Part shown: positions 1 through 64,000 of the stretch, piece after piece
Layout: the number at the start of each line of letters is the position of its first letter
Numbering within the stretch: the stretch's first letter is position 1
Source of the DNA: Cloacibacterium rupense
GTDB lineage: Bacteria > Bacteroidota > Bacteroidia > Flavobacteriales > Weeksellaceae
Direction: 5' to 3'
Assembly: GCF_014645495.1 (NCBI RefSeq)
Contig: NZ_BMLV01000002.1
Coordinates: 487,191-551,190 of the forward strand
Length of the DNA stretch: 64,000 nt
Notes under the pieces: generated by a model
Seen by the model: the letters and a program-made list of their open reading frames with translations, nothing else
What the model was told of the DNA's origin: nothing
The model's database searches: none
Made by a program: the position numbers and the translations under genes

Positions 1-747
1 TGAAATAATGAATTCAAAAGTTACCGCATCTTCGAATCGGGTTTTCAACAATTCGCAATAGGTCTTTGCAAAATCTATTTCTTCTTCTACCGAAACCAAT
101 TCTTTGTCTTTTTGTTCGAGAACATATCTGTAAATCTTTGACATTGAGTTCGTAAACTGTTGTGCTTGCTTTGGGTTTTCTTCAATCAGAGAATCTAAAA
201 CATTCAGAGAATTGAATAAAAAATGCGGGTCTAATTGATTTTTAAGACTTTCAAATTGTGCATTGGCAGATTTAGCGATGAGTTTTTGTTCGACTACTTC
301 TTTTTTAGCATTTTGTTTCATAGCCTGCATAAAACCTTTAGCGTGAAGAAATGCCGAGATAAGTAATGCAAAATTGATAAAAAACCAATTGGTAAAATTC
401 CATTTTGAACTGAAAAATTCTGCGGGATTTAAACCTTGAATTAGTACAAAATTGATGTAATTGAGAAGGTATGTTAAAGAAATATTTAAAATTAATGTGC
501 CAAGGATGGCAAAGATTGTTCTTTTATTAGTTTCTTCTGACCAAGAAAATTTTTTGTCAAGATAATCATTTAGAAAACCATTACCAATCCCGTATCCAAA
601 AGTGTACATTACTGAAATAAGGAAAGTATAGATGTAGTTTTCTAATGATTTTTCGGGTGAGGTCAAGAGGAAAAACAAGATGCTTCCTCCGAAACTTATC
701 CAAAGTAACGTTTTAAGGCTTTTTCTAAAATTTTCTATGGAGAACAT
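1..747 (-). CDS. LytS/YehU-type sensor histidine kinase, C-terminus cut by the window edge
   Basis: The reading frame starts at the ATG at 747 and stays open to the left edge (249 codons). The N-terminal half holds several hydrophobic segments, consistent with a membrane-embedded sensor. It is followed by a cytoplasmic linker and the H-box QLDPHFLFNSLN, which is the hallmark of the His_kinase family (PF06580) of LytS/AlgZ-type kinases. The HATPase part lies off the window. Kinases of this family normally phosphorylate LytTR-type response regulators, so such a regulator is probably the next gene to the left. The 2TM gene lies 17 nt upstream in the same operon. LytTR-like direct repeats occur in the promoter of this operon and of the next two genes. 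Confidence 0.9.
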   Translation of the reverse strand, partial: MFSIENFRKSLKTLLWISFGGSILFFLLTSPEKSLENYIYTFLISVMYTFGYGIGNGFLNDYLDKKFSWSEETNKRTIFAILGTLILNISLTYLLNYINFVLIQGLNPAEFFSSKWNFTNWFFINFALLISAFLHAKGFMQAMKQNAKKEVVEQKLIAKSANAQFESLKNQLDPHFLFNSLNVLDSLIEENPKQAQQFTNSMSKIYRYVLEQKDKELVSVEEEIDFAKTYCELLKTRFEDAVTFEFIIS

Positions 748-764
748 TTCTAAAAATTTACTAA

Positions 765-1052
765 TTATTTGTTCATATATTCTTTAATTTTTCTTTCTTC
801 CCAGTTGTTACCTAGGATAAAATCTGGTGCAAAAACAGACATGGCGTGTGCCAATAAACCGAATCCCCAGAAAAGGGCCGTCATATAACCATCTGTATTA
901 GCAAAACCTTTGTTGGCGATCACACTGTTTGAAACTATAATCATTAGGTTTACACAAATATAAACAATCGCGTGAATGTAAAAACCTTTAATTCTTTTTA
1001 CTTTTCTTTTGGCCATTTCTAATTTGCTGTTGGTTGTGTTGTAAGTTTCCAT
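765..1052 (-). CDS. 2TM domain protein
   Basis: This is a 95-residue protein with a basic N-terminus (about residues 13-22) and two hydrophobic segments near residues 24-46 and 57-75. They are followed by a conserved-looking tail (NNWEERKIKEYM). The pattern matches the 2TM domain (PF13239), which in Bacteroidota occurs alone next to, or fused to, LytS-type histidine kinases. It is the first gene of an operon with the kinase at 1-747. Its promoter has a TAAAGGTA box (minus-strand TACCTTTA) at 1112-1119 and two direct repeats at 1153-1182. It probably modulates or anchors the kinase, but that role is inferred from context. Confidence 0.85.
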   Translation of the reverse strand: METYNTTNSKLEMAKRKVKRIKGFYIHAIVYICVNLMIIVSNSVIANKGFANTDGYMTALFWGFGLLAHAMSVFAPDFILGNNWEERKIKEYMNK

Positions 1053-1111
1053 TTTTTTAAGTTTTTAAAATTAATATTTTGTGATTGTGTAGATGTTTTA
1101 ATTTCTTGATG

Positions 1112-1182
1112 TAAAGGTATTGTAGGAGAGGATGTTTTCAAATTATATGTTACTGAACGGTAATTTTTTTGTACTGAACGGT
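1112..1182 (-). promoter_or_regulatory. Promoter with LytTR-like direct repeats upstream of the 2TM-kinase operon
   Basis: On the minus strand ACCGTTCAG occurs twice, at 1153-1161 and 1174-1182, 21 bp apart (12-bp gap). Both copies fit the published LytTR-family consensus [TA][AC][CA]GTTN[AG][TG] with a 12-13 bp spacer. A -7-like box, TACCTTTA, lies at 1112-1119, 34 bp from the proximal repeat. The same geometry recurs before the next two genes. Confidence 0.7.
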
Positions 1183-1188
1183 ATTTTC

Positions 1189-1241
1189 AAGGGTTCCCCT
1201 CTTTCAGAAGGGTGGCTGAGCGAAGCGAAGTCGGGGTGTCA
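1189..1241 (+). repeat. R1 repeat copy A (GAGCGAAGCGAA centre)
   Basis: The copy begins GGGTTCCCCTC, forms a small hairpin (CCCCTCT/AGAAGGG around TTC), then runs through GGC, the centre TGAGCGAAGCGAA, and ends GTCGGGGTGTCA. The unit also occurs at 4481 and 8431, and with other centres at 2083 and 8941. It lies directly upstream of the LytTR-like sites of the 2TM operon. Confidence 0.85.
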
Positions 1242-1256
1242 AAAAAATAAAAAAAC

Positions 1257-1297
1257 AAAAAACCCTTTTTGCGTTTGGAACGTAAAAAGGGTTTTGA
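1257..1297 (-). terminator. Rho-independent terminator of the 1316-1972 gene
   Basis: The stem AACCCTTTTTGCG / CGTAAAAAGGGTT has a TTTGGAA loop and A/T-rich flanks that become a U tract on the minus strand. It starts about 20 nt past the stop codon of the secreted TPR-like gene. Confidence 0.75.
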
Positions 1298-1315
1298 AAA
1301 AATCTAATTGATAGT

Positions 1316-1972
1316 TTATTTAGCCTGAGAGATAAAATAATTCGCTTCGCCTTGTCCCCAATTTGGATCAACAGAAGATTTTATTTTGTAAGTTTTGAAT
1401 TGTTCCAAAGCTTTCTTGAAAAGTTCAATACCTTTAGATTTACTTCCCCCGAATTGCTCAGGAGTGTAATATAAATCTTCGGCTTCTAGAATGGAAATTC
1501 TAGGATTTTCAGGATCCAATTCTTTAGCTTTAGCTAATGCTTGTTGTGCGGCTTGGCCTTCGGTTTGCCATCTTTCCATAGGATTTACCATCATTTTCAA
1601 TCCGTGGTTCATTTTTTTCAAAAGAAAAATTTCTGCGTTATTTGGCGAAAGCGCTTCAGCTTTGTCAATATAATTTTGAGCTTCTTTTGCTACATCATCT
1701 AATTGAGCGACTTGATTTTTCTGCATCAGCTCTCTTCCTTTTTTGATGATAGAAAGAGCGGCATAATAATACGGTTGCCAAAGTGTTTTTTCTTTGTCTC
1801 CAATTCTTGCAAAATCATTGGCTTGAGCAGTGTAATCATCAGGATTAGCTTTAGGCATTTCAATCATTTGAACTTTTGGAAGCATCGCTTTTTCGTAAGC
1901 AGTTTGAGCGAAGCTGTAAGTTGTTGTAAATGTGATTGCAAGGGCTAAAATGGTTTTTTGTAACGTTTTCAT
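1316..1972 (-). CDS. Secreted TPR-like protein
   Basis: This 218-residue protein has a clear signal peptide (MKTLQKTILALAITF, cleavage after about residue 22, before TAYEK). The mature part is helical and has repeats of TPR type, for example YIDKAEALSPNNAEIFLL near residues 101-118 and AKELDPENPRISILEAEDLY near 149-168. It is probably periplasmic. No enzyme motif is visible. It lies between the TonB-dependent receptor and the 2TM-kinase operon, and its promoter carries the same spaced direct repeats, so it is likely a co-regulated partner of the receptor. The specific function is unknown. Confidence 0.8.
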   Translation of the reverse strand: MKTLQKTILALAITFTTTYSFAQTAYEKAMLPKVQMIEMPKANPDDYTAQANDFARIGDKEKTLWQPYYYAALSIIKKGRELMQKNQVAQLDDVAKEAQNYIDKAEALSPNNAEIFLLKKMNHGLKMMVNPMERWQTEGQAAQQALAKAKELDPENPRISILEAEDLYYTPEQFGGSKSKGIELFKKALEQFKTYKIKSSVDPNWGQGEANYFISQAK

Positions 1973-2007
1973 ATTAACTGTTTTTTAATTGTTTAAATTT
2001 TATGGTT

Positions 2008-2078
2008 CAAAGATATATTGATAGTTGTGTTTTTAAAATTTTAGTTCACCGAATGGTTGTTTTTCTTAACTGAATGGT
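2008..2078 (-). promoter_or_regulatory. Promoter with LytTR-like direct repeats upstream of the TPR-like gene
   Basis: A -7 box TATCTTTG (minus strand) lies at 2008-2015. The direct repeats ACCATTCGG (2049-2057) and ACCATTCAG (2070-2078) are 21 bp apart, and the proximal copy is 34 bp from the box. The core reads ATT where the LytTR consensus has GTT, so the match is weaker than at 1153-1182, but spacing and position are identical. Confidence 0.6.
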
Positions 2079-2082
2079 TTTT

Positions 2083-2141
2083 ACTACCCCGTCAAAATTT
2101 TCTTCTTGGAAAATTTTGCCACCCCTTCTACAGAAGGAGAA
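2083..2141 (-). repeat. R1 repeat copy B, variant with AAAATTTT centre
   Basis: It reads TACCCCGTC, then a palindromic centre AAAATTTTC..GGAAAATTTT, then GCCACCCC and an arm hairpin (CCCCTTCT/AGAAGGAG). The outer arms correspond to copies A, C and D but the centre is unrelated. It lies 14 nt past the stop of the TonB-dependent receptor and abuts the direct repeats of the next promoter. Confidence 0.65.
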
Positions 2142-2155
2142 TATTTACAGGCTAT

Positions 2156-4369
2156 TTATAAATTATTATTAATCGCTTCTTGTGTTTTATCAGTTCCGAA
2201 ACTGATAAACCAACCTACAAAAACAAAGGTGTCTACTGGTGGTTTTATAGCAGAAGAACGCATTCCGTCACTAGAAAAATTATAACCAAATATGTTTTTA
2301 GCTCCTAAAACATTGTTGATTGCCAGAACAAAAACTGAGAAAGATTTTGCGTCTTTTTTACCAATACTAGGCACGTAATTTACACTGAAATTCAATACGT
2401 TGTAGTCTTTTACTTTTCCTTGGTTTTTAAGAACTGTATTTCCGTTTTCTTCTACAAAATTGTAGTAAGGTCTTCCAGAATTGTAGTTGTAAGAAAGGTT
2501 AAACCCAGTTTTCCATTCGGTGATAAATTTTTTAGCTACAACAGAAACGGTGTGTTTTGCAGCAAAATTTGGGAATAACGCTTGATTGTAGTTCAGATAT
2601 TCTCTTTTAGAATCTAGGTAAGAGTAAGAAATCCAATAGTCAATATTTTTCAAAGTTTTTTTGTCTCTCCAGAAAAGTTCCACCCCTTTTGCATAACCGC
2701 TTCCGTTGTTATTGATGGCAACAGGTCTGTAAAGATTGGTAGAAGTTTTTAGTAAATCTTCATATTTTTTGTAAAAAGTTTCCAATCTTAAGCTTCTTCC
2801 ATCTACGTTTCTTTGAACTTGAAAAATATAATGGTCAGCTCTCTGATAATTCGGGTTATAATTGGCATCAAAATATCTGCTTTCTGGATTTTGATAAAAA
2901 ATTCCATAAGCTAATGAGCTTGTCCAGTCCTTTGAAATTCTGTAACCTAAGGCAAATCTTGGAGAAAAATTCCATTGTTTGATGGCGTCTGAATGTTCTG
3001 CTCTTGCTCCTACTTGAACAGATAAATTATTGCTAATTCCTAAATTGGTTTCTGCAAACAATGAAGTGATTTTATCTTTGAAAATATAATTTTCATTAGC
3101 AATAGAGACCCAAGTTTTCTCTTGAGAGTCATTAAATTCTACACCTGCTTTTATGTTAGAAATTTTATATAATTTTCTTTCGATTACGGCTTTTGCGTTG
3201 AAATAATTTCCTTTAGAATCTAAGTCATAACCGAATACTTCCGAGCCGTTTTTTTCATTTTTAAAGTTTAAAATGTTTTGGTTAAAAGTATATGAACTAC
3301 CTAAACTCAAAGTGTATTTACCATATTTTTCTCTGTAAGAAAGTGAATGAAAAGTATTTTTACCTTTTTGGTTGATTTTGTCAGTATCAGAATTACCTTC
3401 TAAACTAGGGAAAGCTAATTTCATAGAACTGCCATCATAACTACCATAATATTTGATAAAACCGCCGCCTTTTGTTTTAATTCTAAAATTTCCGTTACCT
3501 CCAAAACTTTGTGGAGCTTTTTCGAAATCTGTATTAAAATTAAGAATTTTTTGCATCAATTCTAAGTTAGAATATCCTAAAGAAGCACCAAAAGAATGTG
3601 TACGCTCTTTATTCACTTGCTGAATGGTGCCACTTGCAAAAATGGGAGAAATCCCGAAATCTGCAGAATTTCTTTCTGGCAAATCTATACTTTCTAAAGC
3701 CAAAATTCCTGACAATGCTTGTCCGTACAAAGCAGAATAACCACCGCTTGAGAAAACATTTCCTTTAAAAAGGGTAGTGTTCAGCCTATCCATTGCTTTA
3801 ATTCCTGGAACAGAATTGCCAAAATAATTATTCACCAAATTTCCGTCCATAAAAAACTTAGTTTCAGAGCCTGTTCCTCCTCTCACGAAAAGACCTTCAG
3901 ATTCTCCTACTTTTTGAACGCCCGGTTGTGTTTCTAAAAATGAGGTGATTTGTGCATTAGAACCAGCGGTAGTAAGAACATCCATTGGTGTAAAAAGTGC
4001 TGAAGCGCGTTTTTTATCACTTGCTTCCATACTTCCTGCGGAAATAACTACCGCGTCTATTTCGTTCACCGATTCTTTTAGTTGAACGTTTAAAGCAATG
4101 CTTTTGTCTTCAATATTTAAAGGTTTTTCAATTTCTATAAATTTGGGATGAGAGAAAACCAGCGTTAGATTTCCTTTTTCTGTAGTTTCAAATTTGTAAT
4201 TCCCAGCTTCATCTGTTGTAGCGCCATCATAAGTGTCTTTCAGGGAAACTGAAACGTCTTTTAGGGGTTTGCTATTTCTTCCTAAAACCTTTCCAGAAAT
4301 GGTGATTTGTGAGAATAAAGTTAGCGATAAGATAAAAGTAAAAGCAAAAGTTAAAATACGAGTTTGCAT
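2156..4369 (-). CDS. TonB-dependent receptor with carboxypeptidase-like N-terminal domain
   Basis: From the ATG at 4369 the protein has 737 residues. It starts with a signal peptide (MQTRILTFAFTFIL, cleavage near SQ at residue 21). An upstream in-frame ATG at 4432 would bury this signal, so the shorter start is preferred. Next come a CarboxypepD_reg-like beta-sandwich (about 22-105), a plug domain (about 120-240, with GVQKVGESEGLFVRGG), and a long beta-barrel. It should sit in the outer membrane and import an unknown ligand using ExbBD-TonB energy. The promoter carries LytTR-like repeats at 4432-4461. No SusD partner is adjacent, so polysaccharide uptake of the SusCD kind is unlikely. Confidence 0.92.
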   Translation of the reverse strand: MQTRILTFAFTFILSLTLFSQITISGKVLGRNSKPLKDVSVSLKDTYDGATTDEAGNYKFETTEKGNLTLVFSHPKFIEIEKPLNIEDKSIALNVQLKESVNEIDAVVISAGSMEASDKKRASALFTPMDVLTTAGSNAQITSFLETQPGVQKVGESEGLFVRGGTGSETKFFMDGNLVNNYFGNSVPGIKAMDRLNTTLFKGNVFSSGGYSALYGQALSGILALESIDLPERNSADFGISPIFASGTIQQVNKERTHSFGASLGYSNLELMQKILNFNTDFEKAPQSFGGNGNFRIKTKGGGFIKYYGSYDGSSMKLAFPSLEGNSDTDKINQKGKNTFHSLSYREKYGKYTLSLGSSYTFNQNILNFKNEKNGSEVFGYDLDSKGNYFNAKAVIERKLYKISNIKAGVEFNDSQEKTWVSIANENYIFKDKITSLFAETNLGISNNLSVQVGARAEHSDAIKQWNFSPRFALGYRISKDWTSSLAYGIFYQNPESRYFDANYNPNYQRADHYIFQVQRNVDGRSLRLETFYKKYEDLLKTSTNLYRPVAINNNGSGYAKGVELFWRDKKTLKNIDYWISYSYLDSKREYLNYNQALFPNFAAKHTVSVVAKKFITEWKTGFNLSYNYNSGRPYYNFVEENGNTVLKNQGKVKDYNVLNFSVNYVPSIGKKDAKSFSVFVLAINNVLGAKNIFGYNFSSDGMRSSAIKPPVDTFVFVGWFISFGTDKTQEAINNNL

Positions 4370-4390
4370 AATTGTTTGTTTTTGATGGAG

Positions 4391-4461
4391 CAAAGGTATT
4401 TTAGCTTCATTTTGAAATGAAATAAGTTTCACCGAATGGTAAGAATAATCTACTGAACTGT
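4391..4461 (-). promoter_or_regulatory. Promoter with LytTR-like direct repeats upstream of the TonB receptor
   Basis: The minus-strand -7 box TACCTTTG lies at 4391-4398, 22 nt before the start codon, and I see no TTTG at the -33 position. The repeats ACCATTCGG (4432-4440) and ACAGTTCAG (4453-4461) are 21 bp apart, and the proximal one is 34 bp from the box. The distal copy fits the LytTR consensus fully. The layout suggests activator-dependent transcription. Confidence 0.65.
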
Positions 4462-4480
4462 AATTTTTTTAATTTTTCTT

Positions 4481-4533
4481 TGACACCCCGACTTCGCTTC
4501 GCTCAGCCACCCCTCTGAAAGAGGGGAACCCTT
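4481..4533 (-). repeat. R1 repeat copy C
   Basis: This is an inverted copy of the unit at 1189 and 8431. It runs TGACACCCCGAC, TTCGCTTCGCTCA, GCCACCCC, with a perfect 7-bp arm hairpin CCCCTCT-GAA-AGAGGGG, then AACCC. It lies between the AraC-type gene and the receptor promoter. Confidence 0.88.
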
Positions 4534-4575
4534 CTAACAAATTTAATTCAATTTAGAAATTGGGATTTCAAAAGA

Positions 4576-5481
4576 CTAAATTATAGGAATGCAAAAATCT
4601 ACCCTACATTTTTTCTCTGGATGTTCTTTAAAATTATTGTGATAAATTTCAAAAGGAAAAGTTCTTTTATATTGATAACCGTTTTCATTCATCCAAAGGA
4701 AAAGACTTTGCCACGCTTTTTCAAATTCGTGAATGCCAATAAAGTAACTTCCTACAATATGTCTCCCTTTTGGTAACGTTTCAGGGAAAATTTCGCCATC
4801 GGTTTTTATAGGTTCATCAAGTAGCATACAAGCGTGAATTCTCACTTTATCTGGTGCCGTAACTTTGAAACTATCGTGATAAACAGAAATCATTTTCACG
4901 TTTTCTCTCGGGAAAAGATTTTTAGAAATTCCCCAAGAAATCAACTTATTGTAAGCATTATCAATATTTTGGACACCTATACTTAAAACAGATGCGAGAT
5001 TCATTTCGGGCAATTCTTTTACTTCAATTTTTGCGTTGGTTTCCATAAAATTTTTCATTTGATTGATGTTGTAAAGATATTGCTGAAAAACAACTTCTTT
5101 TTGTCCGATATTGCTATTCATTGGTAAAATCTTGCTGAAATATTCAGGAGATTTTTTCCTAAAATCCGTCGGAGAAATGCCAAAATATTTCTTGAAAGTT
5201 TTGCTGAAAGTAGAATTGCTTTTGAAGCCAACTTCCGAGAAAATTTCTTCTAAAGATTTATTTTTTTGATGAGAAAGCAACATTGCAGATTTTTCCATCC
5301 TGTTTCTGGTGATGTATTCTTGCAAGGTTTCACCAATAATTCCTCGGAAAATTCTGTGAAAATGAAACGGAGAATAGTTGCCTGTTTCTGCTAAATTTTC
5401 AAGCGAAAGTTCATTGTCCAAATTCTCTTCAATGAAATTGAGTACTTTTCTAATTCTTTTGATGTGTTCTTCGGAAGTCAA
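4576..5481 (-). CDS. AraC-family regulator with GyrI-like effector domain
   Basis: This 301-residue protein has two AraC-type helix-turn-helix motifs in residues 1-110 (LENLAETGNYSPFHFHRIFR and the second-HTH signature GFKSNSTFSKTFKKYFGISP). After a linker, residues of about 150-301 resemble the GyrI-like / AraC effector-binding domain (KELPEMNLASVLSIG, then the terminal DFCIPI). Members of this architecture (Rob/SoxS-like) sense small amphipathic molecules. The ligand and target genes are not evident, and the gene stands alone. A TATATTTG box on the minus strand lies 15 nt before the start. Confidence 0.92.
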   Translation of the reverse strand: MTSEEHIKRIRKVLNFIEENLDNELSLENLAETGNYSPFHFHRIFRGIIGETLQEYITRNRMEKSAMLLSHQKNKSLEEIFSEVGFKSNSTFSKTFKKYFGISPTDFRKKSPEYFSKILPMNSNIGQKEVVFQQYLYNINQMKNFMETNAKIEVKELPEMNLASVLSIGVQNIDNAYNKLISWGISKNLFPRENVKMISVYHDSFKVTAPDKVRIHACMLLDEPIKTDGEIFPETLPKGRHIVGSYFIGIHEFEKAWQSLFLWMNENGYQYKRTFPFEIYHNNFKEHPEKKCRVDFCIPII

Positions 5482-5495
5482 TTTTTTGTTTTTTA

Positions 5496-5503
5496 CAAAT
5501 ATA
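5496..5503 (-). promoter_or_regulatory. -7 box of the AraC-family gene
   Basis: The minus strand reads TATATTTG, a full match to the Bacteroidota -7 consensus TAnnTTTG, 15 nt upstream of the start at 5481. No clear -33 element was seen. Confidence 0.5.
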
Positions 5504-5546
5504 TAAGTTCTTTCTCTTCAAAAATGGTCTAATCTTGCGAAAAATA

Positions 5547-5573
5547 AAAGCTCGGAAAATATCTCCGAGCTTT
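5547..5573 (-). terminator. Terminator after the GLPGLI gene
   Basis: A 10-bp stem AAAGCTCGGA/TCCGAGCTTT around a short A/T loop begins about 36 nt past the stop at 5609, with A-rich sequence that gives a U tract on the minus strand. Confidence 0.7.
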
Positions 5574-5608
5574 CACAAAAATTTAGTTTGATATGAAGAA
5601 AGTGAATT

Positions 5609-6496
5609 TTATTTTTTAGTTTTTGGTTGAGCCAATTCTATGGTATTATCTGAAGCTGCATAAAAATCTTTGATCATTCTTTCTTGATCATTAATCATTT
5701 CTCCTACGGTTTTATCACTTCCCGGCATTTTTGCAGACAGTTGATTCTGCGGGATTTGCCCTCTTATAGAAGCAAAAGGATCTTTTTTGTAGGTTTCGAA
5801 AGAAGACTCAAATTTATCTCTAGGAATAATTTTTAATTCTTTACTTCCCCCAAATTGAGCTTGAAGTTTTTCACTGTAAGAAAGTTCTTCAAATTCTTTT
5901 AGCTTTTTGTTAGCAGTAAGAACCCAAGAATAATTTTTATCAGCATCTTCTAATTTTACAATTAATCCAGGTAAACCAGCAAATTTATAAGGACCATCAG
6001 GAAACGGAATCGCTTCTGTAAACCAAGCGGTCCATTTTCTGCCACCAAATTCTGTGGTAGCTTTTTGGGCATCGTAATCACCTATTTTTTGTTTATCACT
6101 TGTAATATTCCACTGAAGAGGAGTTTCATCAATATACCCAAAATCAGAGTTTAGCATTCTTTCGCTAAAGGTAGATTTCATGGAAGGATATTCTTTGGTA
6201 ATTTTGTATGCAAATTTTGGCATTTGTATGCTTTTTGACAAATCTTTGAAAATGCCAGCTTTTTGCATTTTTTCAACTTCTATCTTTAATACAGAATCCT
6301 GAGATACGGTAAGATAATCTCTGTATAATGATTTTTTGTCTGTAATGTCTAAAATCATTACCGCTTTTTTCAAAGAATCAATCCCTTTTTTTGGCTTGTA
6401 AGTCAATTCGTAAAAAAATCTGTTGGCAGCAGTTTGTGCACTAGCAAACGCCACTAAAAATAATAAAGCAAAGCTTAAAGATTTATACCATTTCAT
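5609..6496 (-). CDS. GLPGLI family secreted protein
   Basis: This 295-residue protein has a signal peptide (MKWYKSLSFALLFLVAFASA, then QTAANR). It contains the family-naming motif GLPGLI at residues 174-179, preceded by FTEAIPFPDGPYKF and followed by VKLEDADKNYSW, all characteristic of the GLPGLI family (TIGR01200), which is restricted to Bacteroidota. Family members are often encoded beside large outer-membrane barrel proteins like that at 47718, but not here. The biochemical role is unknown. A hairpin terminator follows the gene. Confidence 0.92.
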   Translation of the reverse strand: MKWYKSLSFALLFLVAFASAQTAANRFFYELTYKPKKGIDSLKKAVMILDITDKKSLYRDYLTVSQDSVLKIEVEKMQKAGIFKDLSKSIQMPKFAYKITKEYPSMKSTFSERMLNSDFGYIDETPLQWNITSDKQKIGDYDAQKATTEFGGRKWTAWFTEAIPFPDGPYKFAGLPGLIVKLEDADKNYSWVLTANKKLKEFEELSYSEKLQAQFGGSKELKIIPRDKFESSFETYKKDPFASIRGQIPQNQLSAKMPGSDKTVGEMINDQERMIKDFYAASDNTIELAQPKTKK

Positions 6497-6593
6497 TTTT
6501 TTAATGTTTTCTTAATTAGTAAGACTTTTGAAAAAATGTTACAAAAACAAAAATTTTTTTTTCATCAAAAACTTTCGCAGAGAATTTAATTTA

Positions 6594-6601
6594 TAATTTT
6601 G
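6594..6601 (+). promoter_or_regulatory. -7 box of the DUF885 gene
   Basis: TAATTTTG matches TAnnTTTG and ends 20 nt before the ATG at 6621. Confidence 0.45.
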
Positions 6602-6620
6602 TGAGAAATAGAAATTGAAA

Positions 6621-8411
6621 ATGAAAACATTACGAAACGCAGTGATAGCGATTTTTGCAGGATTAAGTTTAATGATTAGTTGTAAAAAATCTGATATAGC
6701 CTTGCCAAAATCCGAAGCCAATATAGACAGCATCTCCTCTAAATATTATGAAGGTTACCTTAAAATGTATCCGCTAGAAGCTACAATGCAAGGCGATTCT
6801 AGATATAATGATTTGCTTTCTAACAATATAAGTAATGAGTTTATTTCTAAAGAAATAGAGTTCTACACCGAAACTCAAAAAAAATTAAAATCAATAGAGT
6901 ATGATGATTTGTCTGATGAACAAAAAACGGTGTATGATGTTCTAGATTATACATTGAAAGATAAAATTGAAAGATATGCCTATCATCCAGAATTGTTGCC
7001 TTTTAGTCAGTTCGAAGGATTGCCGCTAGATTTTCCGTTATTAGGAAGTGCCGAAGGAAATCAACCCTTTAAGACAACCAAAGATTATGACAATTGGTTA
7101 AAAAGAATAGACGCTTTCGTGGTTTGGATGAATACGGCGGAGAAAAATTTCAGAGAAGGAATGAAACAAAACGTGGTTCTTCCCAAAAAATTGGTCGTTA
7201 AAATGATTCCTCAAATGCACAGCGAAGAAATTATTTCGGAGAATTTTGAGAAAAATATTTTTTATGGACCAATTAAAAAAATGCCAAAAAACTTCTCTGA
7301 AAAAGATAAAGAAAAATACACCAAACTATACCAAGAAGCCATCAAAACAAAGATTATACCTATTTACCAAAAAATGGGTGATTTTCTGGAAAAAGAATAT
7401 TTGCCAAAAGCCAGAAACACAGATGGAATAAATGCGATACCGAACGGAAAAAACACCTACGAGTTTTTAGCTCAATCTTGGACGACTACCAATCTAAAGC
7501 CTGAAGAAATCAATAAAATAGGGCTTGAACAAGTTGCGATGTTAAGAGCCGAAATGGAAAAGGTGAAAACACAATTAGGTTTCAAAGGAAGTCTAGAGCA
7601 ATTCTTGACCAGCTTGAAAACCGATAAAAAAGCAATGCCATATAAAACACCAGAAGAAGTAATTGTTGCTTTCAACGGAATTCTGAAAAAAATAGAACCG
7701 AAATTGCCTTCAATGTTCAGTAAATTCCCGAAAACTCCTTTCGAGATTAGAAGAACAGAAAAATTTAGAGAAGCGAGTGCAAGCGCAGAATACAAACAAG
7801 GAACTCCAGACGGAAAACGCCCAGGGATTTTCTACACCCCAATTCCAGACGCTACCAAATATAATGTAACCAATGGTTTTGAATCTTTATTCCTCCACGA
7901 AGCTATTCCGGGACATCATTACCAAGTTTCGCTTCAACAAGAAAATACAGAAATTCCTAAATTTATGAGATTTGGTTGGTTCGGAGCTTATGGTGAAGGT
8001 TGGGCTCATTACACCGAAACGCTCGGTCCAGAATTTGGTTTATATACAGACCCGTATCAAAAAATGGGATATTTAAGCGATCAAATGTTGCGCGCAGTTC
8101 GCCTCGTTGTTGATACAGGAATTCACACAGGGAAAATGACCAGAGAAGAAGCCATTAAATATTACCTGAGCAATATTTCTGATTCCGAAGAAGGTGCAAC
8201 CGCAGCAATTGAGCGTTATATGGCAATTCCAGGACAAGCATTAGGCTATAAAATTGGGTCTCTTAAAATTCTAGAATTAAGAGCGAAATACCAAAAACAA
8301 CTTGGGAATAAATTCAACCTAGCTAAATTTCATGATGAAATTTTGAATCAAGGTTGTCTTCCGTTATCTGTTCTCGAAAGAAAAATGGAACTTTGGGCGA
8401 AGAAACAGTGA
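6621..8411 (+). CDS. DUF885 family lipoprotein, putative zinc peptidase
   Basis: The start is set at the ATG 6621 (596 residues); a TTG six bases upstream is in frame but less likely. The N-terminus is a lipoprotein signal (AGLSLMISCKK, with the lipidated Cys near residue 21). The motif HEAIPGHHYQ at about residues 426-435 and the later GEGWAHYTE give the HExxxxH-plus-Glu arrangement typical of DUF885 proteins, which are thought to be metallopeptidase-like. The length is usual for the family. It probably acts in the periplasm or at the outer membrane. The substrate is unknown. The gene is single, followed by R1 copy D 20 nt after the stop. Confidence 0.9.
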   Translation: MKTLRNAVIAIFAGLSLMISCKKSDIALPKSEANIDSISSKYYEGYLKMYPLEATMQGDSRYNDLLSNNISNEFISKEIEFYTETQKKLKSIEYDDLSDEQKTVYDVLDYTLKDKIERYAYHPELLPFSQFEGLPLDFPLLGSAEGNQPFKTTKDYDNWLKRIDAFVVWMNTAEKNFREGMKQNVVLPKKLVVKMIPQMHSEEIISENFEKNIFYGPIKKMPKNFSEKDKEKYTKLYQEAIKTKIIPIYQKMGDFLEKEYLPKARNTDGINAIPNGKNTYEFLAQSWTTTNLKPEEINKIGLEQVAMLRAEMEKVKTQLGFKGSLEQFLTSLKTDKKAMPYKTPEEVIVAFNGILKKIEPKLPSMFSKFPKTPFEIRRTEKFREASASAEYKQGTPDGKRPGIFYTPIPDATKYNVTNGFESLFLHEAIPGHHYQVSLQQENTEIPKFMRFGWFGAYGEGWAHYTETLGPEFGLYTDPYQKMGYLSDQMLRAVRLVVDTGIHTGKMTREEAIKYYLSNISDSEEGATAAIERYMAIPGQALGYKIGSLKILELRAKYQKQLGNKFNLAKFHDEILNQGCLPLSVLERKMELWAKKQ

Positions 8412-8430
8412 AGATGACAGAACAGAATTA

Positions 8431-8484
8431 GAAGGGTTCCCCTCTTTCAGAGGGGTGGCTGAGCGAAGCGAAGTCGGGGTGTCA
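8431..8484 (+). repeat. R1 repeat copy D, left flank of the DUF559 gene
   Basis: The copy contains GGGTTCCCCTC, a perfect hairpin CCCCTCT-TTC-AGAGGGG, the centre TGAGCGAAGCGAA and GTCGGGGTGTCA. It is in the same orientation as copy A and opposite to copy E on the other side of the DUF559 gene. Confidence 0.9.
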
Positions 8485-8501
8485 AGAAAATATTTTAGAA
8501 A

Positions 8502-8921
8502 ATGGAAGCCATTAGAATTATAAAATTCAAAAATTATGAAATCAAAAAAAATCTAATAGAGAATTTACCTTACAATCCAAAGTTGAAAGAATTTGCTAAA
8601 AATCTAAGAAAATCCAGAAATCTGGCAGAAGTTCTTTTTTGGAATGAGGTAAAATCAAAAAAGTTTCATTCTTTAGATTTTGATAGACAAAGAGTTATTG
8701 ATAATTGTATTGTTGATTTTTATGTGAAAAGTCTTGGTTTGATAATAGAAATTGATGGTTGGTATCACGAATTTAAAAAAGAAAAAGATGAGGTAAGACA
8801 AAAATATTTGGAAAGCCTTGGAATCAAATTTTTTCGAGTTTCTGATTTTGATGTAAAGAGAAATATGATGTTGGTTTTACAAGATTTAGAAAATTTTATT
8901 GTTGAAAATTATAAGTTGTAG
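8502..8921 (+). CDS. DUF559 (Vsr-like) endonuclease-domain protein
   Basis: This 139-residue protein fits the DUF559 family, which is related to the very-short-patch-repair and PD-(D/E)xK nuclease folds. Visible features are LRKSRNLAEVLFWNEV (conserved helix with Glu), DRQRVIDNCIVDFYV (acidic residue at the end of a strand) and LIIEIDGWYHE (E-x-D-G core), then FFRVSDFDV. No methylase or helicase partner is adjacent. The gene is framed by inverted R1 copies at 8431-8484 and 8941-8994, so it looks like the cargo or driver of a small repeat-bounded unit. The target and activity are unknown. Confidence 0.85.
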   Translation: MEAIRIIKFKNYEIKKNLIENLPYNPKLKEFAKNLRKSRNLAEVLFWNEVKSKKFHSLDFDRQRVIDNCIVDFYVKSLGLIIEIDGWYHEFKKEKDEVRQKYLESLGIKFFRVSDFDVKRNMMLVLQDLENFIVENYKL

Positions 8922-8940
8922 AAATTTCATTCTAATTTTT

Positions 8941-8994
8941 TGACACCACGTCATTCGTAAACGAATCACACCCCTCTGAAAGAGGGGAACCCAT
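8941..8994 (-). repeat. R1 repeat copy E, right flank of the DUF559 gene, variant centre
   Basis: It reads TGACACCACGTC, then a palindromic centre ATTCGTAAACGAAT, then CACACCCC and the same perfect arm hairpin CCCCTCT-GAA-AGAGGGG and AACCC as the other copies. The orientation is opposite to copy D. It lies between the convergent ends of the DUF559 gene and nth. Confidence 0.85.
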
Positions 8995-9003
8995 CTAAGA
9001 AAA

Positions 9004-9624
9004 TTACTTTTCAAAAAGCATCTTCGTAATATAATCTCGTTCCTGATTTCCTCTTGCCGGAGAATATTCTCTGCCGTAGAAAATAATCTGGAGGTGAAGT
9101 TTATTCCAAGTTTCTTTAGGGAATAGCTTTTTGGCATCGTTTTCGGTTTGTACCACGTTTTTACCTTCGGTCAATTTCCATTGTTTCATCAGTCTATGAA
9201 TATGAGTGTCGACAGGAAATGCAGGGACACCAAAAGCCTGACTCATTACCACAGAAGCAGTTTTATGCCCAACTCCAGCCAAGTTTTCTAAATCTTCAAA
9301 AGTAGCGGGAACTTCACCATTGTGTTTTTCTAAAAGTTGATTGGCCATCAGTTTTAAATTTTTGGCTTTGGTGGTAGAAAGTCCGATTTCTTTAATTAAT
9401 TCCTTGATTTCGGGCTCTTCCAAAGCAGCCATTTTTTCTGGAGTTGGGGCTACAGAAAAAAGTTTTGGTGTCACTTCGTTTACTTTTTTATCAGTGGTTT
9501 GAGCAGAAAGAGCAACGGCAACCAAAAGTTCGTATGGGTTTTTGTGATTCAGTGGAATAGGAACTTCAGGATAGATTTTTTCTAACTCTGTCATTACAAT
9601 TTTTGCGCGCTCTTTCTTATTCAT
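9004..9624 (-). CDS. nth: Endonuclease III, lacking the [4Fe-4S] cluster
   Basis: This 206-residue HhH-GPD DNA glycosylase/AP lyase removes oxidised pyrimidines in base-excision repair. The helix-hairpin-helix LAGVGHKTA carries the catalytic lysine (Lys121), and VDTHIHR carries the catalytic aspartate (Asp139). The length is normal. The C-terminus, where E. coli Nth has the C-x6-C-x2-C-x5-C cluster loop, here reads FYGREYSPARGNQERDY and contains no cysteine. The enzyme should therefore fold without iron-sulfur. A minus-strand TATTTTTG box at 9641-9648 probably drives it. Confidence 0.93.
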   Translation of the reverse strand: MNKKERAKIVMTELEKIYPEVPIPLNHKNPYELLVAVALSAQTTDKKVNEVTPKLFSVAPTPEKMAALEEPEIKELIKEIGLSTTKAKNLKLMANQLLEKHNGEVPATFEDLENLAGVGHKTASVVMSQAFGVPAFPVDTHIHRLMKQWKLTEGKNVVQTENDAKKLFPKETWNKLHLQIIFYGREYSPARGNQERDYITKMLFEK

Positions 9625-9723
9625 TTTATGTAAATTTGAACAAAAATAAATAATCTTTGTGAGTTTGCCACTCTATGATGAAAGGAGCAAGATTTTATAT
9701 TATTTTCCAAAAAAACCAATTAG

Positions 9724-10665
9724 ATGGGAAATACTCTACCAGAAAAAGATTTTTTGAATAGAACTCATCATCAAATCTTCGGACAAGAAAATCTAGACAT
9801 CAAGGCTAGTGTTTTGATTTTACATGGGATGAAAGAACATTCTGGAAGATATATTGCATTTGCAAAATTTTTAGCAAAAGAAGGCTATAAAGTACTTATT
9901 TACGACCATCCGGGGCATGGAAAATCATCTTCAAATGAAGGATTGGGCTATTTTAGAAAAGAAAACCCTCACCAATTATTAATAGAGTACAGTAAAAGGA
10001 TGTCCGATTTTTTGAAAGAATCTACCCCGAATAAACCACATATTATTGTTGGTCATTCTATGGGATCTTTCATTGCTAGAAATATGATGAAACATTCTGC
10101 AAGAGATTTTGATGCGGCAGTAATCATAGGAACTGGCGGAAGAAGACCAGAAATAAAATGGATGAGAAATACTTTTAAACACCTCAATTCATTTGCACAT
10201 TTGCATAAAAGTGAATGGTTCAATCATTTTTTCGATTTTATCAATAGTTTATATTTCATCAAAGAAGTTCCTTTTGAGCAAGACAGTTGGTTAAGTGTAG
10301 ATTTAGAAAATAGAAAACAATACAGGGCAGATGAATTGAAGGTCAAAAATTTTTCAATTAATGGATTTTATGGTCTTTTTGCCCTTGTAGAGGAAGCTAC
10401 CCAAAAAAATTGGGCAGAGAATATTCCCAAAGATTTCCCCATGCTATTTGTAAGTGGCGAAAAAGACCCGATAGGAAATTTTGGGAAAGGAGTAGAAAAA
10501 ACAGTTTTTGAATTGAAAAAAAACGGGTTTTCAAATGTTTATTTCAAATTATATGAAGAGATGAGACACGAAATTTTAAATGAAGTAATTAAAGAAACCG
10601 TGTATCAGGACATACTGAATTGGATGAATCTACAAGTAGAGAATAAAAACTATAAAAATATATAA
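9724..10665 (+). CDS. Alpha/beta hydrolase, monoacylglycerol lipase-like
   Basis: This 313-residue protein has the Hydrolase_4/S33 fold. LILHGMKEHSGRY (residues 31-43) is the oxyanion-loop signature of the monoacylglycerol lipase/lysophospholipase group. The nucleophile elbow GHSMGS puts the serine at 112. The acid is probably the Asp in SGEKDPIG, and the His is in EMRHEILNE near residue 280. There is no signal peptide, so it is probably cytoplasmic or peripheral. It overlaps no gene, and bcp begins 2 nt after its stop, so the two are likely co-transcribed. The exact ester substrate is unknown. Confidence 0.88.
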   Translation: MGNTLPEKDFLNRTHHQIFGQENLDIKASVLILHGMKEHSGRYIAFAKFLAKEGYKVLIYDHPGHGKSSSNEGLGYFRKENPHQLLIEYSKRMSDFLKESTPNKPHIIVGHSMGSFIARNMMKHSARDFDAAVIIGTGGRRPEIKWMRNTFKHLNSFAHLHKSEWFNHFFDFINSLYFIKEVPFEQDSWLSVDLENRKQYRADELKVKNFSINGFYGLFALVEEATQKNWAENIPKDFPMLFVSGEKDPIGNFGKGVEKTVFELKKNGFSNVYFKLYEEMRHEILNEVIKETVYQDILNWMNLQVENKNYKNI

Positions 10666-10667
10666 AC

Positions 10668-11114
10668 ATGTTAAAAGTAGGTGAAAAACTTCCAGATTTC
10701 CAAGTGGAAAATCAAGACGGAAATTTGGTAAAATCTTCAGATTTTAAAGGAAAAAAATTGGTGGTTTTCTTTTATCCAAAAGCCAATACACCAGGTTGTA
10801 CCGCAGAAGCGTGTAATTTAAACGAGAACATAGAATATCTTACCAAACAAGGTTTTACCATTCTAGGAATATCAGCAGATTCGGTGAAATTACAGAAAAA
10901 ATTTCATACCAAATTTGAATTTCAATATGATTTATTGGCTGATGAAACCCACGAAATTTGCGAAAAATTTGGGGTATGGCAACTGAAAAAATTTATGGGA
11001 AAAGAATTTATGGGAATCGTGAGAACCACTTTTTTGTTTGATGAAAATTCGGTGTGTACAGAAGTCATAGAAAAAGTAGATACAAAAGACCACGCTGCGC
11101 AGATTTTGAAGTAA
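10668..11114 (+). CDS. bcp: Thioredoxin-dependent thiol peroxidase (BCP/PrxQ)
   Basis: This 148-residue AhpC/TSA-family peroxiredoxin reduces hydrogen and alkyl peroxides. The motif FYPKANTPGCTAEACN places the peroxidatic cysteine at Cys44 and the resolving cysteine at Cys49, the five-residue spacing typical of the BCP/PrxQ group. A third cysteine (Cys103, in HEICEKF) is not part of the usual pair. It lacks a signal peptide and is cytoplasmic. It forms a two-gene unit with the hydrolase upstream. Confidence 0.95.
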   Translation: MLKVGEKLPDFQVENQDGNLVKSSDFKGKKLVVFFYPKANTPGCTAEACNLNENIEYLTKQGFTILGISADSVKLQKKFHTKFEFQYDLLADETHEICEKFGVWQLKKFMGKEFMGIVRTTFLFDENSVCTEVIEKVDTKDHAAQILK

Positions 11115-11119
11115 GTCAG

Positions 11120-11196
11120 TTTCTCGCTGATTGAGCAGATTAGGCAAATTAAAAAAATAAAGTAATCTGCTTTATGAGCTATGTCTGCAAGCGAAT
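11120..11196. repeat. R3-type long imperfect hairpin between bcp and GNAT gene
   Basis: AGCAGATTA (11134-11142) pairs with TAATCTGCT (11163-11171), and the outer TTCTCGC pairs roughly with GCAAGCGAA. The element separates convergent genes and may end both transcripts. A related element is at 30272-30393. Confidence 0.5.
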
Positions 11197-11198
11197 TT

Positions 11199-11708
11199 TT
11201 AAAGTTCAGCTTCGTAATACAACAATTCTTCTGGATCTCCTTCCATGAAGAATTTTTTTTGGAATTCTAGGCCCAGTTTTTCTAGTAATTTTCTAGATGA
11301 GTGATTGTATTCTACGGTAATTCCTCCTAATTTTTTCAAACCAAATTCATCTTTTGCCAATTGTTTCAAAAGAGAAGCAGCTTCGTAAGCGTAGCCTTTA
11401 CCTTCGAATTCTTCAAAAAAAGCAAAACCAATATCTGGTGTTTCTAGATTTGGACGAACGTAAATTCCACAAAATCCAATTTTAGAACTGTCGGATTTTA
11501 AAATTACGGTGTAATTTCCAAAACCCATTTTCTCGTGCTGAGGAAACATTTTTTGGATGATGTAGTTTTCTGCATCTTCTAGAGTTCTTATATTTCTATC
11601 ACCTATGTATTGGTAATATTTTGGTGTGTTCATTATTTTAAAAATAAACTCACTGTCTTCTATGTCTGTTGGTTTCAGAATCAGTCTTTCTGTTTCGTAA
11701 TCTTTCAT
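11199..11708 (-). CDS. GNAT family N-acetyltransferase (RimJ-like)
   Basis: This 169-residue protein starts ETERLILKPTDIEDSEFIF, the typical opening of the RimJ/RimL-like Acetyltransf_3 group. The acetyl-CoA-binding region is FEEFEGKGYAYEAASLL (about residues 97-113), followed by GLKKLGGITVEYNHSSRKLLEKLGLE, which is also characteristic. The substrate may be a protein N-terminus, ribosomal protein or small amine and cannot be told from sequence. It is a single gene between convergent bcp and the S46 peptidase gene behind it. Confidence 0.88.
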   Translation of the reverse strand: MKDYETERLILKPTDIEDSEFIFKIMNTPKYYQYIGDRNIRTLEDAENYIIQKMFPQHEKMGFGNYTVILKSDSSKIGFCGIYVRPNLETPDIGFAFFEEFEGKGYAYEAASLLKQLAKDEFGLKKLGGITVEYNHSSRKLLEKLGLEFQKKFFMEGDPEELLYYEAEL

Positions 11709-11755
11709 ATTATGGCTTTAAGCATCTTCGAAATTATGAAAAATATTTCACAAAA

Positions 11756-11783
11756 AAACCTCGAAGAATTTCCTTCGAGGTTT
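11756..11783 (-). terminator. Terminator of the S46 peptidase gene
   Basis: A perfect 11-bp stem AAACCTCGAAG/CTTCGAGGTTT with an AATTTC loop lies about 23 nt past the stop at 11806. A-rich sequence on its left gives U residues on the minus strand. Confidence 0.8.
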
Positions 11784-11805
11784 ATATGTAAAGTTTTTTG
11801 AGATG

Positions 11806-13938
11806 TTATTTTCTAATGTCCATCTCTTTTAATAAATAACCAGCACCGTGGTATTTGTCCATTACCCAAAGTAAGAATCTTACATCTAGGTTGATAGTTT
11901 TTTGCCATTGTTTTTCGAAAACGATGTCACCAGAAAGTGCTTCAGAATTTCCGTCAAAAGCAAGACCGATTAATTCACCTTTTCCGTTCATAATTGGCGA
12001 ACCAGAGTTTCCACCTGTAATGTCGTTGTCACTCAAGAAGTTAACCGGCATGTAACCTTTTTTGTCTTTATACGCTCCGAAATCTTTCTTTTTGTATAAA
12101 TCTAATAATCTCTGAGGTAAATCAAACTCGGCATCGCCTTTTTTGTATTTAGCGACCATACCTGTCATATCCGTATAGAAATTATCTTTTACACCGTAGT
12201 ATTGTCTATCTTTTCTAATCGGCAATCTGTCTACTTTACCTGTGGTAAGTCTCATAGTTGAATTAGCATCTGGATAGAATGCTTTATCTGGATTCGCTTT
12301 TCTAAGACCATCTAGATATAATCTAGTGTTTTTAGCAAATTGGTCATCTGCTTTTACATATTTGTCACCAAACATCATCGCTTCAGAAACCATTACGCCA
12401 GAAAATCTGTAAAGCGGATCGTTTTCTAGAGCTTCTTTGCTAGGATTGTCAATAAATTTAAGAACAGATTCTTTAGTTGCGAAAATAGAACCAGCAGTTT
12501 GATTCGCCAATTCAGTAGGAACAGCATACTTAAGAACAGGCAATTGATAATCAAATGGTACTTTAGCTTTGTAAAGCGCAAGCATGGTTTGTAACATATC
12601 TTTTTCTACTTCCGGATGGAAACCATCATAAGTAGATTCTATTTGTGAGGTCAACTTACCTTTCATAGCAGCTCTTCCGGCAGCATCTTGTTCTGTGTAA
12701 GATTTAAGTGCAGAACCAACTCTGAAAGGAATTACAGAATATTTAGCATTTCTTTGGAACTGAGAAGCGTAGTTTCTTTCTAAATTTCTATCAGCAATTA
12801 ATTTGTAATAAGCTTCAATTTCAGAAAGTACATTGCCATAAGTAGCTTTATTTTCTGGTTGATTTGCCCACTCTTGGAATTTTGCTTCTACTTTTTGTTT
12901 GTCTGCAATCGTTCCGTTTTTGTTCACAGATTCTATCGTTCCGGCTCTGTTTTTCCAATAATTAGCTACAGAAGCGTATTGAGAAGCGTAGTCTAATCTA
13001 GTGCCAGTGTCTTTGTCCATGTATTTTTTCATGACATCCATAGCAGTTTTAGAAGCATCTACCCAACCTACATAATCTTTGGTAACCAATTGATTAATTC
13101 CAAATGAAGTTAAATATCTATTGGTTCTACCTGGGTAACCTACAATCATGGTAAAATCTCCAGGTTGTACTCCTTTTACAGAAACAGGGAGATAATATTT
13201 AGGTTTAAGAGGAACATTATTTAAAGAATATTCTGCAGGATTTCCATTGGCATCCGCATAAATTCTGAAAACAGAGAAATCACCAGTGTGTCTTGGCCAT
13301 TCCCAGTTGTCTGTATCGCCACCGTATTTACCAATAGATTCTGTAGGTGTACCAACCAATCTTACATCTTTATAATCTTGATATACAAAATAATAGAATT
13401 CATTTCCATTAAAGAAATCTCTTACCACTACGGTATATTTGCCATTTTCTGAATTTTCTTTTTGAATGGCTTTGTACTCAGCTGCTATAATGGCATTTCT
13501 TTCATCGGCAGACATTATATTATTGAGTTTAGCATTTATTCTAGCCGTTACATCGTCCATTCTTACCAAAAATCTTACTGAAAGTCCTTTTGCGGGAAGT
13601 TCTTCTTTATTATTCATAGCGAAGAAACCATCTTTCAAATAATTTTTTTCTGGAGTAGAAAGTGAAGCAATTGCATCATAACCGCAGTGGTGATTGGTAA
13701 AAACCAAACCTTCTTTAGAAACCACTTCTGCAGTACAACCACCACCGAACTGAACAATCCCATCTTTTAGACTAGAATGGTTCACAGAATAAATTTCTTC
13801 TGGAGTAAGGTGCAAACCTTGTTTTTGTAAATCTGTGCCGTTTAATCTTTTAACGAGCATCATCAGCCACATTCCTTCATCAGCTTTTATCTGAAGGAAA
13901 CTTAGCATAAACGTAAGTAATAAAAATACTTTTTTCAT
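11806..13938 (-). CDS. S46 family dipeptidyl peptidase, DPP7-type
   Basis: This 710-residue secreted serine peptidase releases dipeptides in the periplasm. It has a signal peptide of about 19 residues. FTNHHCGYDAI carries the catalytic histidine (His83 or 84), and GGNSGSP carries Ser645. The residue 18 positions after the serine sets P1 preference in characterised family members: Gly in DPP7 (hydrophobic P1), Arg in DPP11 (Asp/Glu P1). Here it is Gly663 (AFDGN), so DPP7-type specificity is inferred. The length matches the family. The gene stands alone, with its own hairpin terminator. Confidence 0.93.
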   Translation of the reverse strand: MKKVFLLLTFMLSFLQIKADEGMWLMMLVKRLNGTDLQKQGLHLTPEEIYSVNHSSLKDGIVQFGGGCTAEVVSKEGLVFTNHHCGYDAIASLSTPEKNYLKDGFFAMNNKEELPAKGLSVRFLVRMDDVTARINAKLNNIMSADERNAIIAAEYKAIQKENSENGKYTVVVRDFFNGNEFYYFVYQDYKDVRLVGTPTESIGKYGGDTDNWEWPRHTGDFSVFRIYADANGNPAEYSLNNVPLKPKYYLPVSVKGVQPGDFTMIVGYPGRTNRYLTSFGINQLVTKDYVGWVDASKTAMDVMKKYMDKDTGTRLDYASQYASVANYWKNRAGTIESVNKNGTIADKQKVEAKFQEWANQPENKATYGNVLSEIEAYYKLIADRNLERNYASQFQRNAKYSVIPFRVGSALKSYTEQDAAGRAAMKGKLTSQIESTYDGFHPEVEKDMLQTMLALYKAKVPFDYQLPVLKYAVPTELANQTAGSIFATKESVLKFIDNPSKEALENDPLYRFSGVMVSEAMMFGDKYVKADDQFAKNTRLYLDGLRKANPDKAFYPDANSTMRLTTGKVDRLPIRKDRQYYGVKDNFYTDMTGMVAKYKKGDAEFDLPQRLLDLYKKKDFGAYKDKKGYMPVNFLSDNDITGGNSGSPIMNGKGELIGLAFDGNSEALSGDIVFEKQWQKTINLDVRFLLWVMDKYHGAGYLLKEMDIRK

Positions 13939-14035
13939 TGAATTTAAAAATTATTGTTGCTGTAAATTTAAGAATTATATGTCGTTTCAGAAAATTGGTA
14001 TAATTTTAGAAGTATCTGTTACAAAAATAAATATT

Positions 14036-14455
14036 ATGAAAGTAAAAGTATTATTGGTATCCCTTTTTTCAATCCTTTTTTTAGGGATAAGTTGTTCATC
14101 TCAAAGTCAATTACCTCATTACAACAGAGAGTGGATGTTGGTTGATTTTCAAGGATTTACCAAAGATGAATTGATGAAAAACAAAGCAAATATCAATTTA
14201 ACTCAAAAGGAAAAAGGAAACGCCAAAATGGGCTGTAACAACATGTTTTTTTCTTATAAAATTAAAAATAATCACCGAATAGAGTTTTCGCAAATAGGTT
14301 CTACCATGATGTATTGTGACGGAAATATGAAACTAGAACAAGATTTTGGGAAACTTCTTCCTACCATGAAACATTACGAAATAAAAGGACATTTCTTAAC
14401 CTTAAAAAATGACAGTGGACAAACCATGAAATTTATTGCCGCAGATTGGGATTGA
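14036..14455 (+). CDS. META domain lipoprotein
   Basis: The start is placed at 14036, where a lipoprotein signal begins (MKVKVLLVSLFSILFLGISC, lipidated Cys at residue 20); an in-frame ATG at 13979 would hide it. The 139-residue product has the META/HslJ fold: REWMLVDFQGF at the first strand, KGNAKMGCNNMFF (the GCN motif of the family), then IGSTMMYCDGNMKLEQDF. META proteins sit in the envelope and some are stress-linked, but the role here is unknown. It diverges from the S46 peptidase gene. Confidence 0.85.
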   Translation: MKVKVLLVSLFSILFLGISCSSQSQLPHYNREWMLVDFQGFTKDELMKNKANINLTQKEKGNAKMGCNNMFFSYKIKNNHRIEFSQIGSTMMYCDGNMKLEQDFGKLLPTMKHYEIKGHFLTLKNDSGQTMKFIAADWD

Positions 14456-14521
14456 TTTTTATGATTGATAAATGATAAATGATGATTGATTTTATCTAAA
14501 TTTGTTAAAATTTTATTATTG

Positions 14522-14785
14522 ATGAATTTTAACCCAGAGATACTTGGCTTAATAGCAGGAACGCTTTCTTGCATTACCTTCGTTCCGCAAATTTTTAAAA
14601 CTTGGAAATCAAAATCGGTAAAAGATATATCGGTCATGTCTTTTATGATTGTAGTCATCAGCACCTTAATTTGGCTGGTTTACGGAATTTGGAAACAACT
14701 TCCTTCAGTAATTTTAACCAATGTTGTGGTTTGTTTATCAGCAATTATTATGCTTTTGCTGAAGTGGAAATATTCTGAAAAATAA
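14522..14785 (+). CDS. SemiSWEET-type PQ-loop transporter
   Basis: From the ATG at 14522 the protein has 87 residues and three transmembrane helices, the exact size of bacterial SemiSWEETs. TLSCITFVPQIFKTWKSKS holds the PQ motif of helix 1, followed by SVKDISVMSF, a conserved SWEET segment. It should dimerise to form a sugar facilitator in the inner membrane. An in-frame ATG at 14486 adds 12 residues but is less likely. The sugar carried is unknown. There is no operon partner. Confidence 0.9.
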   Translation: MNFNPEILGLIAGTLSCITFVPQIFKTWKSKSVKDISVMSFMIVVISTLIWLVYGIWKQLPSVILTNVVVCLSAIIMLLLKWKYSEK

Positions 14786-14815
14786 CCATTAAAACATGCG
14801 GGAAATAATTTTCAC

Positions 14816-14823
14816 TAAATTTG
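14816..14823 (+). promoter_or_regulatory. -7 box of hflX
   Basis: TAAATTTG fully matches TAnnTTTG, 50 nt upstream of the hflX start. No -33 element was recognised. Confidence 0.4.
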
Positions 14824-14873
14824 CAAAAATCAAGCGGAAAGCAGATTGCTGAATGCCGAAAGCAAAATAATAT

Positions 14874-16085
14874 ATGCTAGAAAAAAAAGACCATCAATAC
14901 GAAACCGCCGTTTTAGTCGGCTTAATTACACAACATCAAGACGAAGAAAAACTCACAGAATATCTAGATGAGCTAGAATTTCTTGCGTTTACAGCAGGTG
15001 CCACGGTAGACAAACGTTTTACCCAAAAATTATCACAACCAGATTCCAAAACTTTTGTAGGAAGCGGAAAAGCCGAAGAAATTAAAAATTATGTAAAAGA
15101 AAACGAAATAGGAACCGTCATTTTTGATGATGAACTTTCACCTTCTCAATTGAAAAATTTAGAGAAAGAAATGGAAGTGAAAATCCTCGACAGGACCAAC
15201 CTAATTCTAGATATTTTTGCACAAAGAGCGCAAACTTCTTATGCAAGAACGCAAGTAGAACTCGCTCAATATCAATATCTTCTTCCGAGATTAACTAGGA
15301 TGTGGACGCACTTGGAACGCCAAAAAGGAGGAATCGGAATGCGTGGACCTGGTGAAACGGAAATCGAAACTGATAGACGTATCATCAGAGACAGAATTAC
15401 GCTCTTGAAAGACAAGTTGAAAACCATCGACAAACAAATGGCTACTCAACGAAACAATCGTGGAAAAGTGGTACGTGTTGCGCTGGTTGGTTATACCAAT
15501 GTCGGGAAATCTACGTTAATGAATGCCCTTTCTAAATCTGAAGTTTTTGCAGAAAATAAATTATTTGCAACACTTGACACTACGGTTAGAAAAGTGGTAA
15601 TAGGGAATTTGCCGTTTTTATTGACGGATACCGTTGGTTTTATTAGAAAATTACCGACACAATTGGTAGAAAGTTTCAAATCTACGCTTGATGAAGTTCG
15701 TGAAGCCGATTTATTGGTTCACGTGGTAGATATTTCGCATGAAAGTTTTGAAGACCACATAGATTCTGTCAACCAAATTTTACAAGAAATTGAGGCACAC
15801 CAAAAACCAATGGTGATGGTTTTCAATAAAATAGATGCTTTTGCCTACGAGAAAAAAGAGGAAGACGATCTTACACCAGCCACCAAAAAGAATGTTTCTC
15901 TTGAAGAATGGAAAAAAACTTGGATGGCAAAATCGAAATTTCCAACCGTTTTTATTTCGGCACTTACTAAAGAAAATTTCCCTGAAATGAAGAAAATGAT
16001 TTATGATGAGGTGCACAAAATTCATATTTCTAGATTTCCTTATAACGATTTCTTGTTTGAGTATTATGATGACGAGGAAAAATAG
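14874..16085 (+). CDS. hflX: GTPase HflX
   Basis: This 403-residue GTPase binds ribosomes and helps rescue or split stalled 70S particles. The N-terminal HflX domain is followed by the signature RGPGETEIETDRR (about 148-160). The G domain has Walker A GYTNVGKST (206-214), DTVG (252-255) and FNKID. The length is normal for the family. It is transcribed alone, probably from the TAAATTTG box at 14816. Confidence 0.97.
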   Translation: MLEKKDHQYETAVLVGLITQHQDEEKLTEYLDELEFLAFTAGATVDKRFTQKLSQPDSKTFVGSGKAEEIKNYVKENEIGTVIFDDELSPSQLKNLEKEMEVKILDRTNLILDIFAQRAQTSYARTQVELAQYQYLLPRLTRMWTHLERQKGGIGMRGPGETEIETDRRIIRDRITLLKDKLKTIDKQMATQRNNRGKVVRVALVGYTNVGKSTLMNALSKSEVFAENKLFATLDTTVRKVVIGNLPFLLTDTVGFIRKLPTQLVESFKSTLDEVREADLLVHVVDISHESFEDHIDSVNQILQEIEAHQKPMVMVFNKIDAFAYEKKEEDDLTPATKKNVSLEEWKKTWMAKSKFPTVFISALTKENFPEMKKMIYDEVHKIHISRFPYNDFLFEYYDDEEK

Positions 16086-16130
16086 AATGGGAGCGTTTTA
16101 GAGTGGTAGAATTGCAGAGTTTTTGAGTGA

Positions 16131-16191
16131 GCTCCGTAGGAGCGAAAGGTTTGTAATGCATTAATAAGTACTAAATAAGCTCCGTAGGAGC
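16131..16191. repeat. Two R2 palindromes, GCTCC-GTA-GGAGC
   Basis: The perfect palindrome occurs at 16131-16143 (followed by GAAAGGTTTGTAATGC) and again at 16179-16191, 48 bp apart. I recall similar GGAGCGAAA-TTTGTA units as dispersed repeats in Bacteroidota genomes, some next to Y1-type transposases. A remnant of such a transposase is at 55515. Confidence 0.6.
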
Positions 16192-16200
16192 GGAAGAAAA

Positions 16201-16719
16201 ATGAAAGGAAACGACAATTGTATTATAAAATCGAAAACATTTATTTTCATTTATTTTTTTGGAATAATTGCTCATTTATTTATTTTTTTCTGGCTTCTAA
16301 TTTTTATTGTATCAGTTGTTTTTGGAGAAAACTTTAAAATCTACTACCTATTTAATATTACATTTTTAATAATTCTAGGTTTGATTTTTTATGCATTTTC
16401 AATTTTTCTAAGGTCAATAATGATTACTGAAAAGGAAATTAGTATTAAATTTTTATTCTTTAAAATCAAATGTTATGAATGTCTTTTTTTTGATTACTGA
16501 TTTACTTCGATTGAAAGAGGAAAAGGAGGTATTTCTGAAGTGTTTTATTTAGTTAAAGACAAAAAACTAAAAATAAGAATTTCAAGCGGTGTGTATAAAA
16601 ACTATTTTCAATTGAAAGAGGTATTAATTAAAAAAATTGAATATAAAGGAATGTTAGAATTAAATTTTTCGGATAATTTCAATTGTTTTTTAGGCAACAA
16701 AATAAATAAACTTCCTTAA
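16201..16719 (+). pseudogene. Membrane protein gene interrupted by one in-frame TGA
   Basis: The frame opens at 16201 and encodes two membrane segments (about residues 12-38 and 47-70) followed by a beta-rich stretch. A TGA at 16498-16500 stops it at residue 99. The same frame continues past the stop for another 72 codons (from FTSIERGKGG to GNKINKLP) up to TAA at 16717, with no other stop and with normal-looking coding sequence (VFYLVKDKKLKIRISSGVY). The whole would be a protein of about 172 residues with two TM helices and a PH-like tail. I infer a recent nonsense mutation or a sequencing error. The function is unknown. Confidence 0.7.
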
Positions 16720-16722
16720 TTT

Positions 16723-17442
16723 ATGACTCTCCACGACCAAATCTTTGAAGCCCTACAATTTCTTTCCAATCCAGAGAAGAAAGAATTTCTACCCTATTTT
16801 TTCAAAACAGGAAAAGGTGAATATGCCGAAGGAGACAAATTCATTGGCGTGGTAGTTCCAGATTCTAGGAAATTGGTGAAAGAATTTTGGCAAAAAGCTG
16901 AACTTCATGATGTTCAAGAAATTTTGAAATCAGAATTTCACGAAATGAGATTGGTGGCGCTTTTGATTTTGGTCAACAAATTTGAAAAATCTAAAGATAA
17001 AACCGAACAAAAAAGCCTTGTAGATTTTTATCTGAAAAACACCAAGTACATCAACAATTGGGATTTGGTAGATTTGTCTTGCTATAAATTGTTAGGAAGG
17101 TATTGTTTTGAAAATCAGAAAGATGATGTTTTAAGAAAACTTTCTAATTCCGAAAACATGTGGGAAAAACGAATCGCTATCGTTGCAACGATGCACCATA
17201 TTAAAAAAGGAAAAATCTTTGATTTGACCAAAGAATTGGTATTGAACAACCTCAATCATCCTCACGATTTAATGCACAAAGCCAACGGTTGGCTCTTGAG
17301 AGAAATAGGAAATAAAGACGAAGAAGTTTTGCTCGATTTTCTAAAAATTCATTACCAAAATATGCCCAGAACCACGCTTCGCTACGCCATAGAAAAACTA
17401 GAAGAAGACCTAAGACAAGATTTTTTGAAAGGTAGAATTTAA
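16723..17442 (+). CDS. AlkD-like DNA alkylation repair protein
   Basis: This 239-residue all-helical protein has HEAT-like repeats matching the DNA alkylation repair family (PF08713). Typical segments are FIGVVVPDSRKLVKEFW near residue 40, YINNWDLVDLSCYKLLG near 107-123, WEKRIAIVATMHHIKKG near 147-163, and DLMHKANGWLLREIG followed by MPRTTLRYAIEKL. AlkD glycosylases excise N3- and N7-alkylpurines. WEKRIAIVAT fits the family. It starts 3 nt after the broken membrane gene, and DUF6122 follows after 12 nt. Confidence 0.92.
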   Translation: MTLHDQIFEALQFLSNPEKKEFLPYFFKTGKGEYAEGDKFIGVVVPDSRKLVKEFWQKAELHDVQEILKSEFHEMRLVALLILVNKFEKSKDKTEQKSLVDFYLKNTKYINNWDLVDLSCYKLLGRYCFENQKDDVLRKLSNSENMWEKRIAIVATMHHIKKGKIFDLTKELVLNNLNHPHDLMHKANGWLLREIGNKDEEVLLDFLKIHYQNMPRTTLRYAIEKLEEDLRQDFLKGRI

Positions 17443-17454
17443 AATTATATTTTT

Positions 17455-17778
17455 TTGGAAATAGCTAAAATATCAGTTCATTATTTCTTACACCTTGTTT
17501 TCCCGGTGTTTATTGCTTTGTTTTTTTTCAGACAAAACTGGAAAAAAGCTTATCTCATCATGCTATGCACTATGCTGGTAGATGTAGACCATCTTTTAGC
17601 AACACCCATGTTTGACAGCCATCGTTGTAGTATAGGTTTTCATCCTTTGCATTCTTATTATGCAATAGTAGTTTATGCGTTAGGAAGTATCTTTTTAAAA
17701 GGAGATTACAGAATAATTTCGGTGGGATTATTGTTTCACATGCTGACCGATTTTCAAGATTACTATTGTTGGAATTAG
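17455..17778 (+). CDS. DUF6122 family membrane protein
   Basis: The protein has 107 residues with a TTG start (no ATG fits the N-terminus). It contains several hydrophobic segments and conserved histidine/aspartate motifs: HYFLHLVFPVF, MLVDVDHLLATP, FHPLHSYYA and FHMLTDFQDYY. This is the pattern of the Bacteroidota DUF6122 family; the D-x-D-H and His clusters in a membrane protein resemble those of YdjM/LexA-regulated membrane hydrolases. The biochemical role is unknown. It lies in a run with the AlkD-like gene and the antiporter. Confidence 0.82.
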   Translation: MEIAKISVHYFLHLVFPVFIALFFFRQNWKKAYLIMLCTMLVDVDHLLATPMFDSHRCSIGFHPLHSYYAIVVYALGSIFLKGDYRIISVGLLFHMLTDFQDYYCWN

Positions 17779-17814
17779 AAAAAGTTGTATTTTTATTGTG
17801 CTAATACAATAATC

Positions 17815-18885
17815 ATGAATCTAAAAGGACTTTTTCAGTGGACAGTTTATATTCCGATAATTTCTGCTTTTTTCTACTCTTCGGGTTTGTTAGCTCAGGA
17901 AGGATGGTTTAGTGTAATAGGTGCTTTTCTACTTATAGGAAGTGTCTTATCTGCGGTGCATCATGCAGAAGTAGTGGCACATAAGGTAGGTGAGCCTTTC
18001 GGAACCATTATTTTGGCGATATGTATTACTATTTTAGAGGTTTCTCTTATTATTTCACTCATGATTGCTGGCGGAGAAAAAGCAATGACCTATGCCAGAG
18101 ATACCGTGTTTGCAGCGATTATGTTGATTCTTAACGGTATATTGGGGGTCTGCATTTGGATTGGAGGGGTAAAGTTCAAAGAACAGTTTTTTGCCCAATC
18201 ATCTACCACTACTTCTTTGGTGAGTTTAGTAGCCATTTTAGTGATGACTCTAATTCTCCCTAATGTTACGGTAAGTGAGGCAGGACCTTTTTATAATACT
18301 TCTCAACTTATTTTTGTTTCCCTTGCCAGTTTGTTAATTTATGGTACTTTTTTAATGGTACAAACGGTGCGCCACAGAAATTATTTTATAGTAGCTGGGG
18401 ATAAAGAAAAACCAGCAAATCCGCCTACCTTAAAGAAAACCTTTCTAAGCCTTGGCTTGTTGATTGTCTGTTTGGCAGTGGTTGTTTTTATGGCCAAAGC
18501 ATTATCTCCTGCCATAGAAGGATTGGTTGTAAAAATGGGCGCTCCAAAAACTTTAGTAGGAGTAATCATTGCAGCAGTAGTACTACTTCCCGAAGGAATA
18601 GCAGCCATAAGAGCCGCTTATAATAATAGAATTCAATCTTCCCTTAATTTGGCTTTAGGTTCTGCATTAGCAAGTATAGGTCTCACAATTCCTGCAGTTT
18701 CCGTGGTTTGTATTTTATACGATATCCCATTGGTTTTAGGGATTGATAAGATTTCGATTATACTTCTGAGTCTCTCTGTATTTACTGCAATGCTGTCTCT
18801 AAGTCGTGGAAAAACGAATATTCTCTACGGAATGGTACTATTGGTAAACTTAGCAGCTTATATTTTCTACATTATTGTTCCTTAA
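17815..18885 (+). CDS. Ca2+/H+ (cation/proton) antiporter, ChaA-like
   Basis: The start at ATG 17815 (356 residues) is favoured over a TTG 30 nt upstream. About ten TM helices are visible. The two repeats of the CaCA superfamily carry acidic motifs: GEPFGTIILAICITILEVSLI (about residues 61-81) and VLLPEGIAAIRAAYNNRIQSSLNLALGSALAS in the second half, matching ChaA/CAX exchangers. It should export Ca2+ (possibly Na+/K+) in exchange for protons at the inner membrane. The stop overlaps the end of the convergent hemoglobin gene by 4 nt. Confidence 0.93.
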   Translation: MNLKGLFQWTVYIPIISAFFYSSGLLAQEGWFSVIGAFLLIGSVLSAVHHAEVVAHKVGEPFGTIILAICITILEVSLIISLMIAGGEKAMTYARDTVFAAIMLILNGILGVCIWIGGVKFKEQFFAQSSTTTSLVSLVAILVMTLILPNVTVSEAGPFYNTSQLIFVSLASLLIYGTFLMVQTVRHRNYFIVAGDKEKPANPPTLKKTFLSLGLLIVCLAVVVFMAKALSPAIEGLVVKMGAPKTLVGVIIAAVVLLPEGIAAIRAAYNNRIQSSLNLALGSALASIGLTIPAVSVVCILYDIPLVLGIDKISIILLSLSVFTAMLSLSRGKTNILYGMVLLVNLAAYIFYIIVP

Positions 18886-19262
18886 GAGAGTTTTCTTGCC
18901 ATTTCCATTTTATAAGCCATCAGATTTGCAATATTTTCTGCTTTTGTTTTGGCAGAATCTGCTATTTCCCCAGTGAAGTTTTCATCAATAGTTTGTTTCC
19001 AGAGCTTTAGCCACGTTTCGAAATGGTGTTTTTCCATAGCTGCCATTTCGTTGATGGGATAATGTGCTCCCATGGGATTTCCATCAAATTTTACAGTGGC
19101 AAACAATACAGATTCCCAGAAAATGTACATTTTGGGCAAGTGTTTTTTCCAATTGACTTGTGCTAAATCATTAAAGAAAAAGCCAATTTCGGAAGTCTTT
19201 ACTTTATCATAGAAAGCATTGACCAGAATTTTTATATCATGGGTTGTTTTGATATCTTCCAT
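18882..19262 (-). CDS. Group III truncated hemoglobin
   Basis: This 126-residue 2-over-2 globin has the group III layout: LVNAFYDKVKTSEIGFFFND (helices A-B with the B10 tyrosine/phenylalanine region), WKKHLPKMYIFWESVLFA (helix E), then HFETWLKLWKQTI with the proximal histidine (F8). These proteins bind O2 or NO; the physiological role in flavobacteria is not settled. It is convergent with the antiporter gene, overlapping 4 nt at the stops. Confidence 0.93.
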   Translation of the reverse strand: MEDIKTTHDIKILVNAFYDKVKTSEIGFFFNDLAQVNWKKHLPKMYIFWESVLFATVKFDGNPMGAHYPINEMAAMEKHHFETWLKLWKQTIDENFTGEIADSAKTKAENIANLMAYKMEMARKLS

Positions 19263-19313
19263 GGCGCTAAATTAAGATAATTTAATCTTATTTCTATAGT
19301 TTTAACTTTTTTC

Positions 19314-19321
19314 TACATTTG
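19314..19321 (+). promoter_or_regulatory. -7 box of the Kir channel gene, possibly leaderless
   Basis: TACATTTG matches TAnnTTTG and ends only 4 nt before the ATG at 19326, so transcription would start at or next to the start codon. Confidence 0.45.
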
Positions 19322-19325
19322 TGTT

Positions 19326-20261
19326 ATGGGAAAACTCAATCAAAAAATTAAAGAAGAAAAAGACAGCGGCTTTTCTACAGTGGTTTCCGGAAGATTTACC
19401 AACAAAGACGGAAGGTACAATGTAAAGAGAAAAGGGGTCAATTTGTTTGACAGATACAGTTGGTATCATACTTTTTTGCTCTTGCCAAGGTTTAAATTTA
19501 TTGGGATTTTGGTGATAGCATACGTAATTGCCAACCTTATTTTCGCATCTATATATTACGCCATAGGAATAGAGCACCTTACAGGAATTGATAAAAGTTC
19601 ACCCGTTCGAGAATTTGTAGATGTTTTTTTCTTTAGCGCACAGACTTTTACTACCGTAGGTTACGGCAGAATAGCACCAGTGGGGGCATTGGCTAGTTTT
19701 GTAGCCACTTTCGAAGCGTTTTTAGGATTGCTTTGTTTTGCAATAGCTACGGGTTTATTCTACGGAAGATTTTCTAGACCTAGAGCTTTTATTAAGTTTA
19801 GCGAAATTGCTGTAGTAGCACCTTTTGAAGAAGAAATGGCCATCATGTTTAGAGCAGCTCCTTTCAAAAACAATATGCTTTCTGAGGCAGAAGTTACCAT
19901 TACTGCAGCGATTGAAGAAACTAAAAATGGTAAATTGGTAAGTAAATTTTATCAATTAGAGCCTACACTCCAAAAAATTAATAGCTTTAGCCTCAACTGG
20001 ACCATTGTACATAAAATAGATAGCAATTCTCCGTTTTATGGTTACACAAAAGAAGATTTTAACAATACAGATATCGAGTTAATCATTATGATTAAAGCTT
20101 TTGATGAAGTTTTTGCAAATACAGTGGTGCAAAGAACGTCATATATTACTTCAGAAATTATCTATGGCGCACAGTTTTTGCCAATGTATCATTCTTCCAA
20201 AGACAACAAAACCACCATTTTGGATTTGGATAAGATTGATGAATACAAAAGAGTTGAATGA
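19326..20261 (+). CDS. Inward-rectifier K+ channel (KirBac-like)
   Basis: This 311-residue protein has two TM helices (about 57-80 and 118-142) flanking a pore loop, FFFSAQTFTTVGYGRIAP, with the K+ selectivity filter TVGYG at 110-114. The C-terminal half forms the immunoglobulin-like cytoplasmic domain of Kir channels, with IYGAQFLPMY near the end. It should conduct K+ as a tetramer in the inner membrane. A -7 box ends 4 nt before the ATG, which suggests a leaderless transcript. Confidence 0.95.
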   Translation: MGKLNQKIKEEKDSGFSTVVSGRFTNKDGRYNVKRKGVNLFDRYSWYHTFLLLPRFKFIGILVIAYVIANLIFASIYYAIGIEHLTGIDKSSPVREFVDVFFFSAQTFTTVGYGRIAPVGALASFVATFEAFLGLLCFAIATGLFYGRFSRPRAFIKFSEIAVVAPFEEEMAIMFRAAPFKNNMLSEAEVTITAAIEETKNGKLVSKFYQLEPTLQKINSFSLNWTIVHKIDSNSPFYGYTKEDFNNTDIELIIMIKAFDEVFANTVVQRTSYITSEIIYGAQFLPMYHSSKDNKTTILDLDKIDEYKRVE

Positions 20262-20344
20262 TAATAGTAAATGAAGTTTCGTTTGAAAAATTTGAATTTT
20301 TTTCAATAAATCTAACCTTTTCATGCAATTTTGAAACTTAGAGA

Positions 20345-20830
20345 ATGGATTTAGAATTTTATAAAAGCCAAGCTTTACAAAAGAATAAAGAACATAAAAA
20401 GTTTTTAGAGAGCCTAAAAAAGAAACCTCCGAAAAACTTAGATTATGTTGTACAAGATACTCATGATGAGGTTTTTGAGGAGATAGATTGCCTAGAATGT
20501 GCCAATTGTTGTAAAACCACAGGCCCTCTCTATACTGAAAAAGACATCGAAAGAATTGCAAAACATCTCAGAATGAAACCTGCAGATTTTGAAGCTAAAT
20601 TTTTAAGAACAGACGAAGACCAGGATAAAGTTTTGCAAAATCTCCCTTGTTTTTTCTTAAATGATGACAATACGTGTAGCATATACGAAGTAAGGCCAAA
20701 AGCGTGTAGAGAATATCCGCATACCGACCGAAAAAAGATTTATCAAATCAATAATCTTACTTTAAAAAATACGGTGATTTGCCCTGCCGCTTATGTTTTT
20801 GTAGAAAAGATGATGGAAAAAATACGTTGA
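20345..20830 (+). CDS. YkgJ family cysteine-cluster protein
   Basis: The protein has 161 residues. The family's cysteine set is complete: CLECANCCKTTGPLYTEKDIERIA in the middle, then LPCFFLNDDNTCSIYEVRPKACREYPH and a late Cys in TVICPAAY. These conserved cysteines (CxxCxxCC, C..C..C) probably bind zinc or an Fe-S cluster (PF03692). The cellular role is unknown. The gene stands alone, with repeat R4 just after it. Confidence 0.9.
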   Translation: MDLEFYKSQALQKNKEHKKFLESLKKKPPKNLDYVVQDTHDEVFEEIDCLECANCCKTTGPLYTEKDIERIAKHLRMKPADFEAKFLRTDEDQDKVLQNLPCFFLNDDNTCSIYEVRPKACREYPHTDRKKIYQINNLTLKNTVICPAAYVFVEKMMEKIR

Positions 20831-20833
20831 ATT

Positions 20834-20965
20834 GCGTGAGCGATAGTAGCGGAAATCCTTTTTTGTGGCTGGTTTAGCATGGAAAAAAGATTGCAGCGGA
20901 TAGCGCGGTCTTTTCACAAAAAAGTGAGGGATATTGGCTTTGGATTTTATGAAAAGACACGCCCA
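20834..20965. repeat. R4 compound hairpin element
   Basis: GAGCGATAGTAGCGGAAATC followed by a T tract is mirrored by an A tract, then GATTGCAGCGGATAGCGCGG. A second stem pairs GGTCTTTTC (about 20909) with GAAAAGACacgCC (about 20951). I recall similar AGCGGAAATCC / AGCGGATAGCG units after genes in many flavobacteria. The function is unknown. Confidence 0.5.
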
Positions 20966-20997
20966 AAAATAAAAAGCCTCAGATTGCTCTGAGACTT
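20966..20997 (-). terminator. Terminator of gdhA
   Basis: On the minus strand the stem GTCTCAGA/TCTGAGGC with a GCAA loop is followed by TTTTTATTTTT. It is 54 nt past the gdhA stop. Confidence 0.8.
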
Positions 20998-21050
20998 CTT
21001 ACCTTTCAAATTTACTTTTTATATTATGGGTTGATGATGAAAATCAAAAA

Positions 21051-22409
21051 TTAGACAACACCCTGAGCAAGCATAGCTTCTGCTACTTTTACAAAACCTG
21101 CAATATTAGCTCCTTTTACGTAGTTTACATAGCCTGTTTCGTCTTTTCCGTATTTCATACAAGCATTGTGAATGCCAATCATTATTTCTTTTAATCTGGC
21201 ATCTACTTCTTCCGAAGTCCAGTTCAATCTAATGGCATTCTGTGTCATTTCTAAACCAGAAGTGGCTACACCACCAGCATTTGAAGCTTTGCCCGGTGAG
21301 AATAAAACGTGATTGTCTAAGAAATAATTGATAGCGTCTAAAGTAGATGGCATGTTAGCCGCTTCTACCACACACATACAACCATTTTCTACTAATTTTT
21401 TAGCGTCTTCTAGGTCTAGTTCGTTTTGGGTAGCAGATGGTATTGCTACATCACATTTCACTTCCCAAGGTCTCTTGCCAGCATGGAATTCTGCGCTTGG
21501 ATATTGTTTTACGTAATCTTCAGCTCTGTTGTTACCAGATGCTCTTAGCTCTAGCAAATAATCAATTTTTTCGCCAGTAATTCCGTCTTTGTCATATACA
21601 TAACCGTCTGGTCCAGAGATGGTAACAGCTTTGCCGCCTAGTTCTTCAATTTTTTTGATAACGCCCCAAGCTACGTTTCCGAAACCTGATACGGTAACCG
21701 TTTTACCTTTGAAATCTTGACCTTTAGTTTTTAGCATTTGTTCTCCGAAGTAAACTACACCGTAACCAGTAGCTTCTGGTCTAATGAGTGAGCCTCCGTA
21801 TGCTAAGCCTTTACCTGTAAGAACTCCGGTAAATTCGTTTCTAATTCTTTTATATTGTCCGAAAAGATAACCAATTTCTCTAGCACCTACGCCTATATCA
21901 CCAGCAGGAACGTCTGTTTCAGGCCCGATATGTTTGCACATTTCTGTCATAAATGATTGGCAGAAACTCATCACTTCACGGTCAGATTTGCCTGTAGGGT
22001 CAAAATCAGAACCTCCTTTTCCTCCTCCCATTGGTAAGGTTGTCAATGAGTTTTTGAAAACTTGCTCAAACGCTAAAAATTTTAATACCGATAAATTTAC
22101 CGTTGGATGAAATCTAATCCCTCCCTTATATGGTCCGATAGCAGAATTCATTTGGATTCTGAAACCTCTGTTAACTTGTATTTCGCCTTTATCATCTACC
22201 CAAGGAACACGGAAGATAATCACTCTTTCTGGTTCTGCCATTCTTTCTAAAAGCTTCATTCCTCTATATTCTTTTTTTGTTAATATAAATGGAATTACGG
22301 TAACCGCCACTTCTTTTACTGCTTGTAAAAATTCTGGCTCGTTAGGATTTTTTGCTTCTATTTTTGCAATGAATTCTTGGATTTTTTGTTCAGCATTATA
22401 ATGTTCCAT
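21051..22409 (-). CDS. gdhA: Glutamate dehydrogenase (NADP-type)
   Basis: This 452-residue hexameric-type enzyme interconverts 2-oxoglutarate plus ammonium and glutamate. LPMGGGKGGSDFDPTGKSD (about 122-140) holds the catalytic and substrate lysines. VSGFGNVAWG is the Rossmann dinucleotide motif. The length and N-terminus match bacterial NADP-linked GDH. It is monocistronic, with a terminator at 20966 and a promoter at 22432. With type III glutamine synthetase at 62458 it covers ammonium assimilation. Confidence 0.96.
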   Translation of the reverse strand: MEHYNAEQKIQEFIAKIEAKNPNEPEFLQAVKEVAVTVIPFILTKKEYRGMKLLERMAEPERVIIFRVPWVDDKGEIQVNRGFRIQMNSAIGPYKGGIRFHPTVNLSVLKFLAFEQVFKNSLTTLPMGGGKGGSDFDPTGKSDREVMSFCQSFMTEMCKHIGPETDVPAGDIGVGAREIGYLFGQYKRIRNEFTGVLTGKGLAYGGSLIRPEATGYGVVYFGEQMLKTKGQDFKGKTVTVSGFGNVAWGVIKKIEELGGKAVTISGPDGYVYDKDGITGEKIDYLLELRASGNNRAEDYVKQYPSAEFHAGKRPWEVKCDVAIPSATQNELDLEDAKKLVENGCMCVVEAANMPSTLDAINYFLDNHVLFSPGKASNAGGVATSGLEMTQNAIRLNWTSEEVDARLKEIMIGIHNACMKYGKDETGYVNYVKGANIAGFVKVAEAMLAQGVV

Positions 22410-22431
22410 AGATGTTATGAATTAATACAGA

Positions 22432-22462
22432 CAAATTTAATTTTTTTTTCTATTCTTGCAAG
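22432..22462 (-). promoter_or_regulatory. Promoter of gdhA
   Basis: The minus strand reads CTTG (22462-22459), 19 nt, TAAATTTG (22439-22432). This is one mismatch from the TTTG-N19-TAnnTTTG consensus, and the -7 box is 22 nt before the start. Confidence 0.6.
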
Positions 22463-22595
22463 GGTATTTTTAGGTTTATTGATAATAATATAATTTATGT
22501 TAAAAAATTTGATAATTTCATAATTTCAATCTGTCTTTTTATAAATATGCAGATAAATTATGAATTTTTAAAGAATTTTAGAATCAATATATTTT

Positions 22596-23714
22596 TTAAG
22601 CGATTGAATATTGTTTCCCAGAATGAGCCTTTATATATGATTTTAGCTCTAAATCTAGTAAAATTGGCAATAATTTAAAGGGTGGTATTTCTAATTTTTC
22701 ACTTAAATCATCTAAAGAAATTTGCTTGTTTTTAGCAATACAATCATAGATAGGTTGTGCCTCTTGATTCAATGTAATCATCTCAGGTTCAAAAAGACTC
22801 GGAATATTTGTTTTTTCCTTATTTAAACCTAACTCATCCAAAATATCTTGATACTTACTGATGATTCTAGCTTTGTTCTGAGAAATGATAAGATTACAAC
22901 CTTGGCTGTAGGGGTCAGAGATTTTGCCCGGTAATGCATATACCTCTCTATTGTAACTATTGGCATAGCTTACAGTACTCATAGAGCCTCCGCCAAAGGC
23001 CGTTTCTACCACAATGGTCAAGCCCGAAAAACCCGCCACAATTCTATTTCTTTGTAAAAAATGTTCTCTATCGGGCTTTTCATTAGAAGTAAATTCTGAA
23101 AGAATGGCGCCCCCTCGTTCAAGCATTTCTTTAGCTAATTTTTTATGCTGCGAAGGGTAGAGCAAATGTAGACCATGAGCTAATACACCCACAGTAGAGA
23201 TATTGTTTTTAAGTGCTTCGGTGTGTGCACAGCCATCTGTTCCAAGTGCTAATCCGCTTACAATCAATAGGTTTTTGTCTTTTAGTAATGTCATAAGTTC
23301 CTCTATGAAAGCTTTTCCATAGGGCGTCATATTTCGGGTTCCTACGATAGAGACGGGGATCAAGTTTTCATCATATTCTCCTTTCTGATAGAGAATTGCA
23401 GGGGCGTCATCACATTGAGAAAGTAATTTGGGGAGTTGGTTGTGATGGCGTAGTAGAATTTTGATATTGTTTTTTTCGCAAAAATTAAGTTCATTTTCTG
23501 CGAATTTTAAAAATTCTTCGTTGCCGATGTCTTTAATGATTCGGCTGCCAAATCCTGGGATTTCTTTTAAAAGCTTTTTTGATAAAAGCCAAGCTTCCTT
23601 TGCGGAACCAGCGGCTTCTATCAATTTCATAAAATTTACATCCCCGATGTGAGGAGTAGCTCGTAATGCAACTGAGTATAAGACTTCTTCCTGAAACATT
23701 CCCAAAAATAGCAA
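22596..23714 (-). CDS. dprA: DNA-processing protein DprA
   Basis: This 372-residue protein has an N-terminal helical HhH/SAM-like part (GFGSRIIKDIG), a central Rossmann-like DNA-binding domain (SIVGTRNMTPYG, LIVSGLALGTDGCAHTEAL, ALPGKISDPYSQGCNLIISQ) and a C-terminal winged-helix domain (ISLDDLSEKLEIPPFKLLPILLDLE). DprA loads RecA on incoming single-stranded DNA during natural transformation. It starts 2 nt after the rhomboid gene's stop; an internal ATG at 23699 is an alternative start. comM at 26729 is a second transformation gene nearby. Confidence 0.96.
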   Translation of the reverse strand: MLFLGMFQEEVLYSVALRATPHIGDVNFMKLIEAAGSAKEAWLLSKKLLKEIPGFGSRIIKDIGNEEFLKFAENELNFCEKNNIKILLRHHNQLPKLLSQCDDAPAILYQKGEYDENLIPVSIVGTRNMTPYGKAFIEELMTLLKDKNLLIVSGLALGTDGCAHTEALKNNISTVGVLAHGLHLLYPSQHKKLAKEMLERGGAILSEFTSNEKPDREHFLQRNRIVAGFSGLTIVVETAFGGGSMSTVSYANSYNREVYALPGKISDPYSQGCNLIISQNKARIISKYQDILDELGLNKEKTNIPSLFEPEMITLNQEAQPIYDCIAKNKQISLDDLSEKLEIPPFKLLPILLDLELKSYIKAHSGKQYSIA

Positions 23715-23716
23715 AA

Positions 23717-24487
23717 TTATTTCTTTCTAATCTCATCTAGTCTTTCCCAAATGTCATCTTTTTTAAGTTTTGGCTTTTCTGTGAAGTGTTCAGGATGGTT
23801 CTGTATGTATTCTTGCCATAGTTTATCATCTTTTTCACTATAATAATTAGGAAATTCCCAGATAAATCTTTTCTTTTTTTCCTGGTGTTTTTTCCTAAAA
23901 ATAATTGCCAATGCTAAGCCTACCACAGCGCCTGAAAGATGTGCCTGCCAAGAAATTTTGCTGGGTTGGTCTAATTGATAAAACAATTCTTCCGGAAATA
24001 TCCCCCAAATCAAACTCCCATAATATAAAGCGACTACCAAGGCTACTGCCAATAAAGTTTTATCTTTTCTGAAAATACCGCTAAAAAAAATGAAAAAAGC
24101 CAATAGATAGACAATTCCACTTGCACCAATGATGCAACTGTAAACAGGTTCTTGACCAAAAAAATTCATCGGGGGCAGCAACCAAACTATCAGCCCAGTG
24201 CTTATCCAACCCCATAATAAAACTTGATTGGCCAATTTAGGATAAAACTGAAAAAGCATGAAAAATAATACTGCAATAGGAACTGAGTTTCCGGCGATAT
24301 GCTCTAAATTTCCATGAAGAAGTGGCGAAAAGACAACTCCCTTTAAACCTTCTGGAACTAAAGGAATTAGAGAGCCATCGCAATGGTCGATGAGGCCTAT
24401 ATTTTGCATAAAAAATCCAATCCACATTGCAGAAAGCATGAGCAGAGGCGCAATTATAGATTTTTTATGGATGACGTTCTTTATCAT
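23717..24487 (-). CDS. Rhomboid family intramembrane serine protease
   Basis: The protein has 256 residues and about six TM helices. Rhomboid motifs are present: LLHGNLEHIAGNSVP (conserved HxNxxHxxxN loop), GASGIVYLLAFF with the catalytic serine, and SWQAHLSGAVVGL with the catalytic histidine. The C-terminal 50 residues are a charged cytoplasmic tail. Substrates are unknown. It is the first gene of a likely two-gene unit with dprA. Confidence 0.93.
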   Translation of the reverse strand: MIKNVIHKKSIIAPLLMLSAMWIGFFMQNIGLIDHCDGSLIPLVPEGLKGVVFSPLLHGNLEHIAGNSVPIAVLFFMLFQFYPKLANQVLLWGWISTGLIVWLLPPMNFFGQEPVYSCIIGASGIVYLLAFFIFFSGIFRKDKTLLAVALVVALYYGSLIWGIFPEELFYQLDQPSKISWQAHLSGAVVGLALAIIFRKKHQEKKKRFIWEFPNYYSEKDDKLWQEYIQNHPEHFTEKPKLKKDDIWERLDEIRKK

Positions 24488-24623
24488 GATGTATTAAGAC
24501 TCAAATTGATTGCCAAAGCAATTTTATGGAAAAAATGGCTAATTTTGTTATGAATTTGTTGAAATTATAGACAAAAAGTAACATTTATGCCCTATTGTGT
24601 AAGCTTAAAACAAATACATATTG

Positions 24624-24631
24624 TATTTTTG
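24624..24631 (+). promoter_or_regulatory. -7 box of the DUF3078 pair
   Basis: TATTTTTG matches TAnnTTTG, 39 nt upstream of the ATG at 24671, in the divergent region between the rhomboid and DUF3078 genes. Confidence 0.4.
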
Positions 24632-24670
24632 AGGCATAATAACTTATACAATCAAATATTGAAAGGACAG

Positions 24671-25777
24671 ATGAAAAAGTTTTGGGTTTATTTTTTAATT
24701 TTTTGGGGAGGTAATGTTTTTTTCGGACAAATTAATGATTCCAAAAAAATAATCGATTCACTTACGGCAAACAGCTGGAGAAAAAGCCTACCTGATATAG
24801 ACAGCATCACAGAAGCATCTCTTGTAGGTATTAAAATAAAAGTCAAAGATACCATCATCTTAAAATCGACCAAAGTACTTCCTGAATTGGGCTACGAGGT
24901 GCCAATTACTCCTTTTCAACTCATCAAATATAAAGAAGACAAAAGTTGGTTCTTCTTCGGACAAAACAGCTTAGTCTTTAACCAAGCAAGTTTTAGCAAT
25001 TGGAATTCTGGAGGAAATAACAACATTGGGTCTATTGCTAAAGTGAACTATAACCTTAGTTTTAAAAAAGGAAAACACTTCCTCGAAAACAACTTTCAGT
25101 TAGGTTATGGTTTTGTTGCCAATAAAGGTCAAACAACGAGAAAAACAGAAGATTATATCAATATTATGTCTAATTATGGATACGATATTGGCAGAAATTA
25201 TTATCTCTCAGCAGGTTTGCAATTTGTTTCTCAATTTGCTCCGGGATATGATTTTACAGCAACTCCAGACCCTAACTATAATGATAGAATTTCAAAATTT
25301 CTCGCGCCTGCTTTTGTCAATTTAGGGGTCGGTATTTCCTACAACCCCAGCGAGAATTTTCAGGTCATAGTAAGACCAATAAACGGCAAATTTACCATCG
25401 TTAATGACCCCTTGCTTCAAAAGAAAGGGATGTTTGGTCTAGAAAAAGATGGAGAAAGCCTTAGAAAAGAACTCGGGACTATGGTCAATTTTCTATACCG
25501 AATTAAAATTTACAAAGACATTAATCTGGTCAATAAGTTAAATTTCTTTACCAATTATCTTTCTCACACCGAAAGAGTAGACATTGCCTACAGCGGAACA
25601 TTAAATCTTAGACTTAACAAGTTGATTTCTACAACAATAACGGGTGATGTTTTGTATGACCATGACCAGATAGCTAAGCTTCAAGTTAAGCAAACCCTTG
25701 GCATTGGATTTATCTACAACATAGGGATTGAAGAAAAACCTAAACCTAAAAAACTGATAAAGCCTTTTGCTAATTAA
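24671..25777 (+). CDS. DUF3078 outer-membrane-type protein (first of a tandem pair)
   Basis: The start at 24671 gives a signal peptide (MKKFWVYFLIFWGGNVFFGQ) and a 368-residue protein; an in-frame ATG at 24587 would mask it. From about residue 95 it carries the DUF3078 core: FFGQNSLVFNQASFSNWNSGG, NYNLSFKKGKHFLENNFQLGYG, YNPSENFQVIVRPINGKF, ending in alternating strands LGIGFIYNI, as in a beta-barrel. The 90 residues before this core are specific to this copy. The function is unknown. A paralog follows after 11 nt. Confidence 0.88.
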   Translation: MKKFWVYFLIFWGGNVFFGQINDSKKIIDSLTANSWRKSLPDIDSITEASLVGIKIKVKDTIILKSTKVLPELGYEVPITPFQLIKYKEDKSWFFFGQNSLVFNQASFSNWNSGGNNNIGSIAKVNYNLSFKKGKHFLENNFQLGYGFVANKGQTTRKTEDYINIMSNYGYDIGRNYYLSAGLQFVSQFAPGYDFTATPDPNYNDRISKFLAPAFVNLGVGISYNPSENFQVIVRPINGKFTIVNDPLLQKKGMFGLEKDGESLRKELGTMVNFLYRIKIYKDINLVNKLNFFTNYLSHTERVDIAYSGTLNLRLNKLISTTITGDVLYDHDQIAKLQVKQTLGIGFIYNIGIEEKPKPKKLIKPFAN

Positions 25778-25788
25778 ATAATATTAAG

Positions 25789-26694
25789 ATGATGAAAAAA
25801 ATTTTACTCGCAACATTTGCTTTTTTTGCTGTAGGAGCGTCTGCGCAAGAAAAACCTGTAGATTCTACAAAACATTGGTCTGTAATAGGTCAAAATACTT
25901 TAATGCTTAACCAAGCTGCTTTTTCTAATTGGGTAGGTGGAGGTGCCAATAGTTTTGGCTGGCTCGCTGGGGTAAATTATAATTTAGTCTATAAAAAAGA
26001 CAAAAATTTACTAGAAAATACAATCATTCTAGGTTATGGGCAAAACAACACACAAGGTCTTGGCACTAGAAAAAGTCAAGACATTATTAATTTGGCTTCT
26101 AACTACGGATATGAAATTGGAAAAAATTGGTACGCTTCTGCTGGGGTTGGCTTTATCTCTCAATTTACCAATGGTTACGAAGATGGTAACAATCCTGCAG
26201 CGAAGAAAATTTCTAATTTTATGGCTCCTGGTTACCTTTCTCTAGGCGCTGGTTTTACCTACAGACCTAGCGAAAACTTTACTTTAACTCTTAGGCCTGC
26301 CAACGCCAGATGGACTTTTGTACTAGATAAAGAACTACAAAAAGCTGGAAATTATGGCTTAAAAAATGATGGGGATTCTTCTCTTTTCCAATTGGGTTTC
26401 TTTGCAGGCTCTACTTATAAATTAAAACTAATGGAGAACATTACCCTTCTTAATAATGCTTCTGTTTTTTCTAATTACTTAGACCACCCAGAAAGATTAG
26501 TGCTAAGTTACGGCGGAGTTCTGAATATGAAAATTAATAAATTCATCTCTACCAATGTGACTCTAGATTTATTATACGACCATAATCAAATTATGAAAAC
26601 CCAGCTCAAACAAACTCTAGGAGTAGGTTTTGCTTATAATATTGATAATGGAGTGAAATTTAAAGAAGACAAAAGAAATAAAGATTGGAAATAG
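25789..26694 (+). CDS. DUF3078 outer-membrane-type protein (second of the pair)
   Basis: This 301-residue paralog of the gene just upstream has a signal peptide MMKKILLATFAFFAVGASAQ and the same core motifs (GQNTLMLNQAAFSNWVGGG, YRPSENFTLTLRPANARW, LLYDHNQIMKTQLKQTLGVGF). It starts almost directly with the DUF3078 domain, lacking the long N-terminal extension. The pair is probably co-transcribed and ended by the hairpin at 26704. It is likely a small outer-membrane barrel. No ligand is known. Confidence 0.88.
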   Translation: MMKKILLATFAFFAVGASAQEKPVDSTKHWSVIGQNTLMLNQAAFSNWVGGGANSFGWLAGVNYNLVYKKDKNLLENTIILGYGQNNTQGLGTRKSQDIINLASNYGYEIGKNWYASAGVGFISQFTNGYEDGNNPAAKKISNFMAPGYLSLGAGFTYRPSENFTLTLRPANARWTFVLDKELQKAGNYGLKNDGDSSLFQLGFFAGSTYKLKLMENITLLNNASVFSNYLDHPERLVLSYGGVLNMKINKFISTNVTLDLLYDHNQIMKTQLKQTLGVGFAYNIDNGVKFKEDKRNKDWK

Positions 26695-26703
26695 ATTCTA
26701 CCG

Positions 26704-26730
26704 AAACCACTGCTCGCCAGTGGTTTTTTT
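26704..26730 (+). terminator. Terminator after the DUF3078 pair
   Basis: A 9-bp stem AAACCACTG/CAGTGGTTT with a CTCGC loop is followed by a run of T. It lies 10 nt past the stop and just before the convergent comM stop. Confidence 0.85.
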
Positions 26731-28264
26731 ATGCATTCCAAAATTCTCTATCTAGACTTCTATATTGTATGGCCTCTGAAATATGATGAGATAATATATT
26801 TTCAGAAAGTTCTAAATCTGCTATGGTTCTAGAAACCTTCAAAATCCTGTCATAAGCTCTTGCCGAAAGATTGAGCTTTTCCATCGCGTTTTTAATCAAA
26901 TTTTTACTGTCGTCATCCAAAATACAATATTTTTCAATTTCTTTTGGCCCAATCTGCGCATTGTAGTTGATTTCTAAATCTTTGTAACGTTCGGTTTGCA
27001 TTTCTCTAGCTTTCAGTACTCTTTCCCGAATCGAAATACTGCTTTCGCCTTTTCTTCGGTCAGATAATTGCTCGAATTCTACTTTTTGAACCTCTATATG
27101 AATATCAATTCTGTCTAAAAGTGGCCCAGAAAGCTTGTTCATATACCGTTGCATCTCAAACTGAGAAGAAGTGTTATTAGGATCATCAGGGAAATAACCA
27201 CTTGGGCTAGGGTTCATACTGGCAACCAGCATAAAACTGGCAGGATAATTTACGGTAAATCTAGCTCTAGAAATGGTGACTTCTCGGTCTTCTAAAGGTT
27301 GTCGCATTACTTCTAAAACCGTTCTTTTAAATTCTGGCATTTCATCCAAAAACAAAACCCCATTATGAGCCAAAGAAATCTCACCAGGTTGAGGATAACT
27401 TCCTCCGCCAACCAATGCCACATCAGAAATGGTGTGATGCGGACTTCTAAACGGGCGAACCGTCATCAACGAAGAATTTTTCTCCATTTTGCCAGCTACA
27501 GAATGAATTTTGGTGGTTTCTAAAGCTTCTTTGATGGTTAAAGGGGGCAAAATACTTGGTACTCGTTTTGCCAGCATTGTTTTTCCGCTTCCGGGTGGAC
27601 CAATCAAGATAATATTGTGCCCGCCTGCCGCCGCCACCTCCATCGCTCTTTTAGCAGTTTCTTGACCTTTCACTTCTGAAAAATCGTACGGAAAATTATC
27701 TATTTTTTCTTGAAATTCTTTTCTGGTGTCAAATTCGGTTCTCTCAAGAGGAATTCCCTCGTTGAAGAAATCAATCACTTGCTTTATATTTTCTACGCCA
27801 TATACTTCTAGGTTGTTAACGATAGCAGCTTCTCTGGTGTTCTGTTTAGGGAGAATAATCCCTTTGAAACCTTCTTCTCTGGCTTTTATAGCAATCGGCA
27901 AAACTCCTTTTATAGGTTGCAAACCTCCGTCTAGCGAAAGTTCACCCATAATGATGTATTTTTCTAAATTTTCGGCATTAATGAGATCAGAAGCCGCCAA
28001 AATCCCAATCGCAATGCTCAAATCATAAGCAGAACCTTCTTTTCTAAGGTCTGCAGGTGCCATATTGATGGTGATTTTTTTTCCAGGAATTTTGAAACCT
28101 ACATTTTTGAGCGCAGCATTGATTCTGTAACTGCTTTCTTTGATGGCATTATCAGGAAGACCGACCAAATGGTATCCTATTCCAGGAGAATCTACATTAA
28201 CTTCTATTGTGATGGTTTGGGCTGAAACACCGTGTATTGCACTTCCATAGATTTTTACAAGCAT
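26729..28264 (-). CDS. comM: YifB/ComM family Mg-chelatase-like AAA+ ATPase
   Basis: From the ATG at 28264 the protein has 511 residues; an in-frame ATG at 28312 is unlikely. It opens MLVKIYGSAIHG as in YifB proteins, followed by the ChlI-like domain (GLPDNAIKESSYRINAAL). The AAA+ core has Walker A GPPGSGKT at 222-229, then RPFRSPHHTISDVALVGGG and a C-terminal Mg_chelatase_C domain. ComM is a hexameric helicase that drives branch migration during natural transformation. It lies 3 kb from dprA but is transcribed separately. Confidence 0.94.
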   Translation of the reverse strand: MLVKIYGSAIHGVSAQTITIEVNVDSPGIGYHLVGLPDNAIKESSYRINAALKNVGFKIPGKKITINMAPADLRKEGSAYDLSIAIGILAASDLINAENLEKYIIMGELSLDGGLQPIKGVLPIAIKAREEGFKGIILPKQNTREAAIVNNLEVYGVENIKQVIDFFNEGIPLERTEFDTRKEFQEKIDNFPYDFSEVKGQETAKRAMEVAAAGGHNIILIGPPGSGKTMLAKRVPSILPPLTIKEALETTKIHSVAGKMEKNSSLMTVRPFRSPHHTISDVALVGGGSYPQPGEISLAHNGVLFLDEMPEFKRTVLEVMRQPLEDREVTISRARFTVNYPASFMLVASMNPSPSGYFPDDPNNTSSQFEMQRYMNKLSGPLLDRIDIHIEVQKVEFEQLSDRRKGESSISIRERVLKAREMQTERYKDLEINYNAQIGPKEIEKYCILDDDSKNLIKNAMEKLNLSARAYDRILKVSRTIADLELSENILSHHISEAIQYRSLDREFWNA

Positions 28265-28357
28265 CGTTACTAGTTTTGTTTGATGTAAAAATAAATAAAA
28301 AATTTTAATCAAAAAAAGAGAGATAGTAACAACTAGATAGAATTTGGTTTAAAATAT

Positions 28358-28915
28358 TTAAAAAACTTCTTTATAATAACCAAAAAACTCTCTGGAAACA
28401 GCATAGAAGTCTCGCCATTCAAAATAATTTGGACTTGCGCTTTCTATGTTCTGAAATCCTTGTTTTCTGAAAAGCATTTTAGTTCTGGTCTGGTGAAAAT
28501 ATTGCGAAACGCAAATTGCTGTTTTATAGTCTAAGCTGTCTAAAATTTTAATTGAATTTTCTACCGTTTTTTCGGTGTCATTCCCGAAATTATCAACGAT
28601 AATATTTGGGCTTGAAATCTGATTTTCAATAAGATATTTCTCCATTTCGTTGGCTTCCCAAAATCCTTCTTTTCCTAAACCACCGCTTACAATAATTTTC
28701 TTTACTCTTCCGTTTTTGTACAATTCAATGCTTTTGTCAAGTCTGGCTTTCAATCTGTCAGAAAGAGTTCCGTCTTTATTTACTTTATTTCCTAGAACAA
28801 TGGCTACATCTGCTTTGGTGTTTTTGTCATTCAATCCGTCAAAAATAATAAAAATGGAATGTGCTAAAAACCAAATCCCAAGAAAAGAAAAAACTATTTT
28901 GAAAAACTTTTTCAC
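28358..28915 (-). CDS. YdcF/SanA family (DUF218) protein
   Basis: This 185-residue protein has a single N-terminal TM segment (FFKIVFSFLGIWFLAHSIFII) and a DUF218 domain: DVAIVLGNKVNKDGTLSDRL, KKIIVSGGLGKEGFWEA, NDTEKTVENSIKILD, ending CVSQYFHQTRTKMLFRKQGF. Such proteins (SanA, YdcF, ElyC) act at the inner membrane and are linked to envelope or lipid-carrier homeostasis. It starts 6 nt after the stop of the polytopic membrane protein upstream, so the two form one operon. Confidence 0.9.
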   Translation of the reverse strand: MKKFFKIVFSFLGIWFLAHSIFIIFDGLNDKNTKADVAIVLGNKVNKDGTLSDRLKARLDKSIELYKNGRVKKIIVSGGLGKEGFWEANEMEKYLIENQISSPNIIVDNFGNDTEKTVENSIKILDSLDYKTAICVSQYFHQTRTKMLFRKQGFQNIESASPNYFEWRDFYAVSREFFGYYKEVF

Positions 28916-28921
28916 GAATTT

Positions 28922-30187
28922 TTATCTGTAATTTTTATCTAAAAACCAAAAGAATTCTTCCATTCTATAAATATTATTCGCTATTAAAAAGACGAATAAA
29001 ATCCCAACAAAAACCGTAAGAAAAGAAAGCATTTTCGGAGAATTTTTATATCCGAAAAACAACCAACCGAGCATCATAGGAACTACGAAAATAAAATGTC
29101 CGCCGTAAATGTAAGAAGTGTGCAGACCAAATTTTAAAACACAATGAATGATGATATCCACAAAAAACGAAAGCATCAAAATCTGAACAAATTTGTTTTT
29201 GAAATTTTTAAAATAACTCCAAAAAACGAGAATAAGAACCGCCGCAACAAATAGGTAAGGAATTACAGACGAAAAAACATCCATAAAAATAGCGTTGTAA
29301 TGGAAACCTTTTTTATTGTGATAATCTCTCACCACGAAATTTGAAAAAATCATATTTCCCCCGAAAAACCAAGACGAAATCATATCCCAAAGTGGTGTAA
29401 CTTTTGGCTTAGAAAATTTCTCGTATTGTTCGCCCGTTTTCGTGAAAATTCTCATATAATCCCAATCTAATCGGTACAAAAACAACAAAACGAAAACCGC
29501 TGCTGAAATCACAACTCTAATCACAGCATTGAAAAATGTTTTGAAATTTTTGAATAAATTTTTCTCAAAAAGTATGGGGATATAGACTTTTACAATATTG
29601 GTAATCGTTAAACCACCAACTAAAACCGAAGCAAAAGTTAAAGGAAATAGAGAAATTTTCTTTTCTTTTTTGAGTTTTGCCGCTGCGTAATAATTAAAAG
29701 CTATCAAAAAAAGCAAGGTGTAAGTATAAGTTTCTGGCGTGAAAGAAAGTAAAATAGGAGTCGTGAAAAATGCAAAGAAAACTGTAATTAATAAATTGAT
29801 TTTCAATGGAATTCTAACGATGTTTCTTAAATATTTGAATAATTGAACTAAAGCCAAACTCACCGCAAAATTGCTAAACCAAGCCAAAACCAATCGAAAA
29901 ATTTCGTTCTTTTTACCCTCTGAAATCCAAAGTGCAAATTTTCTAATCCAATCGAAGAAATAATTAGAAAGCGGATGCCTCTCAAAACCACCACCTGTCA
30001 TTATAATCGAACGATTGTCAAAACTAAAATACGCGTCCCAAGGAATTCTATCGTCAAATATAATTCTGTAATTCAGTGCGATATACGTCCCTAAAACTCC
30101 GTAAGATGTAAGGAAAACGATGAACAAAATCCATTCTACCAGATTGCTCGGGAAAATCAGTTTTAAAGTGTCTTTGACTTTTTTCAA
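28922..30187 (-). CDS. Polytopic membrane protein, unassigned
   Basis: The protein has 421 residues and roughly ten hydrophobic helices, starting at LVEWILFIVFLTSYGVLGTYIALNY. A periplasmic loop after helix 1 holds FDDRIPWDAYFSFDNRSI and RHPLSNYFFDWI; this resembles the first acidic loop of GT-C fold glycosyltransferases, but I cannot identify a catalytic motif firmly. It may correspond to the DUF6080 group. It is the first gene of an operon with the YdcF-like gene (gap 6 nt). A TATTTTTG box on the minus strand lies 14 nt before the start. Confidence 0.75.
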   Translation of the reverse strand: MKKVKDTLKLIFPSNLVEWILFIVFLTSYGVLGTYIALNYRIIFDDRIPWDAYFSFDNRSIIMTGGGFERHPLSNYFFDWIRKFALWISEGKKNEIFRLVLAWFSNFAVSLALVQLFKYLRNIVRIPLKINLLITVFFAFFTTPILLSFTPETYTYTLLFLIAFNYYAAAKLKKEKKISLFPLTFASVLVGGLTITNIVKVYIPILFEKNLFKNFKTFFNAVIRVVISAAVFVLLFLYRLDWDYMRIFTKTGEQYEKFSKPKVTPLWDMISSWFFGGNMIFSNFVVRDYHNKKGFHYNAIFMDVFSSVIPYLFVAAVLILVFWSYFKNFKNKFVQILMLSFFVDIIIHCVLKFGLHTSYIYGGHFIFVVPMMLGWLFFGYKNSPKMLSFLTVFVGILFVFLIANNIYRMEEFFWFLDKNYR

Positions 30188-30201
30188 GGATAAAATTTTT
30201 G

Positions 30202-30209
30202 CAAAAATA
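30202..30209 (-). promoter_or_regulatory. -7 box of the membrane protein-ydcF operon
   Basis: The minus strand reads TATTTTTG, matching TAnnTTTG, 14 nt before the start at 30187. Confidence 0.4.
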
Positions 30210-30271
30210 AATTATTTCAACACAATGAGTGGAAATAATTTTTTACTTTATTTATAATCTCTACAGAGATT

Positions 30272-30393
30272 GAACGTTGATAACGCAGATTTTACGGATT
30301 AAAGCAGATTTTCTATTTTATTTTTACAGAAGATTAAATTTATTCAAAAAAATATCAGTGAAAAATCTGTAAAATCAGCGTCATTTGTGTTCC
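30272..30393. repeat. R3-type long imperfect hairpin
   Basis: The left arm (GAACGTTGATAACGCAGATT, continuing to 30316) pairs imperfectly with the right arm (from GTGAAAAATCTG at 30358 to GTGTTC at 30391), about 40 bp of stem with an A/T loop. It fills the space between the membrane-protein promoter and the selO stop. This stretch contains no gene. Confidence 0.5.
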
Positions 30394-30403
30394 AAAAAAA
30401 GGA

Positions 30404-31948
30404 CTAAGAAGAACAAGAAAGCGAACTACAACCAACTACACCTTCATATTTTTCTGGTCTTTTTACTGAAAATTCTGGATAGATTTCTTCGTAAGGTTTT
30501 TGCAAAGCATTCCAAAGTTTGTCAAATAATTCTGTTTTTCCTTCTTCCATTTCTGCAATGCAATCGTAAAGCAAATAGTTTCTCAATACAAATTTCGGAT
30601 TGGTTTTTTGCATCAATTTTCTGCTTTCTTCCCTAGAAATTTGATTGTTTGAAAGTCTTTGTCTATAATTTTCTACAAATTCTATCACCAAGGTTTCATG
30701 TTCCTTATTCAAATTCTGATAGAATGATTTTTTGAAATGTTCTACAATATCCAAACCTTCTTCAAGTGTTTCTAACTGATTGAAAAACAACGTATAGTCT
30801 GTAGAAATTTCTTCCATTAGTTTTTGCCAAGAAGTGAAAAAATCGGCGTCATATCTTTCTAGTTTTTCAAACCCAAATTTCTTAGCCATCATTTCATCGT
30901 GCTTTTTCCAAAACATTTCACTGTAATCAATTAAGATTTTTTCCAGCGCTGCTTCATCTTTAATTAAAGGAAAAAGTGCATTGGCTAATTGAATTAAATT
31001 CCAATGAGCAATGTGTGCTTGTTTGCCAAAAGCGTATCTTCTTCCTGGTAAATCGGTAGTATTTGAAGTAAAATTGAGATTGTATTCATCTAAAAAGGAG
31101 AATGGTCCGTAATCAATGGTGTTGCCAATAATGCTCATATTATCGGTATTCATCACACCATGTGTAAATCCTACACGAATCCATTCTACAATCATATCGG
31201 CGGTTTTTTCACCTGCTTTTTTAAAAAATTCTAGATATTTATCTGTTGAATTTTTATCGATTTCTGGGAAATAATTTTCGATGGTAAAATCTGCAAGTTT
31301 TTGTAAAGTATCCAATTCATTTCTTGCAGCTAATAATTCAAAATGCCCAAATCTTAAAAAGGTTTCGGAAGTTCTGATGACAACGGCGCCTTGTTCGAAA
31401 TCAACATTTCCGTTGTACATAACGTCTCTAGCCACTTTTTCGCCAGTTAAAGAAAGAGAAAGCGCTCTAGTTGTAGGAATTCCTAAATGAAACATCGCTT
31501 CACTCATCAAATATTCTCTTATGGAAGAACGAAGAACTGCTCTACCGTCTGCATGACGAGAATAGGGAGTGGCACCAGCTCCCTTCCATTGGATTTCTGT
31601 AAATTTTCCTTCAGAATTTTGAATTTCTCCTGCGTAAATTGCTCTTCCGTCACCTAATTGTCCTGCCCATTGCCCAAACTGATGTCCTGCATAAGCCGTG
31701 GAAAAAGTTTTTAGATTTTCTGGAAGCTGAGTGGCGTTTAAGAAGTCTTTATCTTCTTGATTTTCAATGCTTCCAAGTCCTATTTCTTTGGCTAAATTTT
31801 CGTTGAAATGAAGCAACATCGCTTTTTTAAAACCATAAATTTCAGTGAGAGCAAAAAAGAAATTAGGGGTTTGCCTTTGCGCAGGATTTCCAGAAAAATC
31901 TCCCGGAAAAATTTCCAAATATCGTTGTGTAATTGTAGCTAAATTCAT
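30404..31948 (-). CDS. selO: SelO/YdiU protein adenylyltransferase
   Basis: This 514-residue pseudokinase-fold protein transfers AMP to serine, threonine or tyrosine of target proteins. Family motifs are YAGHQFGQWAGQLGDGRA, WKGAGATPYSRHADGRAVLRSS, GVMNTDNMSI and IDYGPFSFLD. The C-terminus ends CSSLSCSS; in eukaryotes the penultimate-region cysteine is selenocysteine and bacteria have Cys, as here. The length is normal. The gene is single, between the PBP1A terminator and repeat R3. The -7 box at 31953 lies so close to the start that the mRNA may be leaderless. Confidence 0.95.
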   Translation of the reverse strand: MNLATITQRYLEIFPGDFSGNPAQRQTPNFFFALTEIYGFKKAMLLHFNENLAKEIGLGSIENQEDKDFLNATQLPENLKTFSTAYAGHQFGQWAGQLGDGRAIYAGEIQNSEGKFTEIQWKGAGATPYSRHADGRAVLRSSIREYLMSEAMFHLGIPTTRALSLSLTGEKVARDVMYNGNVDFEQGAVVIRTSETFLRFGHFELLAARNELDTLQKLADFTIENYFPEIDKNSTDKYLEFFKKAGEKTADMIVEWIRVGFTHGVMNTDNMSIIGNTIDYGPFSFLDEYNLNFTSNTTDLPGRRYAFGKQAHIAHWNLIQLANALFPLIKDEAALEKILIDYSEMFWKKHDEMMAKKFGFEKLERYDADFFTSWQKLMEEISTDYTLFFNQLETLEEGLDIVEHFKKSFYQNLNKEHETLVIEFVENYRQRLSNNQISREESRKLMQKTNPKFVLRNYLLYDCIAEMEEGKTELFDKLWNALQKPYEEIYPEFSVKRPEKYEGVVGCSSLSCSS

Positions 31949-31952
31949 TTTG

Positions 31953-31960
31953 CAAAACTA
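31953..31960 (-). promoter_or_regulatory. -7 box of selO
   Basis: The minus strand reads TAGTTTTG, matching TAnnTTTG, with its last base 4 nt before the ATG at 31948. Transcription would begin at about the start codon. Confidence 0.4.
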
Positions 31961-31973
31961 AAGCATTTCCCAC

Positions 31974-32004
31974 AAAAAACCGCTTCAAAAAGATTGAAAC
32001 GGTT
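31974..32004 (-). terminator. Terminator of the ricT-gldH-PBP1A operon
   Basis: The minus-strand stem AACCGTTTCAA/TTGAAGCGGTT (one G-T pair) with a TCTTT loop is followed by TTTTT. It lies 9 nt past the PBP1A stop. Confidence 0.8.
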
Positions 32005-32012
32005 GATATGTT

Positions 32013-34382
32013 TTATTGATTAAAATCGATATCTTCTTTGTTGAGTTTATCGTTCATGTTTTCTTCCTTAGGCTTAGCTTTAGGCTTTTCTTCTACCGGT
32101 TTAGGATTTTTGATTTGGTCTAGCGTTTGTAAACCGCCTTCGTCACCATAACCACTGCCCATACCTCTTAGGTCGTCACAGCCGCCGTTCCAATCAGATG
32201 GTTTTATAAACTTATCATCAGGGAGAATGCCGAGAGATTTGTCTGCCCAAACTTTTTTCATAAATATACCCCAAATAGGAAGTGCCATTCTAGCACCTTG
32301 ACCTTCGCCAGTGCTCCAAAAGTGGGTAGCTCTGTCTTCCCAGCCAACCCAAACTCCTGTGGCTAGGTTAGGGGTAATTCCCATAAACCAACCGTCTGAG
32401 TTGTTTTGTGTAGTTCCAGTTTTGCCTGCAATTTCTACTTCTGCCGGGATGCCTAATCTTCTAAGTTCTCCTGAAGCTGTACCAAATTTAGTAACGCCCA
32501 TCATAAGGTCTACCATGGTGTAGGCGTATTTTTCGTTCATTACTTCTTTGGTTTCATTTTTTACTTCTTTAATTACCCTACCATTGGCATCTTCTATACG
32601 CCATATCATCTCTGGTTTTACATAATTTCCAAAGTTTCCGAAAGTACTATAAGCGCCAAGCATTTCGTAGATGGTGATGTCAGATGAACCTAAAGCTACT
32701 GCAAGTTGTCCTCTTGGAATTTCTTCAGTTACACCTAGGTCTCTTGCTAGTTTAATCACATTGTCAGGGCCTGCCATATCCATTAACCTAACAGCAACTG
32801 GGTTGAGAGAATTGGCTAATGCTTGTCTTAATGTAGGATTTCCTCCTCTACCAGGAACTCTATAACCTCTTTCGTTAAATGTGGCATTAGATACGGTAGA
32901 ACAAGGGGTCATACCCAAATTCATAATGGCGGTAGCGTAAACAAAAGGCTTGAAAGTAGAACCTACTTGTCTTTTTCCTTGTTTCACATGGTCATATTGG
33001 AAATGCTGCCAATCAATACCTCCTACCCAAGCTTTGATTTCCCCAGTTCCGGGGTTCATAGACATCAATCCTGCTTGTGCAATTTGTTTGTGATATCTTA
33101 TAGAATCGTAAGGTGACATTTCTGTTTCTTTTTCGCCTTCCCAAGTAAATATTGAAGTTTTGGTTGGTGTCTTGAAATCCATCATAATAGAATCTTCAGA
33201 AACGCCAGCGGCTGCCAACTGCTTATATCTTCCGGTACGTTTCATGGCCTGAAGCATAATTTTGTCGATTTCATTTTTCTTTAAGAAATAGAAAGGTCTA
33301 TTAGGATTTCTTCTTTGTTCTGCGTCAAAGCCTTTTTGTAGATTCGTTAAATGTTCTTTTATTGCTTCTTCCGCATATTTTTGCATTTTAGAATCTAAAG
33401 TAACATAGATTTTAAGACCATCACGGAAAAGATTGACGTTTTTACCTGTTTCTTTTTCGTATTCTTCTAAATATTTTTGAATTTCTTTTCTTAAGAAGAA
33501 TTTGTAATAAGCAGAGTAACCATCGCTTACGTTTTCTACCGGGTGAAAATCTACATTGATTGGTTCTGCTATTACTTTATCATGTGTAGTTTGGTCTATA
33601 TAGCCGGTTTCTAACATCTGATCAAGAACTACATTTCTTCTCTTAATAGCTCTATCCATGTACCTTATAGGGTTGTTTCTTCTCGGATTTTCTAGCATAG
33701 CTACAAAAGTAGCCGCTTCAGAAAGTGTAAGGTCTTTGGCAGATTTATTAAAATAAACTTTAGAGGCGAGTTCTATACCATTTGCATTATGTAGAAAATC
33801 GAACTTGTTAAAATATAAGGTTACAATTTCCTCTTTGGTATATCTTTTCTCAAGACTTACGGCTACTACCCATTCTTTAAGCTTTTGGATAGCTCTCATG
33901 ATGGGATTTGTAGATGGGTTTTTAGTAAATAATAACTTTGCAAGCTGCTGAGTAATGGTAGAACCGCCACCTCTGGCGCCTCCATATCTTATGGCTCTAC
34001 CTATAGACTTCATGTCGATACCAGAATGCTCTCTAAATCTTTCATCTTCTTTAGCTTGTAATGCATAGATTAAATGTTGAGGCAAATCTTTATAAGTAAC
34101 AGGGATGGTCTTTTCTTTTTCAAATTTACCCAATAATACCCCGTCAGAAGAGATGATTTCTGAAGCTACATAAATATCGGGATTTTCTAGTTCTTGCACA
34201 TCTGGCATGTCACCAAGGAATCCTTGAGAAACGGCAAAAAATAGAAACGCAATTCCTAGTACTACTGCAGCTAAGCCTGTCCAAATGTACTTTACCCATT
34301 TTTTATAGCCTTGCTTGTTACCGTTCTTTTTAGGAGGAAGCGGAAATGTATGCGTGCTCCCTTGTTTTATCGTGTTTTCCAT
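32013..34382 (-). CDS. Class A penicillin-binding protein 1A
   Basis: This 789-residue bifunctional peptidoglycan synthase has an N-terminal TM helix (about 30-55). The GT51 glycosyltransferase domain shows the catalytic Glu in AKEDERFREHSGID and RGGGSTITQQLAKLLF. The transpeptidase domain has GSTFKP (active serine near residue 474), SLN and KTGTTQN. The C-terminal tail is rich in Lys, Pro and Glu. It follows gldH by 6 nt and ends at a terminator, so it is the last gene of the ricT-gldH operon. It acts at the inner membrane in cell-wall growth. Confidence 0.96.
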   Translation of the reverse strand: MENTIKQGSTHTFPLPPKKNGNKQGYKKWVKYIWTGLAAVVLGIAFLFFAVSQGFLGDMPDVQELENPDIYVASEIISSDGVLLGKFEKEKTIPVTYKDLPQHLIYALQAKEDERFREHSGIDMKSIGRAIRYGGARGGGSTITQQLAKLLFTKNPSTNPIMRAIQKLKEWVVAVSLEKRYTKEEIVTLYFNKFDFLHNANGIELASKVYFNKSAKDLTLSEAATFVAMLENPRRNNPIRYMDRAIKRRNVVLDQMLETGYIDQTTHDKVIAEPINVDFHPVENVSDGYSAYYKFFLRKEIQKYLEEYEKETGKNVNLFRDGLKIYVTLDSKMQKYAEEAIKEHLTNLQKGFDAEQRRNPNRPFYFLKKNEIDKIMLQAMKRTGRYKQLAAAGVSEDSIMMDFKTPTKTSIFTWEGEKETEMSPYDSIRYHKQIAQAGLMSMNPGTGEIKAWVGGIDWQHFQYDHVKQGKRQVGSTFKPFVYATAIMNLGMTPCSTVSNATFNERGYRVPGRGGNPTLRQALANSLNPVAVRLMDMAGPDNVIKLARDLGVTEEIPRGQLAVALGSSDITIYEMLGAYSTFGNFGNYVKPEMIWRIEDANGRVIKEVKNETKEVMNEKYAYTMVDLMMGVTKFGTASGELRRLGIPAEVEIAGKTGTTQNNSDGWFMGITPNLATGVWVGWEDRATHFWSTGEGQGARMALPIWGIFMKKVWADKSLGILPDDKFIKPSDWNGGCDDLRGMGSGYGDEGGLQTLDQIKNPKPVEEKPKAKPKEENMNDKLNKEDIDFNQ

Positions 34383-34388
34383 AGATGA

Positions 34389-34856
34389 TTATGGTTGAGT
34401 TGAATTTTCAATTTTTACGCCAATGTCTTCTATACCTTTTAAAGTTTTAGTTCTCATCCCATGTTGCAAGGTAATTTGGTATTTACCATTGCTCGGAAAT
34501 TTAAACTGAGTTTGGTATAAAAACAAGGCTTCCTTTGTCTCTCCAAATCCCGTACCAATCCATTCTCCTGTAGGTTTGGCAAGTAGGTAATTCAAAGTGT
34601 CTACTTTTGAGGTTTTTTCCTTTTCTGCCTTGAAACTCGAAATTAAAAACAAATTATTATAAGGATATTGATTGTTATTTCTTACAATAAAAATGATGTT
34701 TTTCGGCTGTTCAGCATCTTTGATATCAAAAACAAATGTTTGTTTCTGGTTTTGTCCCCATTGATTATTGATTTCTTTCATCTGCACGTCTTCATTATTC
34801 GGAGCGCAACCAATAACTGTAAGTAAAACGAAAAATATCAAAAAATATTTATTCAT
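34389..34856 (-). CDS. gldH: Gliding motility lipoprotein GldH
   Basis: The start at 34856 gives a lipoprotein signal (MNKYFLIFFVLLTVIGCAPN, Cys at residue 17) and a 155-residue protein. An upstream in-frame ATG at 34958 lies inside ricT and is rejected. The sequence (FDIKDAEQPKNIIFIVRNNNQYPYNNLFLI, LNYLLAKPTGEWIGTGFGETKEALFLY) matches GldH, a lipoprotein required for gliding and linked to type IX secretion in Flavobacterium johnsoniae. The ATG overlaps the end of ricT by 8 nt, which suggests translational coupling. Other gld or spr genes are not in the window. Confidence 0.9.
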   Translation of the reverse strand: MNKYFLIFFVLLTVIGCAPNNEDVQMKEINNQWGQNQKQTFVFDIKDAEQPKNIIFIVRNNNQYPYNNLFLISSFKAEKEKTSKVDTLNYLLAKPTGEWIGTGFGETKEALFLYQTQFKFPSNGKYQITLQHGMRTKTLKGIEDIGVKIENSTQP

Positions 34857-36114
34857 TGTTTTTTCTTTTGGGTGGAAACTTCTTTTTATGTTTGAATGGT
34901 TTTTTCTGGTCTTTTTGTTCAGGATTTCTTTTTTCAGCAGTATTTTGTTGGTTTTCACTACTGTTGTTAGGGGTTTTGTTGTTGTTTTGTTGGAAATTTC
35001 CTTTGTTTCTTTGCTTATTTCTTTTCTTTTCGAAACGGTCTAGATTGTTTTCTTGAATTAAATCGACTGTGACAGGTTTATCATCTAAGGCAAATGACTT
35101 AAGGTCCTCTAGTGGAGTAGCTTTTTTGCCTTTTTTGTTCATAGAAATCATCTTTTTCACATCTGCTACATCTATGTCATACCAAGCCATAGAATTTTCT
35201 ACATAAGCAAACCACATTTTACGTTTGAAAACATCTATTTTTATACAAAAAGCTCTTCCTTTTTCGGTGTCTAATACCGTGTTAGATGAAGGGAAATCAT
35301 TCAGCGCATCTACATAACTGTCGAGCTCAAAATTAAGACAGCATTTCAACTTACCACATTGACCAGCTAGTTTAAGAGGATTAATGCTTAACTGCTGGTA
35401 TCTTGCTGCATTGGTATTTACAGACCTAAAATCAGTAAGCCACGTAGAACAACATAATTCTCTTCCGCAAGAGCCTATGCCTCCTACTTTGGCAGACTCT
35501 TGTCTATAACCAATCTGCTTCATATCTATCTTGGTTTTGAAAGCAGAAGCGTATTCTTTAATCAATTGGCGGAAATCTACTCTTCCCTCCGCGGTATAAT
35601 AAAATGTTGCTTTTGCACCATCACCTTGATATTCTACATCGGTAATTTTCATCTCAAGATGTAGATTTTTAGCAATTTTTCTAGCTTGTATTTTTACAGA
35701 TTCCTCTTTTTTTCTAACCTCTTGCCATATTTCTATGTCTTTTTGGCTAGAAATACGATAAATTTTGGGAGCAAGCTCTTCGTTGAAGTTTTTTTTCTTC
35801 ATCTGAATTCTTACCAATTCTCCAGTAAGGCTTACCACGCCTATATCATGGCCCGGATTAGATTCTACAGTTACTACGCTTCCTAAGTGCAAAGGAAGTT
35901 GGTTTACATTATGATAATAGCTCTTTCTATCGTTTTTAAACCTCACCTCTACCATTGGGCATTTGCTCTGTTGAGGAGCCTTTACCGTAGAAAGCCAGTC
36001 AAAAACATTTAATTTATAACTATTGCCACAAGTGTCTACATTAGAACAACCTGTGGTGCTTTTTGTAGCACATGAATGTGTAGAATCTCCGGATGTATTA
36101 CATCCACAACTCAT
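34849..36114 (-). CDS. ricT: RicT (PSP1 domain) protein
   Basis: The protein has 421 residues. The N-terminus is Cys-rich (MSCGCNTSGDSTHSCATKS). The PSP1/RicT core shows CPMVEVRFKNDRKSYYHN, GIGSCGRELCCSTWLTDF and AGQCGKLKCCLNFELD, the CxxxxCC/CxxxxCC cysteines that bind Fe-S in RicT of Bacillus, where the Ric complex affects RNA processing by RNase Y. The C-terminal 90 residues are a disordered Lys/Asn/Gln tail. It is the first gene of the operon with gldH and PBP1A, with a TAAATTTG -7 box at 36136-36143. Confidence 0.9.
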   Translation of the reverse strand: MSCGCNTSGDSTHSCATKSTTGCSNVDTCGNSYKLNVFDWLSTVKAPQQSKCPMVEVRFKNDRKSYYHNVNQLPLHLGSVVTVESNPGHDIGVVSLTGELVRIQMKKKNFNEELAPKIYRISSQKDIEIWQEVRKKEESVKIQARKIAKNLHLEMKITDVEYQGDGAKATFYYTAEGRVDFRQLIKEYASAFKTKIDMKQIGYRQESAKVGGIGSCGRELCCSTWLTDFRSVNTNAARYQQLSINPLKLAGQCGKLKCCLNFELDSYVDALNDFPSSNTVLDTEKGRAFCIKIDVFKRKMWFAYVENSMAWYDIDVADVKKMISMNKKGKKATPLEDLKSFALDDKPVTVDLIQENNLDRFEKKRNKQRNKGNFQQNNNKTPNNSSENQQNTAEKRNPEQKDQKKPFKHKKKFPPKRKNNE

Positions 36115-36135
36115 ATATTATATTTTTAATTCTTG

Positions 36136-36143
36136 CAAATTTA
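36136..36143 (-). promoter_or_regulatory. -7 box of the ricT-gldH-PBP1A operon
   Basis: The minus strand reads TAAATTTG, a full match to TAnnTTTG, 22 nt before the ricT start. Confidence 0.5.
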
Positions 36144-36314
36144 GTATAATTTTTAAATTCTAAAGATAAATAATTTTTTTAGGAGATTCTTACTTTTTTA
36201 ATTTTTATTATTATTGTTAATTTAACAAAAACATTGAATATAATTTAATAAAATGTGATTTTTGATATCGAATCTATATTAAAAACAATGGCCTTCTAAT
36301 GCATTACATAACGA

Positions 36315-36350
36315 TTGTTTAACAAATATTTTATTAAACAAGCGTTTAAT
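36315..36350. promoter_or_regulatory. Candidate operator palindromes upstream of the FadL-like gene
   Basis: An 18-bp element made of 7-bp inverted half-sites ATTAAAC and GTTTAAT around AAGC (36333-36350) is preceded by TTGTTTAACAA. Half-sites of this kind are typical of TetR-family operators, including those that control fatty-acid genes. The element lies about 150 bp upstream of the -7 box. Confidence 0.35.
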
Positions 36351-36496
36351 TATTTGAATCGTATGATTTCTTAAGTGTCTTGTAATGAATTATTTGTGAG
36401 TTTTTAATTGTTTTGATGTAAAATAAACAATGGAGTTTGATAACAAATTGTTTAATTTTTTTAATTTAATTTTAACATTTATACATAAAATAATTT

Positions 36497-36504
36497 TATA
36501 TTTG
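36497..36504 (+). promoter_or_regulatory. -7 box of the FadL-like/SGNH operon
   Basis: TATATTTG fully matches TAnnTTTG, 21 nt before the ATG at 36526. Confidence 0.55.
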
Positions 36505-36525
36505 GCACATTAATAATTAAATAAC

Positions 36526-37758
36526 ATGAAAAGAATTTTAATAACTACAGCTCTATTGGCCGGCGTTATGACTTATGCTGGGGGATTTAGAGTTTCTCTA
36601 CAAGGAGTTAAGCAACTTGCAATGGCGCACACAAGTGCACACGCCGAAGACGCAAGTGTTGCTTTTTTTAACCCTGCAGGGATTTCATTCATTCCTAACA
36701 AACTTAGTGTTGCAGTAGGTGCATTTGGTGCAAAAAGTGAAGTTGAATACCAAAATCTTTCTACGCTTCAATCCTTCAAAACAGACAACCCATTAGGAAC
36801 CCCTCTTTATGCAGCGATTGCTTATAAAGTGAGCAATACCATTTCATTAGGGCTTAGTGTGGCTACGCCTTTTGGAAGTACCGTAAAATGGGCTGATGAC
36901 TGGGCAGGAAATGAAATGGTACAAAAAATGGAACTGAAGAGTTTCTATTTTCAACCAATGGTTTCTTTCAAGTTCAATGAATGGGCTTCTATAGGAGGTA
37001 GCTTTATTTATGCGAAAGGATTAGTAGATTGGGATAAAGCGGTAAATCAATTAGGAGGTACTCTTAATATCAATGACGAAAAAGCTTCAGGTACTGGTTT
37101 TGGGTTTGGTTTTTATTTTAAACCAAGTGATAATCTAGATGTAAGTATTGCATATCGTTCTCCAGTAGAAATGGAGGCAAAAAACGGAACAGCAACTTTC
37201 AATATTTCATCTGCTCTTTATCCTAATTTAGGACTTAATGCTCAAGGACAAGATTCGTTTACTGCTACTCTGCCTCTAGTGGAAGAGTACACCATTGGGG
37301 TAACCTATAAAGTAACTCCTAAATGGCTAGTTTCTGCTGATTTCAACTACCATGGTTGGGAGAGATACAACAAATTGACGCTTGACTTTGCTAATGCTCC
37401 TATTGGTAACCAAGCAGACCCTACTATTTTAAGTACTCCTAAAAACTTCCACAATGCTAAAACTTTTAGATTCGGTACACAATATATGTTTACAGACAAA
37501 TTTGCCGGAAGATTAGGTTACTATTATGATGAATCTCCTTATACTGATGAGTATTTTATCCCAGAAACTCCATCTTTTGATGCAAGCGTGGTTACAGGAG
37601 GTATCGGGTACAAATTCGGAAAACTAGGGGTAGACCTCTCTGCTGCTTTTTCTTTCCCAGAATCAAGAGAGGTAAAGAACGCATATTACAATTTCTATGG
37701 ACAAGCTAAAGCAAAAGCAATGTACTTTGGACTAGGCTTATCTTATAATGCATTTTAA
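36526..37758 (+). CDS. FadL/TodX (OmpP1) family outer-membrane transporter
   Basis: This 410-residue protein has a signal peptide (MKRILITTALLAGVMTYAGG). The FadL-type N-terminal hatch is visible: GGFRVSLQGVKQLAMAHTSAHAEDASVAFFNPAGIS, including the NPAG motif. The barrel strands end in LGLSYNAF with a terminal Phe. It should let long-chain fatty acids or other hydrophobic compounds cross the outer membrane. The SGNH lipoprotein gene follows after 12 nt, so transport may be coupled to ester hydrolysis at the surface. Confidence 0.93.
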   Translation: MKRILITTALLAGVMTYAGGFRVSLQGVKQLAMAHTSAHAEDASVAFFNPAGISFIPNKLSVAVGAFGAKSEVEYQNLSTLQSFKTDNPLGTPLYAAIAYKVSNTISLGLSVATPFGSTVKWADDWAGNEMVQKMELKSFYFQPMVSFKFNEWASIGGSFIYAKGLVDWDKAVNQLGGTLNINDEKASGTGFGFGFYFKPSDNLDVSIAYRSPVEMEAKNGTATFNISSALYPNLGLNAQGQDSFTATLPLVEEYTIGVTYKVTPKWLVSADFNYHGWERYNKLTLDFANAPIGNQADPTILSTPKNFHNAKTFRFGTQYMFTDKFAGRLGYYYDESPYTDEYFIPETPSFDASVVTGGIGYKFGKLGVDLSAAFSFPESREVKNAYYNFYGQAKAKAMYFGLGLSYNAF

Positions 37759-37770
37759 TTTTATAAAACT

Positions 37771-39261
37771 ATGAAAAAGATATTAATTTCTTCTTTAGCC
37801 GTTGCTGGTTTACTTTTTACCGTAAGTTGTAATACTGATTTTGAAACGGATGTTAAAGATGTAAAAGTAACTAACGGAACCGCGGATTTTACAAAATATG
37901 TGGCACTAGGAAACTCTCTTACTTCAGGGTATAGAGATGGAGCACTCTACCTAGATGGACAAAACGAATCTTATCCCTCTATGATTGCTCAACAAATGAA
38001 ATTGGCAGGTGGAGCGGCTAATTTTTCTCAACCTTTAATGTCAGATAATTTAGGGGGTATTCCAGCGGTAGGTATTTCTAATAAATTGATTTTAGCGGTT
38101 TCTGCTACAGGGGCATTGTCTCCTACAGTGGCTTCAGGCTCTGCAACCAATACCATCGCTAATATTTACAAGCCTGAATCTCCTATTTATAATTTAGGGG
38201 TGCCTGGTGCTAAGTCTTATCATTTAGTGGCTCCTGGGTATGGAAATGCTGCAGGATTAGCTACGGGTACCGCAAACCCATATTTTGTAAGATTCTCTTC
38301 ATCTCCTACTACCTCAGTATTAGCAGATGCTATGAAAATCAACCCTACATTTTTCTCATTATGGATTGGGAATAATGATGTTTTAGGATATGCAACTTCT
38401 GGTGGAGATGGCTCTAACCCAATCACTACTGAAGCTTTATTCACTCAAGCTTATACTGCATTAATTACTACTTTGACCTCTGCTGGTGCTAAAGGAGTGG
38501 TTGCAAATATACCAGAAGTAACTACCATTCCATTTTTTACAACGGTACCTTACAACCCTGTTCCTCTAGACCAAGCATCTGTGACAGCCTTGAATGCCCA
38601 AGTTTTCGGACCACTTAAACAAATCCTTACGGCTTACGGACAAGGCTCTAGATTGAATTTATTAGGACTAACTAATAATCCATTGTTAATCAAAGACGAA
38701 AGCCTTACCAATCTATCTACCCAAATTACTACTGCACTTATCGGAGCAGGTGTAAACGCTCAACAAGCAGGTTTGATGGGAATGGTTTTTGGACAAGCAA
38801 GACATGCTACCAAAGCAGACTTAATTCCGCTTACAACTTCTTCTGTAATTGGTACTGCTCCTAGCTCTCCTTTGGCAGTGGCTCCTTTTAATAAGTATGG
38901 TGTTACTTTCCCATTAGAAGATAAACATGTGCTTATGGCAAATGAAGTAGCAGAAGTGTCTACCGCAACTGGTAAGTTTAATGATATCATCTACAGTTTA
39001 GCATCATCTAAAGGCTTAGCTTTCGTAGACGCAAATGCTAAAATGAAAGAACTTTCTAAGTCATCAGGAATCCAATTTGATGGAGTAAAATATACAGCAA
39101 GATTTGTAACCGGAGGAACCTTCTCGCTCGATGGGGTGCACCTTACAGGAAGAGGTTATGCGGTTATTGCTAATGAATTTATAAAAGCAATTAATAATAA
39201 GTATGGCTCAACGTTGCCAATGGTAAATCCAAATGGTTATTCTGGGGTTACATTCCCTTAA
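37771..39261 (+). CDS. SGNH/GDSL-type hydrolase lipoprotein
   Basis: This 496-residue protein has a lipoprotein signal (LAVAGLLFTVSCNTD, Cys at about 20). Block I reads ALGNSLTSGYRDG with the nucleophilic serine (GNS for GDS). Block III is WIGNNDVLGYA (GxND). Block V is LDGVHLTGRGYAVIANEF with the Asp and His of the triad. It is probably an esterase or lipase anchored in the outer membrane. It is co-transcribed with the FadL-like porin and ended by the hairpin at 39280. Confidence 0.92.
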   Translation: MKKILISSLAVAGLLFTVSCNTDFETDVKDVKVTNGTADFTKYVALGNSLTSGYRDGALYLDGQNESYPSMIAQQMKLAGGAANFSQPLMSDNLGGIPAVGISNKLILAVSATGALSPTVASGSATNTIANIYKPESPIYNLGVPGAKSYHLVAPGYGNAAGLATGTANPYFVRFSSSPTTSVLADAMKINPTFFSLWIGNNDVLGYATSGGDGSNPITTEALFTQAYTALITTLTSAGAKGVVANIPEVTTIPFFTTVPYNPVPLDQASVTALNAQVFGPLKQILTAYGQGSRLNLLGLTNNPLLIKDESLTNLSTQITTALIGAGVNAQQAGLMGMVFGQARHATKADLIPLTTSSVIGTAPSSPLAVAPFNKYGVTFPLEDKHVLMANEVAEVSTATGKFNDIIYSLASSKGLAFVDANAKMKELSKSSGIQFDGVKYTARFVTGGTFSLDGVHLTGRGYAVIANEFIKAINNKYGSTLPMVNPNGYSGVTFP

Positions 39262-39279
39262 TAAATAAATTTTTTTATT

Positions 39280-39317
39280 AAAACCACCTGATGTTTTTCA
39301 GGTGGTTTTATTTTTTT
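39280..39317 (+). terminator. Terminator after the SGNH hydrolase gene
   Basis: A 12-bp stem AAAACCACCTGA/TCAGGTGGTTTT with a TGTTTT loop is followed by ATTTTTTT. Its T tract overlaps the prs promoter box. Confidence 0.88.
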
Positions 39318-39324
39318 AAATTTG
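39317..39324 (+). promoter_or_regulatory. -7 box of prs
   Basis: TAAATTTG matches TAnnTTTG, 20 nt before the ATG at 39345, directly after the terminator of the preceding operon. Confidence 0.5.
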
Positions 39325-39344
39325 CACAAGTAAAAAAAGTAAAA

Positions 39345-40283
39345 ATGTTAGATCAAGCTACCTATTTGTTTAGTACCAGAACCAGTAAAGTATTAGCAGA
39401 AAAAATCGCCGCTCACTACGGTCAAGAATTAGGAAAAATTAATTTCCAACAATTCAGTGATGGTGAATTTGAACCCGTTCTAGACCAATCTGTAAGAGGT
39501 GGAAGGGTTTTTCTAATTGGCTCTACGTTTCCTCCAGCAGATAATCTTCTTGAACTATTGTTAATGATAGACGCGGCTAAAAGAGCTTCAGCTAAAAACA
39601 TTACCGTAGTAGTCCCTTATTATGGTCTTGCTAGACAAGATAGAAAAGATAAACCAAGAGCACCTATTGGCGCCAAGTTGGTAGCCAATCTACTCACTGC
39701 AGCTGGCGCTACCAGAGTAATGACAATGGATTTACACGCAGACCAAATTCAAGGTTTCTTTGAAATTCCTGTAGACCACCTATATGCTTCTACTATTTTT
39801 GTAGATTATATAAAGTCATTAAATCTGGATAACCTTACCATCGCTTCACCAGATATGGGAGGCGCCAAAAGAGCGAAAAACTATGCCGGTTATCTAGGAG
39901 CTGAAGTTGTAATCGCTTATAAGGAACGAAAAAAAGCAAATGTGGTAGAAGAAATGTTCCTAATTGGGGATGTTAAAGACAGAAATGTAATCCTTATTGA
40001 TGACATGGTAGACACTGCAGGCACACTTTGCAAAGCAGCAGAAATTCTAATCAAAAATGGAGCAAAATCAGTAAGAGCAATGGCTACCCACGCTGTATTT
40101 TCGGGTAAAGCCTATGAAAATATAGAAAATTCTCAAATCAGCGAGGTTATCGTAACAGACACAATACCAGTAAAAACGGAATTATCCTCTAAAATCAAAG
40201 TGCTAAGCTGCGCTGCTCTTTTTGCTGATGTTATGAAAATGGTGCACGAACATAAATCTATTAGTGATAAATTTATCATTTAA
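39345..40283 (+). CDS. prs: Ribose-phosphate pyrophosphokinase
   Basis: From ATG 39345 the protein has 312 residues; an in-frame ATG at 39291 lies within the terminator and is rejected. It makes PRPP from ribose 5-phosphate and ATP for purine, pyrimidine, His and Trp synthesis. Motifs are FSDGEFEPVLDQSVRG, YYGLARQDRKDKPR (flexible ATP loop), MDLHADQIQGFF and the PRPP-binding loop VILIDDMVDTAGTL. The length is normal. rplY follows after 45 nt with its own -7 box. Confidence 0.97.
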   Translation: MLDQATYLFSTRTSKVLAEKIAAHYGQELGKINFQQFSDGEFEPVLDQSVRGGRVFLIGSTFPPADNLLELLLMIDAAKRASAKNITVVVPYYGLARQDRKDKPRAPIGAKLVANLLTAAGATRVMTMDLHADQIQGFFEIPVDHLYASTIFVDYIKSLNLDNLTIASPDMGGAKRAKNYAGYLGAEVVIAYKERKKANVVEEMFLIGDVKDRNVILIDDMVDTAGTLCKAAEILIKNGAKSVRAMATHAVFSGKAYENIENSQISEVIVTDTIPVKTELSSKIKVLSCAALFADVMKMVHEHKSISDKFII

Positions 40284-40294
40284 TAAAAAAGTAG

Positions 40295-40302
40295 TATATT
40301 TG
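40295..40302 (+). promoter_or_regulatory. -7 box of rplY
   Basis: TATATTTG fully matches TAnnTTTG, 26 nt before the rplY start. Confidence 0.55.
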
Positions 40303-40328
40303 CACCCTGAAATTTTAAATATTTATAA

Positions 40329-40964
40329 ATGAAATCTATTACAATTCAAGGACAGAAAAGAGAAAACGTGGGCAAAAAGTCTACAAAAGCTCTACGTGAT
40401 GCTGAATTAGTTCCTTGTGTTGTTTATGGAGGTGAGCAACCAATCAATTTCTCTACTGCTGAGAAATCGTTCAAAAACTTGGTTTACACTCCTGATGCAC
40501 ACACGGTAGTAATTGAGCTAGAAGGGAAAAAAATTGATGCTGTTTTACAAGACATCCAATTTCACCCAATTACAGACAAAATCTTACATGCAGACTTCTA
40601 TCAATTGAGCGCTGATAAACCAGTAGTTATGGAAGTACCAGTAAGAATTACAGGTCGTGCTAAAGGGGTTGTTGCTGGGGGTGTTCTAAGACAATCTTTC
40701 AGAAAATTAAGATTAAAAGCTCTTCCTGCTAACTTACCAGACGAAATCGTAATTGATGTTACTCCACTTAGAATTGGTAACAAATTGTATGTTGGAAGCA
40801 TCAAAAACGAAGCTTACACTTTCTTGCACCCAGACAATGCAGTAGTAGCTGCTGTTAAGATGTCTAGAAATGCTATGAAAGGTGGCGCTGCTGTTATGGA
40901 TGACGATGATGATGAAGAAACAGAAGGTGCTGCTCCAGAAGCAGAAGCTGCATCAGCAGAATAA
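40329..40964 (+). CDS. rplY: 50S ribosomal protein L25/Ctc
   Basis: This 211-residue long-form L25 (CTC type) binds 5S rRNA. The N-terminal L25 domain begins [33 protein letters not shown], followed by the TL5 C-terminal beta domain (about 95-185; [20 protein letters not shown]). The tail is acidic and Ala-rich (DDDDDEE..), common in Bacteroidota L25. The prs-rplY order is common in the phylum. A strong terminator follows. Confidence 0.96.
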
Positions 40965-40989
40965 TTTGAATCTTTTTTCAAAACATACC

Positions 40990-41019
40990 AAACCATCGAA
41001 TTTTTTCGATGGTTTTTTT
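40990..41019 (+). terminator. Terminator of rplY
   Basis: The stem AAACCATCGAA/TTCGATGGTTT with a TTTT loop is followed by a T run, 26 nt past the stop. Confidence 0.88.
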
Positions 41020-41091
41020 ATGTCTAAAATTTTTTTAATTTTAAATTTAACTTTTTAAAGAATTCATTATCAAAGATAAGAATGCCAATCA

Positions 41092-41643
41092 ATGAAGCTC
41101 ACGGATAAAGAAATAATCATGCTGATGTCTCAGTCCCAAACCTCTGAAAAAGGTTTGAGAGCGATGATGGATACCTACCAAAGTAGACTCTATTGGCACG
41201 TTAGAAGGCTAATTGTGCAACATGATGTGGCGCAAGATGTATTGCAAGATACTTTTATTAAGGCTTTTCAAAATTTTGCCCAATTCAAAAATGATAGCCA
41301 ACTCTACACTTGGCTCTACAGAATTGCCACCAATGAAGCCTTGCAACAATTGGCAAAAATGAAAAAAATGCAAAAATCAGACGAAGATGCAGAGAATCAT
41401 ATGCAGAGATTAGTAGCAGATAACGCAGACCACAATGCAGAAGAAATTCAGATTTTGTTACAAAAGGCCATACAAACATTACCAGAAAAGCAAAAATTGG
41501 TTTTCAACATAAGGTACTATGATGAATTGCCTTTTGAAGAAATAAGTAAAATTCTAGACATGAGCGTAAGTACTTGCAAGACAAATTACCATTACTCCAA
41601 AGAAAAAATAGAAAATTACATCAGAGAAAACCACGAATTATAA
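41092..41643 (+). CDS. ECF-type RNA polymerase sigma factor
   Basis: This 183-residue sigma-70 family protein has region 2 (MMDTYQSRLYWHVRRLIVQHDVAQDVLQDTFIKAF, with LYTWLYRIATNEAL) and region 4 (LPEKQKLVFNIRYYDELPFEEISKILDMSVSTCKTNYHY). There is no anti-sigma ZAS motif in it. The next two genes, a TM protein and a Spy-like periplasmic protein, follow at gaps of 25 and 3 nt, so it heads an envelope-stress type operon. The target promoters are unknown. Confidence 0.94.
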   Translation: MKLTDKEIIMLMSQSQTSEKGLRAMMDTYQSRLYWHVRRLIVQHDVAQDVLQDTFIKAFQNFAQFKNDSQLYTWLYRIATNEALQQLAKMKKMQKSDEDAENHMQRLVADNADHNAEEIQILLQKAIQTLPEKQKLVFNIRYYDELPFEEISKILDMSVSTCKTNYHYSKEKIENYIRENHEL

Positions 41644-41668
41644 AAGATAACCATCAAAAATAGAAGTG

Positions 41669-42196
41669 ATGAAAGAATTAGATTTAGATAAATTAGAACG
41701 CAAAACCCCTTATACAACTCCAGAGAATTTTTTCGAGGAGATGCAAGCCAATGTTCTGAAACAAACCACTCTGAAAAATAAAAAAGAAACCAAAATCTTT
41801 AAACTTAATTTTTCTACCCTAACTTCTATGGCTGCATCATTGGTCCTTGTCTTAGGGTTTACTTTCCTTTGGAAAACCAATCAAGCAGATATTACAACGA
41901 CAACAGAAACAGATAGCGTGGTCAACGTAAAAACGCATGCTAAAGAAACTAATATGCTAACTAACCAAGACATAACCACCGTCACAGAAGTGCACCAAGT
42001 CGCAAAAGAAATACAGAAACAATCAGAAACTACAAAGGCTAATGTACCCACTTCTGGTACTGCTTCTGACATAAAAACAACCGCCAAAGCTGCAGACTTA
42101 AATTATGACCAACTCCTTAATTCTCTTACAGACGAAGAGTTGAAAGAACTAAGCAAAAACACAGACCAAGATATATATTTAGAACTTTTTAATTAA
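41669..42196 (+). CDS. Putative anti-sigma or sigma-operon membrane protein
   Basis: This 175-residue protein has an N-terminal cytoplasmic part of about 45 residues (LDKLERKTPYTTPENFFEEMQANVLKQT), one TM helix (about 53-72, STLTSMAASLVLVLGFTFLW) and a Thr/Lys-rich periplasmic part ending in LTDEELKELSKNTDQDIYLELF. ATG at 41669 is preferred to the adjacent GTG. Position after an ECF sigma gene suggests it holds the sigma factor at the membrane. I see no known anti-sigma motif, so this is inference. Confidence 0.75.
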   Translation: MKELDLDKLERKTPYTTPENFFEEMQANVLKQTTLKNKKETKIFKLNFSTLTSMAASLVLVLGFTFLWKTNQADITTTTETDSVVNVKTHAKETNMLTNQDITTVTEVHQVAKEIQKQSETTKANVPTSGTASDIKTTAKAADLNYDQLLNSLTDEELKELSKNTDQDIYLELFN

Positions 42197-42199
42197 AAA

Positions 42200-42727
42200 A
42201 TGATGAAAAATACAATATACACCTTATTCCTCTTGATTTTTTTTGTGACCACAAAAGCGCAAGAAACCCCAAGACCAGACTTTAAAAACATGTCTCAGGA
42301 ACAACGAAGAGAATATATTAAAAACCTTTCTCCTGAACAAAGAATGAAGCTAATGCATGATGCTGCCGCTATGATGACCATCAGAAACCTACAAGTTCCC
42401 GCAGAAAAGCAAGAAGCTTTTAAAAAGTTACTCTTTGAATATGGCCAAAGCCAAAAAGCCATCAAAGACAAATTTAAAAACAATAATGTTTCTGAATTTG
42501 ATTTATCAGACGCAGAAGCGAAAAAATTACTCGACCAAAGTTTTGACCTAGGCCAACAATTGCTCAACAATAGAAAGGTGTATGCAGAAAAATTCTTGAA
42601 AATATTAACCCCTCAACAAGTTCTTAAACTCTTTAAACAAGAGGGTAAAATGAGAGAAAAATTGATGGAAAGAAGAGATAAAATGGGACCACCTCCAGGT
42701 CGTGGACCTATGATAGATGTTCAATAA
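42200..42727 (+). CDS. Periplasmic Spy/LTXXQ-like protein
   Basis: This 175-residue protein has a signal peptide (MMKNTIYTLFLLIFFVTTKAQ). The mature part is helical and charged, with EQRREYIKNLSPEQRMKLMHD near the start and KFLKILTPQQVLKLFKQEGK near 131-150. The latter resembles the LTxxQ motif of Spy/CpxP periplasmic chaperones, though it is not a strong match. The tail has a PPPGRGP stretch. As the third gene of the sigma operon, it is probably a stress-linked envelope protein. Confidence 0.7.
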   Translation: MMKNTIYTLFLLIFFVTTKAQETPRPDFKNMSQEQRREYIKNLSPEQRMKLMHDAAAMMTIRNLQVPAEKQEAFKKLLFEYGQSQKAIKDKFKNNNVSEFDLSDAEAKKLLDQSFDLGQQLLNNRKVYAEKFLKILTPQQVLKLFKQEGKMREKLMERRDKMGPPPGRGPMIDVQ

Positions 42728-42740
42728 TGGTTATTATCTA

Positions 42741-42770
42741 AACTTCGGAAACTTTCCGAAGTTTTTTATT
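42741..42770 (+). terminator. Terminator of the sigma operon
   Basis: The stem AACTTCGGAA/TTCCGAAGTT is followed by TTTTATTTT, 13 nt past the stop of the Spy-like gene. Confidence 0.85.
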
Positions 42771-42794
42771 TTCTGTAAATTCCATTAAAATCAA

Positions 42795-42802
42795 TATCTT
42801 TG
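42795..42802 (+). promoter_or_regulatory. -7 box of lepA
   Basis: TATCTTTG fully matches TAnnTTTG, 18 nt before the ATG at 42821. Confidence 0.5.
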
Positions 42803-42820
42803 CAAATCATTAGAAAAAGA

Positions 42821-44617
42821 ATGAAAAACATTAGAAATTTTTGCATCATTGCACATATAGACCACGGAAAATCTACGCTTGCAGATAGACTTTTAGAATA
42901 TACCAACACGGTATCTCAGAGAGAATTGCAAGCGCAAACCCTAGATGATATGGATTTGGAAAAAGAGCGTGGTATTACCATAAAATCTCACGCCATCCAA
43001 ATGGATTATGAATATAAAGGAGAAAAATACATCCTAAACCTTATTGATACTCCTGGGCACGTAGATTTTTCTTACGAAGTGTCTCGTTCTATAGCAGCTT
43101 GCGAAGGTGCACTTCTTATTGTAGATGCTGCGCAAAGCATTCAGGCTCAGACGATTTCTAACTTGTATTTAGCGTTAGAAAACGATTTAGAAATCATCCC
43201 TATTCTTAATAAAATAGATTTACCATCTGCCAATCCAGAAGAAGTTACCGATGAAATCGTAAATCTTTTGGGTTGTAAACCAGAAGACGTTTTGCGCGTT
43301 TCTGGTAAAACCGGAGCTGGCGTTCATGAATTGCTTGAACAAATTGTGGAAAGAATTCCAGCGCCTGTTGGTGATGAAAATGCACCGCTTCAGGCCTTGA
43401 TTTTCGATTCTGTTTACAATCCTTTTAGAGGAATTGAAGCTTACTTTAAAGTAGTAAACGGTAAAATTTCTAAAGGAGAGAAAGTAAAATTCATGGCGAC
43501 GGATAAAGTCTATGAAGCAGATGAGGTAGGAACATTGAAATTAAAACAGGCCCCGAAATCTGAAATTAAATGCGGAGACGTAGGCTATATTATTTCTGGA
43601 ATTAAAGACGCTAGAGAAGTAAAAGTAGGTGATACCATTACATCTATGGCCAATCCTGCTGCCGAAGCAATTGATGGTTTCGAAGATGTAAAACCTATGG
43701 TTTTTGCAGGAATTTATCCTATAGAATCAGAAGATTTTGAAGAATTGAGATTCTCTTTAGAAAAATTAAGATTGAATGATGCTTCTTTGGTTTTCGAACC
43801 AGAAAGTTCTGCAGCATTAGGTTTCGGTTTCCGTTGTGGTTTCTTAGGAATGCTTCACATGGAAATTGTTCAGGAAAGACTCGACAGAGAATTTAATATG
43901 AACGTAATTACTACCGTTCCTAACGTTTCGTATTTTGGTTATTCTAAAAAAGAACCAGAAGTTCCTATTTTGATTAACAACCCATCAGAAATGATGGATC
44001 CTATCGCTCTAGACAGGGTAGAAGAGCCATATATAAAAGCAACCATCATCACAAAATCTGATTTCGTAGGTGCAGTAATGACGCTTTGTATCGAAAAACG
44101 TGGCGAAATTGTAAACCAATCTTACTTAACATCAGATCGTGTAGAATTGGTGTTTAATATGCCGCTTTCTGAAGTAGTTTTTGATTTTTATGACAGGCTG
44201 AAATCTATTTCTAAAGGTTATGCAAGTTTTGATTACCATCCAATTGGTTTTAGAGCTTCTAAATTGGTGAAAATGGATATTTTGATTAATGGAGATATGG
44301 TAGATGCACTTTCTTCGTTAATTCACGATAGCAACGCGTATTACATTGGTAAAAAAATGTGCGAAAAACTGAGAGAACTGATTCCTCGTCAACAATTTGA
44401 TATTGCGATTCAGGCAGCTCTTGGTGCGAAAGTAATTGCCCGTGAAAACGTAAAAGCCTTGAGAAAAGACGTTACCGCAAAATGTTATGGTGGTGATATT
44501 TCCAGAAAACGTAAACTCCTAGAAAAGCAGAAAGAAGGAAAGAAAAAGATGAAGCAAATCGGAAGAGTAGAAGTTCCACAATCTGCATTTATGGCAGTTT
44601 TGAAATTGAATGACTAG
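42821..44617 (+). CDS. lepA: Elongation factor 4 (LepA)
   Basis: From ATG 42821 the protein has 598 residues, the normal family length. It is a translational GTPase that acts on stalled or mis-translocated ribosomes and in ribosome assembly. Walker A reads [14 protein letters not shown], the switch II motif is DTPGHVDF, and NKIDLP is the G4 motif. The LepA-specific C-terminal domain ([24 protein letters not shown]) is intact. The gene is monocistronic, with a hairpin after it. Confidence 0.98.
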
Positions 44618-44637
44618 TTTTTTTCTCACAGAATACA

Positions 44638-44671
44638 CAAAATCCACAGAAATTTCTGTGGATTTTTTTTA
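44638..44671 (+). terminator. Terminator of lepA
   Basis: The stem AAATCCACAGAAA/TTTCTGTGGATTT is followed by TTTTT, about 20 nt past the stop. Confidence 0.85.
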
Positions 44672-44694
44672 ATTTCGTCTAAAAATTCCTTTCA

Positions 44695-46404
44695 ATGAAA
44701 AAAATTACGCTACTTTTTCTCTTTCAAACTATATTTTCTTTTGCTCAAGATTTTAAAACACCTTACGAAAAAGGCAACGGAAACCAAACCACCACTTACG
44801 AAGAAATGGTGAAATTCTATGACGATTTAGACAAAAATTTCGAAAGTATTTCGGTGGTAGAAAAAGGAAAAGATGACAACGGAGAACCTATTAGAGTAGT
44901 GATTTTCAATGTTTCTAAAACTAAGAAATTTAAATTTCTAAATCCTGTAATTCTAATCAACAATGGCATTCATCCTGGTGAAAGTGACGGAATAGACGCT
45001 ACAATGATGCTGATGCGAGAATTGGCTTTAGGAAAAATAAAAGTGCCACAAAATACCAAAGTTGCTGCTATTGAAGCCTACAATATTTCGGGAATGCAAA
45101 GACGAGGCAAATTCTCTAGAGCCAATCAAAACGGACCAGAAGAACACGGTTTTCGTGGGAATGCCAGAAATTTTGACTTGAACAGAGATTTTATCAAAAA
45201 TGATACAGAAAACGCTAAAGCTTTTCAAGAGATTTTTCATTGGCTAGAGCCTATTTATTTTATTGATAATCACGTAAGTAACGGCGCAGATTATCAGTAC
45301 ACTTTTACCTATATTTCTACCAATAAAGAAAGATTGGGCAATTCTCTCGGGACGTATTTTCACCAAGAAATGCAACCGAAATTGATTGAAAATCTAGAAA
45401 AAGAGAAAATTCTGAGTGTGCCATACGTTAACATTCACGGTGATACGCCAGACGAAGGTTTCCCAGCATTTATGGATTCTCCAAGATACGCTACGGGCTA
45501 CACCACGCTTTTTAACACGGCAGGAACGGTGGCAGAAACGCATATGCTAAAACCTTACAAAGACCGCGTAAAAGCTACGTATGAATATATGAAACATTCT
45601 ATCAATTTTGTAGATGAGAATTACATGAAAATTACAGAAAAAATGATGGAAGAATTCACGAATTATTTGCCTAAAAAGAAGTACACCATCAAATGGAAAT
45701 TAGACAGTACCAAATACAGCTTTATTGATTTCAAAGGTTATGAAGCAGGCAAAAAACCAAGCGATATTTCTGGTAAACCAAGACTTTTCTATGACAGAAA
45801 CAAACCTTTTACCAGAAAAGTAAAATTCTTTGATACTTACAAAACCGACAAAGAAATTGTAATCCCAACTTACTATGTAATTCCAAAATCTGAAACGAAA
45901 ATCATTGAAAATTTAAAACGCAATCAAATAAAAATCAAGGAAATACAATCAGATTCTTTGATTTCTGTGGAATCTTATAAAATTACAGATTTTAAGACAG
46001 TAAAATACCCTTATGAAGGTCATTATTTGCATTATGACACCAATGTTTCCAAAAAATCCGAAACACTTCGTTTCAAAAAAGGCGATTATTTGGTGCCAAC
46101 GAAGCAGATTGGGGTAAAATTTCTACTCGAAACACTAGAACCAGAAGCAATAGATTCTTACTTTAACTGGAATTTTTTTGATGGTATTCTGAGCCAAAAA
46201 GAATATTTCTCAGATTACGTTTTCGAAGATACCGCAGCAGAATTACTGAAAAATAACAAAGCACTAAAAACAGCTTTCGAAATGAAAAAAGCAGTAGAAA
46301 AAGACTTTGCCGAAAACGGAGCTGCGCAATTAGAATGGGTGTATAAAAACTCCGAATATTATGAAGGAACGGTAAATCAATATCCTATTTATAGAATTTT
46401 GTAA
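44695..46404 (+). CDS. M14-family zinc carboxypeptidase-like protein, secreted
   Basis: This 569-residue protein has a signal peptide (MKKITLLFLFQTIFSFAQ). The M14 zinc site is visible: NNGIHPGESDG gives His93 and Glu96, and FIDNHVSNG gives the third ligand His193. The candidate catalytic Glu is in AGTVAETHMLKP near residue 280. The C-terminal third, roughly 370-569, has no recognised domain. It is probably a periplasmic peptidase of unknown specificity. The gene is single, convergent with the cupin-like gene. Confidence 0.9.
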   Translation: MKKITLLFLFQTIFSFAQDFKTPYEKGNGNQTTTYEEMVKFYDDLDKNFESISVVEKGKDDNGEPIRVVIFNVSKTKKFKFLNPVILINNGIHPGESDGIDATMMLMRELALGKIKVPQNTKVAAIEAYNISGMQRRGKFSRANQNGPEEHGFRGNARNFDLNRDFIKNDTENAKAFQEIFHWLEPIYFIDNHVSNGADYQYTFTYISTNKERLGNSLGTYFHQEMQPKLIENLEKEKILSVPYVNIHGDTPDEGFPAFMDSPRYATGYTTLFNTAGTVAETHMLKPYKDRVKATYEYMKHSINFVDENYMKITEKMMEEFTNYLPKKKYTIKWKLDSTKYSFIDFKGYEAGKKPSDISGKPRLFYDRNKPFTRKVKFFDTYKTDKEIVIPTYYVIPKSETKIIENLKRNQIKIKEIQSDSLISVESYKITDFKTVKYPYEGHYLHYDTNVSKKSETLRFKKGDYLVPTKQIGVKFLLETLEPEAIDSYFNWNFFDGILSQKEYFSDYVFEDTAAELLKNNKALKTAFEMKKAVEKDFAENGAAQLEWVYKNSEYYEGTVNQYPIYRIL

Positions 46405-46407
46405 AAA

Positions 46408-46438
46408 GTAAATCCTCAGAAATTTCTGAGGATTTGTA
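46408..46438. terminator. Bidirectional terminator between the M14 and cupin-like genes
   Basis: The stem AAATCCTCAGAAA/TTTCTGAGGATTT is flanked by A and T residues on both sides and lies between two convergent stops. Confidence 0.75.
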
Positions 46439-47320
46439 TTATCTAGGAAGCCCAGCTTTTTTTGCTTTTTCAGCGCGTTTTATGGCAAGCCCTTCTTTCC
46501 AATCCATATATTTTTTCTTGAATTTAGATTTCATCAAATCATCAAATTTTCTTTGTACCGTAAGATTCCAAAGAGAATGTGCTTTTACAGCCCAAGATTT
46601 GTCCCAAGCTCTCAGTGAAATAGAGAAACTTCCGTCAAGATATTTCATCCAATGCCACCAACCAGTTGGCATAAAAAGAGTATCTCCGTGTTCTAAGAAG
46701 CATTCTATACCTTCTACACCATCTAATGCTGGGAATTTTTCGAAATCAGGATTAGAAATGTCATAATCTTCTAGTGCGTAAGTTGCGTATGGAATTTGGT
46801 ACAATCTTTCTTTCCACTTGTAATCAAAAAGCAGAATGTGTTTTCTACCGTTGAAATGCGTATGGAAAATATGTGCCATATCAATATCAAAATGCAAGAA
46901 AGTGACAGAACCTTTTCCTCCGAAAAACATATTAGGATATTTGTCTAAAAAACCTCCCATTAAATCTTTAGGAGAAAGGTAGTCTTTTAGTAATTTGGGA
47001 GCATGTTTTATAGGGTCAAATAAGAAAATTCTTAAATCTGTAGGTGTATTTCTGATGAGCTCTATATAATCTGCAAATTTCATTTTAGCAGCAGAAGCGT
47101 TGATGGGCGCTGCAGGATCAGCTTTAGAAGAATCATATAACGGGACTTCTACATCTCCCACCGTTTCTTTCATATAATCTAAGTTCCATTTTTCGTAGGC
47201 TGGCCAGTTTTTTGCCATACCACGAATAACTACAGGAATTCTAGGTTTTAGATATTTTTCTTCGAATTCTTCTTTGGTGATATTTTCTACAACATCTATA
47301 GGTTTTAAAATTAAAGCCAT
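46439..47320 (-). CDS. JmjC/cupin-like 2OG-Fe(II) dioxygenase-type protein
   Basis: This 293-residue protein matches the Cupin_8/JmjC group: RIPVVIRGMAKNWPAYEKWNLDYM near the N-terminus, FLHFDIDMAHIFHTHFNGRKHILLF with the HxD iron ligands His143 and Asp145, and MPTGWWHWMKYL with the second His at 223. Relatives hydroxylate proteins or make modified peptides; the substrate here is unknown. The C-terminal 30 residues are Lys-rich. The gene is single. Confidence 0.9.
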   Translation of the reverse strand: MALILKPIDVVENITKEEFEEKYLKPRIPVVIRGMAKNWPAYEKWNLDYMKETVGDVEVPLYDSSKADPAAPINASAAKMKFADYIELIRNTPTDLRIFLFDPIKHAPKLLKDYLSPKDLMGGFLDKYPNMFFGGKGSVTFLHFDIDMAHIFHTHFNGRKHILLFDYKWKERLYQIPYATYALEDYDISNPDFEKFPALDGVEGIECFLEHGDTLFMPTGWWHWMKYLDGSFSISLRAWDKSWAVKAHSLWNLTVQRKFDDLMKSKFKKKYMDWKEGLAIKRAEKAKKAGLPR

Positions 47321-47717
47321 TTCTTAAAATTTAATACTAATTTACAAAAATAATTAATATTGGGTTAATGATGAAAAATTAGAGTTTAAACCACACTAAA
47401 TGGGTTAAAAATTTTCAAAAACCCTAAAAAAGTAACTTAGACACATTTCAAAATAGTAAAACAAGGCTTCTACTCTCCATTGAAAACATTTCTTAGGTAC
47501 GCTAAAATGCATCAATCTTGAATTTTAGATGCACAAAGTTAAAACATCTAGCTTTGCGAAGCGTTTACGCCTTGCTCTCATAAAATAATGAATAATTAAG
47601 ATAAATTCTTTGCGATTACTTTTAATGAGTTTAACCTATGCATATAATTATTATCTAAACTTTTGTAACATTTAGAAAAAAACTTGTACTAACTTCTTAG
47701 TGATAAAAACTTTAATT
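47321..47717. other. Intergenic region between the cupin-like gene and the outer-membrane barrel gene
   Basis: About 400 bp without a credible gene in any frame. The sequence is AT-rich with no strong hairpin. TAAACTTTTG at 47655-47664 is a loose -7-like match upstream of the next gene. I see nothing else specific. Confidence 0.6.
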
Positions 47718-50426
47718 ATGAAAAAAATTGCTTCAATAGCATTCTTATTTATTTTTACAACCCTCATTTTCGCACAAAAAACAATCTCAGGGAAAGTATA
47801 TGGAGAAGACAAAAAGCCGCTTCCTAGCGCCAGTGTAACCATAGAAGAAATTGGCAAAAATGCCATTCTTTCTTACGCCATTACTGATGCCAACGGAAAT
47901 TACAAAGTGACTTTTACCTCTAATGATGCTAAAGTAAATGTAAAAGTAAAAGCGTTTAATTATAAAACCACCATTAACCAATATGATAATGCCACACAAA
48001 CGCTTAACTTCAATTTAGAAGTGCAAGCGACTGAAATTAAAGAAGTTAAACTGAAAACCAAATTGGTAACCAAACGTGGGGACACCATTTCTTATGATTT
48101 AAAATCTTTTGAAAGCAAAGCAGACCGTACTTTGGCAGACGTGCTCAAAAAAATGCCAGGGGTAGAGGTGAACAAAGACGGGTCTATCCTTTACCAAGGT
48201 GAGCCGATTAATAAATTCTATGTCAACGGAAAAGACCTCATGGAAGGAGGTTATGGCACCATCAATAATTCTCTGCCAAAAGATGCCGTACAAAAAGTAG
48301 AAATTCTAGAAAATCACCAACCCGTGAAAATTCTTCAAGATAAATTGGCCTCGGAGAATGCCGCCATCAACGTAAAATTGAAAAATTCTGTCACCATGAC
48401 CGGTAGAGGTGAAGCATCTCTAGGGGTAGCACCTTCTCTTTGGAATCTGAAACTTTCGCCAATGCTATTTACCCCAAAAGTACAATGGGTTCTTAATTAT
48501 AAAACCAATAACATAGGTGACCAAGTAGAAAGAGAAAACCAAATTATGGCTTTCGGAAATAGATTCGAAGGCGTGAGAAGAAACTTTTCTGAAAATTCTT
48601 GGTTAAGTGTAGAGAATGCAGTTACGCCTAATAATATTCCAGTTAATCGATATTTATTTAATAAAGTACATTACGTTTCTGCAAATTTGCTTACCAACAT
48701 ATCAAAAGATTGGGAGTTTAAGGCAAATACCAGCTATACGAATAATGCAATAGATAGAGAAAGTATTGTAAATACTTATAATGCTAATGGGAATTTAACA
48801 AATAGAACGTCTGTAGCTAATAATTTCTATACCAATCAAGCCAAAGGAGAAATTATTTTTTCTAAAAATGCCAATAAGAGTTTTTTCAAAAATACAACCA
48901 CCTACAATGGACTTTGGAATACAGATGTAGCCAAAACAGTAAACGTTATTAATTCTGACCAAAGAAACAAAACACCATCTAATAATTTTCAAAACTCTTT
49001 AAGTGCTATTATTCCTTGGAAAGAAAAATTGGTGAATGTAATGTCTTTTATAAGCTATAGAGATGATAAACAAGACTTATTTATTAATCCGGCTAATTAT
49101 GTTTTATCTTTGCAAACTGAGGCTCAAAATAGTGATTTGATTCATCAATTTTTAAACCTTAAAACTTTTGAAACCATTCATTCAGCTTCTATTGGTTTTT
49201 CTAAAAATAGCTGGACTTTTACCCCAGAAGTAGGTCTCAATTATTCTACCAATAAGTTAATAACTGACCTAAACGGAGAGACCAGTGGAGGAGTTCAGAA
49301 TTTTGGAACAAGTTATGAAAACAATCTCAAATTCAAAAGTTTAAAGCCTTATGCACAGATGATGGCAAATTTTAAAAAAGGAGGTTTTGAAGCTAATTTA
49401 ACTTTCCCTGTTAATTTTAATAACATTACTGCTACAGATTCTCAAAATTTAGACAAGTCACTAAATAAAGTCACTTATGAACCGAGATTATTTGCCAGAT
49501 ATGACCTTACCTCTTTTTGGAAAATTTCAGCATTCTCGGGTATAAGTAATTCTTTTGGAACAATAAGTGATATTTATTCTGGAAAGATTTTACTTTCTAG
49601 TACCAATTTATCTACAAAAGATACAGATATTCAGCAATCAACTTCTAAGTTTGTAGGATCTGCTTTAGAATATAGAAATCCATTAAATAACATATTCTTT
49701 AACGTAAGATATAATTTTAATGACAGAAGTAATAATATAAGTTACAGAAATTTTCTTAATATAAACACTCAACAACTTACAGTTAAGGGATACAACTTAG
49801 AAAATGTAGGTAGCTCTAATTCGATTAGAACAGAGCTAGGAAAGTATTTCCCAAAATTTAAAACCAATGCTTCTGTGGGGTACAGTTATTCATTAGGAAA
49901 GTCTCAACAATTGCAAGCAATTCTTATAACTCCTAGTGATGATATTTCTAACTTTCCACCACCAACTGAAGCGGATTTCCAAAATGTAAAATCAAATAAT
50001 CAAGGTATAACTTTTAAATTCAATAATAACTATTTCTCTTGGTTAAGTGTAGACTATAACGCGAGTTTATCTTTTGTTAAATCAGAAATTTTTGGAACTA
50101 AATATACCAAAAACACCTCCAAGAATTTTAATCACACACTTTCTACTTATTTGTACCCTATTAAAGACCACACCATTGGTTTTACTTGGGACGAACTTCA
50201 GTTCCAAAATGCAGGAGCAACAAAAAAGAATTCTTTCTATGATATTTCTTATCAATATTCTCTAACCAAAGAAAAAATGGATATAGAACTTAAAGTAGTT
50301 AATATAGCCAATACCAATGCTTTTGAAGATATAAGATTTGACTCTACACTTAATCAAGTAAGAGAGACATCAGTAAACATCAGACCAAGACAAGTTTTAT
50401 TAACCGTAAAATTCAACTTTAAGTAA
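47718..50426 (+). CDS. Outer-membrane beta-barrel (TonB-dependent receptor-like) protein
   Basis: From ATG 47718 the protein has 902 residues; a GTG 18 nt upstream would hide the signal peptide (MKKIASIAFLFIFTTLIFAQ). A carboxypeptidase-regulatory-like domain (about 20-100, KTISGKVYGEDKKPLPSASV) is followed by a plug-like segment (LADVLKKMPGVEVNKDGSILYQGEPINKFYVNGKDL) and a long barrel of the OMP_b-brl type, ending PRQVLLTVKFNFK. In related genomes such barrels neighbour GLPGLI genes, but not here. The transported ligand is unknown. Confidence 0.9.
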   Translation: MKKIASIAFLFIFTTLIFAQKTISGKVYGEDKKPLPSASVTIEEIGKNAILSYAITDANGNYKVTFTSNDAKVNVKVKAFNYKTTINQYDNATQTLNFNLEVQATEIKEVKLKTKLVTKRGDTISYDLKSFESKADRTLADVLKKMPGVEVNKDGSILYQGEPINKFYVNGKDLMEGGYGTINNSLPKDAVQKVEILENHQPVKILQDKLASENAAINVKLKNSVTMTGRGEASLGVAPSLWNLKLSPMLFTPKVQWVLNYKTNNIGDQVERENQIMAFGNRFEGVRRNFSENSWLSVENAVTPNNIPVNRYLFNKVHYVSANLLTNISKDWEFKANTSYTNNAIDRESIVNTYNANGNLTNRTSVANNFYTNQAKGEIIFSKNANKSFFKNTTTYNGLWNTDVAKTVNVINSDQRNKTPSNNFQNSLSAIIPWKEKLVNVMSFISYRDDKQDLFINPANYVLSLQTEAQNSDLIHQFLNLKTFETIHSASIGFSKNSWTFTPEVGLNYSTNKLITDLNGETSGGVQNFGTSYENNLKFKSLKPYAQMMANFKKGGFEANLTFPVNFNNITATDSQNLDKSLNKVTYEPRLFARYDLTSFWKISAFSGISNSFGTISDIYSGKILLSSTNLSTKDTDIQQSTSKFVGSALEYRNPLNNIFFNVRYNFNDRSNNISYRNFLNINTQQLTVKGYNLENVGSSNSIRTELGKYFPKFKTNASVGYSYSLGKSQQLQAILITPSDDISNFPPPTEADFQNVKSNNQGITFKFNNNYFSWLSVDYNASLSFVKSEIFGTKYTKNTSKNFNHTLSTYLYPIKDHTIGFTWDELQFQNAGATKKNSFYDISYQYSLTKEKMDIELKVVNIANTNAFEDIRFDSTLNQVRETSVNIRPRQVLLTVKFNFK

Positions 50427-50448
50427 TCTATTACAAGACAGCTATAAG

Positions 50449-50479
50449 AACGCAATATGAATTTATTGCGTTTTTTTTA
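50449..50479 (+). terminator. Terminator of the outer-membrane barrel gene
   Basis: The stem AACGCAATA/TATTGCGTT with a TGAATT loop is followed by TTTTTTT, 22 nt past the stop. Confidence 0.85.
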
Positions 50480-50587
50480 TGATATTTTTTCAAAAAATAC
50501 CAATCGTTTTATAATTTTTTTATCTTTGTTAAACACATTGCATTTTAAATTATAAACACTTAAACAAAACTTTCTTTAAACACCATT

Positions 50588-51046
50588 ATGAAAGGGATTT
50601 TAAAAATCTATCATCCAGAAGAAACCCTTAAATACAACATCCAAAGCACTTATTGCAAAGCGGTTTATCTTAATTCTAAAAATTTCCTAGAAGTAGAAAT
50701 TATTACTGATGACTCTCTAGACCATGTAGATGATGATTCTCTTCAATACAATTTTCCGCAGCTCTCTTTAGACGTATTTGATTTTCCGATAGATACCAAT
50801 GAATTGGAAGGCAAAACCTTCAATGTAGAAGATACCGAAGATGATTCTTACACCGAAGTTGATTTGTATGATGACGAGGAAGCTTTTCTCTATGAAAACG
50901 AACTCTCTTTTTCTAAAGACGAAAATGACAATCTGCAACTCTTTTGGCAAGGCAAAATAGACGATTTCTATACCGGTTCAGATGAGCCCCTGCTTTTCAA
51001 ACTGAAATGTCATTTTAAACCAGATGACATAGAAGTAGAAGATTAA
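50588..51046 (+). CDS. Uncharacterised acidic protein
   Basis: This 152-residue, strongly acidic protein has long Asp/Glu runs (DDSLDHVDDDSLQYNFP, VEDTEDDSYTEVDLYDDEE). There is no signal peptide, TM helix or recognised motif. Predicted strands at the start (GILKIYHPEETLKYNIQSTYCKAVYL) suggest a small beta domain. It has a normal start and stop, with a terminator-like hairpin following near 51066-51092. I do not recognise the family. It precedes exbB by 127 nt but is probably a separate unit. Confidence 0.7.
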   Translation: MKGILKIYHPEETLKYNIQSTYCKAVYLNSKNFLEVEIITDDSLDHVDDDSLQYNFPQLSLDVFDFPIDTNELEGKTFNVEDTEDDSYTEVDLYDDEEAFLYENELSFSKDENDNLQLFWQGKIDDFYTGSDEPLLFKLKCHFKPDDIEVED

Positions 51047-51065
51047 TCTCACTTTTATCCAATAG

Positions 51066-51092
51066 ATTTTTTTGAAGGAAATTTCTTTCAAA
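51066..51092 (+). terminator. Possible terminator after the acidic protein gene
   Basis: The stem TTTTTTGAAGGAAA/TTTCTTTCAAAAA contains one G-T pair. It is A/T-only apart from two G-C pairs, so it is weak. Confidence 0.35.
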
Positions 51093-51173
51093 AAGCATCC
51101 TCATTTAAGGAATTATCCCATAATTTTTCCTTACATTTATCGTTATTATTAGGTCTAATATAAATTTCAAAAA

Positions 51174-51854
51174 ATGTTTTTACAAGCCAATACATTAGCA
51201 CAAAATACCACAGTACAAAAACAAGTATTCTCCCTCTGGGACATCCTCTTCAGCGGAGGTATCCTTGGGAATACCATTATGATTGCTATTTTCCTCCTCG
51301 GGATTTTGGCACTTTATGTGTTTTTTGAAAGATATTTCTTCATCAAAAGAGCATCCAAAGAAAATCCTAATTTTCTAGAAAATATTAAAGATTGTATTCA
51401 CGATGGTAGAATAGAAGCTGCCATAGACCTTTGCCGAAGAACAGATTCACCAGAATCTAGAATGATAGAAAAAGGACTTACCAGAATCGGAAGACCCATT
51501 TCAGATATTTCTAACGCTATGCTAAACCAAGGGCAATTAGAAGTGTCTAAATTAGAAAAAAACCTCAATTTACTAGCCTCCGCTTCAGGGGCCGCACCTA
51601 TGCTGGGCTTCCTAGGAACGGTAGTGGGGATGATTATGGCGTTCTTCGAAATTTCTAACGTTACAGGGGCGGTTTCTCCAAAATTGTTAGCATCTGGAAT
51701 TTACACCGCAATGGCTACTACCGCAGTGGGGCTTTTCGTAGGAATTCCGGCCTATTTTTTCTATAATATCTTGGTTACCAAAGTAGATAGATTGGTGCTC
51801 AAAATTCAAACCCATGTCAATGAATTTTTAGACACCCTGAACAAGCCTCTTTAA
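51174..51854 (+). CDS. exbB: ExbB/TolQ/MotA family proton-channel protein
   Basis: This 226-residue protein has three TM helices (about 31-52, 135-157 and 170-192). The family core is SASGAAPMLGFLGTVVGMIMAFFEI and LASGIYTAMATTAVGLFVGIPAYFFYN, the pore-lining segments of ExbB/TolQ. With ExbD and TonB (next two genes) it turns the proton gradient into work that drives the outer-membrane receptors, such as those at 2156 and 47718. exbD starts 48 nt after its stop. Confidence 0.94.
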   Translation: MFLQANTLAQNTTVQKQVFSLWDILFSGGILGNTIMIAIFLLGILALYVFFERYFFIKRASKENPNFLENIKDCIHDGRIEAAIDLCRRTDSPESRMIEKGLTRIGRPISDISNAMLNQGQLEVSKLEKNLNLLASASGAAPMLGFLGTVVGMIMAFFEISNVTGAVSPKLLASGIYTAMATTAVGLFVGIPAYFFYNILVTKVDRLVLKIQTHVNEFLDTLNKPL

Positions 51855-51902
51855 CCTAAACTCAATTTTTACCTTAAACTTAACCTTAACCTCTAATCTA
51901 AA

Positions 51903-52298
51903 ATGGAATTAAGACGTAAAAACAGAGTAAGCGCAGAATTTAGTATGGCTTCCATGACGGATATTATCTTCCTATTGCTGATATTTTTTATGATTACCAG
52001 TTCTGCCATCAGCCAAAGTGCAATAGATGTTAATTTGCCTAAAGCATCTGCCCAAGACCCTAGCGTTACAGACCCTACCACGGTCACCATCAATGCTGAT
52101 GGGAAATATTTTGTAAATGACTTAGAAGTCCCAAAAGAACAACTAGAACAAAATATTGTGAAATTAGTAGATGGCACTCCCAACCCTACTTTTACCATCA
52201 GAGCAGACGAAAACACCAAGCATAAAGACGTAGTTTTTGCCATGGAAATTGCAGAAAAACATAAATATGGCCTTGCCATTGCTACCGTGCAAGAATAA
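51903..52298 (+). CDS. exbD: ExbD/TolR family biopolymer transport protein
   Basis: This 131-residue protein has a cytoplasmic N-terminus (MELRRKNRVSAEFSMASMTD), one TM helix (IIFLLLIFFMITSSA) with the Asp that faces the proton channel directly before it (MTDIIFLL), and a periplasmic ExbD fold. The length is normal. It lies between exbB and the tonB-like gene in one operon. Confidence 0.95.
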   Translation: MELRRKNRVSAEFSMASMTDIIFLLLIFFMITSSAISQSAIDVNLPKASAQDPSVTDPTTVTINADGKYFVNDLEVPKEQLEQNIVKLVDGTPNPTFTIRADENTKHKDVVFAMEIAEKHKYGLAIATVQE

Positions 52299-52366
52299 TC
52301 ATTTGAAACGGATTTTAGACTGTTTTGTGAAAATTAATTTTAAACTGGCTTTAGCCTAAAAGTATA

Positions 52367-53245
52367 TTGGAAACCACTACTCAACATAAAAAAGAAGAAA
52401 GAAAAGACCAAATGAAAAGCGCTACACTCACTGCGCTTATCACGGCTTTGCTGTTTTTCCTGATTTTTTATTATCAGTTCATTAGAGAAATTCCGAAAGA
52501 AGAAAAAGTAACCACCATGCTCATCAATTTCGGAGACAACCGAAACGGAAACGCCGCAGAAGAACCCTCTAATCAAGAAGGAAGCTTAGCGTCATCAGAA
52601 ATCTATATCCCCGAAGAACTGAAAACACCTGAACCACCCGTAGAAAAAACGGTAGAAACTCCAAAAGCAGAAGAAAAACCTACAGAAAAATTAGTGACGG
52701 GTAAGTCAGAAAAAGCAACCATTGCCAAATCCGATAAAAAAGAAAAAACAACGGATAAAACGACAAAAAATACTGAAAAATCTACCAATAAAACCTCAGA
52801 CAATAAAACATCTTCCGCCAAAAATACTTCGGATAAAAAAGCACAAGGAGACGGACAAGGTACTGCCGCCATCGGAAATTTAATCAAAGGTAGAGGCTCT
52901 AAAACGGGTTCGCAAGGCAATAATGGCACTACAGGAAACGCAGGTGACCCATTAGGTGGAAACGGAAATGGAGACAGCAAAATTGGGGTAGATCGAAAAT
53001 TGATTTCCTTTATCCCAGGCACCATGGGACGTGGCGGAGAGCAGCCACCACACAATTGTAGCGCCTCTGGCACGGTCAATATTGCCTACACCGTAGACAA
53101 AGCGGGCAATGTAATCTCTGCACGCCGTGGCAGCGGCATTTCAGACCCTTGCGTAGTTACTGCAGCGGTAATTTGGGTAAAAAAATACGTGAAAGCAGAA
53201 AAAGCATCCTCCAATTCCACAGGGGTTTATAAAATTACTTTTTAA
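52367..53245 (+). CDS. TonB-like energy transducer
   Basis: This 292-residue protein uses a TTG start; an internal ATG at 52412 is possible. It has one N-terminal TM helix (about 17-38), a Pro/Glu/Lys-rich and then Thr/Ser/Lys-rich linker, a Gly/Asn stretch (GNNGTTGNAGDPLGGNGNGD) and a short C-terminal domain, SGTVNIAYTVDKAGNVISARRG, that resembles TonB_C. Two Cys (HNCSAS, DPCVV) could form a disulfide in the periplasm. As the third gene of the exb operon, it is taken as the TonB component. Its last 11 nt overlap the convergent ferredoxin-like gene. Confidence 0.85.
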   Translation: METTTQHKKEERKDQMKSATLTALITALLFFLIFYYQFIREIPKEEKVTTMLINFGDNRNGNAAEEPSNQEGSLASSEIYIPEELKTPEPPVEKTVETPKAEEKPTEKLVTGKSEKATIAKSDKKEKTTDKTTKNTEKSTNKTSDNKTSSAKNTSDKKAQGDGQGTAAIGNLIKGRGSKTGSQGNNGTTGNAGDPLGGNGNGDSKIGVDRKLISFIPGTMGRGGEQPPHNCSASGTVNIAYTVDKAGNVISARRGSGISDPCVVTAAVIWVKKYVKAEKASSNSTGVYKITF

Positions 53246-53453
53246 TAGACAAAGCTCCAGAAGGGCATTTAGCTACAGTAGAAACTATTTTTTCTGAAGT
53301 AGAATTTTCCATCTGCACCCAAGGTTTTTCTTTTGGCTTAAAAACTTCAGATAGATTTTTCACACAATTTGCAGAGTGAGTGCATTTAGATGCTTCCCAA
53401 AGTACGGTTACTTCGCCGTTTGTATATTCTTTAATATTGCTATTTTCGTTCAT
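53235..53453 (-). CDS. YjdI-like Fe-S (Fer4_19) protein
   Basis: The protein has 72 residues. It matches the Fer4_19/YjdI family: EYTNGEVTVLWEASKCTHSANC, then PSGALSI with a late Cys (KCPSGAL). Three cysteines and a conserved His are visible. In E. coli yjdI and yjdJ are adjacent; here a YjdJ-like acetyltransferase gene lies directly upstream. The physiological role is unknown. Its stop lies inside the last codons of the tonB-like gene on the other strand. Confidence 0.88.
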   Translation of the reverse strand: MNENSNIKEYTNGEVTVLWEASKCTHSANCVKNLSEVFKPKEKPWVQMENSTSEKIVSTVAKCPSGALSIKK

Positions 53454-53474
53454 TGTTTTTGATTTTTTTAAAAA

Positions 53475-53756
53475 TTAGAAAAGTACATCTTTATAATCAT
53501 CAGTTTTATCAAAAACCCTTTTAGCGAAAGGACAAAGAGGGAGTATTTTAACGTGCTTTTCTCTTGCCATTTCTACAGCTTTATGTACCAACTTTTTTCC
53601 GATTCCTTTCCCGCCCAGTTTCTCTGAAACTTCCGTATGGTCTATTATTATTTTGTCTTCACCAGACCAAACGTAGGTCATTTCGGCTATGATTTCATCA
53701 TTTTCTTCAATGAAAAAAATCCCTTTTTTGCCGTTATCTTTTTGTTGGATTTCCAT
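53475..53756 (-). CDS. YjdJ-like GNAT acetyltransferase
   Basis: From ATG 53756 the protein has 93 residues; a longer in-frame start at 53804 lacks support. It belongs to the short Acetyltransf_CG/YjdJ group: IIDHTEVSEKLGGKGIGKKLVHKAVEMARE holds the acetyl-CoA loop (GGKGIGKKLV), then KILPLCPFAKRVFD. The substrate is unknown. It lies 21 nt upstream of the YjdI-like gene, probably in one operon. A minus-strand TAATTTTG box is at 53780-53787. Confidence 0.88.
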   Translation of the reverse strand: MEIQQKDNGKKGIFFIEENDEIIAEMTYVWSGEDKIIIDHTEVSEKLGGKGIGKKLVHKAVEMAREKHVKILPLCPFAKRVFDKTDDYKDVLF

Positions 53757-53779
53757 AAAATTTGTTATTTGATGTTTTT

Positions 53780-53787
53780 CAAAATTA
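53780..53787 (-). promoter_or_regulatory. -7 box of the yjdJ/yjdI-like operon
   Basis: The minus strand reads TAATTTTG, matching TAnnTTTG, 24 nt before the ATG at 53756. Confidence 0.4.
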
Positions 53788-53840
53788 GTGAAAAAGAATG
53801 ACAATTTAGGTTTAAATTTTAGAATGAAAATAGGTTTCCT

Positions 53841-53848
53841 TATCTTTG
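53841..53848 (+). promoter_or_regulatory. -7 box of folC
   Basis: TATCTTTG fully matches TAnnTTTG, 13 nt before the GTG start of folC. Confidence 0.5.
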
Positions 53849-53861
53849 AATAAAAATTTTT

Positions 53862-55130
53862 GTGTCAAAAAATACGCTAATTTCTTTTTCCGAAAAAGCT
53901 TATCAAAAAGCATTGGATTGGCTTTTTGTACAAATGCCCAATTACCAAGTTGATGGGCAAAAAGCCTATAAGCCAGGTTTAGAAAACATTACCAAACTCT
54001 GTGATTTTTTTGGAAATCCACAAGATAAACTAAAAACCATTCATATAGGCGGAACCAACGGCAAAGGCTCTACCAGCAATATGCTAGCTTCTGTTCTTCA
54101 AGAACAAGGTTACAAAGTAGGTTTATATAACTCTCCTCATCTCATAGATTTTACAGAAAGAATTAAAGTCAACGGCGCTAATTGTGACAAAGAATTTGTC
54201 TTTGATTTCATTCTTCAACTGAAAAAGCTACCCCAAGACATCAAACCTTCTTTTTTTGAATTCACTACCATTATGGCATTTGAATATTTCCATCAAAAAA
54301 AGGTTGATTTTGCAATTATTGAAGTAGGTTTAGGAGGGAGGTTAGATTCTACCAACATCATTACGCCTTTGGTTTCAGCCATTACCAACGTAGATTTAGA
54401 CCATCAAAATATTTTAGGAGAAACCCTACAAGAAATTGCCACAGAAAAAGCAGGAATTGTCAAACCCAATGTCCCTATCATTTCTGGTGACGAAAGAGAT
54501 TTGGTCAAGAATATCATCAAACAAAAAGCCTCAGAAAATCAATCCTTATTTGTAGACGCTACAGAGATTTCTACCCACTTAGAAACAGATTTGAAAGGGA
54601 ATTATCAAAAAAAGAACATTCGTGTAGTTATAGCATTGGTTAATGAACTTAGGAAACTAAACATCACCATCTCTGACAATTCGATTGAAAAAGGCTTGTT
54701 AAAGGTGCATCAAAACACCAAATTCATTGGCAGATGGTTCCAATTTTCTGAACATCCTTTAATCATTTGTGATACGGCACACAATCAGGCTGGCCTCGAA
54801 ATGGTTTTTGACCAACTCAATAACATTCACAAATTCAAGCATATCGTGTTAGGTTTTGTCAATGATAAAAAAATAGATGAAGTCTTGAAAATTCTTCCAA
54901 AAAATGCACATTATTATTTTGTAAAACCCGCAATCAACAGAGGAAGAGACCCAAAAGACTATGAAAAGTTATTGATTCTTTCAAAAATAAACTATCAAAT
55001 TTTCGATAGCGTAAACGCTGGTTTTCAGGCTGCTAAAATGGTTTGTAATGAAGAAGAAATGATATTTGTAGGCGGAAGCAACTTTGTAGTAGGAGAATTT
55101 TTAGAAAAAAATTTGTCAATCCCGCAATAA
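53862..55130 (+). CDS. folC: Folylpolyglutamate/dihydrofolate synthase
   Basis: This 422-residue Mur-ligase family enzyme with a GTG start adds glutamate to dihydropteroate and folates. The ATP loop is HIGGTNGKGSTSNMLA, followed by YNSPHLIDFTERI (folate loop) and IIEVGLGGRLDSTNI. The second domain has CDTAHNQAGLEM and the ending VGGSNFVVGEFL. The length is standard. The tRNA promoter overlaps its last codons. Confidence 0.97.
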   Translation: MSKNTLISFSEKAYQKALDWLFVQMPNYQVDGQKAYKPGLENITKLCDFFGNPQDKLKTIHIGGTNGKGSTSNMLASVLQEQGYKVGLYNSPHLIDFTERIKVNGANCDKEFVFDFILQLKKLPQDIKPSFFEFTTIMAFEYFHQKKVDFAIIEVGLGGRLDSTNIITPLVSAITNVDLDHQNILGETLQEIATEKAGIVKPNVPIISGDERDLVKNIIKQKASENQSLFVDATEISTHLETDLKGNYQKKNIRVVIALVNELRKLNITISDNSIEKGLLKVHQNTKFIGRWFQFSEHPLIICDTAHNQAGLEMVFDQLNNIHKFKHIVLGFVNDKKIDEVLKILPKNAHYYFVKPAINRGRDPKDYEKLLILSKINYQIFDSVNAGFQAAKMVCNEEEMIFVGGSNFVVGEFLEKNLSIPQ

Positions 55131-55142
55131 GTTGTATATTTG
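55112..55142 (+). promoter_or_regulatory. Consensus promoter of the tRNA-Val operon
   Basis: TTTG (55112-55115), then exactly 19 nt, then TATATTTG (55135-55142) is a perfect Bacteroidota-type promoter. It lies in the last codons of folC, 30 nt upstream of the first tRNA. Confidence 0.75.
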
Positions 55143-55171
55143 CACCACTCAAAACGAGAAATCGCGAAAGA

Positions 55172-55246
55172 GGGTTCTTAGCTCAGTTGGTTCAGAGCAT
55201 CTGGTTTACACCCAGAGGGTCGGGGGTTCGAATCCCTCAGGACCCA
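55172..55246 (+). tRNA. tRNA-Val (anticodon TAC), copy 1
   Basis: This 75-nt cloverleaf has a seven-pair acceptor stem GGGTTCT/AGGACCC, D arm GCTC..GAGC, anticodon stem TCTGG/CCAGA around TTTACAC (TAC), T arm GGGGG-TTCGAAT-CCCTC and discriminator A. CCA is not encoded. It is identical to copy 2, 32 nt downstream. Confidence 0.95.
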
Positions 55247-55278
55247 CAAAAAAGGAACGAAACCTTTTCAAAAAATTA

Positions 55279-55353
55279 GGGTTCTTAGCTCAGTTGGTTC
55301 AGAGCATCTGGTTTACACCCAGAGGGTCGGGGGTTCGAATCCCTCAGGACCCA
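55279..55353 (+). tRNA. tRNA-Val (anticodon TAC), copy 2
   Basis: It has the same 75 nt as copy 1, in tandem and in the same transcript. It is followed by the hairpin terminator at 55358. Confidence 0.95.
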
Positions 55354-55357
55354 CAAA

Positions 55358-55390
55358 TAAAAAATCTCACAGCAATGTGAGATTTTTTTG
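55358..55390 (+). terminator. Terminator of the tRNA-Val pair
   Basis: The stem AAATCTCACA/TGTGAGATTT with a GCAA loop and T run recurs almost unchanged at 55483, after the tRNA pseudogene. Confidence 0.85.
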
Positions 55391-55413
55391 TTTCTATATA
55401 TTTATTTTCTATT

Positions 55414-55476
55414 GTTGGTTCAGAGCATCCCGATTTATCATCGGGAGAGTCGGGGGTTCGAATCCCTCAGGACCCA
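55414..55476 (+). pseudogene. tRNA-Val pseudogene with replaced anticodon arm
   Basis: Identical to copies 1 and 2 from the D loop (TTGGTTCAGAGCATC) and again from GTCGGGGGTTCGAATCCC to the discriminator, but the first 14 nt of the acceptor and D stem are missing. The anticodon arm is replaced by CCCGATTTATCATCGGG. It cannot fold as a tRNA. With its terminator, it is a partial tandem duplicate of copy 2. Confidence 0.85.
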
Positions 55477-55482
55477 CAGAAA

Positions 55483-55513
55483 TAAAAAATCTCACAGCAA
55501 TGTGAGATTTTTG
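55483..55513 (+). terminator. Duplicated terminator hairpin after the tRNA pseudogene
   Basis: The same stem-loop as at 55358 (AAATCTCACA/TGTGAGATTT, loop GCAA) shows that the duplication included the terminator. Confidence 0.75.
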
Positions 55514-55514
55514 T

Positions 55515-55739
55515 TTATTTTTTAAATTCATTTTTTATTGGTTGTTGCACAAAGTTACAAACTTTATCCAGCAGGGCACTATCTAAACCTGAGTAGTTTC
55601 TTGCAGAACTAAAGTAATCAATTTCGACTTCTATTACAATCATTTCCTTTACAGGGTTTTGATGAATATATTTTATTTTTTCCTTAATCCATTGAGTTGA
55701 AAACATTTCTTCTGCACAACAACCCACCTTCTTTACAAA
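55515..55739 (-). pseudogene. C-terminal remnant of a Y1-type (IS200/REP-associated) transposase
   Basis: The frame encodes about 70 residues that resemble the C-terminus of Y1_Tnp transposases of the REP-associated (RAYT/DUF1568) type: EEMFSTQWIKEKIKYIHQNPVKEMIV and SSARNYSGLDSALLDKV. The catalytic HUH and Tyr parts, which lie further upstream in full-length proteins, are absent, and a TGA precedes the conserved part. It is a degraded fragment, next to the tRNA pseudogene. Confidence 0.75.
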
Positions 55740-56071
55740 TTTAATTCAAATAACCCTCGAACTTCATAAAGAACAACCTTCAAAATCATTACTTATACCT
55801 CGTATCTCGAAGCTGTCATTTTCGAGTTCTCTTTAGGGTTTGTTCGGCGTTTTTCACAAAAATCCTCAATTTTAAATGTTTTCAATCCTTACTCCTCACT
55901 CTGCCAATCCTTACTACTTATTGACAATTAATTTTATCTACATCAAAGGCATAGATAAAGCATAGATAAAGCATAGATAGTGTATGAAAAAGGCATAAAA
56001 AATATAGGGAAATACCAGTCCTATTTTCTTTCACTTTAAAGGGTAGCATTTTCTTATTTCCAAATAATTAT
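55740..56071. other. Intergenic region with a short tandem repeat
   Basis: More than 300 bp without a gene. GCATAGATAAA repeats three times in tandem (55949-55981, the last copy with one or two changes). The rest is AT-rich with no strong hairpin. A -7 box TATATTTG at 56072-56079 serves the next operon. Confidence 0.7.
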
Positions 56072-56079
56072 TATATTTG
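56072..56079 (+). promoter_or_regulatory. -7 box of the TonB-C-like pair and tadA
   Basis: TATATTTG fully matches TAnnTTTG, 10 nt before the ATG at 56090. Confidence 0.55.
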
Positions 56080-56089
56080 CATTACACAA

Positions 56090-56710
56090 ATGATACGGAT
56101 GAAAACTTTTTTAATAACTACGCTTCTTGCGTTGTGCAATTTTGTTGCGGCACAACAACACCCAGAATTCAAAGAGATTAAAGACTATTTTGACTCTCAA
56201 AAATCACTTCTTAAAACTGAATTCCAAAAAAAGTATATATCAGAAACCAATCCCTTGGTAAAGGATAGGATTAAAAAAGATTATGCAGTGTTTATGCAAA
56301 AAATAGATAGCATAAAAAATGTAGCATATCTAGGCGCCTTAATTCGTGTAAAAAATACAGAAGACTTATCGAAAATTGTGCATCACCCAGAAGTTAACAT
56401 TAACGCTGAAGAAGTTGAAAAGCCAGAATTTCCCAATGGAATTAACTCTTTAAGAGAAAAAGTAGCTGACCTTTTTTACTCAGAAGGAATCATCCCAGAG
56501 GGCAAAGAATTAAACACAACTCTAAAATTCGTAGTAGAAAAAGATGGCAGCATCTCTGAAGTATGTGCAGAGGGAGAAACACCTGCTTTTAACAAACAAG
56601 CAGAAATTGCATTATATTTGTTACCAGATAAGTTTAAAAAACCAGGAACGGTAAATGGTAATGCGGTAAGGTATGTTTTTAAAATGCCCATCCGAATGAG
56701 ATTAGAATAA
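56090..56710 (+). CDS. Secreted protein with TonB_C-like domain (first of a pair)
   Basis: This 206-residue protein has a signal peptide (MKTFLITTLLALCNFVAAQQ; the ATG at 56099 is an equally good start). A helical Lys-rich half (about 25-100) is followed by a domain resembling TonB_C: FPNGINSLREKVADLFY, then LKFVVEKDGSISEVCAEGETPAFNKQAEIAL and VRYVFKMPIRMRLE. There is no TM anchor or Pro-rich linker, so it is not a true TonB. It is followed after 3 nt by a shorter paralog and then tadA. The function is unknown. Confidence 0.8.
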   Translation: MIRMKTFLITTLLALCNFVAAQQHPEFKEIKDYFDSQKSLLKTEFQKKYISETNPLVKDRIKKDYAVFMQKIDSIKNVAYLGALIRVKNTEDLSKIVHHPEVNINAEEVEKPEFPNGINSLREKVADLFYSEGIIPEGKELNTTLKFVVEKDGSISEVCAEGETPAFNKQAEIALYLLPDKFKKPGTVNGNAVRYVFKMPIRMRLE

Positions 56711-56713
56711 AAT

Positions 56714-57307
56714 ATGTTAAGAATTATATTGTTTTTCTTTATTACTCTAAATGCAAGTGTAGCTGCACAACAGTTGCAAAGTTTGAAGATTATCAAAACG
56801 AAATATGATAGCATTGCTAAAGTAAATAAGGAAGAGTATTTACTCGCTTTGAATGAAAATAATCAAAATAAGATTATTGCTGCTCAAAATAAAATAATAG
56901 AAGCTGGGTTTAAAAGAACAGCAGATTATAAAAAAGCAGTTGAAGATTTTCTTAACAACCAAAAATTGGCAGCCCCAAGCAATTTACCGATAGACAGTTC
57001 TAAGACTGAAATAAGAGCCAGCTACTCTTTGGGCCTTGAAAGGTTGTATAAAGAAGTACATAGTTTTATATCTAAAAACATCGATGTAGGTAGTTCAGAA
57101 TATGATGCTGCGAGTTCTAAAATTCACTTTTTTGTTCAAAATGACAACACTTTATTTATAGAAAAAGTAGAAGGAACAGATTCTAACTTTAATAGAATAG
57201 CACTTTTAGCTTTTTTGATGACAGAAGGCACTTGGACTTCAGCAAGTCAGTACGGAAGAAATGTTAAATCAAAATTTGTTCTACCAGTCACTTTAAAATT
57301 AGAATAA
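56714..57307 (+). CDS. Secreted TonB_C-like protein, paralog of the gene upstream
   Basis: This 197-residue protein has a signal peptide (MLRIILFFFITLNASVAAQQ). It has the same plan as the gene at 56090: a helical half with KIIKTKYDSIAKVNKEEY, then YSLGLERLYKEVHSFISKNID and IHFFVQNDNTLFIEKVEGTDSNF, ending SKFVLPVTLKLE. The two share the C-terminal pattern but little identity. It ends directly at the tadA start (0 nt gap). Confidence 0.75.
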   Translation: MLRIILFFFITLNASVAAQQLQSLKIIKTKYDSIAKVNKEEYLLALNENNQNKIIAAQNKIIEAGFKRTADYKKAVEDFLNNQKLAAPSNLPIDSSKTEIRASYSLGLERLYKEVHSFISKNIDVGSSEYDAASSKIHFFVQNDNTLFIEKVEGTDSNFNRIALLAFLMTEGTWTSASQYGRNVKSKFVLPVTLKLE

Positions 57308-57739
57308 ATGTTTTCTCACGAATATTTTATGAAAATGGCTCTTCAAGAAGCCGAAGCTGCCAAAAACCTAGATGAAGTTCCTATTGGTTGTGTGATTGTG
57401 ATGAAGGATAGGGTAATTGCTAGAGGTCATAACCTTACAGAGCAACTGAATGATGTAACCGCACACGCCGAAATGCAAGCTATCACTTCTGCTGCTAATT
57501 TTCTTGGCGGAAAATACCTTAAAGATTGCACCCTATATGTGACTTTAGAGCCTTGTGTAATGTGTGCAGGAGCTTTAACTTGGTCTCAAATTTCTAAAGT
57601 AGTGATTGGTGCAAGGGACGAAAAGCGTGGTTTTATCAACAAAAATCTTCAATTACATCCCAAAACAGAAATCATAACGGGCATTCTAGAAAATGAATGT
57701 TCGGTTTTAGTAAAAGAATTTTTTAAAGAAAAAAGGTAA
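57308..57739 (+). CDS. tadA: tRNA adenosine(34) deaminase TadA
   Basis: This 143-residue deaminase converts A34 to inosine in tRNA-Arg. The zinc site is HAEMQAI (His53, catalytic Glu55) and EPCVMCAGAL (Cys83, Cys86). The length is normal. It is the third gene after the two secreted paralogs with no spacing, although their functions look unrelated. A bidirectional hairpin follows. Confidence 0.94.
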   Translation: MFSHEYFMKMALQEAEAAKNLDEVPIGCVIVMKDRVIARGHNLTEQLNDVTAHAEMQAITSAANFLGGKYLKDCTLYVTLEPCVMCAGALTWSQISKVVIGARDEKRGFINKNLQLHPKTEIITGILENECSVLVKEFFKEKR

Positions 57740-57762
57740 CCCAATCGGTTACCTTTTGTTAT
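57732..57762. terminator. Bidirectional terminator between tadA and coaX
   Basis: The stem AAAAGGTAACC/GGTTACCTTTT with a CAATC loop overlaps the last codons of tadA and lies between two convergent genes. Confidence 0.8.
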
Positions 57763-58517
57763 TTGTCTTTTCCTAAGAAGTAAAGCCCTTTTAAAGTATG
57801 CAGTTTGTCTGCAACATCTATTTTATTGGTCAAGGGTTGATAAACGTGCGAAACGCCACCAGTTGCAATCACAAAACAATTGTCTTTTACTTCTTCATTT
57901 ATTCTATCTATAAAACCTTCTACCATTCCTAGAAATCCGTAAACCATACCAGAAGTCATACAAGAAACGGTATCGTGGCCTAAGACAGATTTTGGTTTAG
58001 TGAGCTCTATTTCAGGTAATTGTGCGGTTTGTTTGACAAGAGAGTTAAGGGAAGTAATAATCCCTGGCGCGATGATTACGCCTAGAACTTCGCCATCTTT
58101 ATCAATACAACTTGCCGTAAGTGCCGTCCCGAAATCTAGAATAATTTTCTTTTTTTCGGGATAAAGAAAGTGGGCGGCTACCAAATTGGCATAGATGTCT
58201 GTTCCCATTTGATTAGACTTATGGTGAACTGGCGAATGCGTTTTTCTGTCAACAATTACAGCTTCTAATCCGTGGATTTTATAAAGAGCGCTACTAATAT
58301 CGTGTGTCAACTGAGGAACAACAGAGCCTATTATGATTTTGTCAACTTTGGAAACATCTACAAAATAGGTTTGGTATAAAATTTTGAACTGAACAAAAAA
58401 TTCATCTCTTGTTCTGTATGGTTTTGTATTGATAATCCAAGAAGTGGTGCAGTGGTCATCTTCAAAAAGGCCAAATCTCACATTGGTATTACCTACATTG
58501 ATAACAATACTTGTCAT
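57759..58517 (-). CDS. coaX: Type III pantothenate kinase
   Basis: This 252-residue ASKHA-fold kinase does the first step of coenzyme A synthesis. IVINVGNTNVRFGLFEDD is the phosphate-binding loop, MGTDIYANLVAAHFLYP and ILDFGTALTASCIDKDGE are further active-site motifs, and TGGVSHVYQPL follows. The length is normal for type III. A TAAATTTG box on the minus strand is at 58534. Confidence 0.95.
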   Translation of the reverse strand: MTSIVINVGNTNVRFGLFEDDHCTTSWIINTKPYRTRDEFFVQFKILYQTYFVDVSKVDKIIIGSVVPQLTHDISSALYKIHGLEAVIVDRKTHSPVHHKSNQMGTDIYANLVAAHFLYPEKKKIILDFGTALTASCIDKDGEVLGVIIAPGIITSLNSLVKQTAQLPEIELTKPKSVLGHDTVSCMTSGMVYGFLGMVEGFIDRINEEVKDNCFVIATGGVSHVYQPLTNKIDVADKLHTLKGLYFLGKDK

Positions 58518-58533
58518 TTTAATAATTTGAAGC

Positions 58534-58541
58534 CAAATTTA
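58534..58541 (-). promoter_or_regulatory. -7 box of coaX
   Basis: The minus strand reads TAAATTTG, a full match to TAnnTTTG, 17 nt before the start at 58517. Confidence 0.5.
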
Positions 58542-58557
58542 GCAATTTCACATTAAT

Positions 58558-60399
58558 CTATTTAACTTCTAGAGTATTATTTTCAGGATTTACGTCTGCC
58601 AATCTTTGGCTGAAATCTATGCCTATCACTTTCAGTTCGTCTTTTTTATAAGGAATAGAAAAAGTGTATTCTTTTGCGGTCCAATTCCAATAGTCTAACG
58701 TTTGGAAATTTCCATAAAAATCAGTTTTTTTAGGACTTCTCATCATATTTAGTGGAATGTGATAATTGATGGTTTTATTGTCTTTAGTTAAAACATTAAA
58801 ATCAATAGGCATAGGCACATCACTATTATTTACAAGGGTAATTGTAGTGTAAGTGTCTCCATATTTTACATCTTTTATGGCGTAATCTATGGTTTTGGTG
58901 GTGTTTATCCAGTAATGATAAAACCATTTAAGATCCATCCCAGAAATTTGCTGTGCAATGTGCATAAAATCTCTATCACTAGGGTGTTTCAAATGCCAAT
59001 CTTGATAGTATTTTTTCATCACTTTTGATAGGGTTTCTTCTCCCATAATGTAGCCCAGTTCTACCAAAAATAATTCGCCTTTGGTATAAGAAGCTACAGA
59101 ATAGGCCGTGCCATTATCGTGATGGTCTGCCAACCAAGACGCAGGTTCTTCTCTGCCAGACTTTGCAAAATAAGCGTAACCTTTTAGACTGTTTATAAAA
59201 GGATTGGCTTCGTTTGGTTTTGGGAAAAGTTGATACATTACATAACTTTCTGCATAGCTGGTAAAGCCTTCGTCTAGCCAAGGTTTAGTGCTTTCATTAG
59301 TGGCTAGCATTTGCTGAAACCAAGAGTGACTTCCTTCGTGGATCATTAATCCTAGTAATCCTTCTAGGCTTCTAGACTCTCCTAAAATCATGGTGCACAT
59401 TCCGTATTCCATACCACCGTCACCACCTTGTACAAAACTGTAAGTTGGGTAAACATATCTGCCAAATGTATTGTTCATAATTTGAAAATATTTGGTGATA
59501 TAAGGTTTTGCTTCTTCCCAATATCTAGTTTTTTCGGATTTTTGATATACAAAGAAAACTTTCGGACCATCTGGCACCACAAAGCTTTCTACACTATAAT
59601 CTTTATCTGCAGCCCAAGCGAAATCTAGCATGTTTTTGGCAGTAAATTTCCAAGTTGCTTTATTGTCTTTGTCTGTTTTAATGTCAGGATTTTCAGTGTA
59701 ACCCTTTACTTCTGAAGGATTTTCTAAAATTCCACCTGCGCCTATTACGTAATCTTTATCAATTTTAATGGTTACATCAAAATCTGCAAAAGGAGCATGG
59801 AATTCTCTTCCTACATAATCAAAAGTTGCCCAACCGTCATAATCATATTCAGCGATTTTAGGATACCATTGCGTCATCGTCATATCAATTCCTTCGCGGT
59901 TGTTTCTTCCGCTTCTGCGGATTTGTTTCGGAACTACAGAATCCCAATCCATCGTAAATGTGGTGGTTGAGTTGGGTTTTATTTTTTCGTTGAGGTAAAC
60001 TTTCATAATGGTTTCTTGTACCTCAAATTTTAGGTCTTTGCCGTTTTGTTTAATCCAATTAATTTTTTGGCTTCCTTCTTCATCTTTTGGGATGGTAGAG
60101 AGTCTAGAAACTCCGTTTTCTGCTAATCTTCCGTCTGCATTTTTTCCTTGATTTTGCACCCGTTGATCCATCATAGAACAAGGTTTGAAAGCGTTCCAAT
60201 ACAAGTGGAAATAAACTACAGAAAGTTCATCTGGAGAATTATTGGTGTATTGTATTTCTTGTTTTCCGTGATAAGCAAAATTGGCAGCATCTACTTCTAT
60301 GTTCATTTTGTATTTGGCGTATTGTTGATAATACGCTTCTTGCTGCGCAGAAAATAATCCGAATGCTAAAAGAAAAATTGCTAAAAATTTTTGAGTCAT
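58558..60399 (-). CDS. M1-family metallopeptidase, secreted
   Basis: This 613-residue protein has a signal peptide (MTQKFLAIFLLAFGLFSAQ). The N-terminal beta domain of M1 enzymes is followed by the zinc site HEGSHSWFQQML (HExxH), with the third ligand in WLDEGFTSYAE. The exopeptidase motif GxMEN is represented by GGMEYGMCTM, an altered form, so aminopeptidase specificity is uncertain. It is probably periplasmic. It is a single gene with a TATCTTTG box just upstream on the minus strand. Confidence 0.9.
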   Translation of the reverse strand: MTQKFLAIFLLAFGLFSAQQEAYYQQYAKYKMNIEVDAANFAYHGKQEIQYTNNSPDELSVVYFHLYWNAFKPCSMMDQRVQNQGKNADGRLAENGVSRLSTIPKDEEGSQKINWIKQNGKDLKFEVQETIMKVYLNEKIKPNSTTTFTMDWDSVVPKQIRRSGRNNREGIDMTMTQWYPKIAEYDYDGWATFDYVGREFHAPFADFDVTIKIDKDYVIGAGGILENPSEVKGYTENPDIKTDKDNKATWKFTAKNMLDFAWAADKDYSVESFVVPDGPKVFFVYQKSEKTRYWEEAKPYITKYFQIMNNTFGRYVYPTYSFVQGGDGGMEYGMCTMILGESRSLEGLLGLMIHEGSHSWFQQMLATNESTKPWLDEGFTSYAESYVMYQLFPKPNEANPFINSLKGYAYFAKSGREEPASWLADHHDNGTAYSVASYTKGELFLVELGYIMGEETLSKVMKKYYQDWHLKHPSDRDFMHIAQQISGMDLKWFYHYWINTTKTIDYAIKDVKYGDTYTTITLVNNSDVPMPIDFNVLTKDNKTINYHIPLNMMRSPKKTDFYGNFQTLDYWNWTAKEYTFSIPYKKDELKVIGIDFSQRLADVNPENNTLEVK

Positions 60400-60413
60400 A
60401 GGTGATTTTTTTT

Positions 60414-60421
60414 CAAAGATA
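60414..60421 (-). promoter_or_regulatory. -7 box of the M1 peptidase gene
   Basis: The minus strand reads TATCTTTG, a full match to TAnnTTTG, 15 nt before the start at 60399. Confidence 0.5.
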
Positions 60422-60454
60422 GAATTTTTTGTGTTTTTTATGATGTTATGTAAA

Positions 60455-60487
60455 ATAAAAATCCCCTCAAAAATAAATTTGAGAGGA
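60455..60487 (-). terminator. Terminator of the DUF6909-like gene
   Basis: The minus-strand stem TCCTCTCAAA/TTTGAGGGGA (one G-T pair) with an A/T loop is followed by TTTTTATTTT, 21 nt past the stop at 60508. Confidence 0.75.
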
Positions 60488-60507
60488 CTATCAATAAATT
60501 TTAAGAA

Positions 60508-62196
60508 TTATTTCTTCGTTTTTGCCACCTTAGAAGAATTGAAGATTTTCTCTAAAATCCTTAATGTAATAAGATACGTTGGTTTTACCCCAGTTAATCC
60601 TAAACCACCTGAAGAAAGTGTGCTTCCTGTTTCTAGCGGATTATCAGATGCATAGTAAGCGTAGCATACAAACAATTCTCCTTCAATATGTTTTCTAATC
60701 ATAGATGCAATTTGGATGGCTTTTTGGTAATGTGCGCCTTCCATTTCTAGGCCTACAGTTTTCCAAGAGCTGTTCATAAAATAAGAAAGAATGTCTTTGT
60801 TCTGAAGAGATGTTCCTAAAACGGTAAGCATACTTCCTTCGAAAGCTCTCAATTCATCATCTTGGAAATCTTCTAACTTCAAAGCGTTTTCAAACGGATA
60901 ATTATCGGCAGTTCCTTCGAAAATATGAGAGGTAGGAATCATAATGTCTCCTTTTTCACCAGTCAAAATTCCTGCTTTACCCATGATTGAAACAGATTTT
61001 ACATTCATGGTATAGGTATTTCCTCCATATTCAAACGGTCGTAGCAATTCGTCCATAATTTCGAAAGCTTGCTCACCGAAAGCGTAATCAAAAACCATGA
61101 TTACATCATTTCCTTTGTAAGAAATTCCAGAAAATGGAGAGTTGCTGAGGTCGGTTTTAGATAAATCAATCAACTGTACATCAATATTACTTCCGCTGTT
61201 GTCATCTATATAAATCATTCCCTTTTCAATAGCGTAATCTAAGACTTTGTCTCTTAGGTCTTTACTGCTAGAGATTTCTTCGTAAAGAGAATAATCTACT
61301 TCTTTTTTGGTTTTGTGTTTCAAAGCTGCATTGGCGAAAATCATATTTTTCACACTGTGCATATTAGCAGAAATAATGTGTAAAGGTCTATTAAGCAAAT
61401 CATTATCGCCTAGCACCTTTTTCACATTAGCTGCCCATTTTTCTCCAAAATAATGGTGACCAACTCTTTCTTTTAAGATAGCACTGAAGTGAACCTCTCT
61501 TTCTCTGATTTGTTTATAATCATCATTGCTGGCTTTACCTAGGTGATAAATAATTTTGAAAAGCCTGTCAGGGTTCTTGTCATCCCCGAAATTGTTATAA
61601 GCGGTAAGGGTCTCGTCAAAAGTTCTTCCCAGAAGAGAAGAAAGGTGAATGAGTGCCACTTCTTTTTCTTTTCTACTAAATTTTTTTTCTCCTTTTGCAA
61701 CCTCTTCTATGATGGTCCAAGAGCGTTTTGGTTCTCCTGTTTCGTCTTGTAAGAAAGCTAGGTTTCTAATTTTGTCTGCTTCTATATATAAGAAGGTAAG
61801 GTGAGTAAGGATGTCATAGATTTCAGAACGCCCAAGAAGAACTTCTATATTCATTTGACTTTCATCTATTCTATAACAATTTCTTCTGCGTTTTTTTGGT
61901 ACTATCGGCTCAAAGCTTCCTTTGTCAAAACCTTCGTCTGAAGTAAGGTGTACAAAAGCGCATTCTTCTATACCTTCTGGTAATCTATCTAGTACATATA
62001 ATAAACCGTCTAATTCTATTTTATTAGGAACGTTCATGGTTCCATAGATTTCTGGGTTTATAATTTTCAACAAGTTTCTTAAGCTCTCTCCCGATACTCC
62101 TGAAGGCTTAAAAAATCCTCTGTAAAATAAGTGTCTCATAGAGACGTACAGTCTTTCAATAGCTTCTGTTGTTTCTCTTGCTCTAGAATTTGCCAT
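60508..62196 (-). CDS. DUF6909-like protein with nucleoside-phosphorylase-like C-terminal half
   Basis: This 562-residue cytoplasmic protein looks like the Bacteroidota family DUF6909. The N-terminal half is helical (MANSRARETTEAIERLYVSM, then FIYIEADKIRNLAFL type helices). The C-terminal half has GKAGILTGEKGDIMIPTSHIFEGT and VGLEMEGAHYQKAIQIASMI; the second matches the EMEGA motif of purine/uridine phosphorylases, the first their GDI(V/I)IPT loop. I infer a phosphorylase-like domain on an unknown N-terminal module. The reaction is unknown. It lies next to the diverging glutamine synthetase gene. Confidence 0.75.
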   Translation of the reverse strand: MANSRARETTEAIERLYVSMRHLFYRGFFKPSGVSGESLRNLLKIINPEIYGTMNVPNKIELDGLLYVLDRLPEGIEECAFVHLTSDEGFDKGSFEPIVPKKRRRNCYRIDESQMNIEVLLGRSEIYDILTHLTFLYIEADKIRNLAFLQDETGEPKRSWTIIEEVAKGEKKFSRKEKEVALIHLSSLLGRTFDETLTAYNNFGDDKNPDRLFKIIYHLGKASNDDYKQIREREVHFSAILKERVGHHYFGEKWAANVKKVLGDNDLLNRPLHIISANMHSVKNMIFANAALKHKTKKEVDYSLYEEISSSKDLRDKVLDYAIEKGMIYIDDNSGSNIDVQLIDLSKTDLSNSPFSGISYKGNDVIMVFDYAFGEQAFEIMDELLRPFEYGGNTYTMNVKSVSIMGKAGILTGEKGDIMIPTSHIFEGTADNYPFENALKLEDFQDDELRAFEGSMLTVLGTSLQNKDILSYFMNSSWKTVGLEMEGAHYQKAIQIASMIRKHIEGELFVCYAYYASDNPLETGSTLSSGGLGLTGVKPTYLITLRILEKIFNSSKVAKTKK

Positions 62197-62413
62197 ATTG
62201 TTGTTGTTAAGATAAAAGTCTGCAAAGATGCAAAAAATATTTCAAATTATGAAGGATTAGGTTTAAAATATTAACCTTAAGGGTTTTGGGATGAAGAGTC
62301 GTGTTAAAAATTTATTAAAAATTTAGATAGCTTCCCTTTGATTAATGTTGTTTTTAATATTAAATTTAATTCATTTTACAAATATACCCCTAAAAAAGAT
62401 GGGGTAATTTTAA

Positions 62414-62440
62414 TTTGTATTTAAAAAATTGTTAATTTTG
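62414..62440 (+). promoter_or_regulatory. Candidate promoter of glnA
   Basis: TTTG (62414-62417), 15 nt, then TAATTTTG (62433-62440), 17 nt before the start. The -7 box is good; the spacer is shorter than the usual 19. Confidence 0.4.
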
Positions 62441-62457
62441 TCAAAAATATATTGCCG

Positions 62458-64000
62458 ATGTCAACATTGAGATTTAAAGCGTTAGAAACGCTACCATTCA
62501 AAAATTTCAGGAAAGAGAATAATGTAGAGATTCCTGCTAAATTATCAGAATTGTTCTGTGAGAACGTATTTTCTGAACAAACAATGAGAGAATATCTTAC
62601 CAAAGAAGCATTCTCTTCAATTATTGATGCTATTAAAAAAGGCACAAAAATTCAAAGACACATTGCAGACCAAGTAGCTGTAGCGATGAAAGATTGGGCG
62701 ATGTCTAAAGGCGTTACTCACTATACACACTGGTTTCAGCCATTAACTGGGGCAACTGCAGAAAAACACGATTCATTTTTTACACCAATAGAAGGAGGTA
62801 GAGCTATTGAAAGATTCAGCGGAGGTATGCTTATTCAACAAGAGCCAGATGCGTCTTCTTTCCCTAATGGTGGAATTAGAAATACATTCGAAGCTAGAGG
62901 TTATACCGCATGGGACCCTACTTCTCCTGCTTTTATTATGGGAACTACTCTTTGTATTCCTTCTATCTTTATTTCTTACACTGGTGAAACATTAGATTAT
63001 AAAGCACCTTTATTAAGAGCTTTGCATTCAGTAGACGAAGCGGCTACTTCAGTGATGCATTATTTTGATAAAAATGTAGAAAAAGTAACGCCTACTCTAG
63101 GTTGGGAGCAAGAATATTTCTTAATAGATTCTGCATTACACCAATCAAGACCAGATTTAGTATTAACAGGTAAAACATTATTAGGTCACGCTCCTGCAAA
63201 AGGACAACAATTAGATGACCATTATTTCGGTTCTATTCCAACTAGAGTTATGAACTTTATGAAGGAGCTAGAGATTGAATGTATGAAATTAGGTATTCCT
63301 GTTACAACTCGTCATAATGAGGTAGCTCCTAATCAGTTTGAGCTTGCTCCTATGTTTGAGGAAGTAAACGTAGCCATCGACCACAATTCATTATTAATGG
63401 ATGTAATGGGAAGAGTAGCTAATAAACACCACTTCAAAGTATTATTACACGAAAAACCATTTGCGGGAATTAACGGTAGTGGTAAGCACAATAACTGGTC
63501 TCTAGCGACAAACACTGGAGAAAATTTATTAAGCCCAGGTAAAAATCCTAAGAAAAATCTACAGTTTTTAACTTTCTTTATCAATACCATTAAAGCGGTT
63601 TATGAATATGCAGATCTTTTAAGAGCTAGTATCGCTTCTGCTAATAATGACCATAGACTAGGAGCTAACGAAGCGCCGCCTGCTATCATCTCAGTATTTA
63701 TTGGTTCTCAGTTGTACAAAGTGCTTAATGAGCTAGAAAAAGTAACTGATGGTAAACTTTCTCCTGAAGAAAAAACAGAACTTAAACTAAATGTAGTAGG
63801 AAAAATTCCTGAAATTTTATTAGATAATACCGATAGAAACAGAACTTCTCCATTTGCATTTACAGGAAATAAATTCGAAATCAGAGCGGTAGGTTCTTCT
63901 GCTAACTGTGCAGAACCTATGACTGTAATGAATGCAATTATGGCAAAACAATTAAGAGATTTCAAGGTAGAAGTTGATGCTCTTATTGAAAAAGGTCTTA
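62458..64000 (+). CDS. glnA: Glutamine synthetase type III, cut by the right edge
   Basis: 514 codons are present and the frame is still open at 64000; type III enzymes have about 720-730 residues. The opening MSTLRFKALETLPF, THYTHWFQPLTG, EGGRAIERFSGGMLIQQEPDASSFPNGG and HNEVAPNQFELAP are typical of GSIII, the large form found in Bacteroidota. It makes glutamine from glutamate and ammonium. With gdhA at 21051 it completes ammonium assimilation. It diverges from the DUF6909-like gene. Confidence 0.96.
   Translation, partial: MSTLRFKALETLPFKNFRKENNVEIPAKLSELFCENVFSEQTMREYLTKEAFSSIIDAIKKGTKIQRHIADQVAVAMKDWAMSKGVTHYTHWFQPLTGATAEKHDSFFTPIEGGRAIERFSGGMLIQQEPDASSFPNGGIRNTFEARGYTAWDPTSPAFIMGTTLCIPSIFISYTGETLDYKAPLLRALHSVDEAATSVMHYFDKNVEKVTPTLGWEQEYFLIDSALHQSRPDLVLTGKTLLGHAPAKGQQLDDHYFGSIPTRVMNFMKELEIECMKLGIPVTTRHNEVAPNQFELAPMFEEVNVAIDHNSLLMDVMGRVANKHHFKVLLHEKPFAGINGSGKHNNWSLATNTGENLLSPGKNPKKNLQFLTFFINTIKAVYEYADLLRASIASANNDHRLGANEAPPAIISVFIGSQLYKVLNELEKVTDGKLSPEEKTELKLNVVGKIPEILLDNTDRNRTSPFAFTGNKFEIRAVGSSANCAEPMTVMNAIMAKQLRDFKVEVDALIEKGL

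Follow-up and report, generated by a model that had tools for sequence, protein, structure and literature searches.

Three genes or operons on the minus strand of the window, the 64,000-nucleotide stretch of Cloacibacterium rupense DNA analysed here, are each preceded by a pair of 9-mers, which raises the question of which regulator uses these repeats and what it controls. From sequence analysis we favour, with a probability of roughly 80%, a model where a LytS/LytTR system that includes 2TM proteins and regulates itself switches on a HusA/HusB-like uptake pair. The features on which this model draws are as follows.

1..747, minus strand: N-terminal part of a LytS-type histidine kinase with a C-terminal 2TM domain, 448 aa, running past the window edge (L012 6592-7938)
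765..1052, minus strand: stand-alone 2TM protein of 95 aa, whose gene opens the kinase/LytTR operon (2TM, 89.6 bits)
1112..1119, minus strand: -7-like box TACCTTTA of the 2TM-kinase-LytTR operon, read from sequence
1153..1182, minus strand: putative LytTR-type operator 1, ACCGTTCAG-N12-ACCGTTCAG, ahead of the sensor operon; kept in relatives
1316..1972, minus strand: HusA-like secreted TPR-fold protein, 218 aa (phmmer and fold match to 6bqs)
2008..2015, minus strand: -7 box TATCTTTG of the HusA-like gene, read from sequence
2049..2078, minus strand: putative LytTR-type operator 2, ACCATTCAG-N12-ACCATTCGG, ahead of the HusA-like gene
2156..4369, minus strand: TonB-dependent receptor, 737 aa, CarboxypepD_reg-like domain and barrel (profile matches)
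4391..4398, minus strand: -7 box TACCTTTG of the receptor gene, read from sequence
4432..4461, minus strand: putative LytTR-type operator 3, ACAGTTCAG-N12-ACCATTCGG, ahead of the TonB receptor gene

The earlier note had predicted a LytTR regulator beside the kinase, and one is indeed encoded in the kinase operon, ~1 kb past the kinase and behind three further 2TM genes. This 247-aa protein lies off the window (L012 4895-5638) in the same orientation as the kinase and contains Response_reg (44.2 bits) and LytTR (71.9 bits) domains, both above cut-off; the 25 NCBIfam matches listed for it, of 28, all fell far under their cut-offs. A profile search of the kinase returned His_kinase (PF06580; 88.9 bits) and 2TM (97.8 bits), and by eye from the alignment its N-terminal part is hydrophobic, with membrane segments ahead of the His_kinase domain. 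NCBIfam returned no match for the kinase, one 2TM protein or a 104-aa protein.

The paired 9-mers proposed upstream of the 2TM-kinase operon, the TPR-like gene and the TonB receptor were recovered, to the base, at the positions listed. Their identical spacing was also borne out: on the minus strand of the window the 9-mers of all three pairs lie 21 bp apart, start to start, with a 12-nt spacer, and at 3/3 sites a -7-like box begins at base 34 from the proximal repeat, after 33 intervening bases. The Bacteroidota-type -7 consensus is TAnnTTTG, of which TACCTTTA lacks the final G. The window pairs have the form typical of operators of LytTR two-component regulators, defined in the excerpted text of PMC4847170 as two ~9-11-nt repeats with an 11-13-nt spacer. 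We consider it very probable that all three are operators of the LytTR system encoded in the 2TM-kinase operon.

What this system would control is suggested by the TPR-like protein, which matched the solved structure of HusA (6bqs), a haemophore of P. gingivalis for haem and porphyrins, both by sequence (phmmer E=1.7e-29) and, using a predicted model of pLDDT 91.2, by fold (Foldseek E=4.8e-11, TM 0.75/0.81). The next gene upstream of it in the window encodes the receptor, with TonB_dep_Rec_b-barrel (71.6 bits) and CarbopepD_reg_2 (58.7 bits) domains; NCBIfam matches for both proteins were solely below cut-off. A related TonB receptor adjoins the HusA-like gene in 20/20 loci read outside Flavobacteriales, these being 20 of 51 matching genomes outside the order and mostly the top-ranked, and 12 of the 20 are without such a LytSR pair on the uptake strand. 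From its adjacency to the HusA-like gene, we propose the window receptor as the HusB counterpart. The sensing-uptake unit put forward in the earlier note is supported in outline, its TPR-like member now narrowed to a HusA-like protein, while activation and binding by the regulator, also part of that claim, are steps that we infer.

The haem/porphyrin-binding groove of HusA is formed by residues including L123, V124, W130 and Y164, as given in the excerpted text of PMC6173696, and the corresponding positions in the window protein are M, V, W and Y. These positions are hydrophobic or aromatic in most of 59 Weeksellaceae rows and mostly lost in another 22 rows, mainly Flavobacteriaceae, a set in which two rows, L172 and the divergent L105, belong to the window's family; both are excluded from the 59-row counts. 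The W130 and Y164 positions are aromatic in 58 and 59 of the 59 rows, and are mostly glycine in the 22-row set (21 and 16 of 22), such that the ligand may differ there.

Haem or a porphyrin is on balance the probable ligand. The main competing explanation is that the HusA-like/receptor pair imports some other substrate, which the regulon then serves; we regard this as a serious but less likely alternative. It draws on the changed groove residues of the mainly Flavobacteriaceae rows, on a PDB search in which the receptor had no solved-structure match up to E 10, and on the frequent binding of peptides by TPR folds mentioned in the same excerpt of PMC6173696. Against it, the aromatic groove positions are retained in the window's family, HusA is the sole solved structure with E<1e-3 for the TPR-like protein by sequence or fold, and another presumed target gene, which occurs as two near-identical copies, matches the haem-binding ChaN family below threshold (17.1 bits against a cut-off of 27.7). 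Expression of hus in Porphyromonas gingivalis, moreover, depends on iron and haem according to the excerpted text of PMC10100897.

These features allow us to hypothesise how the system might work. The LytS-type kinase, through its 2TM domain and the small 2TM proteins, would detect a signal within the membrane or at its surface and phosphorylate the regulator, two protomers of which would, from the geometry, each occupy one repeat, on one face of the DNA and separated by two helical turns. Placed just upstream of a -33/-7 promoter, the regulator would activate transcription of the genes for the TonB receptor and for the HusA-like carrier, periplasmic or at the surface, and also, as positive feedback, of the sensor operon itself, with a secreted alpha/beta hydrolase as a presumed additional target in some relatives. 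Its role would be the induction of HusA/HusB-like uptake, most likely of haem or other porphyrins.

Activation by the LytTR system is the likely direction of control. Across relatives and window, TAnnTTT stands 33/34 nt from the repeat at 135/157 distinct sites, a count in which duplicate genomes remain, and in the expected -33 region TT is conserved (96 and 92%), whereas the next G is not (31%). The same operator geometry could serve repression, silencing the uptake genes as long as no signal is present, and repression is known among LytTR proteins: CoxC represses via repeats overlapping the -35 element, as described in the excerpt of PMC11347149. Here, however, the repeats stop 33-34 nt short of the -7 box and lie outside the expected -33 region, on its upstream side, a layout resembling that of activators, and the sensor operon often carries the identical site type, so that we consider repression unlikely.

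In the genome-wide scan suggested in the earlier note, ACMRTTCRG-N12-ACMRTTCRG matched, at zero mismatches, only the three window sites in the 3.17-Mb genome, and the reversed control matched none; tolerating two mismatches gave 7 matches, and the control 5, so that looser matches carry no meaning. The repeats and their spacing are also conserved in related genomes, with 105 exact matches in 91 of 296 family genomes and 1 for the reversed pattern, and the motif is not equally frequent elsewhere. In a hand tally of the 105, 94 precede system genes: 33 a 2TM gene, 24 the receptor, 13 the HusA-like gene (one of them, in L194, a short 78-aa frame) and 24 the kinase (14 of these assigned from coordinates alone). 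The remaining sites precede an alpha/beta hydrolase (6) or the two near-identical copies of one weakly ChaN-like gene (2), or look like chance (3).

Upstream of the same genes in relatives, pairs occurred 139 times at 21 bp and once over 19 other spacings tested; some genomes enter this count twice, and the near-exclusive 21 bp is also seen in de-duplicated counts. Among mainly Flavobacteriaceae loci, 21/70 upstream regions have a pair at 21 bp, with 0-2 at each other spacing; this set (L161-L192) included L172 (Chryseobacterium) and L173 (a Flavobacterium sp. record), both moved to the window's family in the de-duplicated count. Duplicates remain in the counts for the Flavobacteriaceae spacing, as in those for gene absence, groove residues and 2TM histidines, and the labels Weeksellaceae and Flavobacteriaceae follow the record names. 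The genome scan, the family scan and the spacing test rule out chance repeats.

De-duplicated, 38/82 Weeksellaceae regions upstream of kinase genes have a strong site, as against 1/29 Flavobacteriaceae regions, which indicates that autoregulation is not general. With 148 family genomes searched both ways, an exact site is found in 39 of the 129 with a kinase match, being degenerate or absent in the others, and the 19 without a match hold one exact site in all, within a coding frame. At several Polaribacter and Tenacibaculum kinase loci the HusA-like gene, receptor and site were not found within the BLAST thresholds and locus ends. Outside Flavobacteriales, a looser pair at 21 bp, its half-site picked after inspection, precedes receptor or TPR-like genes in 9/16 regions with LytSR nearby and 0/24 without; in the set of 16 the 19 other spacings together gave 8 matches, one of the nine 21-bp matches lies inside the receptor frame, and L280, placed among those without LytSR, does carry a weaker kinase/regulator pair farther away on the opposite strand. 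Similar predicted regulator/uptake arrangements occur in other Bacteroidota. A strict variant, ACRCTTCRK, was dropped as a phylum-wide marker for poor specificity (6 matches in 296 genomes against 5 reversed; 3/6 at HusA-like loci).

The genome encodes four LytTR proteins, so that these sites might instead be used by a different regulator, for example another of the four. This is very unlikely: the sites precede the operon that carries this regulator and travel with it outside the order, and among the family genomes searched both ways all but one of the exact sites fall in those with a kinase match.

A shared intergenic repeat lies directly outside operators 1 and 3 and beside the hydrolase operator of a relative, G089; its core has 7 copies genome-wide at <=3 mismatches, 3 of them exact. 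That the 9-mers are a by-product of this element is practically excluded, as only 2/7 core copies adjoin operators, and the operators' presence across the family and beyond contradicts it.

BtsS/BtsR and Staphylococcus aureus AgrC/AgrA are LytS/LytTR two-component systems, as is YpdA/YpdB of E. coli. With such systems the present locus shares a His_kinase-type membrane kinase, a LytTR regulator and two ~9-nt direct repeats with a 12-bp spacer upstream of target promoters (PMC4847170 and PMC11347149, in excerpt). It differs in that its kinase has a 2TM domain fused to it and 2TM proteins encoded on either side, in its predicted targets, which comprise a TonB receptor, a HusA-like carrier and, by probable autoregulation, the sensor operon, and in a -7 box of the Bacteroidota type. 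The Hus system of P. gingivalis (HusA, HusB) has in common with it a HusA-like protein, by sequence and fold, and an adjoining TonB receptor; here, in contrast, a nearby LytSR pair is the predicted regulator and the groove residues are partly changed. The excerpted text of PMC10100897 names PgFur and HaeSR as regulators of other P. gingivalis haem-supply genes and gives HusC/HusD as of unknown function. The LytTR regulators of CO oxidation, CoxC and RcoM, likewise use repeats two helical turns apart, and CoxC resembles the present system in coupling a His-containing membrane domain to LytTR; unlike here, sensor and LytTR form one protein, there are three repeats, CoxC is a repressor, and a TonB receptor is absent from the account excerpted from PMC11347149.

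None of the matches listed from the open-licence PMC literature describes this regulon, the nearest topic being LytTR with heme and a TonB-dependent receptor. In their excerpted text, Flavobacteriales papers mentioning LytTR went no further than lists of genes, counts, a reference or, in one case, a proposed RpfC-YpdB pathway, and did not describe the regulon there. An envelope-stress (PSP-like) system was rejected as a counterpart, since PMC11237479, the one paper to mention both LytTR and the 2TM domain, does not present this arrangement in its excerpt. Flavobacterium johnsoniae lines mutated in FJOH_RS09515 (LytTR) and FJOH_RS09520 (kinase) appear in the excerpt of PMC10197871; a link to these genes was also set aside, as their consecutive numbers suggest no intervening 2TM genes, unlike the present loci.

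Under this model, genes annotated '2TM domain', 'LytTR', 'TPR' and 'TonB receptor', a set found in many Bacteroidota, would gain a probable role in scavenging haem or porphyrins, together with a regulator and an operator. The phylum includes major gut, oral and environmental bacteria, in which the ways haem is acquired and controlled are under active study. The model also makes it directly testable how HusAB-type uptake is regulated and what the 2TM domain is for. We also considered whether the 2TM proteins and the kinase 2TM domain form a membrane-embedded porphyrin/haem sensor, the 2TM assembly ligating haem and reporting to the LytTR regulator. This suggestion is speculative and rather improbable; if true, a HusAB-type regulon occurring across much of the phylum would, at least in Flavobacteriales, bring its own intramembrane haem sensor. 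Both hairpin histidines are present in 161/298 stand-alone 2TM copies, and the kinase copies keep the second (109/120) and mostly have Asn at the first position (107/120), such that a haem sensor would need a stand-alone 2TM partner. By eye, the two 2TM histidines lie at similar depth on the same membrane side.

The three repeat pairs lie precisely at the positions given in the earlier note. All three share one architecture, a 9-mer, a 12-bp spacer and a second 9-mer; a -7-like box follows the proximal repeat after 33 bases.

Operator 1: 1153-1182, minus strand, preceding the 2TM-kinase operon
Operator 2: 2049-2078, minus strand, preceding the gene for a HusA-like secreted TPR-like protein (1316..1972)
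Operator 3: 4432-4461, minus strand, preceding the TonB receptor gene (2156..4369)

A scan of the whole genome for ACMRTTCRG-N12-ACMRTTCRG returned no exact copy beyond these three pairs; with two mismatches allowed there were 7 matches, against 5 for the reversed control pattern.

Within its genome the window occupies 487191-551190 of contig C2. The sensor operon crosses the window's left edge, and its gene order was read from the locus carrying its left part (L012) together with Pfam.

Gene 1: minus strand, 2TM protein, 95 aa
Gene 2: minus strand, kinase with a C-terminal 2TM, 448 aa
Genes 3-5: minus strand, three further 2TM proteins
Gene 6: minus strand, LytTR response regulator, 247 aa
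Gene 7: L012 4573-4887, after the regulator, lipoprotein-like protein, 104 aa

A LytTR regulator had been predicted near the kinase. One is present in the same operon, three 2TM genes away, and the central expectation is thus borne out; the genome encodes four LytTR proteins. The lipoprotein-like protein had no match in Pfam or NCBIfam, and its ending, judged by eye, resembles a TonB-receptor plug motif. In the 2TM domains of this operon and of relatives, two histidines recur within the predicted hairpin in the membrane; in the 95-aa protein of the window they are residues 27 and 69.

The repeat pairs are kept in relatives: 105 exact sites occur in 91 of 296 family genomes, against a single match for the reversed control.

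Exact sites (of 105) by target class, sorted by hand
Upstream of the operon's 2TM genes: 33
Upstream of the receptor gene: 24
Upstream of the kinase gene: 24
Upstream of the HusA-like gene: 13
Upstream of a secreted alpha/beta hydrolase: 6
Upstream of the gene for a 352-aa protein that matches ChaN below the cut-off: 2
Look like chance: 3 (loci L020 and L212, within coding frames; L208, without a detected downstream gene)

The 21-bp spacing is likewise conserved. In de-duplicated upstream regions, strong pairs (score >=16 of 18) were found at 21 bp as tabulated, against a mean of <=0.53 regions at other spacings; letter-shuffled sequence gave <=0.02. The regulator gene lacks a site of its own, in line with its downstream place in the operon.

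Upstream regions with a 21-bp pair (Weeksellaceae; Flavobacteriaceae)
Receptor: 39/54; 8/16
HusA-like: 15/56; 12/20
Kinase: 38/82; 1/29
2TM: 43/197; 0/86
Regulator: 0/81; 0/30

TAnnTTTG stands 33 or 34 nt past the proximal repeat at 115 of 157 distinct sites, and TAnnTTT at 135. Among 111 distinct kinase loci the regulator is present in at least 79/81 from Weeksellaceae and 29/30 from Flavobacteriaceae. All these counts are lower bounds, since some loci end early: the HusA-like gene occurs in at least 57/81 and 20/30, the receptor in at least 53/81 and 16/30, and one or more strong sites in at least 74/81 and 17/30, respectively. In part of the Polaribacter and Tenacibaculum loci, no uptake genes were detected near the sensor.

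HusA-like genes were found in 81 of 296 genomes sampled across the phylum. Outside the order, 20 HusA-like loci were read, from 51 genomes with a match; the receptor adjoins the HusA-like gene in all 20, and a LytS-type kinase and LytTR regulator (LytSR) are also present in eight. The sole 2TM match there is weak (29 bits; L282, a locus without LytSR). A looser half-site, ACNNYTCRK, picked after inspection, is paired at 21 bp in 9 of 16 receptor or HusA-like upstream regions of the eight LytSR loci (other spacings, 0-2 each, 8 in total), and in 0 of 24 regions of the 12 loci without LytSR. One of the nine, within the receptor frame, is likely chance. A strict variant pattern was uninformative across the phylum (6 matches against 5 control matches).

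The TPR-like protein matches P. gingivalis PG_2227 (6bqs, 6crl; titled HusA haemophore in the PDB) over residues 24-214 (E=1.7e-29). With a model built from a 20-sequence alignment (pLDDT 91.2), Foldseek returned 6bqs as the sole match below 1e-3 (TM 0.75/0.81). According to PMC6173696 (section 7), HusA binds haem/porphyrin in a groove to which L123, V124, W130 and Y164 contribute; the corresponding residues of the window's protein are M, V, W and Y. The haem assignment is stronger for the window's family than for the other 22-row set, because 58/59 and 59/59 Weeksellaceae rows have an aromatic residue at the W and the Y position, respectively, where the 22 other rows mostly have glycine (21/22 and 16/22).

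In G089, a Cloacibacterium relative, the hydrolase gene (S33-type; the other five are 47-50% identical to it) lies within the locus with its own site, which makes it a plausible additional target; no match to this hydrolase was found at the locus in the window. A 352-aa protein (L210 3092-4150; L220) has an exact operator in both genomes, the copies being 99% identical; it scores 17.1 bits against haem-binding ChaN, below the 27.7 cut-off. An AraC/GyrI-like regulator gene (4576-5481) adjoins the receptor gene, as do relatives in several same-genus and g20 loci.

Beyond the gene content, putative operators, spacing, promoter distance, and HusA homology and fold established here, we envisage that the kinase would pass phosphate to the LytTR regulator, which would bind the paired repeats and activate its targets, with feedback on the sensor operon; haem or porphyrin may be the ligand or signal. 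That 2TM is a haem sensor is offered as a hypothesis only. LytTR operators of such design and Hus uptake were each already known separately; our literature search found no publication joining them, and the LytTR passages of Flavobacteriales papers among those it listed do not describe a regulon of this kind. In F. johnsoniae coevolved with Burkholderia, 5/5 lines were mutated in either a LytTR gene or a histidine-kinase gene with the next locus number (FJOH_RS09515 and FJOH_RS09520; PMC10197871, table 2); in the passages of that paper on these lines, the discussion covers the LytTR mutation only and gives its effect as unknown.

An intergenic repeat (core CCCGACTTCGCTTCGCTCAGCCACC; seven genome-wide copies at <=3 mismatches, three exact) lies directly outside operators 1 and 3 and also adjoins a DUF559 gene.

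1190-1243, 4480-4535 and 8435-8490: repeat copies
Near 2085-2140 and 8938-8993: variants, by eye
8502-8921: DUF559 gene (PF04480, 82.4 bits), between a copy and a variant

This placement is reminiscent of a small mobile element.
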